From a virus: a DNA stretch of 39,938 nt. The notes beneath the pieces are model-generated. The model was given only the letters and a program-made list of their open reading frames with translations. It did no database searches and was not told where the DNA came from. Shown one piece after another: positions 1 to 39,938 of this stretch. Position numbers and translations under genes: made by a program. Positions within the stretch are counted from its first letter, which is position 1, and each line of letters begins with the position of its first letter. The stretch is taken from IMG/VR virus record IMGVR_UViG_3300046543_000064, positions 1 to 39,938 of that record; one strand, written 5' to 3'.

Positions 1-114
1 CGAAGGCTCTGCAAGGGATGCTCGCCTATCCGGGTTGCGAGTCGAGAGGCAGCCATCACAACAACAACACGCCTGAAGGCGTCGCAGAGATGGCGTATGA
101 GTATGCGGATGCAA
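1..114. repeat. 114-bp terminal direct repeat (left copy)
   Basis: These 114 bases are identical to 39825-39938 at the other end of the window. The repeat lies inside one open reading frame, which reads through unbroken when the ends are joined. That points to a circular or circularly permuted molecule with an assembly overlap. A true short terminal repeat is possible but less likely for a phage with a P22-type headful packaging set. Confidence 0.95.
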
Positions 115-140
115 TGGTAAAGGCTAGAGGTGCGCGATGA
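1..140 (+). CDS. Small phage protein, C-terminal part (gene starts at 39734)
   Basis: Reading from base 3, the frame stays open to a TGA at 138-140. Joined to the start at 39734 it gives about 76 residues. The N-terminal half contains SLRDYFAAKALQG, a motif common in small uncharacterised phage proteins, followed by a His/Asn-rich stretch (SHHNNN) and EGVAEMAYEYADAMV. The function is unknown. It lies in the rightward early operon, and its stop overlaps the next start (ATGA at 137-140), which suggests translational coupling. Confidence 0.75.
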   Translation, partial: KALQGMLAYPGCESRGSHHNNNTPEGVAEMAYEYADAMVKARGAR

Positions 141-262
141 GACTTGTTACGGAGCAAGAATTGAACAAATGCGTAACGCTTAGTGACTTGGCGGTCGGCA
201 TTGCAGTAGGCGCGATCATGGGCCTCGTGTTCTACGGTGCGCTTCTCGTTGGGATCGGCTGA
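137..262 (+). CDS. Small membrane protein, 41 aa
   Basis: The ATG overlaps the preceding stop as ATGA. The product has a polar start (MRLVTEQELNK) and one predicted membrane helix of small and hydrophobic residues (VGIAVGAIMGLVFYGALLVG) ending at the C-terminus. No family is recognised. Its place among other one-helix mini-proteins in the early operon would fit host takeover or superinfection exclusion, but this is only inference. Confidence 0.55.
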   Translation: MRLVTEQELNKCVTLSDLAVGIAVGAIMGLVFYGALLVGIG

Positions 263-263
263 C

Positions 264-389
264 ATGTGGCAACTAGCGAAGATATGGGCCGCAACCATGC
301 TTCTCGCGCTGCTCTACCTGATGGCAGGCGGAGTGATGGATAGCTTGGAGCAGCGTGCTGAACAGTGCCGCACCGTTCATTGCGCCTGA
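264..389 (+). CDS. Small membrane protein, 41 aa
   Basis: This begins one base after the previous stop. It has an N-terminal hydrophobic helix (WAATMLLALLYLMAGGVM) and a short polar tail (DSLEQRAEQCRTVHCA) with two cysteines. The function is unknown. Tight spacing and the same orientation as its neighbours support it as a real gene despite its size. Confidence 0.5.
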   Translation: MWQLAKIWAATMLLALLYLMAGGVMDSLEQRAEQCRTVHCA

Positions 390-407
390 GCGCGTAGGAG
401 TGCTTAC

Positions 408-581
408 GTGGAAGACGACGACGACGCCATGCAACAAGCATGGGAGCAGGAACTAGAAGAATTTCTGACTGGAGAGAGTGATGAAGACGAGCGAAACAAT
501 CGCGAAAATCGCAGTAGCGCTGCTGGAAGCGCAGAAGGGAATCACGTTCGCATCGAAGGATGCAACGAACCCGCACTTTAA
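408..581 (+). CDS. Possible acidic protein, 57 aa, overlapping the Erf gene
   Basis: A GTG start at 408 follows a TAGGAG ribosome-binding sequence (395-400). The frame reads a strongly acidic stretch (EDDDDAMQQAWEQELEEFL) and then overlaps the Erf start by about 100 bases, ending at TAA 579-581. The acidic first half looks coding, while the part inside the Erf gene may be chance. An alternative is that this stretch is only the leader of the Erf gene. Confidence 0.35.
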   Translation: MEDDDDAMQQAWEQELEEFLTGESDEDERNNRENRSSAAGSAEGNHVRIEGCNEPAL

Positions 582-1080
582 GAACCGGTACGCTGATTTG
601 CCGGCTGTCGTGGATGCGGTTAAGCCCGCTCTGAACGATGCAGGTATCGCCTTCATCCAGTCGGCGAGTCCGTCGGATGATTCAAAGCTTCACCTGACAA
701 CGAGGCTTATGCACTCGTCTGGGGAGTGGATCGAGGATACGCTTGTGATGCCCTTGGCTAAACAAGATGCTCAAGGTTTCGGATCAGCCATGACCTACGC
801 GCGCCGGTACGCCCTCGCCGCTATCACCGGGCTGTACCAGGATGACGACGACGGCAACACGGGATCAGGCGTCGTCCATAAAGCCGCGCCAGCACATAAA
901 GGCATGACGGGGAGCGAGTTGGAAGATTTTCGCATCGCCATGCGTGAAGCGGATGACGAGGAATCACTCCAACGCATTGGCAAGAATGTTCCGGCGCATG
1001 CCACAGACGCGCAGAAGGCAGAACTGGCAGCCGAGTACACCAAGCGCCGGAAAGCGCTGAAACAGAGTGTGGCGGCTTAA
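481..1080 (+). CDS. erf: Erf-family single-strand annealing recombinase
   Basis: The 199-residue product matches the Erf superfamily (P22 Erf type). The N-terminal core has FASKDATNPHFKNRYADLPA, then VKPALNDAGIAFIQ, TTRLMHSSGEWIED and the hallmark GSAMTYARRYALAAITGL (roughly residues 100-117), followed by the acidic DDDDGN linker. Erf proteins form rings that anneal complementary single strands and promote phage recombination and genome circularisation. A GTG at 478 is also in frame, but ATG 481 sits at the right distance from GGAG at 471-474. The C-terminal third is a variable helical tail. It is an early-operon gene, and the next gene starts immediately after its stop. Confidence 0.93.
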   Translation: MKTSETIAKIAVALLEAQKGITFASKDATNPHFKNRYADLPAVVDAVKPALNDAGIAFIQSASPSDDSKLHLTTRLMHSSGEWIEDTLVMPLAKQDAQGFGSAMTYARRYALAAITGLYQDDDDGNTGSGVVHKAAPAHKGMTGSELEDFRIAMREADDEESLQRIGKNVPAHATDAQKAELAAEYTKRRKALKQSVAA

Positions 1081-1359
1081 ATGGACCTCGATAACGTAGA
1101 TCCAGAACTGATCTTGGCACGCGGCCGTTATGCGACCGTCAATAGCGAATACAAGACCCTGATGTCGATCATCCAAACGCGCACGCAGATTGCCTGCGAT
1201 TCACTTCGCCGCGGCCTTCAAGAGACCGACATTGACCGAGCAATTGGGGCGTTTGAATGTGCCGAAGGATTGTCCTTATCGTTGAAGGAAGCAATCCAAG
1301 AAGCAGCCGAATTGAAAGCACAAAAGGACGAGCTGTACAAATCAGCTTGGGGGAAATGA
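1081..1359 (+). CDS. Hypothetical helical protein, 92 aa
   Basis: The start abuts the Erf stop with no gap. The product is mostly helical and charged: a middle segment with QTDI-like amphipathic helices and a Lys/Glu-rich end (AAELKAQKDELYKSAWGK). No family is recognised. The immediate coupling to Erf suggests a recombination accessory role, but there is no motif to prove it. The stop overlaps the next mini-gene (ATGA, 1356-1359). Confidence 0.65.
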   Translation: MDLDNVDPELILARGRYATVNSEYKTLMSIIQTRTQIACDSLRRGLQETDIDRAIGAFECAEGLSLSLKEAIQEAAELKAQKDELYKSAWGK

Positions 1360-1439
1360 CCGGAAGCGACATCGTGCTTGCTGTAATCGCTGCGATGTAT
1401 GTCTTGTCTGAGGCGATATTTTTAATCGAAAGGATATGA
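1356..1439 (+). CDS. 27-aa membrane mini-protein
   Basis: The ATG overlaps the previous stop as ATGA. The product is almost entirely one hydrophobic helix (DIVLAVIAAMYVLSEAIFLI) with a short ERI end. Its size is below usual gene-calling limits. The coupling and the membrane-helix composition argue for a real peptide of unknown role. Confidence 0.5.
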   Translation: MTGSDIVLAVIAAMYVLSEAIFLIERI

Positions 1440-1440
1440 G

Positions 1441-1710
1441 ATGAGAGAGAAGCCTACGTCTGGACCTTGGGAAAGAAACGGTGATCGTGTTGAATCCGAG
1501 CACGAACACGGGTGGGTTAATGGCGGATGGATTTTGGCCGAGTGTATGGGACCTGACGCACATGGAAACGCCCGTCTCATGGCATCCGCGCCTGATCTTC
1601 TCGATGCACTTCAAACCCTGCTCGACTACGGGCTAAAGATGAGTGCAAAGCACGAGGCGCCTATCTTCGAGAAAGCTCGCTCTGCAATCGCCAAAGCGAC
1701 CGGCACATGA
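1441..1710 (+). CDS. Phage protein with NARLMASAPDLLDAL motif, 89 aa
   Basis: An AAGGA sequence precedes ATG 1441. The product has the architecture common to many phage early proteins: an N-terminal SGPWERNGD segment and a central HGNARLMASAPDLLDALQTL motif followed by a helical tail. A second protein of the same family is encoded at 38813 (SGPW/AGPW, ARLIAAAPDLLEA), so the operon carries two paralogues. The family function is unknown. Confidence 0.75.
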   Translation: MREKPTSGPWERNGDRVESEHEHGWVNGGWILAECMGPDAHGNARLMASAPDLLDALQTLLDYGLKMSAKHEAPIFEKARSAIAKATGT

Positions 1711-1775
1711 CCTACCCCACAAAGACCGCCGCTCTCACGCACCTACGAGCGATAAACGATATGAGGGAAGAATGA
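1707..1775 (+). CDS. 22-aa mini-ORF coupled at both ends
   Basis: The ATG overlaps the upstream stop (ATGA 1707-1710) and its own stop overlaps the next start (ATGA 1772-1775). The peptide (MTYPTKTAALTHLRAINDMR then EE) is not recognised. It may be a real mini-protein, or a translated link that hands ribosomes from one gene to the next. The downstream gene also has its own GAGGGAAG ribosome-binding site inside this ORF. Confidence 0.35.
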   Translation: MTYPTKTAALTHLRAINDMREE

Positions 1776-2068
1776 GCTATTGCCCGACTTGTGGAAAGAG
1801 CACGCATTTCGCCGGCAAGCATCACAAGTGCCCGCCTGAATGGGAAGTACGCGATGCAGATGATTGCGACGACAGCGACTGGAAAATCATTCGCGAACTC
1901 GACCAAGAAGATGCCGCGAGGCAGTACGCCTCGGATTGTGATGACGACGGTGGCGAAGGCCCGCACGAACGCACAGTTCTAGTCCGCTCGCCCGGATCGA
2001 CCGAGGCGAAGAGATTTTCAATCACGTTCGATTACAGCATCGATTACCACGCGCACGAAGACGCCTGA
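1772..2068 (+). CDS. Acidic protein with N-terminal zinc-binding-like Cys/His cluster, 98 aa
   Basis: The product starts MSYCPTCGKSTHF and then GKHHKC, giving CxxC plus His/Cys residues that could hold a zinc ion in the first 25 residues. The rest is very acidic (DADDCDDSDW, SDCDDDGGEG) and ends FSITFDYSIDYHAHEDA. The start was chosen for the GAGGGAAG site just upstream and the zinc motif; the frame is open further upstream. The function is unknown. Confidence 0.6.
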   Translation: MSYCPTCGKSTHFAGKHHKCPPEWEVRDADDCDDSDWKIIRELDQEDAARQYASDCDDDGGEGPHERTVLVRSPGSTEAKRFSITFDYSIDYHAHEDA

Positions 2069-2101
2069 CCCATAAATCACGCACCTACGAGGATTGAAGA
2101 C

Positions 2102-2416
2102 ATGACCAACGGAAATAGCGCGGAGCTGGCCCGTCTGTTGGAAGAAACGCGGGACTATGTTTCTGCATTTACAGACGACAGAGAAGACGGGCATATCGCC
2201 GAATCTTTGCTGGCGCAGATTGACCTAGCGCTGTCGGTCTGCGCCGATGGCGGCAAGGATTCGAGCGGTGCGGAGCCGGTTGAGGAATCCGATGTCCGGC
2301 CAAAAGAAAGGCTTTGCGGCGGCAGTCATGTAACTTGCAACGGCGTCGATTATTGCCTAGGCCATCCGAGTTGCAGAGACATCGCCAACGAACGCGCAAA
2401 AAAGGAACAGAAATGA
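2102..2416 (+). CDS. Mosaic phage protein with ADGGKDSS segment, 104 aa
   Basis: An N-terminal helical domain (SAELARLLEETRDYVSAFTD) is followed by ADGGKDSSG and a Cys-rich tail (CGGSHVTCNGVDYCLGHPSC) that may bind metal. The ADGGKDSS segment is encoded by a 25-bp sequence repeated exactly in the next gene, so these genes share exchangeable parts. The function is unknown. The stop overlaps the next start. Confidence 0.65.
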   Translation: MTNGNSAELARLLEETRDYVSAFTDDREDGHIAESLLAQIDLALSVCADGGKDSSGAEPVEESDVRPKERLCGGSHVTCNGVDYCLGHPSCRDIANERAKKEQK

Positions 2417-2467
2417 TAGATGACCAGAAACGCGCCCTTCTAGCCGATGGCGGCAAGGATTCGAGCG
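2243..2467 (+). repeat. 25-bp exact direct repeat, copies 200 bp apart
   Basis: The sequence GCCGATGGCGGCAAGGATTC followed by GAGCG occurs at 2243-2267 and again at 2443-2467, in frame in two successive genes, where both copies encode ADGGKDSS. It looks like a recombination seam or linker shared among mosaic phage genes. No function of its own is evident. Confidence 0.9.
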
Positions 2468-2607
2468 ATGCCTATGGGTTCGAGGAAGCTGCAAAAATCT
2501 ACAGCCACATCATGCGCGAAAACGGGCAAGCCGCTAAACGAACATCAACGGAAAACATTTGTGACGTTTTGGCCGCTATCAACGCCATTGCCAAGGAAAA
2601 GAAATGA
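2413..2607 (+). CDS. Mosaic phage protein with ADGGKDSS segment, 64 aa
   Basis: The ATG overlaps the preceding stop (ATGA 2413-2416). The product begins MIDDQKRALL, continues through ADGGKDSSDAYGFEEAAKIY and ends in a helical segment (ENICDVLAAINAIAKEKK). It shares the repeat with its upstream neighbour but otherwise differs. The function is unknown. The stop overlaps the next start as ATGA. Confidence 0.65.
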   Translation: MIDDQKRALLADGGKDSSDAYGFEEAAKIYSHIMRENGQAAKRTSTENICDVLAAINAIAKEKK

Positions 2608-3074
2608 CCGATGAACCACAATATGCTCACGTTCAGCAATTTATTACGGACGTTATGACAGCCGCTGGCCTTATTAGACATGGGAAGCAGTGCAAGGCCC
2701 TTTCCAGCAGATTGAGCGCAGGTTGCATGCAGTTTTATGAAGCACTGGCGAAAGCTTCCCCCCTCAGCATAAGCGCAGAGAAAGTGCGGTTTGAAAATTG
2801 GGTGAAGTCTGAAGGCTATCGAATCGTTGAGGAAGATAAAGACTATCCATACCGATATTCGACCGACGAGATTGAGGGGATGTGGCAGGCATGGCAAGCC
2901 GCTCAATCATCACCCGCCACTCCCGCGAGTCAGGAGCGTGCGGGCGCCGGGAAGGATGCGGCGCTGACGGATGAGCAGATATTGGATGCCATCGCAAAAG
3001 TGTGTGCTTTCGACCGCGTGCTGGCGTCGAGCGGTGGAGAACTGAAGCACTTCTTATCGCCCGTGCAATCCTAG
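2604..3074 (+). CDS. Mosaic early phage protein with likely 3'-end frameshift, 156 aa as read
   Basis: The middle of the product carries the widespread phage module FENWVKSEGYRIVEE...YPYRYSTDEIEGMWQAWQAA, followed by a linker and LTDEQILDAIAKVCAF. Proteins of this kind usually end in a FARAIL.AANKEK-type tail. Here that tail is present in another frame: from 3053 the frame reads LIARAILAANKEK and stops at TGA 3092-3094, overlapping the next ATG as TGATG. As sequenced, the gene instead stops at 3074. A one-base indel near 3020-3050, natural or a sequencing error, explains this. Confidence 0.7.
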   Translation: MTDEPQYAHVQQFITDVMTAAGLIRHGKQCKALSSRLSAGCMQFYEALAKASPLSISAEKVRFENWVKSEGYRIVEEDKDYPYRYSTDEIEGMWQAWQAAQSSPATPASQERAGAGKDAALTDEQILDAIAKVCAFDRVLASSGGELKHFLSPVQS

Positions 3075-3093
3075 CCGCGAATAAGGAGAAGTG

Positions 3094-3627
3094 ATGAAAA
3101 ACGTAAGTAAGTCACAGCCTATTTCAGAGTTTGAACTTATGTCGGAAGGCGAATACGACGCGATGCTAAAGCAAAAAGAGGCCGCCGAGTGCGCACCGCG
3201 TGAGGCGCAGCCGGAACCGGAAAGTGCTTGCAATCCTGCCGACATTTGCGCCGGTTGCCGATGCGAGTACAGCCAATCTGCCGCCCCTACGCCTGAGCGT
3301 GCGCAGGATGACGAGTCGATTATCGAAACGCCGTGCCATAAGGAAGTCGGTAACCATCGCATTCCGAAAATTAAGCCACGGAAAGTAAATTACGATGTAG
3401 ATGATTATGGACCGGTGGAGCGTGCGCAGGAGTTGCGGAAGGATGCGCAGCGCTACAAGTGGCTGGCCGAGCGGTTCACAGGATATGACTTCGATTGGAT
3501 GTCGAGCGGCCACGAAGCCGACGATGGAAAATCAGTCGTGGTGTTCGACGTGGGCCGAGAGTTCCGAGGCGGCCGAGACATCACCGCCGCCATCGACGCT
3601 GCTATGGCGAAGAAGGAGGGAGCGTAG
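3094..3627 (+). CDS. Mosaic early phage protein, 177 aa
   Basis: The N-terminal part is Glu/Pro-rich with a small Cys cluster (CNPADICAGCRCEY). The C-terminal part has a module common in phage early proteins: DAQRYKWLAERF, then a Trp/Gly/Asp-rich stretch and DITAAIDAAMAKK. The ATG at 3094 overlaps TGA 3092-3094 of the frame that would end the previous gene if its indel were repaired; a GTG at 3091 is less likely. The function is unknown. The next gene starts right after its stop. Confidence 0.7.
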   Translation: MKNVSKSQPISEFELMSEGEYDAMLKQKEAAECAPREAQPEPESACNPADICAGCRCEYSQSAAPTPERAQDDESIIETPCHKEVGNHRIPKIKPRKVNYDVDDYGPVERAQELRKDAQRYKWLAERFTGYDFDWMSSGHEADDGKSVVVFDVGREFRGGRDITAAIDAAMAKKEGA

Positions 3628-3870
3628 ATGAGCGATCGACTCATGACTGCGGAGGAAATCGAGCGGATGACCGGCTGGAAGCGCTTCTCGAAACAGGTTC
3701 AATGGTTTTCCGAGCAGTTCGGCGTGAAGGTCGCCACGTGCAGCGATGGCAGTCCCGTCATGACCTGGGCGAACTTCAACGCACTGAACGCGCGGCGCCT
3801 TGGATTATCATCATCCGATCCTGCACCTAAAAAGCGCCTCGTCCTCGTATCTGACAGCAAACAAAAATGA
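3628..3870 (+). CDS. DUF4224-family protein, 80 aa, integrase partner
   Basis: The N-terminus LMTAEEIERMTGWKRFSKQV and the following WFSEQFGVKV segment match DUF4224 proteins, small helix-turn-helix-like proteins often encoded directly before phage integrases. A role as excisionase or recombination directionality factor is plausible from position but not proven. The stop overlaps the integrase ATG (ATGA 3867-3870), so the two are probably translated together. Confidence 0.8.
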   Translation: MSDRLMTAEEIERMTGWKRFSKQVQWFSEQFGVKVATCSDGSPVMTWANFNALNARRLGLSSSDPAPKKRLVLVSDSKQK

Positions 3871-4928
3871 ACGCACGCCGCCGAATCATCGATAACGGTC
3901 TTCCAAAACGCGTCTATCCCCGGAGCGGAAGCTGGTACTGGTTCCCGAAGAATGGTCCGTGGATCAAGCTCTGCCGGATCGAGGATGGCGAGCGAAAGAT
4001 GCATGAGCGTCTCGCCGCGGAGATGAAGAAGCGCGAGGGGTCGAAGGGGACCGGGAATATCCCCGCCTTCGTCGACATGTACATTGCCGCCAAGAAAGGC
4101 GAGCACCGGGAGAAAGGCTGGTCGAACTACGGCAACCCGGTGAAGGCAGACTTCGCCGATGGTGATCTAGAAGATGCCGATACTGCCGCCTGCAAACGCT
4201 TCCTTCGCAACAACTGGTCCACGAAGCTGTCGATGCAGCGCGCAATGCGGGCGTTCCTGAGCGGCTTCTTCCAGTGGTGCAAGGAAGAGGGTTACTACGA
4301 TGCGCCGAACCCGATCACCGGCATGCGCCTTGTTTCTCCCAAGCCGCGTCAGGTGTACATCACGAACGAACACTTCGAGGCCATCCGCGCGCAGCTCGCC
4401 AGCCAGCCGATGATCTTGTGCATGGTCGATCTGTGCTATCTGACCTTGCAGCGGTCCACTGAAATCCGCGACCTGCGCTGGCGAAAGACCGACGAGAAGA
4501 CGGCTAACTGGGTTGACCGGGATAACGGCGTGATCCACTTCGTGCCGTCGAAGACTCGCGAGTCCAGCGGAATCGCCATTGATTGGCCGATAACGCCTGA
4601 GATTGAGGCGGTGCTGGAGCGAGCTCGAACCACCGGCAAGGTCAAATCCCCGTACGTGATCCACACGCCGAAGGGTGGCCAATGGGTCAACACTCATGCT
4701 CTGAAGATGTGGCACAAGGCGTGCCGAGCGGCTGGCCTGGCGAGTTACAAATACACGATCAAAGACATCCGTGCGAAGGCGATGACCGATGCCAAATCGC
4801 AAGGATACGAAATGGATGCCCTGATGGTCGCCGCGGCGCACAGCGACATTGCGACGACGAAGGTCTACATGAAAGACCGTAAAACGCCGCTCAGCAATAT
4901 CCATCTGAAGTTACCGAAGAGCGCCTGA
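3867..4928 (+). CDS. int: Tyrosine-family integrase
   Basis: This 353-residue site-specific recombinase integrates and excises the prophage. An N-terminal arm-binding and core-binding part (residues 1-160) precedes the catalytic domain. Visible catalytic residues are Arg196 (LQRSTEIRDL), Lys229 (SKTRESSG), Lys299/Arg302 (IKDIRAKA, with Lys where most have His), His325 (AAAHSDIATT) and the nucleophile Tyr334 (KVYMKDR). The length and order are normal for the family, so it looks intact. It is the last gene of the rightward operon, and attP-like repeats begin at its stop codon. Repression of the early promoter would silence it in the lysogen. Confidence 0.95.
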   Translation: MNARRRIIDNGLPKRVYPRSGSWYWFPKNGPWIKLCRIEDGERKMHERLAAEMKKREGSKGTGNIPAFVDMYIAAKKGEHREKGWSNYGNPVKADFADGDLEDADTAACKRFLRNNWSTKLSMQRAMRAFLSGFFQWCKEEGYYDAPNPITGMRLVSPKPRQVYITNEHFEAIRAQLASQPMILCMVDLCYLTLQRSTEIRDLRWRKTDEKTANWVDRDNGVIHFVPSKTRESSGIAIDWPITPEIEAVLERARTTGKVKSPYVIHTPKGGQWVNTHALKMWHKACRAAGLASYKYTIKDIRAKAMTDAKSQGYEMDALMVAAAHSDIATTKVYMKDRKTPLSNIHLKLPKSA

Positions 4929-5131
4929 TATTAGAAACGGTTCTAGGAATATTAGAAACGCCTTACTGGTATTGGGTTTGCGGCAGATTGAATTGAGTGC
5001 CGCTCAAAGTGGAAAATTCCGTGCCGAGCCTTACACGATAAGGCGATGACGCATACCACTTCTAATATTTTGCTCAAAGAATAAGCACGAACTGGCGCGG
5101 CTTTGCGCGGATTTCATAGGAAATATTAGAA
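4928..5131. other. Candidate attP region with four ATATTAGAA sites
   Basis: The 9-mer ATATTAGAA occurs at 4928-4936, 4949-4957 and 5123-5131 on the plus strand and inverted at 5060-5068. The first two copies extend to ATATTAGAAACG and are 21 bp apart, two helical turns. Between them lie two small core-like inverted repeats: TTGAG-N5-CTCAA (4993-5007) and CCTTA-N5-TAAGG (5029-5043). Integrase arm sites flanking a core is the usual attP plan. Which inverted repeat is the core cannot be decided from this window. Confidence 0.6.
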
Positions 5132-5172
5132 GCTGCGCTAGAATCCGTCCTACAAATCAGACGAGAACAAAA

Positions 5173-5349
5173 ATGCTTAAGTTCCCTTGGTTCAAACGCA
5201 CCCCCTCCCCGGCTCCAGTGGCTATCGTGGTCGAACCGCCGAAGGCCGCCGAGCCACGCGCGCCGTTGGTTATTGAACCCCCGGCGCCGCCCGTCGAGCG
5301 GTTCGATCCGTCCGGATTGATGAACCGCTACATGGAACGCAGGGGCTGA
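5173..5349 (+). CDS. Proline-rich small protein, 58 aa
   Basis: The product starts with a basic segment (MLKFPWFKRTPSPAP) followed by Pro/Ala/Glu-rich linkers (VEPPKAAEPRAP, EPPAPPVERFDP) and ends MNRYMERRG. Upstream are a -10-like TAGAAT (5139-5144) and a weak GAG site. It lies between attP and the end of the late operon, on the strand opposite to the late genes. Its stop is one base from the stop of the convergent glycosidase-like gene. The function is unknown; the position would suit a gene expressed from the prophage. Confidence 0.5.
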   Translation: MLKFPWFKRTPSPAPVAIVVEPPKAAEPRAPLVIEPPAPPVERFDPSGLMNRYMERRG

Positions 5350-5350
5350 C

Positions 5351-6790
5351 TTACGCTGGGTGCGCTGCGGTGAAGTTAGCGTAAGCCGCCGTCATCGTCG
5401 GGGAATCGATCAGCCCGAATTGTCCCTGGTCCCAAGCCCCTCCGACTTGATACCAGAAGATCGCCTCGATCTTATCCGCGACGCGATGGTTGTACATCTT
5501 GGTCATGAAGTCAGTAATCCACGCGGCGTTCTGAGCTTCGGTTGGGGATGTCGACGACCATTCAGTAACCATGATCGGCACGCCATATGCCGCCGCCACG
5601 TAGGCCATATCGTCGAAGTTCGAGCCGTGGGCTTCGGTGTAGATCGAGAACAGATCGCCGTACACTTGGTAGTTGTGCCACGACGTGACATCCCACCGCA
5701 CCGTTGCGTGGCCGGTAGTACCGTCAGGTTCGACACCGTTCCACAGCATGTTGCTGGCTGCCATTTCGACAATGGTGAAGTTCACCGCCGCGCGATAGCT
5801 GGAATTGACAGACTTGATACCTGCAATTGCTCCGCGTAGCCAACCCCGCAACGCGTGGAACGGCGTACCCGTGATGTAATCAGAGTTTTGATCGCCGGGG
5901 ATGCCTTGGCCGTTGATAATCTCAGTATTGGAAAGTAGCTCATTACCACATTCGAACGTGGTGATGCCCGCCGGGCCACAATCCGTTGCTACCTGCGCCG
6001 CCACCGCGAACCCTGCTGCGTAGTTGTTCGCTTCCGTGTCGGTCCAGTTCGGGCCGGCAGTGATGCAAACCAGCATCTTGATTGCAGGGTTGATGGCTTG
6101 AATCGCACCCAAACGCGAGGCAATCGCTACGTTTGTTGCATGGTCGCCTTCCGTGTCAATCCGGTAAACCGACGAGCCCGTTTGTGTGCAGTAATTGACA
6201 AGCTGCTGCGGCGTTTCCGTGTAGTCCTGGTGCATGTTCAGACCATAGAACGGCAATGTAGCGCCGCTCGAAGGGCGCGGGTCGCCCGCGATCTGTGTCC
6301 AGTATTGGTATTGCGAATCGACTCGGCTTTCGTGCGCCACGGTATCGTCGTACTGGCTGCTGTACCACTGCCCATCAGCCGACGGGATATTGTGAACGTA
6401 AATGCGGCCACCCCAGATCAACGCAAGCTGGCAGCAAATCGTCCGGGTGCGCTTGGTACCGTTGTAGGTTTGGGACAGGGTGTTGCCAGTCAACGTCCAG
6501 ACGCCGCCGAACTGATCGACAATCTGCGAGGCGCCCGGCAAGGTCGTTCCATCGGGGCTTTTCGTGGCAACGTTGTTGACCGTCACCGAGACGGACGCCG
6601 TGTTCGCCGTTAGATTCTGAACGCCGTTGGCGAGTAGCGTCGTGTCATAGGGAATCGAGAACGCCTGACCAGCGAGCGTCTGGGGCGTCGAGCCTGCTCC
6701 ACCGGTGATCGTCTGGCTCGACGTGCCGACTACGTTGACGGAGCCGGACACTGAAGCGCCGGATGCTGGCGAAGTGATGGTGATGGTCAT
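5351..6790 (-). CDS. Glycoside-hydrolase-like (clan GH-A) tail protein, 479 aa
   Basis: The N-terminus (ITSPASGASVSGSVNVVG to VSVTVNN, residues 5-73) is a bacterial Ig-like domain. Residues about 175-470 look like a TIM-barrel glycosidase: CGNEL with Glu284 as the likely acid/base, TSWHNY with His372, and VTEWSS with Glu410 as the likely nucleophile, the spacing of clan GH-A enzymes such as GH5 and GH39. It probably cuts a host surface polysaccharide during adsorption. It is the last late gene, 20 bp after the signal-peptide fibre-like gene. The specific substrate and whether it is in the virion are unknown. Confidence 0.75.
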   Translation of the reverse strand: MTITITSPASGASVSGSVNVVGTSSQTITGGAGSTPQTLAGQAFSIPYDTTLLANGVQNLTANTASVSVTVNNVATKSPDGTTLPGASQIVDQFGGVWTLTGNTLSQTYNGTKRTRTICCQLALIWGGRIYVHNIPSADGQWYSSQYDDTVAHESRVDSQYQYWTQIAGDPRPSSGATLPFYGLNMHQDYTETPQQLVNYCTQTGSSVYRIDTEGDHATNVAIASRLGAIQAINPAIKMLVCITAGPNWTDTEANNYAAGFAVAAQVATDCGPAGITTFECGNELLSNTEIINGQGIPGDQNSDYITGTPFHALRGWLRGAIAGIKSVNSSYRAAVNFTIVEMAASNMLWNGVEPDGTTGHATVRWDVTSWHNYQVYGDLFSIYTEAHGSNFDDMAYVAAAYGVPIMVTEWSSTSPTEAQNAAWITDFMTKMYNHRVADKIEAIFWYQVGGAWDQGQFGLIDSPTMTAAYANFTAAHPA

Positions 6791-6810
6791 GAGTAGTCCT
6801 TTGTGATTAA

Positions 6811-7737
6811 TCAGCGAACCCGGCGAGCGCGGATGAAACCGTTCACCGTCTGGCTACCGGCTGCGAAGGTCGATTGGACAACGCAATAGGTCGTCGTCGT
6901 GCTGGCTACGCTCACACGGACGGTCGGCGACGCGAACACCTGAACCGCACCAGAAGGGACTGTAGAGGCAAGCTGGACATAGCCGCCAGTATTGGAACCC
7001 GGAAGCGTCGCCGACGTGGTGCTGATACCTGTCGCAAACACAGTAGGCGCCACGCCGACCGGGATGAAGGTCACCACACATGACACATCCCAATCGCCCG
7101 CCGTCAAGCTCGCGCTTGTTGCGTTCGCCGTCGTGGCCGTCGTGAGCGATGTACCGGCCGTCGAATTTGGGATGTATTCGCCGATCGCGCCCGCGCTCGC
7201 GTTGTTGTTCGTCGGCGTGCCAGTAATGCCGACGGTCGAGACGGGCGTGATTGCGCCTGTCGCCATCGTAAGGCCGCCGGTAACGCCGACCCCGCCGGAT
7301 GAAACCGTAAGCGCCGGCGTCGTCACTGTGCCTGTGAACGTCGGCGACGCGAGCGGCGCCGCGCCCAAAGTAGTCAACGCCGCGCCAGCCGATGCGCTGC
7401 CGGTCCCGCCGTTCGCGATCGGGAGCGGATCGGCGACGAAGGAATAGGCGCCCGCACCAGTCCGCTTGATGAACCCGGTCGACGCGAACCCGCTGATATT
7501 GTCGAGCGCCGTGCCGCCTGCCGCGCTCGCGCCTGTCCCGCCGTGGTTGACGGCAAGCGTTCCCGTCACACCTGTCAGCGGTACGCCGCCCCACAGCGGC
7601 GCGGTCGTCGGCCCGGTCGACACGATCGCTTGCCCGGCGCTCGATCCGGCCGGGTTCAGCAACTGGATCGGGCTGAGCGTCGCGCCGAATGTCAGCGCGG
7701 AGAAAAGCGCGAGCGCGCCGGCAAAGATGCGTTTCAT
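6811..7737 (-). CDS. Tail-fibre-like repeat protein with N-terminal signal-peptide-like sequence, 308 aa
   Basis: The body has Gly/Thr/Ala-rich fibre repeats (VNHGGTGASAAGG, IANGGTGSASAGAALTTLG, ASPTFTGTVTTPALTVSSGG) typical of phage fibres, and a beta-rich C-terminal domain ending VNGFIRARRVR. The chosen start, with AGGAA just upstream, gives MKRIFAGALALFSALTFGA, a basic then hydrophobic export-like sequence, unusual for a structural phage protein. The frame is open further upstream but without a ribosome-binding site. It lies directly behind the lysis genes. It may be a fibre, or an exported protein acting in the periplasm. Confidence 0.65.
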   Translation of the reverse strand: MKRIFAGALALFSALTFGATLSPIQLLNPAGSSAGQAIVSTGPTTAPLWGGVPLTGVTGTLAVNHGGTGASAAGGTALDNISGFASTGFIKRTGAGAYSFVADPLPIANGGTGSASAGAALTTLGAAPLASPTFTGTVTTPALTVSSGGVGVTGGLTMATGAITPVSTVGITGTPTNNNASAGAIGEYIPNSTAGTSLTTATTANATSASLTAGDWDVSCVVTFIPVGVAPTVFATGISTTSATLPGSNTGGYVQLASTVPSGAVQVFASPTVRVSVASTTTTYCVVQSTFAAGSQTVNGFIRARRVR

Positions 7738-7738
7738 T

Positions 7739-8290
7739 TTAGGTTCCTGATTGTGCGAGCAATTCGGTCTTGCGGTCGCTACCGGCTGAGCTACCGAAGT
7801 AGTACGCAATAACGCCAGTCCACGCCGTTCCGAGCGATCCGAGCATCAGCATGAGAGCGTCGTGCGTAGCCTGCGGCAGTGGATGAAACACCATCAGCGC
7901 GAGCACGCCGAAGAATCCAAGCGTGACGAACAGAGCCAGAAATGGCGCCACGAAGCTCTTGGTGCTGATCTGCATCTGCCGTGCGTTTTCGCGGTCCTGT
8001 ACCGTCAGACTCGCCAGCGTCTCGACGTTCTTGAACCCAGCCTCGGCCATGCGAGCGGCGTAGTCCTGATCGGCTTTGCGCATCTGGGCGAGTTGTTCCG
8101 GCGTCGCGCCATTGATCGCAACTGCGACTGCGTTTTGTCGATCGTCGATTGAGGTATTCGGCGGGACAGTCATCCCAAACACTGATTCGAGCGCAGTGAC
8201 CGCGCCACCAGCCAGCGGGCCGCCAATCACCGAAGCGATCGAAGGAGCAAGCTTCTTGACTACGCTGAGTGCATCTGTCCATCCGCTCAT
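7739..8290 (-). CDS. Two-helix holin-like membrane protein, 183 aa
   Basis: An N-terminal amphipathic region (KKLAPSIASVIGGPLAGGAV) and a charged coiled segment (TVQDRENARQMQ) precede two predicted membrane helices (FVAPFLALFVTLGFFGVLAL and a second near ALMLMLGSLGTAWTGVIAYY). This resembles the phage GTA/3TM holin-like family. It follows the endolysin in the lysis cassette, where spanins (Rz/Rz1) often lie, but it has no lipoprotein signal or embedded second gene. It could be a holin, antiholin or lysis regulator. Confidence 0.6.
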   Translation of the reverse strand: MSGWTDALSVVKKLAPSIASVIGGPLAGGAVTALESVFGMTVPPNTSIDDRQNAVAVAINGATPEQLAQMRKADQDYAARMAEAGFKNVETLASLTVQDRENARQMQISTKSFVAPFLALFVTLGFFGVLALMVFHPLPQATHDALMLMLGSLGTAWTGVIAYYFGSSAGSDRKTELLAQSGT

Positions 8291-8291
8291 A

Positions 8292-8738
8292 TCAGGCTCC
8301 TCTCAACATCATGTCCGCCAAGCGAACCGCTCGACCCCTAACCTGCGACGCCCATGCGGAATTCAGCATTCCACTCGACGCATCCTTGTACTTACCTTGG
8401 CGCATCGCTGCGAGGGTGTTCTTGAACCCGAGCAACTTCGTGATCCCAAGGTTGAAAGCCATGTTCGCCAATACGCGTTGGCGCACGTCATTCAAGTCTG
8501 TCCACCACGGGAGGTTGTGATCGAGATCGGCGAATACGTTTTGGATGTCTTGCGTAAGAAGAACGTTGACCTGCTCGTCGGTAAGCGGATATGACCAACC
8601 GGCCGGCAGCGGAGAAGCCTGAAGGTTGTGACCGACTCCAACAGTGTCGATACCCTTCGTGTCTTTGTACGGCTTGTACTCGACTCCTTCATCGCGCCGA
8701 AGCTCGGAAATCAGCACGAGCAGATTGTCATCGTTCAT
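8292..8738 (-). CDS. Endolysin, GH24 (T4-type) lysozyme
   Basis: This 148-residue muramidase cleaves peptidoglycan at the end of infection. Glu17 (RRDEGVEYKPY), Asp26 (KDTKG) and Thr32 (IDTVGVGHN) have exactly the Glu-8-Asp-5-Thr spacing of T4 lysozyme. A C-terminal helical lobe contains RQRVLANMAFNLGITKLLGF, the conserved family segment. There is no signal peptide, so it depends on a holin for release. The start overlaps the stop of the upstream holin gene by four bases, and the holin-like 183-aa gene follows. Confidence 0.93.
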   Translation of the reverse strand: MNDDNLLVLISELRRDEGVEYKPYKDTKGIDTVGVGHNLQASPLPAGWSYPLTDEQVNVLLTQDIQNVFADLDHNLPWWTDLNDVRQRVLANMAFNLGITKLLGFKNTLAAMRQGKYKDASSGMLNSAWASQVRGRAVRLADMMLRGA

Positions 8739-8899
8739 TTCTTGAACACCTTTTCATAGATCAAGAAAACGGTTTGCAGAATGGTGTAAATGATCGTGAT
8801 AATCACGAGCCAGTCCTGCATCCCATAACCGAGCAGCGTTGCTACGGTCGCCGAAATTGGTGGTGCGGCTTTTACCGCGCTTGCTGCTAGATCGTTCAT
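8735..8899 (-). CDS. Small holin, class II/T7-type, 54 aa
   Basis: The product begins MNDLAASAVKAAPPISATVA and has a hydrophobic segment near QDWLVIITIIYTILQTVFLIY, ending in a basic EKVFKK tail. The pattern AAKAAPP...QDW...YT.L..V is typical of short phage holins related to the T7 holin. GGGGAG just upstream supports this start rather than a longer frame. It lies directly before the endolysin with a four-base overlap, the standard holin-endolysin arrangement. Confidence 0.8.
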   Translation of the reverse strand: MNDLAASAVKAAPPISATVATLLGYGMQDWLVIITIIYTILQTVFLIYEKVFKK

Positions 8900-8948
8900 T
8901 TCAACTCCCCGGAATAAGCCGCTTCTCCGAGCGGCTGTATCTGTTCTG

Positions 8949-9230
8949 TCACGGCGCACCGAGTAACGATGCGTCTTGAACCTGCGCTCGGAACGCAGCC
9001 TTTTCTGCTTCGCCGGCATCGCGTACTGCCTGAGTCAGCGGACTCGGCTCGCGTATGACTTCTTCTCGCGGCGCCACACGCTGTTTCTGGTCGACCATCT
9101 GCAAGGTTTCAAGCGCGCCGAACAATCCGAACAGTTTCTTTTCTTCTTCCTCGCGAGCTGTCAAAAGGTCGAAAAGCTTTGCTTTCGATTGCGCGATTTG
9201 CGTGCTGATGAATTCGATGTCTTTGTTCAT
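8949..9230 (-). CDS. Hypothetical coiled-coil protein, 93 aa
   Basis: The first half is a charged helix (TQIAQSKAKLFDLLTAREEE) likely to form a coiled coil, and the second half is Gln/Glu/Arg-rich with AVRDAGEAEKAAFRAQV. There is no membrane segment or known motif. It lies between the pectate-lyase-like spike and the holin. It may be a fibre chaperone or minor structural protein, with nothing specific to decide. Confidence 0.55.
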   Translation of the reverse strand: MNKDIEFISTQIAQSKAKLFDLLTAREEEEKKLFGLFGALETLQMVDQKQRVAPREEVIREPSPLTQAVRDAGEAEKAAFRAQVQDASLLGAP

Positions 9231-9233
9231 GGT

Positions 9234-10781
9234 TTAGCCTGCGATCCAGACGCCTGTAGTTAGGTTGAAGTGAGCGGCCCGCGTCGAAGGGCTGGACCAG
9301 ATTTCGAGAAAGCCCGAAGTCGAGTTGTATTGCATGAAGCCGAAATTTCCGAACCCTAGACGCTGATCGCGAAGATGGATTGCGCATTGATTCGAGCCGG
9401 CGCCATATGCAGCGTTGGCGGTCGCCCCGACATCAAGCCCGATACCTCCCGGAGTGATGCCGCTGCCGTCCGTTGAAGCGCCGTATTTGAAGTTGATGAG
9501 CGTTGCCGGCTGCGCCTGGATATCGATCCCGATGTGATCGACAGAGAACGTCTTCATGTAAATACCGGTGCGCCACTGATTGGCGACGCCGCCGCTGGCA
9601 ATGCCATGCGCGAAGGTGTTCTTGTTCGGACCAAACGAGATATTCCACATGCCGGCCGAGAAAGGCGCGGTCGTCGGAAACGCATCGTTGTATGCGTAGT
9701 CGCTGCCAGAGAAATTGAACGTGTCGACTTCAATCGAAGTCATCGTGATGTTATGGGTCTGCGCGAACACTTCCGCGTAAAGTCCCCAAATCGCGCCAGT
9801 CGTGATCCCATGCGAGGATGCCGCGAGGCCGACCGATTGAGCCGCGCCCGTTGTCGACTGATCCTCAAGATAGAAGTAGCCGCCATACAGCCAGCCAGTC
9901 CCGCCCGGAAGCCGCTTGTGCGTCACATAGAGCGACGAGATCAGGTGCGCGGGATCGTCGCCGACGACGGACTTGTCCACGCGCTGAATGTAGGCGGTCG
10001 ATGTTACGCCGTCAGTTGTCGGGTTGGCATTCGTGCCGTGCCAGATGCTGAAGCGTTTGCCGACGTTCGGCGTCGAGTTGAAACCCATCGTTGCGGCCTG
10101 ATACGGAATCGAGCCGCTACCGAGAAGTGAGGCGCCCTGTGCGAAATCCCATGCGATCGTACCGAGGCCAGCCGTGACCGCGCTATTGACGACAGATGAG
10201 GCAGGGACGAGGATTTCCCATACTGCGCCGGTAGGAACTGCATTCGATGCCGCCTGGAACGCCGCGGAATCATCCGTTACGCCATCGCAGCGCGCACCGT
10301 AGTCCCGAATGCTGCGAACATCGTTATCGCGGTTGTACAGCCTAGAGCCGGTCGCGATCGACGCATCGGTTACCGTTCCAGCGCTCGGAGCGCCGATAAG
10401 ACGGGATGCGCCGCCGCGGACATATACCCTTTGCACTCCTACCGGGATAGGAGAAATGAAAGACAGACCGTAACCGATCAGCGAATATTGGTCCGGTCCC
10501 TGATACGACGCATCGAAGAAGACTTCGATGTTGTTGACCGAGTTGTACAGATTCGCCAGCGTCAGAGCGAGTGAGACGCCAGGCGTGAAGTCGACGTTGG
10601 CAACGAACTGTTCCGTCGCGGGGCTGATAGCCAACAGCGCGATTTCATCCTGCGTGACGTACCGGCTATCCAATACCGAGATCGGAAGCCCGCGCGTGAC
10701 GCCGTTTGCGTTCTGCCAGACTGGCAGCTTGTCATCCGAACTTACGGTAGACGTGACGCACAAATCCCCGATGGTGGACAT
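9234..10781 (-). CDS. Tailspike with pectate-lyase-like beta-helix
   Basis: This 515-residue protein has an N-terminal anchor-like region (MSTIGDLCVTSTVSSDDKLP, then GVTRGLPISVLDSRYV) resembling the small protein at 29844. Around residues 150-190 it has SIRDYGARCDGVTDDSAAFQ, the signature that opens Pectate_lyase_3-type right-handed beta-helices in phage tailspikes. The rest is beta-rich and Gly/Asn/Ser-rich. It probably binds and may depolymerise surface polysaccharide. The start has AAGGA upstream. It belongs to a group of consecutive receptor-binding genes. Confidence 0.82.
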   Translation of the reverse strand: MSTIGDLCVTSTVSSDDKLPVWQNANGVTRGLPISVLDSRYVTQDEIALLAISPATEQFVANVDFTPGVSLALTLANLYNSVNNIEVFFDASYQGPDQYSLIGYGLSFISPIPVGVQRVYVRGGASRLIGAPSAGTVTDASIATGSRLYNRDNDVRSIRDYGARCDGVTDDSAAFQAASNAVPTGAVWEILVPASSVVNSAVTAGLGTIAWDFAQGASLLGSGSIPYQAATMGFNSTPNVGKRFSIWHGTNANPTTDGVTSTAYIQRVDKSVVGDDPAHLISSLYVTHKRLPGGTGWLYGGYFYLEDQSTTGAAQSVGLAASSHGITTGAIWGLYAEVFAQTHNITMTSIEVDTFNFSGSDYAYNDAFPTTAPFSAGMWNISFGPNKNTFAHGIASGGVANQWRTGIYMKTFSVDHIGIDIQAQPATLINFKYGASTDGSGITPGGIGLDVGATANAAYGAGSNQCAIHLRDQRLGFGNFGFMQYNSTSGFLEIWSSPSTRAAHFNLTTGVWIAG

Positions 10782-10783
10782 TT

Positions 10784-10990
10784 TTATCCTTGAATGATTG
10801 GCTCAGCGATCGGGCCGTACTTGCCGGCGATCAGATCGGCGTGAATGTCGCGCCCGTATTGCATACAATCCTTGTCCGATGCGTTGAACTTGACCGACGC
10901 GACGCCTAGCGCGGGAAATACGATGTCGACCGTAACCATCGAGCGTGTCGCGTCGGTCCAAACCGGATTGGCGATCGAGTGATAGTCCAT
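10784..10990 (-). CDS. Small tail-associated protein, 68 aa
   Basis: The product (MDYHSIANPVWTDA, then MVTVDIVFPALGVASVKFNA, ending HADLIAGKYGPIAEPIIQG) resembles a widespread family of small proteins found between phage tail-fibre genes. Fibre assembly help is the usual guess; the function is not established. The start overlaps the stop of the preceding spike gene by one base, so the two are coupled. Confidence 0.6.
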   Translation of the reverse strand: MDYHSIANPVWTDATRSMVTVDIVFPALGVASVKFNASDKDCMQYGRDIHADLIAGKYGPIAEPIIQG

Positions 10991-12045
10991 TACGCTGTTC
11001 TCACATAGAGGAACACAGTGTTAAACGCAGTGCCGGTCGCGGTCCAAGTACCGGGCTGGGCCGGGTTCGGCGCAACGTTGTTGCCGAGCGCTACCGCGCC
11101 AATTCCGTTCGCCAGTTGATTTGCCGCGACGATGGCTTGATAGTTGGCCTGTGTGAGCGCAAGAGATCCATTGACGAACAACGGAGCGTTCACCAAACCG
11201 TATTGGTCGTTGACCGAATCCCACCAAAGGTATCGAGTCAATGCAGAGTTCAAGTCGACAACGGAATTGCCGGCAATCAGGTTGTGAGTCGCCTTGATAT
11301 CGCCGGTTGCCTGAATGCCGTCAGTCGTGATGAGTCCGCCCGTCTGCGTGACCGTTGCGCGCCCGAGTTCGACAGAGTTGTCAGCGTTGACCGTGCGCAA
11401 GACGAAGCCACCAGTCCCACCAGTGCCCTTGTTGTTCGTGATCCGTGCTGCGCCGTCGTTGGCATCGTTCCAGCTATACCATGCGCCCTGTGAATTGGGA
11501 TTCGCCGATGCGCCAAGCACCTTGACCCAGTTCGCGTTCACGTACTGACTATCAAGGTGATAGCGCGCGCCATCGTTCCCGACGACGATCAGCGGAATGT
11601 TCTCAGGCGATGTGTTGTCGGTCGGGACATAGACGTACATGCCGACGCCAGTAACCCAAACCTGATTCGTCGCATTCTTGTCCCGAGCGCGCAAGGCAGC
11701 AATAGACGACGCGCTCTGGACGCTGCTCGAACCGATTGCAAGCGCAACAGGATCAGTCTCGTTCAGCGACGCATAGACGAGGCGTCCTGCCGCATCGAGG
11801 ATCGTTATCGAGTAAGGAATCTGAACGTAGAGATGGATCAGCGCGCCGGCCGCGGTCGCATGGCCGTGCGTCGTCCTGACAGGCTGAGCGACCACAACCG
11901 TACCGGCGATGTCCGACGTGACGACGGCCGGATACGCGACAGGATCGAGGCCGGGTTGGCCGATATAGATGAAGCCCGATTCGAGCGGCTGCCCGTACAA
12001 ATCGGTGAAAAACGGAAGCGCACGCGCCTCGCTGGTAGCCGCCAT
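10990..12045 (-). CDS. Tailspike/receptor-binding protein with P22-type head-binding N-terminus
   Basis: The first 110 residues (PFFTDLYGQPLESGFIYIGQ, then GLDPVAYP, VRTTHGHA, YSITILDAAGRLVY) follow the P22 tailspike head-binding domain pattern that attaches spikes to the virion. The rest is beta-rich fibre (residues about 160-340) with GAVALGNN repeats. No catalytic motif is recognised. It is the first spike gene after the coat gene, separated from it by a strong hairpin. Confidence 0.78.
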   Translation of the reverse strand: MAATSEARALPFFTDLYGQPLESGFIYIGQPGLDPVAYPAVVTSDIAGTVVVAQPVRTTHGHATAAGALIHLYVQIPYSITILDAAGRLVYASLNETDPVALAIGSSSVQSASSIAALRARDKNATNQVWVTGVGMYVYVPTDNTSPENIPLIVVGNDGARYHLDSQYVNANWVKVLGASANPNSQGAWYSWNDANDGAARITNNKGTGGTGGFVLRTVNADNSVELGRATVTQTGGLITTDGIQATGDIKATHNLIAGNSVVDLNSALTRYLWWDSVNDQYGLVNAPLFVNGSLALTQANYQAIVAANQLANGIGAVALGNNVAPNPAQPGTWTATGTAFNTVFLYVRTA

Positions 12046-12065
12046 TTCTTATCCCCAAAGTAAGC

Positions 12066-12086
12066 GGGGCGCCGCTTGGACGCCCC
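12066..12086 (-). terminator. GC-rich hairpin after the coat gene
   Basis: GGGGCG (12066-12071) pairs with CGCCCC (12081-12086) across a 9-base loop in the 53-bp gap after the coat stop codon. There is no long U-run after it on the minus strand. It may therefore be a partial terminator or a barrier protecting the coat mRNA rather than a full stop, which would help coat outnumber the spikes. Confidence 0.5.
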
Positions 12087-12098
12087 TGTTTCGCTTGC

Positions 12099-13415
12099 TT
12101 ACGTCTGGTTGAAGAGCATGATGCCGGCCATCTCGGGGTTCGTGACGCTGACGCCGTAGAATGCGTCGACCCGGTACAGAGACTTGTACGTTTCGATGTG
12201 CGCCTGCTTGGTCATCACAATTTCGATGCCCTGTTCCGTCGAACCGCGCATCACTGCGAGGCCCTGATCGGACGGCACAGCCAAGCGACCCGGCAGGATT
12301 TCGATAGCTTCCTTCTTCCAGAAGCAGTTGACCGGAGCCGATACCGTGTTGAGCCAGGTGATCGCAGCGCTTGCAGCCGGGGTTGCAGTCACGTTCTGAT
12401 ACGCGAGTTCTGCATCCGTTCCGCCTTGGCCAGAGATGATGGCCGGAGCGATCGTTACCGTACCCGTACCGCCTGCGCCCGAGACGATGGCGACGATACG
12501 GAACGTCTTGAGCTGGCCGGTATCGACTTTGGTAATTGGGTGAACGTTGTTGACGCCCGCGATCGTGAAGGCATCACCGATCTTGACCGTTCCGGACGTG
12601 ACCGTGATAGCCAAGTTCTGGATGCGGTTGTCGACGTTCGACTGAAGCGGGCCGCTCGGCGATGCTGCGAGAGCCTTCGGCGTGGTGAACTGGTTCGCAC
12701 CATTGACCGTGACCGTCACGCCAGCCGCAGCCGTGAGACGGGCGATGTAGTCAGCCTTCAGAACGCGCTCGAAGCCTGCGACCTGACGGCCTACCGTTGC
12801 CATTTCGAAAGCGTTCGCGGCCTTCTGGCCTTCGACCAGATAAGCACGGCTGGCAAGGTTGCCGGCCATTGCGTTGTAATCGCGCGAACCGAAGACCGAA
12901 TAACGGCCGTCGTAGTCGATGCCCGATTCGTTCATCAGCGCATCAGCTTGGGCGATGTCGTCGAAGCCGGTCGCGGCGACCGTGCGCTTCACCACCAGCG
13001 TGCCGAGCGTCGAAGCGGCGTTCACGACTGCGAGGTTGATGTCGGAGGCGATCTTTTGTTTCGCTGCGTCACCCAGGCGGTTTTCTTGCAGAGCGTCGCG
13101 CAGTTCGGTTGCGTCCATCGTCCACGGCGAGCTGCGGATCGTGTCGATCGCGGCGGGGATGGTCAACTGCGTCTTGCCGACGAAGTTTGCGGTCTGGTCG
13201 AGGCCCGAGAACGAACGTGCGATGTACGGCATCGGACGGCGGATCATGTCGCCGGCGCGAGCCATCATGGTTTGATCGTTCTGGAAAACGGTGACGGCTT
13301 TCGACATGACCAGTTGGTCATTGAAGCCTTCAAGAAGACGCTCGAAAGCGACGCGCTCTTCCTTGCTGAAGGAATTGGCGGTCGACAGAAATGGTGCTGA
13401 CGGAGGATTGCTCAT
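12099..13415 (-). CDS. Major capsid (coat) protein, P22 gp5 type
   Basis: The 438-residue product resembles the P22 coat family, an HK97 fold with an inserted domain. N-terminal helices are followed by DQTANFVGKTQLTIPAAI and ELRDALQENRLGDAAKQKIA, then ASTLGTLVVKRTVAATGFDD, with the characteristic FTIAGVNNVHPITKVDTGQL segment near residue 300. The frame is open upstream, but ATG 13413-13415 starts MSNPPSAPFLST behind an AGGA sequence. It follows the scaffold gene after a 205-bp gap with two hairpins, and a GC hairpin follows it. Confidence 0.88.
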   Translation of the reverse strand: MSNPPSAPFLSTANSFSKEERVAFERLLEGFNDQLVMSKAVTVFQNDQTMMARAGDMIRRPMPYIARSFSGLDQTANFVGKTQLTIPAAIDTIRSSPWTMDATELRDALQENRLGDAAKQKIASDINLAVVNAASTLGTLVVKRTVAATGFDDIAQADALMNESGIDYDGRYSVFGSRDYNAMAGNLASRAYLVEGQKAANAFEMATVGRQVAGFERVLKADYIARLTAAAGVTVTVNGANQFTTPKALAASPSGPLQSNVDNRIQNLAITVTSGTVKIGDAFTIAGVNNVHPITKVDTGQLKTFRIVAIVSGAGGTGTVTIAPAIISGQGGTDAELAYQNVTATPAASAAITWLNTVSAPVNCFWKKEAIEILPGRLAVPSDQGLAVMRGSTEQGIEIVMTKQAHIETYKSLYRVDAFYGVSVTNPEMAGIMLFNQT

Positions 13416-13531
13416 GGCAGTAGTCCTAAATAAAGAGACGAAAAAGAATGACCAAATGGCCACTGATTTCGCATCCAGCAGGACTAACGCAGGCAATGCC
13501 GCGCCGATGGGGCTGAGATACGGTGAAGCGG

Positions 13532-13611
13532 GCTGCTTATCGCCTGAAAGGATTTAGCTCAGTTAGGCGATAATTAGCTTTCCGAAACTCTACTACTTTT
13601 CGTAGTATGAG
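13532..13611. other. Two stem-loops between scaffold and coat genes
   Basis: A perfect 9-bp stem TTATCGCCT/AGGCGATAA (13537-13545 with 13565-13573, 19-base loop) has an outer GCT/AGC pairing (13532-13534 with 13576-13578). A second stem, TACTAC/GTAGTA around TTTTC, lies at 13591-13607, extended by CTC/GAG. The whole gap 13416-13620 holds no convincing gene. In the minus-strand mRNA these structures lie between scaffold and coat, so they could act as processing or attenuation sites. Confidence 0.6.
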
Positions 13612-13620
13612 GCAAGCGGC

Positions 13621-14463
13621 TTACTTCGCCATCTGCTTCTTGTACGCAACCACTTTGCTGTAGTCCCCTGTCCGGGCCGCTTCGTCCCGGAGCTTTTCAA
13701 GCTGCGAGTTCGACGAATTGAAGCCTGTCCCGCGCTCGGACGTGATGCGCGCTTCCGGCGCCGGCCGGGTGGTTTTCTTCGTAGCCAAGGAGATTTCCAG
13801 TTTCGCGACTGCAACGGTGAATTTAACCGGATCGGTGATCTTCGCGAGGTCCATCAACCGAGCGGGCGACTTCGAGAGCGCATAGACCAAGACGGCAGGG
13901 TCATCCGCCCCGCGCATCAGCAGACCGGCTTGCGTCTGATTCAGGATCGTGCCGACTTCGGATTCGGCTTCGTCGAAGTCTTCCACGCCGAGCGACTTCT
14001 TGCGTTCGGCATAAGATTTCTTGAAATTGTCGACTTCTTCCTGTTCCTTGCGCTGCGCGTCGAGTTGAGCGCGGTCTTTGGCTTCCTGCGCGGACTTCTG
14101 CTCCATCCACTTGTCGTATGCTTCGGAGAACCGCGTCTCGTCGTAGTCATACTGGTCGAGCGTAGGCTTTGCGGCGAGCGCCTGGACGGGCGGCGGCAAC
14201 TTTGCGCGCAGCTCGTCGTTCTGCTTCTGGAGTTCGCGCTTCTCGCGAAGAATCTCCTTGTGGCTCTTGCGCAACTCCGCGACCCACTTGGGCGCCGGTT
14301 GGCCCTTCAGTGACGGGGGATCACCTTCAGGTTGCTCGGCGCCCTCCGCAGGCTCTTGCTCTTGGGACTCCTGATCTTCGTCGTCAAACAAAGCGGGAAC
14401 CGCGATTTCGGTAGGCTGTTCCTGCTCAAGTTCGGTTTGCTGCGCGTCGAGTTCTTCGTTCAT
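13621..14463 (-). CDS. Scaffolding protein
   Basis: This 280-residue, highly charged and helical protein has an acidic N-terminus (EQEQPTEIAVPALFDDEDQE), Pro/Gln/Glu linkers, a long coiled-coil part (KSHKEILREKRELQKQNDEL and on to about residue 155), and a basic C-terminal end (DYSKVVAYKKQMAK), as expected for a P22-like scaffold that binds coat through its C-terminus. It sits directly before coat. The SD sequence AAAGGTGAG overlaps the left arm of an inverted repeat (14471-14525) shared with the opposite-strand cassette. Confidence 0.85.
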   Translation of the reverse strand: MNEELDAQQTELEQEQPTEIAVPALFDDEDQESQEQEPAEGAEQPEGDPPSLKGQPAPKWVAELRKSHKEILREKRELQKQNDELRAKLPPPVQALAAKPTLDQYDYDETRFSEAYDKWMEQKSAQEAKDRAQLDAQRKEQEEVDNFKKSYAERKKSLGVEDFDEAESEVGTILNQTQAGLLMRGADDPAVLVYALSKSPARLMDLAKITDPVKFTVAVAKLEISLATKKTTRPAPEARITSERGTGFNSSNSQLEKLRDEAARTGDYSKVVAYKKQMAK

Positions 14464-14470
14464 TCACTCA

Positions 14471-14525
14471 CCTTTAGGTGGAAAAATGCAATTCGGCAAG
14501 TATACGACAAATCCACCTAGTAAGG
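14471..14525. promoter_or_regulatory. Operator-like inverted repeat between scaffold and the opposite-strand cassette
   Basis: TAGGTGG (14475-14481) pairs with CCACCTA (14513-14519), and CCTT (14471-14474) with AAGG (14522-14525) further out. The arms flank an A/T-rich centre between divergent genes. The left arm contains the scaffold ribosome-binding site; the right arm lies 27 bp before the ribbon-helix-helix gene. Such proteins commonly bind repeats in their own control region, so autoregulation is a reasonable inference. No clear sigma70 promoter is visible. Confidence 0.5.
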
Positions 14526-14552
14526 ATGACGATATACGTCTACCATGCACAC

Positions 14553-14690
14553 ATGGACCGATTTCAAATTTACCTGCCCGAGCCGATGCTGAAGCGACTA
14601 CGCGAGATTGCCGATAAAGAAGGCTATTCTGTAGCCGAGGTGATAAGGCGCATGGTTCAGAAACAACTCGACGAAAAGGAACAGAAGTGA
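14553..14690 (+). CDS. Ribbon-helix-helix (Arc/CopG-type) regulator, 45 aa
   Basis: The product MDRFQIYLPEPMLKRLREIA, then DKEGYSVAEVIRRMVQKQL, has the strand-helix-helix pattern of small DNA-binding dimers: alternating residues FQIYL for the beta ribbon and the helix pair after the EGYS turn. An in-frame ATG 27 bases earlier is possible; neither start has a strong ribosome-binding site. It is the first gene of a three-gene cassette on the strand opposite to the surrounding late genes, and probably regulates it through the adjacent inverted repeat. Confidence 0.8.
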   Translation: MDRFQIYLPEPMLKRLREIADKEGYSVAEVIRRMVQKQLDEKEQK

Positions 14691-14911
14691 AACTGATCGC
14701 AATCGTGCTGCTCTCACTTGCCGTGCTGCGAGTGCTTTACCTGATGCGTCATTCGGTCATGGATGCGATCGGGTTCGTGATCCTGTTCCCATTCGTGCTG
14801 GCCGATGACATCCGGCGTAATGGCCGTGAAGTGCTCAAGACTATTTTCGGATGGAGCGCTGCGATTGGCGTTCTGTTCCTCATCATCACCGTTTTTCAAA
14901 TCTCATTCTGA
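14687..14911 (+). CDS. Two-helix membrane protein, 74 aa
   Basis: A GTG start overlaps the previous stop (GTGA 14687-14690). Helix one is IAIVLLSLAVLRVLYLM, followed by a second hydrophobic stretch AIGFVILFPFVLA, a basic loop DDIRRNGREVLK and a C-terminal helix WSAAIGVLFLIITVFQI. No family is recognised. Coupling between a DNA-binding regulator and an oxygenase suggests a shared function in the prophage or at the envelope. Confidence 0.65.
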   Translation: MKLIAIVLLSLAVLRVLYLMRHSVMDAIGFVILFPFVLADDIRRNGREVLKTIFGWSAAIGVLFLIITVFQISF

Positions 14912-15498
14912 TGCGTAATTTCCACGTAATTAAAGACGGCATGGACGTAAGCGCCCTCGCACTCGCAATCTCGATGGACCCTGATCTGTGGACGGCTGAC
15001 ACGTTCTTGCGCAACTATCCACAGGGACCATTCGGCGATACAGACACGATCATGCTGCGCTTCCCGGAGATTCAGACCGGCATGAGTGAGGAAGAGATCG
15101 ATCTGTACAAGGCAAACAAGCTTGCCGGGTACGATCAGCACGAGTCGATAGCATGGCCGGCATGGTCGAAGCTCACGCAGGCACATGAGTTCGTGTTCAA
15201 TCTGGCGCGGTTCTCTTTGGCGACGCGCGTCGGCCGGGTGATGATCAACCGGATTCGCCCAGGCGGCAGGATCTTTCGACATGCCGACACGCCCGAGCAC
15301 GTCAGATATTGGCGCCGCTTTCACCTTGTGATTCAGGGCCAGCCAGGCGCGGTCATCTACTGCGGCAACGGCGAAGGCGACGAGACGCTTCAGATGCTGA
15401 CGGGGCGCCTATTCTGGTTCAGAAATGAACTTGAACACGAAGTGCGCAATGAATCATCCGTCGATCGCATCTCGATGGTGATCGATCTGCACGTCTAA
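14911..15498 (+). CDS. Aspartyl/asparaginyl beta-hydroxylase-like 2-oxoglutarate/Fe(II) oxygenase, 195 aa
   Basis: The C-terminal half has the double-stranded beta-helix metal site: His124-Ala-Asp126 (IFRHADTPEH), distal His176 (NELEHEVRN) and Arg186 (VDRISMVIDL) ten residues later, which binds 2-oxoglutarate. INRIRPGGRI before the HxD and RRFHLVIQG after it match the aspartyl-hydroxylase family. Such enzymes hydroxylate Asp or Asn in proteins; the phage substrate is unknown. The ATG overlaps the upstream stop (TGATG). The 3' end overlaps the convergent terminase gene by four bases. All active-site residues are present, so it is probably functional. Confidence 0.85.
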   Translation: MRNFHVIKDGMDVSALALAISMDPDLWTADTFLRNYPQGPFGDTDTIMLRFPEIQTGMSEEEIDLYKANKLAGYDQHESIAWPAWSKLTQAHEFVFNLARFSLATRVGRVMINRIRPGGRIFRHADTPEHVRYWRRFHLVIQGQPGAVIYCGNGEGDETLQMLTGRLFWFRNELEHEVRNESSVDRISMVIDLHV

Positions 15499-16769
15499 AC
15501 CTTGGCCCAGTGATTCACGGTCGGAATGATGCGGACGTTTCTCGCCATTTCGGCCGTGTGACGTTTCCGCTCGGATACGTTCTTGAAGTGCTCCATTGCG
15601 ACGGCGACGTATCGGAAGCTATCCGCGGCGTGCGAATGCTCATCATGCTTCGGATGGCCAGACTTCGCGCGTGTGTAGCGGCGAAGATGCTCGATCAGTT
15701 CGTCGACATCATCTGAATCTGAAAAGAAAGCGTTCTTGAGCGCTGTGCGTGCCTTCTTGATGCCCGGTTCGACGCCGATTTCCGGGACCGTCTCCACCTG
15801 CCAGCCAAGCTTTTGCACGGTCTGTTTCGTCGTTAGACCGGTCTGAACGGATCGCGCATTCCCATCATGCGGCAGCCAGATGACCGAATGCTTCCAGCCG
15901 TTATCCTTCAGCCATTCGCAGTAGTGCTCGATAGCGTAGTTGTTGTCTTCGTGGAAACCTACGACGCGTAGGCCGCTGATGTCCGCCTGCGCGATCGTTA
16001 TCGACATGCTGTCGTTGATGCCCAAGTCGAAAACGGCATGAGTGCCGAGCACAGGATCAGGGAGCAACGGCCGAATCCTGCCTTGCGTGGCTAGTTCGTG
16101 CATCTCGCGGCGATAGATGGCGCCGGACACCGCAGACTTCGGAATGCCTTCCCAGATATGATCGTAGTCGTCTGGATCGTCCGCCATCGACCGTTGCCGC
16201 TCTGCTTCCATTGCGGCATTCCAGAACGGGTTCTTATCCCAGTTGACCTCGATGATTCTGGCGTTGGCGGGGCGTTTCTGGATGAACGTCGTGTAGACCG
16301 GATCGGTATCGAGCTCGGGGTTCATGCTGAACCAAATCTCAGACGTATCTTTCCGGATAGTCGGCAGGAAAAGATCGAGCGAATCTTTCGAGATGGCCTG
16401 TGCTTCCTCGCCCCATGCAATATCGATGTCGTTCAGCGATTTAATCGATGTCGCCGTTTCGTCGCTCAGTCCTCGAAAGATGAACTTGCTGCCGTTTGGA
16501 GCCGTGATTTCCTTCTTCGTGATATTGAAGAAGCCTTCCAGACCGCAGTCTTTGATGCGCTGCTCGATGATTGCCTTGACGGATTCATCGATCGATTCCT
16601 GAATTTCCCGGAAGCACAGAATGCGCAATGGCTCTGCCGCAGCGCGGATCACCAGCGCGGTTGCGCACGCCATTGACTTACCCGAACCGCGTCCACCGTG
16701 AAAAATGGTGTACCGCGGGCCTTGGCTAAGTAGGCATTCGGCCCAATCCGGGAGAGATACTTCGCTCAT
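15495..16769 (-). CDS. terL: Terminase large subunit (PBSX-type)
   Basis: This 424-residue packaging motor cuts and pumps DNA into proheads. The ATPase domain has Walker A GGRGSGKS (25-32), the Walker B region IDIAWGEEAQ with Glu121/122, and the SMNP coupling motif at 149-152. The nuclease domain has acidic residues Asp248 (VFDLG), Asp302 (LPHDGNARS) and Asp383 (HAADSFRY). The start overlaps the portal stop by four bases. Unlike P22, portal is transcribed before terminase. Confidence 0.95.
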   Translation of the reverse strand: MSEVSLPDWAECLLSQGPRYTIFHGGRGSGKSMACATALVIRAAAEPLRILCFREIQESIDESVKAIIEQRIKDCGLEGFFNITKKEITAPNGSKFIFRGLSDETATSIKSLNDIDIAWGEEAQAISKDSLDLFLPTIRKDTSEIWFSMNPELDTDPVYTTFIQKRPANARIIEVNWDKNPFWNAAMEAERQRSMADDPDDYDHIWEGIPKSAVSGAIYRREMHELATQGRIRPLLPDPVLGTHAVFDLGINDSMSITIAQADISGLRVVGFHEDNNYAIEHYCEWLKDNGWKHSVIWLPHDGNARSVQTGLTTKQTVQKLGWQVETVPEIGVEPGIKKARTALKNAFFSDSDDVDELIEHLRRYTRAKSGHPKHDEHSHAADSFRYVAVAMEHFKNVSERKRHTAEMARNVRIIPTVNHWAKV

Positions 16770-19072
16770 TTACCGACCGCGGCATGATTCGACACATGCA
16801 CTGGAGGCGCCACAGGAGCCGGCGCATTGCCTGCGGTCAATTGCTGCGCGGATGGGTCGACTTGCTGCGTGCCGTGCAAAGCATTGATGCCCGGAGATGG
16901 CGCGGCGATACCTGTCGAGATAGCCTGATTCACCTTGGCATCCATCGGTCCTTGCGGTTGGCTCTGGCTCACTTGTCCGGCCTGCGCGTTCACGCGGTTC
17001 TCGATGTTCTGAAGCATGGCCATGATGGTCGACAACTGGCTTGCATTCGTATCCGAGATCGCCTGTGCTGCTTTCGCCTGGTTGAGTTCGGCAGAGGAAA
17101 GCGCTTGCACGGCTGTCGCTTCGCTCTTGGTTGCGTTGGCCTGAGACTCGCGAGCCTGAGCCAGTAGCGCGACCGTCTGAGCGTCGGGCGGTGCGTTTGC
17201 CGCCTGTTGCTGCTCGGCGTCGAGTTCTTGCTGTTCCTCGTCGTTCGGCTTCACGACGCCAGCCTTGACGAGCTGCATCCGCGCGAACTTGGAAAGGTCT
17301 TCCATGCCCTCGCCGTCGAGATTCCGCACGAGCGTCGCGAGCATCAATTGCTGCATCTGCGGATCGGAGATCCCCGGCAGAATCTTCGCGATTGCGTTGA
17401 CGGTCGAATCTTTTCGGCTGTTGAACGCCGGACCAACGTCGACAAACACATCGAGGCCGGGCGTGAACGAGCGCGCAATCGTCGGCTTTCCTTCGTCATC
17501 GATTGCCGGTACGTTGATCGTCGTAGACTCGGGCGAGCCGTCCTCGCCATTGGCAGAGAACTTGCGGCTGTCTTCGGTATAGATGTCGCACGCCATCGAC
17601 AGATAAATCTTGCCGCAGCGCTGCATCGCACGCGACATGTTGTCGACGAAGATGTAGACCTGCATGTCTTGATGCGCCTGCACACGACTTACCAGCGCAT
17701 CGGACGTATTGGAAGTAACTTGGCCAGCTGCCAGATCGCCACCCGTCACATCCATCATGTCGGCAGCGGTAATCTGCACGAGGCCGGCGAGCGCAGGAGG
17801 AACGTCCGGCTGCTTGATGTATCCGACCGGGCCCGAGACCGTCTGCGAGCCATCTGCGCCGGTAATCGGGTTGACCGTCAGGTACGGATTGTTGTCGACC
17901 AGATCGCGCGCCCATGCCAATTCATGCCCAGCGACTTGTTCAGGCACGAAGATTGGCTTCTCGCGCGGCGTGAATGCCGTGATGTCCGCAAGCGTGCTGA
18001 TCTGCATGTTGTACAGGCGCTGCGAGTCCTTCGCGAGCCGTACAGCGCCTTGGAAGCGTTCGATACCATCGATGATCTGGCGAATACCGTAGACAACCAC
18101 AATCGGAATCTCAGAGCCAGCAATGTAGCCGCAGTCCTTCAGAACGCCGCAGCCATCCATGAAGTACTTGCGCACTTTCTTGGTGTTACGCTTTCCGCTG
18201 CGGACCTTGATGTATCCGACCGATCCCAAGTGCTGCTCTTGTTCCTCCGCTGCTTCCCGATCGTCTGCGTCAAGTCCGGCATAGACCTTCTGCTCGACGC
18301 CAGAATGCGGTTCGCGCCAGACCGAATACTTCTCGATCTTCTTCTCGACCTCGTAATACTCGCCGATGTAGACGGAATCATTCGTGAACCAGTCGAATTG
18401 CTTCAGCGAGCGGACCATCTTGAAACTGCTCGGTCGATTTTCGAGCTCCACCGCATCACCGAGATATTCGGTCGTGTACGTGTCCCATGAGATCGGGTTC
18501 AGTACCGTACACCACTTCGCATCCGACTTGTCGAGCTTCCGGCTATCCGGATCGAAGAACACGCTGATGTCTGCATCGTTGATCGGCTCGAAGCAAATGC
18601 GTTGCGGCGTATCGTCGTCGAGTTCGGTTTCCGCGCGATGGTCGTAGTCATTCGTCAGGCGCCACGCTCCAACGCCGCCCGCTACTGCTTCCTCGAATGC
18701 GGACACATACACGTCTTGGGCGCCGCTGTATTGCTCGTCCGACCGGTAGACGATGCGGAGCGCGTCGAGATCATCTTGGCGGCTGTCATCTTCGCTAGAC
18801 CGAAAGTTGACCGTCATCGCATTGGCACGGTATTCAGAGACAATCCGGCGCACGGCTTTCTGCACCTTGTTCACAACGAAGCGCGGCCGGTTGTTGAACT
18901 GCGCGCCTAGGCCACCTTCCCACTGCGCGCCGTCGACGAAGGCAAAGCGCCGGTCTTCGAGTGCTGCGAGTCGAATTTGCTGTTGCGGCCCATAAGCGCG
19001 ATCGAATCGGGCCGTCGCGCGCTCCCAAACCTTCGCCTGTCGTTCTTCTTTGGTCAGAGCCATAGCACCCAT
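16766..19072 (-). CDS. Portal protein, P22 gp1 type
   Basis: This 768-residue protein forms the dodecameric DNA gate of the capsid vertex. The first 600 residues follow the P22 portal family (RFAFVDGAQWEG, RPRFVVNKVQKAVRRIVSEY, VGAWRLTNDY, RLYNMQISTLADITAF, GGDLAAGQVTSNTSDALVSR). The C-terminal Gln/Ala-rich helix (about residues 640-720) matches the portal barrel. Two in-frame ATGs lie three codons apart. Its 5' end overlaps the GNAT-like gene. Confidence 0.88.
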   Translation of the reverse strand: MGAMALTKEERQAKVWERATARFDRAYGPQQQIRLAALEDRRFAFVDGAQWEGGLGAQFNNRPRFVVNKVQKAVRRIVSEYRANAMTVNFRSSEDDSRQDDLDALRIVYRSDEQYSGAQDVYVSAFEEAVAGGVGAWRLTNDYDHRAETELDDDTPQRICFEPINDADISVFFDPDSRKLDKSDAKWCTVLNPISWDTYTTEYLGDAVELENRPSSFKMVRSLKQFDWFTNDSVYIGEYYEVEKKIEKYSVWREPHSGVEQKVYAGLDADDREAAEEQEQHLGSVGYIKVRSGKRNTKKVRKYFMDGCGVLKDCGYIAGSEIPIVVVYGIRQIIDGIERFQGAVRLAKDSQRLYNMQISTLADITAFTPREKPIFVPEQVAGHELAWARDLVDNNPYLTVNPITGADGSQTVSGPVGYIKQPDVPPALAGLVQITAADMMDVTGGDLAAGQVTSNTSDALVSRVQAHQDMQVYIFVDNMSRAMQRCGKIYLSMACDIYTEDSRKFSANGEDGSPESTTINVPAIDDEGKPTIARSFTPGLDVFVDVGPAFNSRKDSTVNAIAKILPGISDPQMQQLMLATLVRNLDGEGMEDLSKFARMQLVKAGVVKPNDEEQQELDAEQQQAANAPPDAQTVALLAQARESQANATKSEATAVQALSSAELNQAKAAQAISDTNASQLSTIMAMLQNIENRVNAQAGQVSQSQPQGPMDAKVNQAISTGIAAPSPGINALHGTQQVDPSAQQLTAGNAPAPVAPPVHVSNHAAVGK

Positions 19073-19512
19073 TTCCGCTCAAAAGGTTCGAAACCCATTC
19101 CAGCAAAGAAATCACCGCATGGGAATGCCAGCTTTTCGCCTGCCATCCAGCATTTCACGCCGCGCCTAACCAGCTCTGCGCGAGTTGCCGCAAAGAGCGC
19201 TTTCCCATGCTCAAGGCCGCGTCGCGTCGGTTCGACATAAAAGATGTCGCCGATTCCTTCCATGCATCCGCCATAGTGGATGCTCGGACGAACGAAAGCG
19301 ACGAAGTAGGCGACGATCTGGCCCTCAAGCCGCCCGATCATCATCATTAGCTGGTCGGCATCCTGCATCGCGCGATAGAGAGGAACATTCGGCTCTAGCT
19401 CATATCCCATCTGCTTGTGAATGCTGATCTCATCGTAATGCTCGTCCAGCAACGGACGTAGTTCTGCATACACATCCTGAAACTTTTCGACAGAGAAGAC
19501 TGGTGTGTTCAT
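19054..19512 (-). CDS. GNAT-like N-acetyltransferase-fold protein, 152 aa
   Basis: ADQLMMMIGRLEGQIVAYFV, GIGDIFYVEPTRRGLEHGKA and LVRRGVKCWMAGEKL, then FFAGMGFEPFE, follow the GNAT order: substrate strand, the acetyl-CoA loop (TRRGLEHGKAL resembles the R/Q-x-x-G-x-A/G signature) and the C-terminal strand. AGGA precedes ATG 19510-19512. T7-like phages encode GNAT-fold internal virion proteins, so this may be a virion-assembly factor rather than an enzyme; both are possible. It lies between the ejection and portal genes, overlapping portal. Confidence 0.7.
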   Translation of the reverse strand: MNTPVFSVEKFQDVYAELRPLLDEHYDEISIHKQMGYELEPNVPLYRAMQDADQLMMMIGRLEGQIVAYFVAFVRPSIHYGGCMEGIGDIFYVEPTRRGLEHGKALFAATRAELVRRGVKCWMAGEKLAFPCGDFFAGMGFEPFERKWVLWL

Positions 19513-19519
19513 AGTTGTC

Positions 19520-22500
19520 CTAACGGCGACCGTTAAACTGATTTGCGGCTGTGGCGCCGGCCACATACCCCGCTTTCTGCGACAGTTGCTGGATGAACAG
19601 ACGACGGGCCGCGAGCGATTCGTAATTGCGCAATGCTGAGGCCAATAGTTTACCGTTAGAAAGAAGCTTTGCCGCGTTCTCGGTCGTGATCGAGGAAACC
19701 TTTTGCGTGATCGTGCGGTTTAGAGCGCCACTTATTGCGCCAACCACGAGGCCGCCAGCAGCGCCGAACGGTCCCGCAGCAGAGCCAAGAGCGCCGCCGA
19801 TCAGGCTTTGGACTGTGGCATCCTTGAACGCCTCACCGAGATTGCGCCCGAAGCGCTTCGCTGCCCCTTGGTTCTGCGCTGTATCGCTGCCGCCGATCTT
19901 GCCAGTCTTGGCATATGTCGTCGTCTGGTTATGCAAGTCCTGCGCGACGCTGCCGAACTGGCTCGCATCCTCTTTCGACATGAACGGCGAATACTTGTCG
20001 GCCGCACCCTTGAACGTACCACGGTTGAATTCCGTTCCGCCTCGGCTGTTCAGGTTGCGATCCGATACTTCGCTCAGTGCCAGCTCGCGCGCCTTCTGCT
20101 GGCGCAGTGCGATCGCCTTCGAGCGGTCAGCCGCTTCCATGTCCGGCAGCAGCTTGTCGAGCTTGCGCAGATCGGCGGGCGACGATGCGTTGCTCACCAC
20201 GTCTTGAGCCTGCGCGAGCGCCGTCTGGCTCGTTTTCTGCGATTCGATCGAGGCGATGTTCTGCGCGTGCGCGCCGTGCAGTTCCTTGTAGGCCGCCGAT
20301 TGGTTGTCGAGAATGCCCTTGAACTCTTCATGCGCTACCGCATGTTTCTCGCTGGATGCGAGCGCGCGTCGGATGTACTCTTGACCTTCGGCCGGCAGTC
20401 CTGTTAGATCGTTCTTGTTCTGAAGGTGCTTAGCCAATGCTGCCAGCGCGTCGAGCGTCGCATCCGGAACCTTGTCGGCAGGACGAAAGCCGGGCTTCAT
20501 CTGTTCCGCTTTGACGCTGTTGATCGTGTTGATCAGCTTTTCAGCGCTCACTTCGCCAGTTGCCGGGTTTATCGCCCCATTGACACGAGTCTGCAACGCA
20601 GTCATGGCGTCAATAGGACCGCTCGCTTCGGCGAACTTCGCTCTGGCTGCACCGTATTCCGGATAGGCTTGGTCCATCTGTTCGAGTAGCGCCTTCTTTA
20701 CCGCTGTGTAGCGCGTTACCTTGGACGTATCGCCGGCGAGTGAAGCCTTCGAAATCAGACCATCGATACCCTGCTTCGCGTCCAGCAAGCCGCGCCCGGT
20801 TGCCGTAACTGAGCCGTCCGGATTGACCGTAATCGCCGCTTGCTCGCCACGGTCGGCCGCAATGTCGCCAGCCTCGCCAATCGCTTCCTTGAACGTCGGC
20901 CGCTTCGCGAGATTCTTCCACGCATCAGAATCGAACGTCGTCGATGCATTCATTGGCAGGAAGTTATCCGACGCATCCGCGCTTCGTGCCGCTTTCGCCG
21001 CCGCCAACTGTTCGGGCGTGCCAGTGATCTGGTCGAGCGTCGCGGCCGCATCGGCATGCTTCGCCTTCTGCAAGTCCTCGAACACGGTCGAGCCTTGATC
21101 TGCTGCGATCTTCTTGGCGAGTTTGACTGGCGCTTCAAACTGCGGCGCTTGGAGACGATCGGCCACCGGCTTGGCGAGCGGTTGGACTTCGGTCTGCCCT
21201 TGCGCTGCCAGTGCGTCACTACGCTGCGCTGCTGCCTCGCCGGCCTGTTCTGCTGCCTGTGGAGCAGCAGGCGTGCCGGGATTGTTCGGCGCTTCCGCCG
21301 GCATCGAGCCAGGCGCTTTGCCTTTCTGCAGCGCTGCAGCAATCGCCTCGTCATTGTTCGCGCTCGCGTTGGCAGCAACAGACGGATTCGCGTTCGTGTT
21401 CGCCTTTTGCAACGTCGTTACGTTCGCATCGTTCGCCATTTCGGCTGCAGTCGGCGTGTAACCGGGCGTTTGCGACGCAGGAGCCGTTTCGATCTTCGTC
21501 GCCAATTCGTTTGGCGTGTGACCGGTTGCGCTCGCGATGTCGGCCGCGACCTGAGCGTCAGGCGCCGCGCCACTGGCTGCGACCTTCGTCGCTTCAGACG
21601 GAGTACCGCCGAACATCTCTTGCAGGCGTGCGATGCCCTTGGCAACAGTCGGATTCTCGGCGAGAGCAGATACGCCCTTGCCAATGACCTTGCCGACGCC
21701 GAGGCCAGCCGCACCCGCGCCAGCGCCTACAGCCGCATCGCGCGCGACTTCGCCTATTGACTTGTTCTGCGCCACAGCAGGAGCCGCACCAGCGACAGCA
21801 CCGCCAGCGACAGCGCCTGGAAGCGATGCGCCGCCCATCGCGGCATACGGAGCCGCCTCACCGACGAATCCAGCAACCTTGCCAGCCGTGCTGTTGTTCG
21901 TGTCGCGTGCCATCTTGGCGTCGATTTGCTGATGCGCAGCGTTCGCTTGGTTTGCAAAGTCATCTGCGCCCACCAGGCGACCGCCAGCCGAGGCAATGTC
22001 GAGCAGACTGCCTGCGACGCCGCCAACAGCCTTCTCCGCCACGTCTGACAGCGTAGAGCCGTTCTGCGCTGCGGTTGCCGGGTTCTGCGGAGCGGTAGGC
22101 ATTGCGTCAGCCGATACGCCACCGAGCGGATTCCAGCCGCTGCTAGTGTCCTGCGCGGGCGTTTGCTGAGCGGGCATCGTCAGCGTGCCATTGGCGACAC
22201 CGGCCTTGATCGTCGCCAGTTGATCTGGCGTGAGCGTGCCAGTCTGCATTGCTGCGAGCGTTTGCGGGCCGATCGGCTTAGCTGCTGGCGTCGATTGCGC
22301 GCCGGAAACAGGTGGCATACCAGATTGCGGCCCAGAAACTGGAGGCATGCCAGACTGTGGCTTTTGCAACTGGCTCGGATCGATACCGATCTTCGAAGCG
22401 CGCTGCTCTACTGCCTTCATATCTTCAGGAGACAGACGGCCAGCGTTGTAGTCCGCCACGATCTGAGCATTGACGCCAGCACCGGGCGGCGCAGCCTGCG

Positions 22501-23053
22501 GAGCCTGCACTGATGCCGTAGGTTGCTGCTGTGGAGCGCCTGCCATTCCGACGACGGACGGGTCAAGCCCATACGACGCCGCGCTCGGCAGCGGAGCATT
22601 CGGGATCGGAGCACTCTGGCTCGGATCAGGCTGAGGCGTATCCTGTCCTCCGCTTCCCGTGAAATGCGCCATCACACGATTCGTGTACGCGCGCGTCTGT
22701 CCGCCCCAGTTAGCCGGATCAGTGCCGCCAATGTATTGCGTGACCGCGCCTGCCGCGCTGCCTGTGCGCTGAATGCCTTCTTTGAGCAGATACGCAGCAC
22801 CGAGCGCCGCGGCCTGTGGCGAGGATGTCGGATCAATCTTGTACTTCTTGATGATCAGATCTCGAGTCGCAGGCGTAAATTGGTATGGCGTAGTCGCTCC
22901 AGCGCTCGATACCTGATTGGCGTTCGACTTCTCGCCAACAGTGCGAATGCTCGTGAGCAGACCGGGCGGGATGCCTGCGACCTCAGACGCGCTCTGATCG
23001 GCCGCCGCGTAGACCGGATCTTTGTAAGAGACGGGAAAGGTAGTGTTGGTCAT
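19520..23053 (-). CDS. Large DNA-ejection protein with N-terminal lytic transglycosylase domain, 1177 aa
   Basis: The N-terminus (residues about 25-130) is a lysozyme-like transglycosylase: Glu41 in RTVGEKSNANQVSSAGATTP then YQFTPATRD, AALGAAYLLKEG and ITQYIGGTDPANW. It would cut peptidoglycan during DNA entry. Pro/Gln-rich linkers include a tandem QSGMPPVSG repeat. Glycine-zipper stretches (AAVGAGAGAAGLGVGKVIGK near residue 450 and GGALGSAAGPFGAAGGLVVG near 1100) could form membrane segments. Long helices fill the C-terminal half. It follows the other two ejection genes, like P22 gp16 after gp7 and gp20. Confidence 0.82.
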   Translation of the reverse strand: MTNTTFPVSYKDPVYAAADQSASEVAGIPPGLLTSIRTVGEKSNANQVSSAGATTPYQFTPATRDLIIKKYKIDPTSSPQAAALGAAYLLKEGIQRTGSAAGAVTQYIGGTDPANWGGQTRAYTNRVMAHFTGSGGQDTPQPDPSQSAPIPNAPLPSAASYGLDPSVVGMAGAPQQQPTASVQAPQAAPPGAGVNAQIVADYNAGRLSPEDMKAVEQRASKIGIDPSQLQKPQSGMPPVSGPQSGMPPVSGAQSTPAAKPIGPQTLAAMQTGTLTPDQLATIKAGVANGTLTMPAQQTPAQDTSSGWNPLGGVSADAMPTAPQNPATAAQNGSTLSDVAEKAVGGVAGSLLDIASAGGRLVGADDFANQANAAHQQIDAKMARDTNNSTAGKVAGFVGEAAPYAAMGGASLPGAVAGGAVAGAAPAVAQNKSIGEVARDAAVGAGAGAAGLGVGKVIGKGVSALAENPTVAKGIARLQEMFGGTPSEATKVAASGAAPDAQVAADIASATGHTPNELATKIETAPASQTPGYTPTAAEMANDANVTTLQKANTNANPSVAANASANNDEAIAAALQKGKAPGSMPAEAPNNPGTPAAPQAAEQAGEAAAQRSDALAAQGQTEVQPLAKPVADRLQAPQFEAPVKLAKKIAADQGSTVFEDLQKAKHADAAATLDQITGTPEQLAAAKAARSADASDNFLPMNASTTFDSDAWKNLAKRPTFKEAIGEAGDIAADRGEQAAITVNPDGSVTATGRGLLDAKQGIDGLISKASLAGDTSKVTRYTAVKKALLEQMDQAYPEYGAARAKFAEASGPIDAMTALQTRVNGAINPATGEVSAEKLINTINSVKAEQMKPGFRPADKVPDATLDALAALAKHLQNKNDLTGLPAEGQEYIRRALASSEKHAVAHEEFKGILDNQSAAYKELHGAHAQNIASIESQKTSQTALAQAQDVVSNASSPADLRKLDKLLPDMEAADRSKAIALRQQKARELALSEVSDRNLNSRGGTEFNRGTFKGAADKYSPFMSKEDASQFGSVAQDLHNQTTTYAKTGKIGGSDTAQNQGAAKRFGRNLGEAFKDATVQSLIGGALGSAAGPFGAAGGLVVGAISGALNRTITQKVSSITTENAAKLLSNGKLLASALRNYESLAARRLFIQQLSQKAGYVAGATAANQFNGRR

Positions 23054-24408
23054 TGCGTCGGATCGAAGGAGTTAGCGCCAGGCGTCGTGTAATAGCTCGG
23101 CGCCACCTTCTTACTGAACTGCGTGAAGCTATCTCCTTGCTTGACGAATGCCGCGCCGTTCGGCGTCTGAATCGTCATATCGCGATATGCTGGACCCACT
23201 GAGCCGTTATTGCCGCGCATCCAGTCGCCGCGGGCGTTCGACCATGCCGCTTTCGAGGCGAGGAACTTCTGACGCGCTTGCAAGTATGTCGACCATGCTT
23301 TCGGACTATCCGTGATCTGCGGAACGTTCTGCACTGCGCGCGCCGTCGACGCATCAGTGAAGTTGCCATTGACCATGCTCGCCGTCTCAGCCTGCGTCAC
23401 CAGCGATGACGCCTCTTGGCGCAGTTGCTGAAGCTTAGACGTGTCGCCTGTCCACTTCCGGCCGGCCTGGTCCCACGTCGCGCCGAGCACGCCGCTTGCG
23501 CCGCCGTTTTCGATCTGGCCGAATGCATTCGCGAGTTCGCCGGATTGATCCGAAAGCTGCTGGTTCGTCTGGCTGGCGTTGTATTCCGGTTGAGCAGCAG
23601 TGATCGCCGCAGGGGGCGCGACCAGTTGTTGATTCGTGACGCCAGTATTGGCTACGGTCTGAGCAGTTCCAGCCTGAGTCGATTGTAGATTCGCCGCTGC
23701 TTGCGGAGCGGCATACGCGGCCGCCGTTCCAGCACGAGAAGCATCTGATTGCGCTTGAGAGATTGCCGCTGGGACTGTATTCTGCGCAACGACCGCGCCC
23801 GCTTGGGATTTCTGGTTCCCATACAATTGCTCCGCTGTGTTCGCGCTGCCAGCATTGAGAATGTTCGATGCGACTTGCTTTGCAGCTTCCGGGTTCTGAT
23901 TGATCAGCGCCTCGAAAGAACGCGTCGACGCTGCGCCTTGCGTGTCGCCTGAGTTCTCTTGACGTACGGCGCGCGCTTCCAGCAGTTGGAGTGCACCAGG
24001 CACATCATTCGCCTGCAAGCGAGCCTGCATGCCAGCAACCGTGCTCACCGCATCAGCCGACATCTGGGCGCGCGTGTTCTCCCAGTTGTGCTGTGTCTGC
24101 TGCTGGTTCGCGTTGACCTGCTGCGCGAACTCGGGATACTTGTTCGCGAGTGCCTGATAGTCGGCAGGCTGAGCATTCGGATTCGATGCGAGCGCCTGCG
24201 ATTCCATCTGGAACGCTTGTTGACGCTGGTTGTTGCTGATCTGCAAGCCGGAGTTCGAGACGCTGGCCGCATTGCCTGCGTTCGTCGCCTGAATCCTGCC
24301 GGGAAGCGTCGCATCGTTCACGCCGAGCTGCTGGCCAGTCAATGCCGCTTGGCCCATCTGCGCGTCGATGCCCTTGCCGATATTGGAAAAATCGATCAGA
24401 TCGGCCAT
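23050..24408 (-). CDS. DNA-ejection protein, P22 gp20-like, 452 aa
   Basis: A Gln/Ala/Asn-rich helical protein: MADLIDFSNIGKGIDAQMGQ, heptad-like QQAFQMESQALASNP and ARLQANDVPGALQLLEARAV, and a C-terminal domain (KAWSTYLQARQKFLASKAAW). Composition and position, between a gp7-like gene and a very large transglycosylase-bearing protein, match the second ejection protein of P22-like phages. The stop overlaps the start of the 1177-aa gene by four bases. Confidence 0.7.
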   Translation of the reverse strand: MADLIDFSNIGKGIDAQMGQAALTGQQLGVNDATLPGRIQATNAGNAASVSNSGLQISNNQRQQAFQMESQALASNPNAQPADYQALANKYPEFAQQVNANQQQTQHNWENTRAQMSADAVSTVAGMQARLQANDVPGALQLLEARAVRQENSGDTQGAASTRSFEALINQNPEAAKQVASNILNAGSANTAEQLYGNQKSQAGAVVAQNTVPAAISQAQSDASRAGTAAAYAAPQAAANLQSTQAGTAQTVANTGVTNQQLVAPPAAITAAQPEYNASQTNQQLSDQSGELANAFGQIENGGASGVLGATWDQAGRKWTGDTSKLQQLRQEASSLVTQAETASMVNGNFTDASTARAVQNVPQITDSPKAWSTYLQARQKFLASKAAWSNARGDWMRGNNGSVGPAYRDMTIQTPNGAAFVKQGDSFTQFSKKVAPSYYTTPGANSFDPTQ

Positions 24409-25098
24409 TTACGTTCCTGTGAAAAGGATTGGGTTACCCGCGTCCGTTGTGCCATAGGTCGGGTTATTCGCGGCAGGCTGTTGCACTGCGTACCGATTGA
24501 TACCCTGAGTGATCGCGCCGATGCCGGAGTTGAACGAGTTCGAGAGCGAGCCAGCCTGAGACGTGGCAGCGTTGGCCGTCTGATTGTTGGCGTTCGTCGC
24601 TGCGCCTTGGAAGGCATTGCTCGATGCCTGAGAGCCGCTGATCGCATTCAAACCGTTGCCCATCAACTGACCATAGCCGGCGAGGCGTTGCGTAATCAGG
24701 CCGTTTAGCGTGTTGATTGACGTATTTCCAAGGATATTGCTCGTATTGGAGCCACGCAACCCGCCCGTCGCTGATGCGTTGGCAAGGATGTTCTCATTCG
24801 CCGTCTGCATGTCGCCATGATACTGCGCGCCTGTCTTGATGCCGTTGATGGCCGCGCCCTGCGGACCCGAACCATTGGCCCCGAGCAGATCCTCGTAACC
24901 CTGCATCCCGGTCTGGCCGGCCTGAAGGTATGGCGAGATTTGCCCCTGCATCGTGTCGTATTGACGCGTTGCCAGCGCAAGATTGCTGCTTGCCGCCTGC
25001 GACTGCGCGTCGGCTGCATCACCGGCAGCGCTCGCGGACATGGCAGAACTAGCCACCCCGCCGACAACGGCCGCCGCTCCTACCGCTGCTGCTACCAT
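24409..25098 (-). CDS. DNA-ejection protein, P22 gp7-like, 229 aa
   Basis: A hydrophobic, Ala/Gly-rich N-terminus (AAAVGAAAVVGGVASSAMSA) precedes RQYDTMQGQISPYLQAGQTG and MQGYEDLLGA, the conserved segment of gp7-type ejection proteins, then repeats rich in Asn/Ser/Ala (NTSNILGNTSINTLNGLITQ). These proteins are ejected and help form the DNA conduit. The next gene starts immediately after its stop. Confidence 0.78.
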   Translation of the reverse strand: MVAAAVGAAAVVGGVASSAMSASAAGDAADAQSQAASSNLALATRQYDTMQGQISPYLQAGQTGMQGYEDLLGANGSGPQGAAINGIKTGAQYHGDMQTANENILANASATGGLRGSNTSNILGNTSINTLNGLITQRLAGYGQLMGNGLNAISGSQASSNAFQGAATNANNQTANAATSQAGSLSNSFNSGIGAITQGINRYAVQQPAANNPTYGTTDAGNPILFTGT

Positions 25099-25101
25099 GT
25101 T

Positions 25102-25515
25102 TCACCCCACGTCAGATTCATATGTGCCAGAAAGGTAGTAAGTCCCTGCATCCAATGCCGCGCCGTCATAACGGCTCAATGCCAATACCGCCGACTCCGG
25201 GCCAACAATGCCCGTTACAGCGACACCTGCGGCTGATACGCCAGGAATAACGCCCCTCTGGCTGCTCAATCCTTGGTGAGTGAAAGGTAATGTCACTGTC
25301 GGCTTACCGCTTGCCGGCAGAACCAGTGTTATCTCTACATAAACGAGCGTGCCGATCGAAGCCCACACGCCCGTAGCGCTACCGCTCGAAGCGATAGGCG
25401 CGAACCCATTCATCGCGCTACCGTTTACAACATTGCCGATCGCATCCGCGACAGCCGTATCACCGCCGAGCGCAGCAGCGAGTGACATCTGATTGACGCG
25501 CGTAAGATTGGCCAT
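25102..25515 (-). CDS. Virion-associated beta-rich protein, 137 aa
   Basis: MANLTRVNQMSLAAALGGDT is followed by a beta-sheet pattern (WASIGTLVYVEITLVLPASG, TVTLPFTHQG, AVLALSRYDG, GTYYLSGTYE). No family is certain. It sits where P22 has gp26 (tail needle) or gp14, but lacks the coiled coil of a needle. Its ATG overlaps the gp10-like stop by one base, so the start is well supported over the longer frame. Confidence 0.55.
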   Translation of the reverse strand: MANLTRVNQMSLAAALGGDTAVADAIGNVVNGSAMNGFAPIASSGSATGVWASIGTLVYVEITLVLPASGKPTVTLPFTHQGLSSQRGVIPGVSAAGVAVTGIVGPESAVLALSRYDGAALDAGTYYLSGTYESDVG

Positions 25516-27224
25516 TACGTATTCAGCGGTTCGAGTTCTAGGTCCAGACCGAACCAAGTCACATGCTGCGTCGTCACATGATCGATGCGCACCTGCAACT
25601 TGTTCCGCGTCAGTCCGCCAGGCAGCCAACGAATGCGCTTGCTATAGCCACCGCGCGTGACCGCCTTGGTATAGCGCGTCTGCGACCAGCGAATACCGTC
25701 TGGCGAGTAGGTCATTGCAATCCTTGATGTATCGCCGGCCTGCCCCGTAACGCACTTCAGTTCGACCGATCGAAGCCCCGCAGAAGCCAACGGAAGCATG
25801 ACCATAGGAGACGAGGAACGATGCAGTACAGGGGCGCTATAGTGGCCACCAGTAGTGCTATCCAAAAAGCCAATACGATTGTCAGCCAGATCACCGCAAG
25901 CCCACATGCCATTGAATCGCACGAAGTTCCGAGCACGGTAGAAATCATCAGCCTCTGCTCCGCTGTTCAATTGCGTCCAGAACTTCACGCCGAGGCCGAG
26001 CGTTGCTGTGGCATCGTACAGAAGCGTCTTGTCAGGAAGGTGCACGTACAGAAACTCAGAATCCTCAAACGAGATCGCTTCGAGCGTCACGACTGCGACT
26101 TGATCGGCCGTAAGTTGCGCCAGCTCGTAGTCGACCGCGGCCGAACTGATCTTTGCCGGCGCATTGCCATTGAGCATCCAGACGCCATTCGGCATGTTCC
26201 GTCCGCCGCCAATCCACGCCAGCGTGCGATTGAAGTAGCACATCGTCTGCCGCGATGCACAGCCGATATCGAATGTGTAAGACTGCTGCGCGGTGAACGG
26301 GAAGTTATTCCCGCCCGTATTCGCCATCGTCTGCGTCGTATTCTTGCCGCCGACGTAGAGTTGATTGTTGAGCTTGTAGATATAGCTGATGCCGTCCGGA
26401 TCGTACTCAGCGCTGCCGAAGTAGCCAGGAAAGAACGTCAGATTCACGAGCGAGCTAGACCAGACATCCGTCCCGTCCGTAACCATCACATAGCCAGCCA
26501 TGAAACACGCGTCGACCACAGGCGTGATACCAGCCGACAGAGCCATGTTCACCGGCAGGAAGTTGCCGACGCTCGTCCACGTCAGGTTGAACGTTGCGCC
26601 CGTTCCGCCACCGCTCGAAAGCACCTGCGGATTGGGATTGGCCGGGATGAACTTGGTCAGCAACTGCTGCTGCACGATCACGACCGCCGCGGTGATGACT
26701 CCGCCTGAGACGGCTGTAACCTTGAGCGTCGCATAGACTCCAAGCGGCCCGATCGTGATCGTATCGTTGACCGCGTAGCCAGTACCTCCCGATACCACCG
26801 TCGCGCCTGTGGCATTGCTGTAGCCAGTGGGCGCATAGTAATAGAGCAGGCCCGCGCTTACGATGATCAGGTTATCGAAGCCGTAATCCAGACGCACGCG
26901 TAGCCCATCATTCGCCACCGATCCAATCTTCGTGCGCACGCCGGCAGTCGTGTACGAATAGACCGAGCCGCCCTGCACGCGGTACATGACGCCGTTCCAC
27001 AGGATTCCGCCGCGGTCTGACTCACCAATCGCCGACGACGCCATCCACTGCGACAGGCCACCATGCGATGTGCAAGTGCCAGGCTTATCCTTCGTCGGAA
27101 TCTGGCGCAGCTTCACGTTCACGGCGAACTCGCCCTGCACATTGCCGTCGTCGGTCGTGCTTGTCCCGCCCGTCATTAAAGGAATGGGCAGCGGCTGAGT
27201 GTTGGCGAGCGGAACCTGTGCCAT
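25515..27224 (-). CDS. Packaged-DNA stabilisation protein, P22 gp10 type
   Basis: The 569-residue product resembles P22 gp10, the tail hub that closes the portal after packaging. Evidence is the N-terminal PLANTQPLPIPLMTGG, EFAVNVKLRQIPTKDKPGTC, beta-propeller-like repeats with YNG/FNG-VYL spacing, and SRQTMCYFNRTLAWIGGGRN. An inserted GGTGYAVNDTITIGPLGVYA domain (residues about 145-185) is like the beta-sandwich inserts common in virion proteins. A small basic gene precedes it. Confidence 0.8.
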   Translation of the reverse strand: MAQVPLANTQPLPIPLMTGGTSTTDDGNVQGEFAVNVKLRQIPTKDKPGTCTSHGGLSQWMASSAIGESDRGGILWNGVMYRVQGGSVYSYTTAGVRTKIGSVANDGLRVRLDYGFDNLIIVSAGLLYYYAPTGYSNATGATVVSGGTGYAVNDTITIGPLGVYATLKVTAVSGGVITAAVVIVQQQLLTKFIPANPNPQVLSSGGGTGATFNLTWTSVGNFLPVNMALSAGITPVVDACFMAGYVMVTDGTDVWSSSLVNLTFFPGYFGSAEYDPDGISYIYKLNNQLYVGGKNTTQTMANTGGNNFPFTAQQSYTFDIGCASRQTMCYFNRTLAWIGGGRNMPNGVWMLNGNAPAKISSAAVDYELAQLTADQVAVVTLEAISFEDSEFLYVHLPDKTLLYDATATLGLGVKFWTQLNSGAEADDFYRARNFVRFNGMWACGDLADNRIGFLDSTTGGHYSAPVLHRSSSPMVMLPLASAGLRSVELKCVTGQAGDTSRIAMTYSPDGIRWSQTRYTKAVTRGGYSKRIRWLPGGLTRNKLQVRIDHVTTQHVTWFGLDLELEPLNT

Positions 27225-27391
27225 TACTTCTTCTTCGCGACTTTCTTCAGCTCAGGATTGGCTTTCTTCGCCTTCGCCGACGCACCACGCGCAGCCGATG
27301 CGAGGATTGCACCCGCGTTCGCCTTGGGAATGCCTTCCTTGCGCGCGATCTTGGCCTGCTCTGCTGCGAAACCCGGATGCTTTTTCGACAT
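27224..27391 (-). CDS. Very basic Lys/Ala-rich protein, 55 aa
   Basis: The product starts MSKKHPGFAAEQAKIARKEG and ends with Lys-rich KAKKANPELKKVAKKK. The central AGAILASAARGAS is shared with a widespread family of small phage proteins placed in structural operons. AAGGAG lies seven bases before the ATG. It may bind DNA or act in tail assembly, but this is not established. Its stop overlaps the gp10-like start by one base. Confidence 0.75.
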   Translation of the reverse strand: MSKKHPGFAAEQAKIARKEGIPKANAGAILASAARGASAKAKKANPELKKVAKKK

Positions 27392-27400
27392 GACTGCTCC

Positions 27401-29224
27401 TTACGAGATCAAGCTGGTTTTGCCCCACGGCGCCGATTGCTCGCCTAGTTGGATATTCAGGCCGAGAGACGGGCCGTAAGTATTCGCGCCACTATTGAAC
27501 ATACGCAGCGTTCCATCGCCGATGTCGACCATGAACGAATCGAAGTCCTGCAAGTTTTCCCACGCATATGTGCCTGGCTTGCTTGCCTCAACACGCCACG
27601 CCCACGTTTGGCCGCCATCCAGCGAGATCCCCTGACCGACGAAACGACCAATCGGCGGGTTGCCGGACTGGACCTGCGGCACGTAGTCGAAGGACATCAG
27701 ATATTGCTGGCCTTCCTGACCAGGCGGTACATACACAGCGGGCTCACCAGCCGAGCCATTGCGGAACAGGCTCACAGGCGGCAGAGCGGCAGGGATAACA
27801 CCGGTCTGATCGACCCAAGTTGCGCCAAGATCGCTCGACGTAAGCAACCCGAAGCGCTTCAGGGAGTCACCACCGAGGCCGCAGCACCACATTTCAATGA
27901 CGTTGCTTCCCTGACGGACGCGCAGCATCGGATCAAAGACGCCTTGCGATCGCCAGGAGTTATTCGAAGCCGGCACAGTCGCGCTACAGATCAGGCCGAC
28001 TCGCGTCCATGTGTGAAGATCGGTGCTCGTCGCCCATCGGATCGTCGTGCCGTTGTCCGAGACGTAGGCTTGATAGGTCGTGCCAGCAATCTGCACGGCG
28101 CCGCCGTTAAATGCAAAGATGCCGTCTGTTCCATTCGCCAACATCACCGGGTTAGCACCATCGGGCGTCCACGGTCCATCAATGGTCGTCGAAGTCCACA
28201 ATCCAAGGTTCTGTATATTCGAGCTTGCCGCGTTACCGTTCGTCGTGTGCGCTGCTGCGGTGTAGCCAGATGCCAGCATGGCCCAACGCGAGTTCACAGC
28301 GTCATAGAACGGCGTCGGATTGTTGATGTCCGTCGCATCCCACGTGCCGGCCGAACCAAGCGGGATCACAGGCGCGCCAGCGCTAGCCGCGCGCTTCGTG
28401 AACAACGGCCAGTTGTAGTTCAAGCCAGTAAAAGGCGTAACCTTGATCGGGCCGAATGTCGCGAATCCGCCTGACGGGCCGTTCACGCCCATGTAGATAC
28501 CGCACTTGGTCGCCGTCTGATTGAACGTGTCAACCAGCGAGGCAACCTGCACGCCGTTCACCCATACGGTGATGTTCTGCCCGAGACAATCCACGCGAAC
28601 CGCAGTGACTGCGTTATTGACGACCGTTCCGTCTGCAATAAACATCCGCGTGAACTGCGTACCGCCCGTTTTGTTGTAGAGCGATACCCGGTTGTATCGA
28701 GGATCAACCTCGACGCCCCAGAAGTTGTTCGCATCCACGTAACGGAACAGAAGGTCGGCGAGCACGCACAGGTTACCGTCCGGCGAATACGACGACATGG
28801 AACACGAAATCGTGAAATCAGACACGCCCGCGTCGAAGACGTTGGCATTGGCGTTCGCCTGGATCGTCGTCGTCGCCTTGCCGCTGCCGTTCAACGTGAA
28901 GGCGCCAGCCGCGTTCGTGCTCCATGCTTTGTTGCCGATATTGGTCGCCCGGGACTCGACGAAGGTTCCATTGCTGCCAATGAAATCGTCCTCGGCGAAG
29001 ATCGAGGCAACGCCCGAGCCAGTTCCGCCGGCAATCAGATCAGCCTGGTTCGCGAGCGCGATATAGTAATCACGCAGCGCGTTCCCATTGGCTGTAACGT
29101 TGGCGCCACTCAGAATAGTCGACAATGCGAGCGACGCGGCGCGCCTGTCCCCGAACGGATCAGGAAGCGTGCTAGGCGCGACTGGCAATTGCGACCAGTG
29201 AGGATTCTTTATCGTGGCGGCCAT
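27401..29224 (-). CDS. LamG-like plus beta-propeller tail protein, 607 aa
   Basis: Residues 1-72 nearly repeat the 77-aa protein at 29602. Residues about 75-265 look like a concanavalin/LamG sandwich (FTISCSMSSYSPDG, FWGVEVDPRYNRVSLYN, VRVDCLGQNITVWVNGVQVA). Residues about 285-600 contain propeller-blade repeats seen in GH43/GH32-type proteins (NNPTPFYDAVNSRWAMLASG, GLWTSTTIDGPWTPDGANPV, IRWATSTDLHTWTRVG, FDPMLRVRQGS). It probably recognises or trims a surface glycan. Catalytic acids cannot be assigned with confidence. Confidence 0.65.
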   Translation of the reverse strand: MAATIKNPHWSQLPVAPSTLPDPFGDRRAASLALSTILSGANVTANGNALRDYYIALANQADLIAGGTGSGVASIFAEDDFIGSNGTFVESRATNIGNKAWSTNAAGAFTLNGSGKATTTIQANANANVFDAGVSDFTISCSMSSYSPDGNLCVLADLLFRYVDANNFWGVEVDPRYNRVSLYNKTGGTQFTRMFIADGTVVNNAVTAVRVDCLGQNITVWVNGVQVASLVDTFNQTATKCGIYMGVNGPSGGFATFGPIKVTPFTGLNYNWPLFTKRAASAGAPVIPLGSAGTWDATDINNPTPFYDAVNSRWAMLASGYTAAAHTTNGNAASSNIQNLGLWTSTTIDGPWTPDGANPVMLANGTDGIFAFNGGAVQIAGTTYQAYVSDNGTTIRWATSTDLHTWTRVGLICSATVPASNNSWRSQGVFDPMLRVRQGSNVIEMWCCGLGGDSLKRFGLLTSSDLGATWVDQTGVIPAALPPVSLFRNGSAGEPAVYVPPGQEGQQYLMSFDYVPQVQSGNPPIGRFVGQGISLDGGQTWAWRVEASKPGTYAWENLQDFDSFMVDIGDGTLRMFNSGANTYGPSLGLNIQLGEQSAPWGKTSLIS

Positions 29225-29233
29225 GTCGTTGCC

Positions 29234-29605
29234 TTACGAGAGGTGCGATTGCGGCGTGTAGAAGATGTCGACGCCAGACGTGTTCGCCGCGGCGAGCACA
29301 GTCGTATCAAGATCAGCAGGGTTCAACGTGACCGCGATCGACAGCCCAAACTTGCATGGGAACGTCTCAACGCCGAAGTCGATACGCTGCGGCACATTCG
29401 CCGGAAGCATGATCGTCATCACCGGAATGTCTGTTCCGAGCGTCGGCGCAGAAGCCTTGTCGAATATCTTCAGGTAGCAGACAACCGTCGACCAGCCGCT
29501 CATCCCATCGAATCCACACGGGACCGCAGAGAGATTGCTGGCGTTCGTCGTGGCCGCAGTGACCAGATGCTTTCTTTGAGTCGAGCTAATTGCAGTAACG
29601 TTCAA
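29234..29605 (-). CDS. Hypothetical virion-region protein, 123 aa
   Basis: The product is predicted beta-rich (WSTVVCYLKIFDKA, DIPVMTIMLPANVP, RIDFGVETFPCKFGLSIAVT) with no charge clusters, and ends GVDIFYTPQSHLS. The pattern suits a small structural or decoration protein. It lies between the duplicated N-terminal domains at 29602 and 27401. Its start overlaps the upstream stop by four bases. Confidence 0.6.
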   Translation of the reverse strand: MNVTAISSTQRKHLVTAATTNASNLSAVPCGFDGMSGWSTVVCYLKIFDKASAPTLGTDIPVMTIMLPANVPQRIDFGVETFPCKFGLSIAVTLNPADLDTTVLAAANTSGVDIFYTPQSHLS

Positions 29606-29835
29606 GGAACACCCCCAGAAACGGCCGAACCTGTTCCACCTGCGGCGAAATCGGCCTGATTCGCCAAAGCGATGTAATAGTCACGCAGCGCCTTCGCCTG
29701 CACGACGACATTGGAACCGGACAGAATATTCGACAGCGCGACCGATGCATCGCGGCGATTCCCGAAAGGATCGTTGAGCGTGCTCGGCGCGATTGGCAAA
29801 TCCGAAAAGTGCGGGTTTTTCTTTGTAGCGGCCAT
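29602..29835 (-). CDS. Stand-alone copy of the N-terminal domain of the 607-aa protein, 77 aa
   Basis: MAATKKNPHFSDLPIAPSTL, then NDPFGNRRDASVALSNILSG and ALRDYYIALANQAD, align without gaps to residues 1-72 of the 607-aa protein encoded at 27401, identical at about three quarters of positions by eye. It could be a separate structural subunit that shares the attachment fold, or the remnant of an exchanged fibre gene. The function is unknown. Confidence 0.7.
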   Translation of the reverse strand: MAATKKNPHFSDLPIAPSTLNDPFGNRRDASVALSNILSGSNVVVQAKALRDYYIALANQADFAAGGTGSAVSGGVP

Positions 29836-29843
29836 TTCGGCTC

Positions 29844-30056
29844 CTAGAGAGCGACTTTTACAACGTTGCCAGCGCTCGTATCAATCCAGAGCTGGCCGGT
29901 ACCTGCAGCAGGCTGAACGGTCGGCAACTGGGCCAGCACAGCCAAAAGCATGTTGATAGACGTGCGCTGAGTCGTGCCGCTGGACTGCGCGTAGATCGGA
30001 ACTTGGTCGGCGAGGTTCGGAGTCTGGTCGTAGCAGAGATTGTTGATCGTCGTCAT
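29844..30056 (-). CDS. Anchor-like small tail protein, 70 aa
   Basis: MTTINNLCYDQTPNLADQVP then YAQSSGTTQRTSINMLLAVL has the layout of N-terminal anchors of phage fibres (TINxL...DQ/KLPVW...GxTR..SI..L), and resembles the start of the spike at 9234 (MSTIGDLC...DDKLPVW). It ends GTGQLWIDTSAGNVVKVAL, a common fibre-like tail motif. It lies directly after the gp4-like gene. Confidence 0.6.
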   Translation of the reverse strand: MTTINNLCYDQTPNLADQVPIYAQSSGTTQRTSINMLLAVLAQLPTVQPAAGTGQLWIDTSAGNVVKVAL

Positions 30057-30059
30057 GAC

Positions 30060-30581
30060 CTAGAATCCGTTGATGTTGTTGTCGCCGCTCCACAGATCCA
30101 TCTCGGGATCAAACGCAGCATCCGGGCCGGCATCGAGCTTCGGAGGTTTGTTCACGTAGAACTGCACGCCATCCCCCCAAATCTGATTGCCCGAACCGAC
30201 AGGCATGTTCGTGTTGCGCTGATACTGGGGAATCCGCTTCCCTGCGTAGAGCATCTGATCCCGCGCGATCTTCAATTGAGCAACCGTGATGCTCGACAGG
30301 TTCTTGCCAATGCTCGGCGCCGCGATGATCGCAGCAGACAGGATCACGAGATTGACGAGATGCATCGGGATATTCACGACCGTTTCGAGGTTCGCAATCC
30401 CCGGAGCGTCTGCGTAGCTCCAACCTGGCACACGCGCGCCCTTCACTTCGAGTTCGGCCAGATACGCATCCAGTCGGTCGGAGATGCGCTCCAAGTCCTC
30501 CGGTTCCATGTCGTACACGGCCGAAGTCAGGCCCAGTTCGCCTAGACCTTGCTGCACGAAGTAGGATTTCGGAGCTTTCAT
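30060..30581 (-). CDS. Tail accessory factor, P22 gp4 type
   Basis: The 173-residue product has LGLTSAVYDMEPEDLERISD then RLDAYLAELE, PGIANLETVVNIPMHLVNLV and LSSITVAQLKIARDQML, the conserved helical regions of P22 gp4-like head-completion proteins that extend the portal. It is usually next to coat in P22; here it heads the tail-machine block instead. The Pro/Gly-rich C-terminal part is also family-like. Confidence 0.8.
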   Translation of the reverse strand: MKAPKSYFVQQGLGELGLTSAVYDMEPEDLERISDRLDAYLAELEVKGARVPGWSYADAPGIANLETVVNIPMHLVNLVILSAAIIAAPSIGKNLSSITVAQLKIARDQMLYAGKRIPQYQRNTNMPVGSGNQIWGDGVQFYVNKPPKLDAGPDAAFDPEMDLWSGDNNINGF

Positions 30582-30641
30582 GGCTTATCCGAGTGGATCA
30601 TTTCTTCCAGCCCCGCAGCGACCGAGCAGATTTTCATCTCG

Positions 30642-30944
30642 TCACGCGGCCGGCTGAGTCGTTTCTTCTGCACTGCCAAGCTTCGCCTTCAGTTCCTTGG
30701 CCGCTTTCGTGCGCCCATCCAGCTTCACCTGCTCGTCCGCGATCTGAGCCTGAAGCGCGGCGTTCTCTTTCTCCAGCTTCGCCAGATCGGCAGCGTCAAG
30801 CGCTTCCCGAGCCGATGCGAACCAGCCCGAGGCGATGTGCTGATCGTGCTCCGTCTCGTCGACGACCTTCTGCGCGAGCTTGCCCCACACTTTCTCGCCT
30901 TCGCCCGCTGCATCTTCGAGCGGCTTGAATACGGCAATCGACAT
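30642..30944 (-). CDS. Coiled-coil protein, first gene after the 31.05-kb promoter, 100 aa
   Basis: The N-terminal part (FKPLEDAAGEGEKVWGKLAQ) is followed by a clear heptad coiled coil (LAKLEKENAALQAQIADEQV, KAAKELKAKLGSAE). GGGG lies just before the ATG. No family is recognised. It may be a virion assembly protein or a regulator of the late operon; the tail needle is a weaker alternative because of its short length. Confidence 0.6.
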   Translation of the reverse strand: MSIAVFKPLEDAAGEGEKVWGKLAQKVVDETEHDQHIASGWFASAREALDAADLAKLEKENAALQAQIADEQVKLDGRTKAAKELKAKLGSAEETTQPAA

Positions 30945-30967
30945 GTTTTCCCCTAGAAATGCTTCTC

Positions 30968-31009
30968 GCGCGGATCACAGCAGGTTTCACCCTCGCTGAT
31001 CTGCCGCGC
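30968..31009 (-). other. Imperfect hairpin in the leader of the virion operon
   Basis: GCGCGG (30968-30973) can pair with CCGCGC (31004-31009), and ATCA (30974-30977) with TGAT (30997-31000), with a three-base bulge. It lies in the roughly 95-base untranslated leader between the predicted start point near 31041 and the first ATG at 30944. No T-run follows. It may be an antitermination or mRNA-stability element; it is unproven. Confidence 0.4.
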
Positions 31010-31047
31010 GCACCACCAACAACGCAGAATACTTAGGTTTCCTGCGT

Positions 31048-31075
31048 ATTTTATCTTAAATGGGATATATATCAA
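31048..31075 (-). promoter_or_regulatory. Strong sigma70-like promoter for the virion operon
   Basis: On the minus strand TTGATA (31070-31075) and TAAAAT (31048-31053) are separated by 16 bp, each matching the consensus at five of six positions. The predicted start is near 31041. It lies in the 135-bp gap before the coiled-coil gene and heads the structural genes. No TACCC-N2-GGGTA operator is seen at it, so silence in the lysogen would need antitermination or another control. Confidence 0.7.
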
Positions 31076-31079
31076 CGGT

Positions 31080-31283
31080 TTAGTGCCCGATCACCTCGGC
31101 CGTGCAATGCGCGCACACGAGACTGCGCATCGTCAGGTGAAAAGTCACCGAGCCGCACGGACATCCCGTGTATCTGAGGTTCGCTCCGTGCTTCTCGTAC
31201 AGCGATTCCTCGACCTTCGGCGAGAAGTCTTCCTCAACTGCGAGGAGTAGACTCGTATCGTTCATCTTGTGGAATGGAGTCAT
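31080..31283 (-). CDS. Small zinc-ribbon-like protein, 67 aa
   Basis: The N-terminus is polar (NDTSLLLAVEEDFSPKVEES). The C-terminal half has GCPCGSVTFHLTMRSLVCAH then C, giving CxC and CxxC pairs that could bind zinc as in zinc ribbons. The function is unknown. Its start overlaps the preceding stop by four bases. It is the last gene before the virion promoter. Confidence 0.65.
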   Translation of the reverse strand: MTPFHKMNDTSLLLAVEEDFSPKVEESLYEKHGANLRYTGCPCGSVTFHLTMRSLVCAHCTAEVIGH

Positions 31284-31528
31284 TTCCCCGCCTTCACGAT
31301 GTTTATCTGCACGGCCGGCGCGCCTTCCTTGCCGCTCAGTTCCATCTGCATCGCAGTCAGGTCAGGCAGACTCTTCCGCAGAAGGATTTCGATTGCCTTC
31401 AATCTGCTCATCGGAATTTCGGATTCCGTAGCACCAAGTGCATAATTCTGCAAGACATTTATCAACTGACTTGCCTGAATCTTTGCCCGAACATCTTCCT
31501 GGTGCGTCTTACGCAGGCGCGCTGCCAT
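31280..31528 (-). CDS. Possible small terminase-like protein, 82 aa
   Basis: MAARLRKTHQEDVRAKIQAS, then LINVLQNYALGATESEIPMS and RLKAIEILLRKSLPDLTAMQ resemble the helical core of short phage terminase small-subunit-like proteins (ALG...S..KAIEILLRKSLPDL). It lacks the usual larger DNA-binding domain, so it may be only a relative. No other small terminase candidate was found, and it is far from the large subunit gene, which is unusual. Confidence 0.45.
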   Translation of the reverse strand: MAARLRKTHQEDVRAKIQASQLINVLQNYALGATESEIPMSRLKAIEILLRKSLPDLTAMQMELSGKEGAPAVQINIVKAGK

Positions 31529-31529
31529 T

Positions 31530-31700
31530 TCATCCTCCCTTGTTTGCTTCTACCGCGATCTCATCCCGCAGAATCTGAGCTGCTGCAACGAGTTCATGCG
31601 CTTCGTGCCATGCCGCCTCGCCGGTCGACGACTTGAGCCGTTCGACACGCTTCTCGACTTCGGCAAGCCATGATGCGGCTGTGTTTGATTTGACTGTCAT
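31530..31700 (-). CDS. Hypothetical helical protein, 56 aa
   Basis: The product (MTVKSNTAASWLAEVEKRVE, then AAWHEAHELVAAAQILRDEI) is a two-helix charged protein with no known motif. Its start lies inside the end of the Ref-like gene (four-base overlap), and its stop lies one base before the next gene's start, which supports it as a real gene of the leftward operon. Confidence 0.55.
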   Translation of the reverse strand: MTVKSNTAASWLAEVEKRVERLKSSTGEAAWHEAHELVAAAQILRDEIAVEANKGG

Positions 31701-31975
31701 TTTCTACCCCCGTAAAGTCGTTCGATCGTTGCCGCGAGGCAGTCTAGTTCGCTTACCTTTACCACTTCCCACATGCGGCGCTGGCCGTGGATTCCGTTGA
31801 AGCTTCCTTGATGGCAGTCTTTGCAAAGTGGAATCACGCAGAATCCGGGGCTTTTCCTTCCAGGCGTGCGGCCGGCGAGGATGTGATGCGCATCGCTCGG
31901 GCCGTGGGCGTCACATACTGCGCAGTTCAATTCCTTGACTCGGGCGATGTGAAGTCGTTCGGCTGCGGCTGTCAT
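31697..31975 (-). CDS. Ref/NinG-like HNH nuclease, 92 aa
   Basis: AERLHIARVKELNCAVCDAH, SDAHHILAGRTPGRK, VIPLCKDCHQG and FNGIHGQRRMWE match the P1 Ref-type HNH family. Zinc is likely held by Cys18, Cys21, Cys51 and Cys54, with the active site at His30/His31 and GIHG (61-64). Ref nucleases act with RecA in recombination. The start lies at the ATGA overlap with NinB; the longer frame upstream is the NinB shadow. Confidence 0.8.
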   Translation of the reverse strand: MTAAAERLHIARVKELNCAVCDAHGPSDAHHILAGRTPGRKSPGFCVIPLCKDCHQGSFNGIHGQRRMWEVVKVSELDCLAATIERLYGGRK

Positions 31976-32358
31976 TCCTCGCTCCCGGAAAATCTCACCC
32001 CACGTTCTGCCCCGAACGCCGATGCAATCTCCATCAGGTCCGACATCTCGCGGACCGTCATCTTGCTTGTCGACTGGCCGAGCACCACGAATCCGCCGTC
32101 TAGGCCCGGGACGGCGCGCTGCTGCTTGAGCGAGGCCGAAAAAACATGCTTCCAGTCTTCCGGCTTCAACTTCTGGCCGTGCCATTCGACTTGCTCGGAG
32201 ATGTCAGTGAGAAGGGCCCAGAAACGCGCATTCTGGTCTAGGCTGCGCGTTGCCGGCTTTACCTCGACGATGAATCCGAGCTTGGCTGTCGCCACCATGC
32301 TGATGGCATTTCGTCGCACGATCTCATTGGCCAGCTTGAACACTCGGCGCTCGCTCAT
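31972..32358 (-). CDS. ninB: NinB-family recombination protein
   Basis: RSLDQNARFWALLTDISEQV, EWHGQKLKPEDWKHVFSASL, VPGLDGGFVVLGQSTSKMTV and LMEIASAFGAERGV are the conserved blocks of NinB, a single-strand-DNA-binding recombination mediator that can replace RecFOR functions in lambda-like phages. The length is normal (128 aa). It is coupled to the Ref-like nuclease by a four-base overlap. Together with Erf it forms the phage recombination set. Confidence 0.92.
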   Translation of the reverse strand: MSERRVFKLANEIVRRNAISMVATAKLGFIVEVKPATRSLDQNARFWALLTDISEQVEWHGQKLKPEDWKHVFSASLKQQRAVPGLDGGFVVLGQSTSKMTVREMSDLMEIASAFGAERGVRFSGSEE

Positions 32359-32531
32359 GTCGGCTCCTGCATCGCCATCCGAGTAGGCAACTTTGGCTTA
32401 TTCATATCTTGCGTTTCAAGCAGCGCGACCTGAGCGGCCAGCCATGTGCGCCAATGGTTCTCTTTGACCGACGCTAGAAGGCATCCGCCCTCTTTCCGAT
32501 AATGATCCTCAAACATTTCTCGATTGGTCAT
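32355..32531 (-). CDS. Small early phage protein, 58 aa
   Basis: The product (MTNREMFEDHYRKEGGCLLA, then WRTWLAAQVALLETQ) resembles common phage early proteins with FEDHYRKEGG. GGAG precedes the ATG, and the stop overlaps the NinB start by four bases. The function is unknown. Confidence 0.6.
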   Translation of the reverse strand: MTNREMFEDHYRKEGGCLLASVKENHWRTWLAAQVALLETQDMNKPKLPTRMAMQEPT

Positions 32532-32620
32532 TTCTGCTCCTTCTGCTCTGTTGGCTTGGTCCAGTCGCGCCGTTTGATACCGAGCGCGATCCAAAGGGCG
32601 TCGAAATCGGCGGGGATCAT
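32528..32620 (-). CDS. 30-aa mini-protein
   Basis: MIPADFDALWIALGIKRRDW, followed by TKPTEQKEQK, begins at an ATGA overlap with the upstream stop and ends at an ATGA overlap with the next gene. It is too short to classify. Coupling at both ends and an ordinary composition support it. Confidence 0.45.
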   Translation of the reverse strand: MIPADFDALWIALGIKRRDWTKPTEQKEQK

Positions 32621-33216
32621 GCCGCTGCCTCTTCAAAGTCACGCAACGCCATCGACTGCTGGTAGACACGGCTTTCGTAGCGTCCTTTGCTCAGCTTCGG
32701 AGGCTCCGTGTTCAGAACCTGTGCCATCGCGACGGCGAAGACATTCCCGAGTACCTTGCCTTCCTTCATCCGCTTATTGACGTAACGCGTCCGGTTGTAT
32801 TCCTTCTTCGACTTCGGGCCGGGGCTGATCGCGTCTTCGTGATTGCCGATTCCGTACACAGCGATGTAGCAACCACCAGGACGCGTTCGGCGCCACGCAT
32901 GAATGTGAATCTTCTTCTCCGCGTATGGGTCGCGGAGAAGGTCTGAGGCGTGCTTGATCGTGCATTTGAACCGGTCTGCGATCTGACGCGAACTGAAAAC
33001 GTAGCCATTCATCATCTCGCGCATGACAATCGCCAAGATCGTCGAACGATTCCCACGGTTCATATGCGGACGCGGCCCAAGTTTTAGCGCTTGCACGCGT
33101 ACCATAATCGCCCGCTCAGTGCGGTTCGGGATCAACGGCAGGCACGACTTAATCAGCTTGTCGCTTGCCCACGTGTCTCGGATGATCTGGTCTTCTTCTT
33201 TCGTCCACTTGCTCAT
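32617..33216 (-). CDS. Putative DNA-binding regulator with Myb/SANT-like N-terminus, 199 aa
   Basis: MSKWTKEEDQIIRDTWASDK, then NRTERAIMVRVQALKLG looks like a Myb/GcrA-type helix bundle (W-T-EED..I...W.....K......RT..A...R...L). The middle (FSSRQIADRFKCTIKHASDL) is like a second winged helix, and the C-terminus is basic. The function is unknown. A late-gene activator is a reasonable guess from its position near the end of the early leftward genes. Confidence 0.55.
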   Translation of the reverse strand: MSKWTKEEDQIIRDTWASDKLIKSCLPLIPNRTERAIMVRVQALKLGPRPHMNRGNRSTILAIVMREMMNGYVFSSRQIADRFKCTIKHASDLLRDPYAEKKIHIHAWRRTRPGGCYIAVYGIGNHEDAISPGPKSKKEYNRTRYVNKRMKEGKVLGNVFAVAMAQVLNTEPPKLSKGRYESRVYQQSMALRDFEEAAA

Positions 33217-33725
33217 GCTGCGCTCCTCAGTTCATATCGCGTCGTCTTCTTGAACGGCGCCACGCCGACCACCTGCCCCTCGCGCATCCGCTTCTCGATC
33301 TGATCCGATGCCCAAACGTATTTCCGCTTGCTCACCGTCTCGACTAGTTCCTCGAACACGTGTATCCCGCCATTGACGGCCGTAAGCTCGTCGCCGGTAC
33401 TTACCCTGCGGCCCATCGCGAAGAACCGCTCTTGCACCGAAATAAGCGCGTTGCCGGCGTCATATACAGCTTGCAGACCGATGTGCTTGTTTTTCGCTTG
33501 CTCGCACAGCACGAGGCAGACATTGCAGGCGGTCACGAGTGCGCCCCAGTCGTCTTGTGTCGCTTCGCCCTTGGAGAGCGCCAGCGCGGCCATGTGCGTC
33601 GTCAGCAGTACCTTTTCCTTCAGTTCGCCCCTCAGCGGTTCGTCGCCTTCGAATAGCGTCGTTACCGTGTCCTTTACTCCGACCTTCGGCACGTACTTGC
33701 GTCTTGGTTTCCGATTCCCTGCCAT
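33213..33725 (-). CDS. Hypothetical phage protein, 170 aa
   Basis: A basic start (MAGNRKPRRKYVPKVGVKDT) is followed by a long helical region (VLLTTHMAALALSKGEATQD, DWGALVTACNVCLVLCEQAK) with three Cys/Ala-rich turns. It resembles uncharacterised proteins of Burkholderia phages by general pattern only. The start is upstream of the next gene's start by a four-base overlap arrangement. Confidence 0.55.
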   Translation of the reverse strand: MAGNRKPRRKYVPKVGVKDTVTTLFEGDEPLRGELKEKVLLTTHMAALALSKGEATQDDWGALVTACNVCLVLCEQAKNKHIGLQAVYDAGNALISVQERFFAMGRRVSTGDELTAVNGGIHVFEELVETVSKRKYVWASDQIEKRMREGQVVGVAPFKKTTRYELRSAA

Positions 33726-33740
33726 TTCTCCCTCCCCCGT

Positions 33741-33968
33741 TTAATCTTCAAGCCCTGCCAAATAATCGATTGAGCATTCCAACACCTGAGCCATCTCAAC
33801 CACGATCAAGAATTTCGGCATTGCACCGCGGTTCTCAATGGCCGATATCGTGCTAGGGAAAACTCCCACCTGCGCCGCAAATTCGCGAAGCCCGAATCCA
33901 CGGCGAACGCGCTCGGCTTTGAGCCTCGTCCCGAAATCTCCAGTACCCGGCTTGCGTGCGAATGCCAT
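33741..33968 (-). CDS. XRE-family helix-turn-helix regulator, 75 aa
   Basis: The product contains FGTRLKAERVRRGFGLREFA, then AQVGVFPSTISAIENRGAMP, the XRE helix-turn-helix, and LIVVEMAQVLECSIDYLAGL. It is a short DNA-binding domain without a sensor. AAGGA lies before ATG 33968; the GTG one codon earlier is less likely. It lies in mid-operon and may regulate the switch or later genes. Confidence 0.8.
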   Translation of the reverse strand: MAFARKPGTGDFGTRLKAERVRRGFGLREFAAQVGVFPSTISAIENRGAMPKFLIVVEMAQVLECSIDYLAGLED

Positions 33969-33978
33969 CACCGATCCT

Positions 33979-34299
33979 TTAGCTCACGTCGACAATGCGA
34001 TGGCGCCATTCCTTTGCCTTCGCGTCCCACTTCCACCCGTACACATGCAGCGTCCAACCTAGCTTTCTGAGCTCGCCGATATGGTCCGACTCGGCTATCT
34101 TCTTCACCCGCGCCGGAACGTTGCTCCAACTGGTCGGCTGTAATCCGAGTACTTCGCCGTCCTTTATCGCTATCTGGTCCAGAATCCCGAATAGATCGAC
34201 TCGGATTCGTGCGCCCGGCAACCAGCGTTCGACGGTCCACACGAGCCAGCCCTGTTCTTTCAGCAGCTCGGCCGTCAGTGCCGATGGACTGCGCTTCAT
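33979..34299 (-). CDS. PD-(D/E)XK nuclease-like protein (VRR-NUC/Hjc-like), 106 aa
   Basis: After an N-terminal helix with KEQGWLVWTVERWLPG, the segment RVDLFGILDQIAIKDGEVLG, then LQPTSWSNVPARV, follows the D-x-F-G-hhD...E-hhh-Q-x-T pattern of VRR-NUC/Holliday-resolvase-like folds. Typical enzymes have Lys after the Glu/Gln, and here the place is held by QPTS, so activity is uncertain. It lies directly after the helicase-associated genes and may process recombination intermediates. Confidence 0.6.
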   Translation of the reverse strand: MKRSPSALTAELLKEQGWLVWTVERWLPGARIRVDLFGILDQIAIKDGEVLGLQPTSWSNVPARVKKIAESDHIGELRKLGWTLHVYGWKWDAKAKEWRHRIVDVS

Positions 34300-34553
34300 C
34301 AGTCCTCCGTCTCTTCGAGTTCGCCAATGTAAGGATGCGCAACGCCATGTTCAGCGCACCAGACGGCAAGCCCGCGGCCTTCTGATTCCTCGTATCCCTT
34401 CCGATGCGCCGTTGCCAGCGAGGAAAGGAACTGGATGAATTCGGTCGGATTGGCTCTCACCGACTCGCGAACATGCTTTTTCATCGCCTCCGTCCACACG
34501 TAGATCGCGGACAGGTAGCGCAGGTCGGCCAGGAATTCCGGCGATACTTTCAT
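34299..34553 (-). CDS. Hypothetical protein, 84 aa
   Basis: The product (MKVSPEFLADLRYLSAIYVW, TEAMKKHVRESVRANPTEFI) is helical and charged, and ends with HPYIGELEETED. No family is recognised. The start overlaps the helicase stop by one base and the stop overlaps the next start, so it is coupled to both. Confidence 0.55.
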   Translation of the reverse strand: MKVSPEFLADLRYLSAIYVWTEAMKKHVRESVRANPTEFIQFLSSLATAHRKGYEESEGRGLAVWCAEHGVAHPYIGELEETED

Positions 34554-35512
34554 CAGAAGTCCTCCAGCGGAACGCCCGTACCGTCGACGTGATAGCGGCG
34601 CGGATGCTGGCCATGGTTCTCGACGTACTGCATCGACTGCATATCGAACCAAAGCCCGATGGAACCCTCGAAATCGCCGTTGCGTTGCTTCTCGATCGAC
34701 AGGAAACAGTCCGGACCGAACTTGACCTCGTTCTCTTCAGCCTTCGGAACCTTCAGCTTTCCATCGAGAACCGCTTCTTTGCGCTTGTTGCGCCAGACGA
34801 TGAACAGGTTGTCGGCCAAGTCGGTAATCGATCCACTGCCCTTGATGTCGAACTTGCCCGGACGTTCATACTCGCTACCGCCCTTCTTCACGTGTGCCAC
34901 GAGGTGGATATGCACGCCTGTGTCCTGCGCGATAGCCGTTAGCGAATTCACGAAATCTTTCTGGCCGTTGTAGTCGTCGTCGCCCGGGACACACTTCATG
35001 AGGTTGTCGATCACGAAATGCTGAATCCCGAAGTTCTCAACGGCGTAGCGGACGATCGCGAGCATCTTCTGGGGCTTCACACTGCCCGTATGGTCGTAGA
35101 GCCACAGGCGACCGTCTGTCCAGTCATGCATGCCGCGGATGAACTCAACATTCGGATAGCCAGAGGCGAACGCCTGCTTGGCCATGCGGAGCATCGTCTT
35201 TTCCGGCTTCATTTCCAGCGAGGCGATACATACGCGCTGGTCCTGCACGCACAGGTCCAAAGAGACTTGGCTAGTAATCATTGACTTGCCGTGCCCGTTG
35301 ATTCCGCCCCAGATCGTCACTTCGCCGGTACGGAATTCGAACGCCTTTTCGCTTTTCTGCCAGCCGAGCGTTACCGGCGCGTGATTCTGTCTTGCGTACA
35401 AGGCATCGATGACGCCCTGTGACCATTCCTTTGCCGGCCTGATCTTGTGCACCTCTTCCGACTCGCTCATGTAGTCGGCAAGGTCGATCGTGTCTCCGTC
35501 GATCACTCTCAT
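34553..35512 (-). CDS. DnaB-like replicative helicase/RecA-fold ATPase, 319 aa
   Basis: The ATPase core has Walker A GGINGHGKS (69-77), Walker B HFVID (165-169) and the LVAHVKK segment with His207, as in DnaB-type helicases. There is a short N-terminal part instead of a full DnaB N-domain. The start at MRVIDGDTIDLADYM is one base downstream of the previous stop; the frame is open further upstream, but into the neighbouring gene. It probably unwinds DNA at the phage fork, loaded by the initiator encoded just before it. The ATPase core is intact. Confidence 0.88.
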   Translation of the reverse strand: MRVIDGDTIDLADYMSESEEVHKIRPAKEWSQGVIDALYARQNHAPVTLGWQKSEKAFEFRTGEVTIWGGINGHGKSMITSQVSLDLCVQDQRVCIASLEMKPEKTMLRMAKQAFASGYPNVEFIRGMHDWTDGRLWLYDHTGSVKPQKMLAIVRYAVENFGIQHFVIDNLMKCVPGDDDYNGQKDFVNSLTAIAQDTGVHIHLVAHVKKGGSEYERPGKFDIKGSGSITDLADNLFIVWRNKRKEAVLDGKLKVPKAEENEVKFGPDCFLSIEKQRNGDFEGSIGLWFDMQSMQYVENHGQHPRRYHVDGTGVPLEDF

Positions 35513-35513
35513 T

Positions 35514-35924
35514 TCAAAACCCCATTTGAACGAATTCTTTCCGCTTCCATTCCGGCCACGTATCCAACTCGATGGCCAGCGTCTTCGACATCGCGCGGCG
35601 ATGCGCAATGTCATGCTTTACCGGGAAATCGAAATGCACTTCCGCACCGGTCTTCAGGTCGACGTCCCACAGCGATAGCGACTTCGGCTGCTCGTTGCGG
35701 ATCGCCCGGAGCTGCTGCGCGATGCTCTGACCTTTCCTGGCGAACGCGATCACATCGAGGCCGATCACCCATCGCCAGTCGTAATCCAGATCAGGCTTGG
35801 CAACGACCGTGAAGCCGTTGTCGTCGTTATCGATGCGGCCCACGAACGACACCAGAACCCAGACGGCCGGCTGCTTGCCGCGGCGACGCATGTCGACAAT
35901 CTCTGCTGCGTTGGCTGCGATCAC
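35514..35924 (-). CDS. Hypothetical replication-region protein, 136 aa
   Basis: The product begins MIAANAAEIVDMRRRGKQPA, with an alternating beta pattern (VWVLVSFVGRIDNDDNGFTV) and a Trp-rich middle (DYDWRWVIGLDVIAF). It lies between the initiator and the helicase with four-base and one-base overlaps. Its position would fit a helicase partner or DNA-binding factor, but there is no known motif. Confidence 0.6.
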   Translation of the reverse strand: MIAANAAEIVDMRRRGKQPAVWVLVSFVGRIDNDDNGFTVVAKPDLDYDWRWVIGLDVIAFARKGQSIAQQLRAIRNEQPKSLSLWDVDLKTGAEVHFDFPVKHDIAHRRAMSKTLAIELDTWPEWKRKEFVQMGF

Positions 35925-36622
35925 AGGTATTTCTCCCGGAATATCGGTTCAGCAGTCGATCCCAACTGCCCCGAGTACTGCGCGAACTTCGTTGCATTGA
36001 AAAGCGTGTCCGGACGAAGGTACTGGGCCATCTTGGCGTCCGAGGCCCATTCCGAAACCTTGGCGTCGATAACAGACTTGCACTCGTCGACCGTAGAGCC
36101 TTCAGCAAGTCGAGCACGCACAAGCCTTAGATTCGATTCCACCGGTTTGTAGGAATGTCCCGTCTGCTCGTTGAGGTATTCGAGAACTTGGTGTTCGTCC
36201 GGCTTGCCGGACATAACTACGTCTACGTCTACGTCTACGTCTAAGTGAGCACTTTCTGGCAACTGCTTCACAACTGCTAACGGTTGCTTAGCAGGTGCTA
36301 ACGGATCAGGGAACTTGCTTGCTTTGGCTCGCACTTGCTGGCGAAAGTCTTCAAGTTCCAGATAGTGCTTACCGTTGACTTCGTATGCCGCCACAAGTCC
36401 GGCTTTAATGCAGTCCTGAAGCCAAGCGGTTACATCGGCGTCAGAGACAGTATCGAGACGAAGAGGGAAGCAGGAAGCACGCAGCAGCTTGGGATTGGCA
36501 GAGAAGCGGCCGAAGTCATCCACGACAGACATCAGACGGCGATAGAAGACCTCCGCGTGAGCGCTTAGGAGGTCTACGCGCTCGCTCGTCAAGATACCTT
36601 CGCGAAGAATTCGTACTGGCAT
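35921..36622 (-). CDS. Replication initiator-like protein with conserved phage C-terminal domain
   Basis: The N-terminal 100 residues are winged-helix-like (VFYRRLMSVVDDFGRFSANP, WLQDCIKAGLVAAYEVNGKH). A low-complexity linker at about residues 103-137 contains LDVDVDVDVV. The C-terminal YLNEQTGHSYKPVESNLRLV then KMAQYLRPDTLFNATKFAQY is the conserved domain (phg_2220_C) of phage replication proteins. This plan resembles lambda O, where the origin lies inside the gene; here the linker DNA carries phased repeats. It is the first replication gene of the leftward operon. Confidence 0.82.
   Translation of the reverse strand: MPVRILREGILTSERVDLLSAHAEVFYRRLMSVVDDFGRFSANPKLLRASCFPLRLDTVSDADVTAWLQDCIKAGLVAAYEVNGKHYLELEDFRQQVRAKASKFPDPLAPAKQPLAVVKQLPESAHLDVDVDVDVVMSGKPDEHQVLEYLNEQTGHSYKPVESNLRLVRARLAEGSTVDECKSVIDAKVSEWASDAKMAQYLRPDTLFNATKFAQYSGQLGSTAEPIFREKYL
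36217..36339. repeat. Phased repeats inside the initiator gene, candidate origin
   Basis: CTACGT is repeated four times in tandem (36217-36240). Next to it the tetramer TGCT occurs at 36264, 36275, 36285, 36296, 36316 and 36336, spaced near 10.5 bp or a multiple, so all face one side of the helix; TGCTAACGG is repeated at 36275 and 36296. This codes for the Gln/Ala/Val-rich linker of the initiator. Iterons in an initiator linker are known from lambda, so this is a plausible origin. Confidence 0.55.
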
Positions 36623-36675
36623 TTCTGATGCTCCAAGATATTTCTATGTGACGATCCGACTTTTAGAGAGAGCCT

Positions 36676-36942
36676 TCAGTCGCCATCGTCAGGGTCGATT
36701 CCTGCCACGACGCGCATCCGATCGCGATGTATTCTCGTTACATAGTCGAAGCCGCGAACCCGGATCAAGATCAACTCACGGAGGAATTCAGATTCGCCCA
36801 TGCCAGCCTCGCAAGCGATTCGAAGGAGTTCCTCTTTCGTCTCGATGTCGATCTTCGTACGAGCTTCTTCCGTCAGCTTGCCGAAGCGGCCGCTGTTGAT
36901 CATTCGCGCCATGCCTTCCCCTATTCGTTGGTTGTCTTTCAT
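36676..36942 (-). CDS. Ribbon-helix-helix-like regulator, 88 aa
   Basis: TKIDIETKEELLRIACEAGM then GESEFLRELILIRVRG looks like a ribbon-helix-helix DNA-binding domain, with an N-terminal basic arm (MKDNQRIGEGMARM) and an acidic tail (IDPDDGD). GAGGT precedes the ATG. It is the second gene after the Cro-like one and probably regulates early transcription. The 79-bp gap before it (36943-37021) holds nothing I can identify. Confidence 0.6.
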   Translation of the reverse strand: MKDNQRIGEGMARMINSGRFGKLTEEARTKIDIETKEELLRIACEAGMGESEFLRELILIRVRGFDYVTRIHRDRMRVVAGIDPDDGD

Positions 36943-37021
36943 GTGACCTCGTAGTACTAAGGGCCGCTGTACGGCTCTGGCTATTGCGATTGCGTGTGGG
37001 TGCTACGAAGTCAAAGGAGCC

Positions 37022-37261
37022 TTATGCAGCTGCGTGTTCAGCTTTTCCGCGTAAGTAAGACCATCCAGCATCTGGACGAACGTCCTCGCAACGAACCGAA
37101 CCTCGCGACTCGCGCTCGATCAAGATGCATAGGTTCGCGTCGAACTTTTGCTTCTTGCTGATCGCCTTGCGGAGATAGCCGATAGAGGTCCCGCAGCGGA
37201 TCGCAAATGCTTCTTGCGCCGGGGGCGGGAGGGAGTTTAGGTATGTGCGGAGCTTTTCCAT
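37022..37261 (-). CDS. Cro/YdaS-like repressor, 79 aa, predicted leaderless
   Basis: The product (MEKLRTYLNSLPPPAQEAFA, then RCGTSIGYLRKAISKKQ, IERESRGSVRCEDVRPDAGW) matches the YdaS/Cro-like family of short helix-turn-helix proteins at phage switches. It is the first leftward gene and should bind the operators shared with the S24 repressor. Its ATG lies eight bases downstream of a perfect -10 TATAAT, so the mRNA probably begins at the ATG. A GTG six codons earlier would lie inside the promoter and is not preferred. Confidence 0.82.
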   Translation of the reverse strand: MEKLRTYLNSLPPPAQEAFAIRCGTSIGYLRKAISKKQKFDANLCILIERESRGSVRCEDVRPDAGWSYLRGKAEHAAA

Positions 37262-37268
37262 GAGTTCG

Positions 37269-37296
37269 ATTATACCCACGGGTAAAACAAAGTCAA
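37269..37296 (-). promoter_or_regulatory. Leftward early promoter with overlapping operator
   Basis: On the minus strand TTGACT (37291-37296) and TATAAT (37269-37274) are 16 bp apart, nearly consensus. The palindrome TACCC-N2-GGGTA (37273-37284) fills the space beside and overlaps the -10, so bound repressor would block RNA polymerase. The predicted start point at 37262-37261 coincides with the Cro-like ATG. This is a clear repressor-controlled early promoter. Confidence 0.88.
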
Positions 37297-37323
37297 TACC
37301 TACGGGGAATTTACCCGCAAGTA
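37273..37323. promoter_or_regulatory. Three repressor operators between cro-like and repressor genes
   Basis: The three sites are TACCCACGGGTA at 37273-37284, TACCTACGGGGA at 37297-37308 (two mismatches) and TACCCGCAAGTA at 37312-37323 (one good half-site). The first covers the leftward -10; the third overlaps the -35 of the repressor promoter. Their graded match suggests ordered binding of repressor and Cro-like protein, as in lambda. Confidence 0.8.
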
Positions 37324-37338
37324 TTTTTAGGTTGCAAT
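37310..37338 (+). promoter_or_regulatory. Weak repressor-maintenance promoter
   Basis: TTTACC (37310-37315) and TGCAAT (37333-37338), 17 bp apart, each match four of six consensus bases. The -35 overlaps operator three. The ATG of the repressor is nine bases after the -10, so the message would be leaderless or nearly so, as for lambda cI. A weak promoter needing activation would fit. Confidence 0.5.
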
Positions 37339-37346
37339 TGCTACCT

Positions 37347-38141
37347 ATGGATAAATACGAAAAGAGAAGGGTCAGGCTGGCGGAAGTGCGCGACCATAAG
37401 TTCCACGGGTCGGCGTCGGACCTGGCGCGCGCGATCGGAAAGGAGCCGTCCTACGTCTCGCGGATGCTCTATCCCGCAGGTAAGGCAGGCAAGAAGCGAA
37501 TAGGCGAAGATATGGTCGATGTGATCGAGACGGCGCTCGGCTGGCCGAAGGGATCGCTCGACGCTGACATATCTGTTGAACAATTGTCCAGTGGCAAAAG
37601 CGCGAATAGAGCAGATAAATTACCGCTATTCAGGGAATCGGTAAGTAAGATGTCATCCGATGATAATACGCAAACGTTATCAGACGAAACGACACCGGCC
37701 ACCCCGATCCGATACGAAGTCGACGCGACCAAATACCGCCGCATCTACGTCATAGGAAAATCACAGGGGGGACTGCCCGCAATACTTTGGAAGGATGGTG
37801 ATACGCCCGTGGGCGCTACAGACGAATACGCAGAGCTGGCAAGCTCTGATCCGCGCGCTTTCATTTGCCCTGTCGTAGGTGATTCGATGTTCCCGCGCTT
37901 TATGCCAGGCGAGTACGTTCTCGTCCAGCCAGGCCGGCCACCAGAGATAGAAGATACCGTCCTAGTCCGCCTCGAAACGGGCGAGACGATGCTCAAGCGC
38001 CTGCTGTCGCGGCGTGACCACCATGTTCGCCTAGGCGCGTGGAACGATCCGACGATCGTCACCTATCGCGAAGACGAGATCACCTGGATGTACAGCGTCG
38101 CGCACGCTGTCCCCGCCTGGATGATCAAGCACCTTACGTAA
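37347..38141 (+). CDS. CI-like prophage repressor, HTH plus S24 peptidase domain
   Basis: The 264-residue product has an N-terminal helix-turn-helix (GSASDLARAIGKEPSYVSRM, residues 21-40) and a C-terminal LexA/S24 domain with Ser180 (VVGDSMFPRF) and Lys217 (GETMLKRLLSR). The 37-residue spacing equals that of LexA Ser119/Lys156. The usual cleavage Ala-Gly or Cys-Gly pair is not seen in the linker; the comparable area reads QGGLPAILW. It should keep both early operons off. There is no ribosome-binding site before the ATG. The frame is open further upstream but crosses the operators, so 37347 is chosen. Confidence 0.88.
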   Translation: MDKYEKRRVRLAEVRDHKFHGSASDLARAIGKEPSYVSRMLYPAGKAGKKRIGEDMVDVIETALGWPKGSLDADISVEQLSSGKSANRADKLPLFRESVSKMSSDDNTQTLSDETTPATPIRYEVDATKYRRIYVIGKSQGGLPAILWKDGDTPVGATDEYAELASSDPRAFICPVVGDSMFPRFMPGEYVLVQPGRPPEIEDTVLVRLETGETMLKRLLSRRDHHVRLGAWNDPTIVTYREDEITWMYSVAHAVPAWMIKHLT

Positions 38142-38163
38142 CAGACTGTTACTTTCGAGCCAC

Positions 38164-38197
38164 AAGGGCCCCGACTATGCGGGGCCTTTTGTTTTTG
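38164..38197 (+). terminator. Rho-independent terminator after the repressor gene
   Basis: A stem of GGCCCCG with CGGGGCC, extended by A-T and G-T pairs (38164-38173 with 38180-38189) around a six-base loop, is followed by TTTTGTTTTTG. It lies 22 bp after the repressor stop and insulates repressor transcription from the rightward early promoter just downstream. Confidence 0.88.
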
Positions 38198-38219
38198 TGC
38201 GGTCGCTCGCAAAATATTT

Positions 38220-38260
38220 TACCCAAGGGTATTGCATTCAGTTTTACCCACGGGTACAGT
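38220..38260 (+). promoter_or_regulatory. Rightward early promoter with two operators
   Basis: Operators TACCCAAGGGTA (38220-38231) and TACCCACGGGTA (38245-38256) are 25 bp apart. A promoter with TTGCAT (38232-38237) and TACAGT (38255-38260), 17-bp spacing, lies between and over them. It is weaker than the leftward one. The predicted start falls on the ATG at 38267. It drives the rightward operon through the window end and back in at 1, up to the integrase. Confidence 0.72.
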
Positions 38261-38266
38261 AGCTAC

Positions 38267-38308
38267 ATGGACGCAAACAACGCGACATCGGATAGCCCGG
38301 CAACGTGA
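38267..38308 (+). CDS. 13-aa leader peptide, predicted leaderless
   Basis: ATG 38267 lies seven bases after the -10 TACAGT. It encodes MDANNATSDSPAT and stops at TGA 38306-38308, which overlaps a GTG at 38305 (GTGA). No ribosome-binding site is visible. It may be a true leader peptide or the 5' piece of a broken gene. Confidence 0.4.
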   Translation: MDANNATSDSPAT

Positions 38309-38352
38309 GTTGGGAATGTCTAGCCCGAACTGCAATCGGGCCGACCGGATGA
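38305..38352 (+). CDS. 15-aa mini-ORF in an overlap chain
   Basis: GTG 38305 overlaps the leader stop. The frame encodes about 15 residues (MSWECLARTAIGPTG) and ends at TGA 38350-38352, overlapping the ATG at 38349 (ATGA). Two successive four-base overlaps in a row suggest coupled translation. The alternative is that it is noncoding and the overlaps are chance. Confidence 0.25.
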   Translation: MSWECLARTAIGPTG

Positions 38353-38447
38353 CCTGGCGAAATCGGAGCCAGCGACGCGACAGAGCCGAAGAAGTTTTAT
38401 CAAGGCGTCTTGCTAAGGGCGCCGTGACAAAACCACACAGGGGATAG
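38349..38447 (+). CDS. Arg-rich small protein, 32 aa or 43 aa
   Basis: From ATG 38349 the product is MTWRNRSQRRDRAEEVLSRR followed by LAKGAVTKPHRG; an in-frame ATG at 38316 gives 43 residues. The Arg-rich helix (RNRSQRRDRAEEVLSRRLAK) is like RNA-binding arginine-rich motifs, and the place, first in the early operon, is that of lambda N. No boxB-like hairpin was found nearby, so an antitermination role is only a suggestion. Confidence 0.4.
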   Translation: MTWRNRSQRRDRAEEVLSRRLAKGAVTKPHRG

Positions 38448-38449
38448 AC

Positions 38450-38659
38450 ATGATCGACGCAAACAAGAAGTGGCACGGCGGTGAAAAGGTGGTCATCAAC
38501 CACATCAACGAGATCGGCGCCAAGGCGCTTTACGAAGGGTTGACCGGGACAGTGGAGTTCGAATTCGACACGCTGGTTTATGTGCTGGTGCGAGCCAAGG
38601 GCCAGCGCAAGGATCGCAGCATCTGCGTACACCGCGACTCACTGACTGTGAAGCACTAA
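38450..38659 (+). CDS. Small early phage protein, 69 aa
   Basis: GGGGA lies a few bases before the ATG. The product MIDANKKWHGGEKVVINHIN, then YEGLTGTVEFEFDTLVYVLV and SICVHRDSLTVKH is predicted to be a compact beta protein resembling SH3/KOW-like small domains. The function is unknown. Confidence 0.65.
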   Translation: MIDANKKWHGGEKVVINHINEIGAKALYEGLTGTVEFEFDTLVYVLVRAKGQRKDRSICVHRDSLTVKH

Positions 38660-38669
38660 GGAGACGGAC

Positions 38670-38810
38670 ATGAGCGACTTGGCATTGGATTTGATCGAAC
38701 TAAAGCGCCTCGCTGCTGGCGGCATGGGCGCTTTGACCGAAAAACTGTTGCACGAAGTAGCAGCTCGGATCATCGCTTCGGGGCTGCGTGACGAGAAAGG
38801 GGGCTGCTGA
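38670..38810 (+). CDS. Small helical protein, 46 aa
   Basis: AAGGAG precedes the ATG. The product (MSDLALDLIELKRLAAGGMG then ALTEKLLHEVAARIIASGLR) is amphipathic helical. It lies in the early operon two bases before the next gene. No family is recognised. Confidence 0.55.
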   Translation: MSDLALDLIELKRLAAGGMGALTEKLLHEVAARIIASGLRDEKGGC

Positions 38811-38812
38811 TC

Positions 38813-39121
38813 ATGAAAACGAAATTCACTGCGGGGCCGTGGCTTGTCTCTGATGCTGAACACGAAGGCATCGCAGACGATGACTACCACTTCATAAGGG
38901 CCGGCGACGGGATATACGGCAGTACGGAATACACCGGGTTCGAGATTAGCGGCCTTATGAATGTTCACGAAGCCCGCCTGATCGCCGCCGCTCCTGATCT
39001 TCTCGAAGCCGTTGAGACCCTTCTTGACTGCTTCGTGAATGATCCGCTCGGCTGGATGGATTCGAGCGACATCGCAATCGAGAAAGCCTACGACGCGATC
39101 CACAAGGCCAAAGGGGAATGA
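38813..39121 (+). CDS. Phage protein with ARLIAAAPDLLEA motif, 102 aa
   Basis: MKTKFTAGPWLVSDAEHEG, then VHEARLIAAAPDLLEAVETL and a helical tail (AIEKAYDAIHKAKGE) are the same family as the 89-aa product of 1441-1710. The two are widely separated in the window but belong to one operon once the ends are joined. The function is unknown. Confidence 0.78.
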   Translation: MKTKFTAGPWLVSDAEHEGIADDDYHFIRAGDGIYGSTEYTGFEISGLMNVHEARLIAAAPDLLEAVETLLDCFVNDPLGWMDSSDIAIEKAYDAIHKAKGE

Positions 39122-39122
39122 C

Positions 39123-39191
39123 ATGGAACTCGCAATCATATTCGCGGTACTCGGGTTTGGTGATTGGTTTCTTTTCGGGTGGAAGTCATGA
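39123..39191 (+). CDS. 22-aa membrane mini-protein
   Basis: MELAIIFAVLGFGDWFLFGW, then KS is a short hydrophobic peptide. It starts one base after the previous stop and its stop overlaps the next ATG (ATGA 39188-39191). The function is unknown. Confidence 0.45.
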   Translation: MELAIIFAVLGFGDWFLFGWKS

Positions 39192-39343
39192 AATACGGAT
39201 GCACTGTGATCAACGCTACCCGGCTCGGCGAGTACGTCTTCGAGAAAGAGCTTGCCGAGTACGACGAAGAACCGACTGAAGACGACGGCGATCGCTCCGA
39301 CGAGCAATTCGACCGGATGGACAGACAAACCGAACTGAGGTGA
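39188..39343 (+). CDS. Acidic small protein, 51 aa
   Basis: The product MKYGCTVINATRLGEYVFEK is followed by ELAEYDEEPTEDDGDRSDEQ, a strongly acidic tail that could mimic DNA. It is too short to classify. The start is fixed by the ATGA overlap with the previous mini-gene. Confidence 0.5.
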   Translation: MKYGCTVINATRLGEYVFEKELAEYDEEPTEDDGDRSDEQFDRMDRQTELR

Positions 39344-39346
39344 GCG

Positions 39347-39442
39347 ATGAAACATCCTGTCTTGGCTTGGGTGGCTGCGATGGTTTTGGGAGCCGTCTCT
39401 GGCGGCGTGATTGTGATGGCTGGCACGGGACTGGGGTTCTGA
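39347..39442 (+). CDS. 31-aa membrane mini-protein
   Basis: MKHPVLAWVAAMVLGAVSGG then VIVMAGTGLGF is one Gly/Ala/Val-rich membrane helix. It lies three bases after the acidic protein and one base before the next gene. The function is unknown. Confidence 0.45.
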   Translation: MKHPVLAWVAAMVLGAVSGGVIVMAGTGLGF

Positions 39443-39443
39443 A

Positions 39444-39650
39444 ATGAACACCGCCTACTTCCACGACAAGCGCCCACGAGTCTTCTTGCAGCTTTCGATT
39501 GATGATTTCGGCGGCGAGGTAATGGCCGTAAAAGACATCTGCCCGGAAATCCCGCACAAACAGATCGTCATCTCGGAAGACACCTGGTGGACGCTGTTCG
39601 ACTTCAGGGGAAAGCTTTTGGACTGGCAAGATGGACACGACGAGGAATAG
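39444..39650 (+). CDS. Small early protein, 68 aa
   Basis: MNTAYFHDKRPRVFLQLSID then FGGEVMAVKDICPEIPHKQI and TWWTLFDFRGKLLDWQDG form a predicted beta-rich acidic protein. No family is recognised. It lies between two membrane mini-proteins. Confidence 0.55.
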   Translation: MNTAYFHDKRPRVFLQLSIDDFGGEVMAVKDICPEIPHKQIVISEDTWWTLFDFRGKLLDWQDGHDEE

Positions 39651-39653
39651 ATC

Positions 39654-39737
39654 ATGCACGGAATCGTTATTGGTTGCATTAGCTACTTCGCCATCGGATC
39701 GACACTGGCGATTGCTTTTATTCGGGGTGCGCGATGA
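39654..39737 (+). CDS. 27-aa membrane mini-protein
   Basis: MHGIVIGCISYFAIGSTLAI then AFIRGAR is one membrane helix with a basic end. Its stop overlaps the ATG at 39734 (ATGA). The function is unknown. Confidence 0.45.
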   Translation: MHGIVIGCISYFAIGSTLAIAFIRGAR

Positions 39738-39938
39738 TCGAGCTTATCAAAAACGGTGGCGCAGCCTTCCCTAACGTCGAGTACATGGCTGAAGAAGGAA
39801 TGTCTCTGCGTGACTACTTCGCGGCGAAGGCTCTGCAAGGGATGCTCGCCTATCCGGGTTGCGAGTCGAGAGGCAGCCATCACAACAACAACACGCCTGA
39901 AGGCGTCGCAGAGATGGCGTATGAGTATGCGGATGCAA
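39734..39938 (+). CDS. Small phage protein, N-terminal part (continues at 1)
   Basis: MIELIKNGGAAFPNVEYMAE, then EGMSLRDYFAAKALQG is the N-terminal part of the protein that ends at position 140 when the ends are joined. The frame is open to the window end. The coupled ATGA start fits the neighbouring gene pattern. The function is unknown. Confidence 0.75.
   Translation, partial: MIELIKNGGAAFPNVEYMAEEGMSLRDYFAAKALQGMLAYPGCESRGSHHNNNTPEGVAEMAYEYADA
39825..39938. repeat. 114-bp terminal direct repeat (right copy)
   Basis: This is an exact copy of 1-114. Removing one copy gives a closed molecule of 39,824 bp in which the split gene and the rightward operon are continuous. Confidence 0.95.

Follow-up and report, generated by a model that had tools for sequence, protein, structure and literature searches.

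Why would a temperate phage of the P22 type interrupt its late genes with a short cassette on the opposite strand, and what does the oxygenase carried there do for the phage? The locus belongs to the record IMGVR_UViG_3300046543_000064, and the whole stretch analysed, 39,938 nt, is referred to here as the window. The P22-like phage can be considered temperate since it encodes an integrase (3867-4928, plus strand) and an S24-type repressor (37245-38141, plus strand), and to this extent the prophage setting that a first-pass annotation had proposed for expression of the cassette is borne out. A YdaS-type gene (PF15943; 37022-37279), divergent from the repressor, is probably the Cro-like partner in the immunity switch. 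The minus-strand late genes include the P22-type coat (12099-13496), the scaffold (13621-14463, minus strand; phrog_648, E=6.1e-40), the large terminase subunit TerL (15495-16769, minus strand; PF04466, E=3.8e-33), the P22-type portal (16766-19072) and an ejection gene whose product resembles P22 gp7 (24409-25098, minus strand), and they are interrupted between TerL and scaffold by three plus-strand genes. A DNA-level search with the window returned no close phage from GenBank.

The first gene of the cassette (14553-14690, plus strand) encodes a small DNA-binding protein of the ribbon-helix-helix (RHH) CopG/Arc type, 45 aa long, which matches PF01402 (E=9e-10; 38.6 bits, above the cutoff of 20.5) and falls just under the cutoff of the Arc model (19.5 against 20.4); its ATG has no ribosome site immediately upstream. 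The second (14687-14911, plus strand; GTG start) encodes a 74-aa membrane protein with hydropathy peaks at both ends and, as the alignment shows, a conserved D-x-RRNG-xx-VLK stretch between them. It matched no Pfam, PHROG or NCBIfam family, and its relatives with this stretch (63-114 aa; compared in the window, L002, L003, L025 and L077) occur among viral contigs only in such cassettes. The third gene (14911-15498, plus strand) encodes a 195-aa Fe(II)/2-oxoglutarate (2OG) oxygenase of the PF05118 family, flanked convergently by TerL, while the scaffold is the divergent neighbour at the other end. The description of these genes as a coupled opposite-strand unit proved correct: the start of the membrane gene overlaps the RHH stop (GTGA), the oxygenase start overlaps the membrane-gene stop (TGATG), and at the far end oxygenase and TerL converge on overlapping stop codons. 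No terminator-like site was detected at this last junction, so that the late message presumably continues through the cassette in antisense; a sigma-70 promoter scan gave no sigma-70-like match. Median pairwise dN/dS values in the Burkholderiaceae clade to which the phage belongs were 0.20 for RHH, 0.22 for the membrane protein and about 0.10 for the oxygenase, the last being a rough figure given the high synonymous divergence (median 1.23). Such low values indicate that all three are genuine genes rather than artefacts of reading the antisense strand.

We assessed the constancy of the cassette in two sets of loci, whose hosts include Robbsia andropogonis, Burkholderia turbans and a Paraburkholderia. 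The first set was obtained by searching viral contigs with the coat protein (coat identity at least 83%, scaffold and TerL both covered; n=38, some near-copies included), a procedure that does not select for the presence of an oxygenase. The oxygenase was found antisense between scaffold and TerL in 38/38 of these loci. The second set consists of 38 distinct cassette sequences selected by the presence of oxygenase, scaffold and TerL; the membrane gene is present in 35 of them and the RHH gene in 29, and all three genes occur together in 29/38, which answers positively the question of whether they accompany one another in relatives. Three Robbsia-type cassettes (L034, L036 and L095) lack both the RHH and the membrane gene. 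These presence counts thus identify the oxygenase as the constant part of the cassette and the other genes as replaceable. The view of the oxygenase as variable cargo has to be abandoned, given its presence in all the coat-ascertained loci, its low dN/dS and the in-line late homologues found elsewhere. Similarly, a moron, that is, an independent cargo unit, was considered and rejected in view of the invariable presence of the oxygenase (38/38) and the lack of a terminator-like site or a sigma-70-like match. In one cassette (L131), a plus-strand ORF of 163 aa, HNH-endonuclease-like by eye, lies between oxygenase and TerL, and other cassettes carry different small genes at the same place, which points to an insertion hot spot.

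The control region between cassette and scaffold bears on a related explanation, namely that the cassette is an independently acquired unit whose RHH protein regulates its own synthesis at an inverted repeat and dampens that of the scaffold. The repeat (14471-14525) has 8-bp arms, TAGGTGGA at 14475-14482 and TCCACCTA at 14512-14519, with a DNA fold z of -3.5, and it overlaps the scaffold ribosome site; this overlap and the coupling of the three genes, together in 29 of the 38 cassettes, speak for such a unit. However, chance alone produces an 8-bp repeat in 2.4% of 90-nt stretches drawn at random from the window, and this one is not conserved: it is intact in the near-identical phages L051, L055 and L108, the close relatives L008, L133 and L009 carry changes in its right arm, and it is broken in L141 and L131. 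The changes in the three closest relatives retain G-U pairs, so that an RNA hairpin may still form, and counting pairs across the arms in relatives revealed no change on both sides. The repeat is probably not a functional operator. Two other elements are far better kept, (i) CTCACC-N4-GGTGG (14466-14481), which overlaps the scaffold ribosome-binding site (AGGTGAG on the minus strand) and was found, with small variations within the pattern used, in 37/38 distinct cassettes, and (ii) AGTATAC (14499-14505), single-copy in the window and also present in 37/38, once as ATTATAC, lying 30-34 or 42 nt away as counted from where the CTCACC element begins. Both sets of matches include cassettes without RHH, and both motifs are kept in the RHH-less L077, L079, L044 and L034, which means that they are not the private operator of RHH; the proposal of the repeat as RHH operator is not supported. 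With the oxygenase as a core gene of the clade, and with nine of the 38 cassettes lacking RHH and still keeping the flanking motifs, we consider a self-regulated cargo unit very improbable.

The AGTATAC element is probably a promoter element of the scaffold, of the cassette or of both: on the minus strand it reads GTATACT, which is -10-like and would suit a -10 box for the scaffold, and in L132 the minus strand has GTATAAT instead. In many cassettes a third block, TACGTCTAxxAT or TATGCCTATxAT, lies near the RHH start, about 8 nt before the ATG; it may serve the cassette as a -10 of its own, in which case the RHH message would be leaderless. In five cassettes (L058, L039, L063, L056 and L030) the spacing between the CTCACC and AGTATAC elements is 42 nt as against 32 nt, about one helical turn more.

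The oxygenase is itself well defined. It matches PF05118 with E=1.4e-10 (41.7 bits; cutoff 22.6), and the complete active site that the first-pass annotation had read in it (H124, D126, H176 and R186) is there and is conserved, the three metal ligands in 95/95 distinct oxygenase relatives and R186 in 92/95. A structure model built from a 26-sequence alignment (mean pLDDT 89.5, pTM 0.86) shows the 2OG-oxygenase fold, and from these features the protein would be an active hydroxylase. Its substrate class is less clear. The top solved-structure match of the model is the L-proline cis-4-hydroxylase 4p7w (E=3.3e-9; TM 0.64 by query length, 18% identity, 280 residues against 195), followed by a nucleoside-antibiotic hydroxylase and then by prolyl hydroxylases and the aspartyl/asparaginyl hydroxylase AspH, whereas in a profile search AspH ranks first and the proline 3- and cis-4-hydroxylases are weaker. 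The two rankings together make a protein or a free amino acid possible as substrate. The label of a protein-hydroxylating enzyme is therefore not sustained, the closest structure, ahead of AspH, being an enzyme of free L-proline. The human AspH oxygenase domain (5apa; fold match E=4.4e-7) belongs to the same Pfam family, and its 2OG-binding Arg and second metal His align with those of the phage protein; yet it has Gly at the position of D126 and is accompanied by a TPR domain, while the phage enzyme is a single 195-aa domain. An AspH-type enzyme, with a two-His site, Gly and TPR, was discarded for these reasons. The lipid A hydroxylase LpxO has membrane-anchoring helices; an LpxO-type enzyme was also discarded, as the highest 19-residue hydropathy of the phage oxygenase is 1.10 and it has no membrane anchor. 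Lastly, a defence-system reading was rejected, PADLOC giving only weak matches (0.0028, to a generic 2OG model).

These comparisons leave room for a hydroxylase of a free amino acid or metabolite that would alter host metabolism or chemistry during infection. The fold search, with two small-molecule enzymes above AspH, and the canonical HxD...H triad, set against the Gly of human AspH, agree with it. Nevertheless, TM-scores to solved structures of 0.55-0.65 denote likeness at the level of the fold only, and the tight placement of the gene by packaging and ejection genes is atypical of metabolic genes. We therefore regard a small-molecule role as unlikely.

That placement is seen best in other phages. 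Outside the clade, all the layouts seen have the oxygenase on the same strand as the late genes around it, namely (i) oxygenase-GNAT-gp7-like ejection gene (phrog_598) in P22-like phages (L146-L167, L046, L047, PfAn1, L170 and the L107 record), GNAT being an acetyltransferase, (ii) TerS-TerL-oxygenase-GNAT-small protein-portal in freshwater phages like DC33 (L173-L205), with TerL and portal identified by reading the sequences, (iii) oxygenase immediately followed by a DNA-ejection gene (phrog_21132) in MW202665, and (iv) endolysin-holin-oxygenase-Gly/Ala-rich ejection-like gene in Burkholderiaceae prophages (L231-L237) and 80 viral loci, where all the genes share one strand (80/80 of the viral loci). 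Two small genes that adjoin ejection genes in some layouts (9070-9393 of DC33 and 6849-7904 of L234) matched no ejection family. P22-like relatives without the oxygenase exist, and the enzyme is thus dispensable for P22-type assembly in general. The oxygenases of the window's clade group together as one branch in the oxygenase tree (support 98/100), which implies one relocation. The coat of the window is nearer to that of PfAn1 (61%) than to that of L047 (34%); its oxygenase is nearer to the L146 group (58-60%) than to PfAn1 (about 49%). From this tree and these identities, a horizontal move of the oxygenase into its present position would be the simplest account. In a survey of Burkholderiaceae the oxygenase was found in 14/399 genomes, in phage-like neighbourhoods in those inspected, and in three host genomes the phage oxygenase profile found the prophage copy only, PF05118 picking up another, distinct gene in one of the three. 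The gene looks like a core phage tool moved once into an antisense cassette, and not like passing cargo.

The second recurrent element is the GNAT gene. In most of the other phages a GNAT homologue comes right after the oxygenase, and the window carries a GNAT-type acetyltransferase-like gene between ejection gene and portal (19054-19566, minus strand; phrog_1249, E=0.0028). Its match to PF13508 (E=0.0014) is below the Pfam cutoff; it shares 47-51% identity with the in-line GNATs (tblastn), and the record of the clade member L019 matches phrog_1249 at 6.7e-12. Among P22-like records, which are related to each other, phrog_1249 was detected in 12/12 with the oxygenase and in 0/5 without it. Strict pairing can be discarded, since the oxygenases of L231-L237 lack a GNAT neighbour; the association is strong but falls short of absolute.

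Taken together, the explanation that we favor, with a probability of roughly 0.4 and hence short of even odds, is that the window encodes a relocated late-block hydroxylase, putatively active, which serves DNA packaging or ejection and is here off the late message. The enzyme would be a phage-lineage PF05118 hydroxylase whose normal place is the podovirus late block, near ejection or packaging genes and in most cases with a GNAT next to it. In the ancestor of the clade it would have moved once to the TerL-scaffold gap, on the opposite strand, behind the gene of the small membrane protein and, in the majority of lineages, that of the RHH regulator, so that it would no longer be made from the late message. 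A promoter of the cassette's own, near 14500-14550, may drive expression in lysogens or soon after infection, under the control of RHH. The substrate would be a packaging or ejection protein, the gp7-like product of 24409-25098 being our best guess, modified in the cytoplasm before assembly, and the GNAT protein may take part in the same job. Naming a substrate from the gene neighbourhood is guesswork; an antisense relocation is odd for an enzyme required to act on late proteins, and the proximity to ejection genes may reflect a mere tolerant insertion spot in late operons. A more specific version, which we hold as doubtful, is that hydroxylase and GNAT form a pair that modifies ejection or packaging proteins or rides in the virion, and that this pair is kept across unrelated podovirus layouts, the hydroxylase alone being split off here to an antisense, separately regulated cassette.

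The other genes of the cassette allow a different explanation, in the manner of the immI/sieA region of phage P22. In such a lysogen-expressed immunity or conversion cassette, RHH would regulate, the membrane protein would keep the DNA of related phages out at the inner membrane, and the oxygenase would modify a component of the envelope or the ejection conduit. As in P22, RHH and membrane genes are embedded in the late operon of a temperate phage, here a P22-like one, and the membrane protein is nearly constant (35/38) besides its restriction to these cassettes. The position differs, gene 16-gene 9 in P22 and TerL-scaffold in the window, and family profile searches of the cassette detected no ant or SieA homologue and no homology to superinfection exclusion (Sie) families. 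Furthermore, exclusion genes usually vary among relatives, whereas the oxygenase is invariable; it is older and wider than the cassette, standing in other layouts without a membrane or RHH gene, and the three Robbsia-type cassettes also carry it without either. We judge such an immunity cassette unlikely on the whole, while granting it a real share of the probability; the analogy with P22 would keep exclusion alive mainly for the membrane protein. Exclusion and a hydroxylase for ejection share the ejection machinery as target, and both could be partly true.

In the literature searched, phage PF05118 oxygenases are annotated and no established role was found for them; nor was any functional study found on hydroxylated virion proteins or on an oxygenase/GNAT pair. 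If the relocated hydroxylase does serve ejection, protein hydroxylation as a requirement for phage DNA delivery would constitute a new kind of virion maturation step. The recurrent place of the phage PF05118 oxygenases beside ejection or packaging genes, often with a GNAT, makes the search for hydroxyl or acetyl groups on virion or ejection proteins a concrete and cheap test. In addition, the clade has removed a single late gene from the control of the late message, a natural experiment that allows expression timing to be separated from function. Pelagimyophages have a core "aspartyl/asparaginyl beta-hydroxylase", by annotation of the same family as the window oxygenase, and ORF8 of Limnohabitans phage DC33 is a PF05118-family protein also known by annotation only (PMC12195039 and PMC7029224). 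ORF8 is a direct relative of the window oxygenase (27-32% identity) that sits between TerL and GNAT, co-directional with TerL, GNAT and portal, while the window gene is antisense and accompanied by RHH and membrane genes. DC33 (L173-L205, L050 group) is filed in GenBank under Inoviridae, yet it carries TerL-like and portal-like genes of tailed phages.
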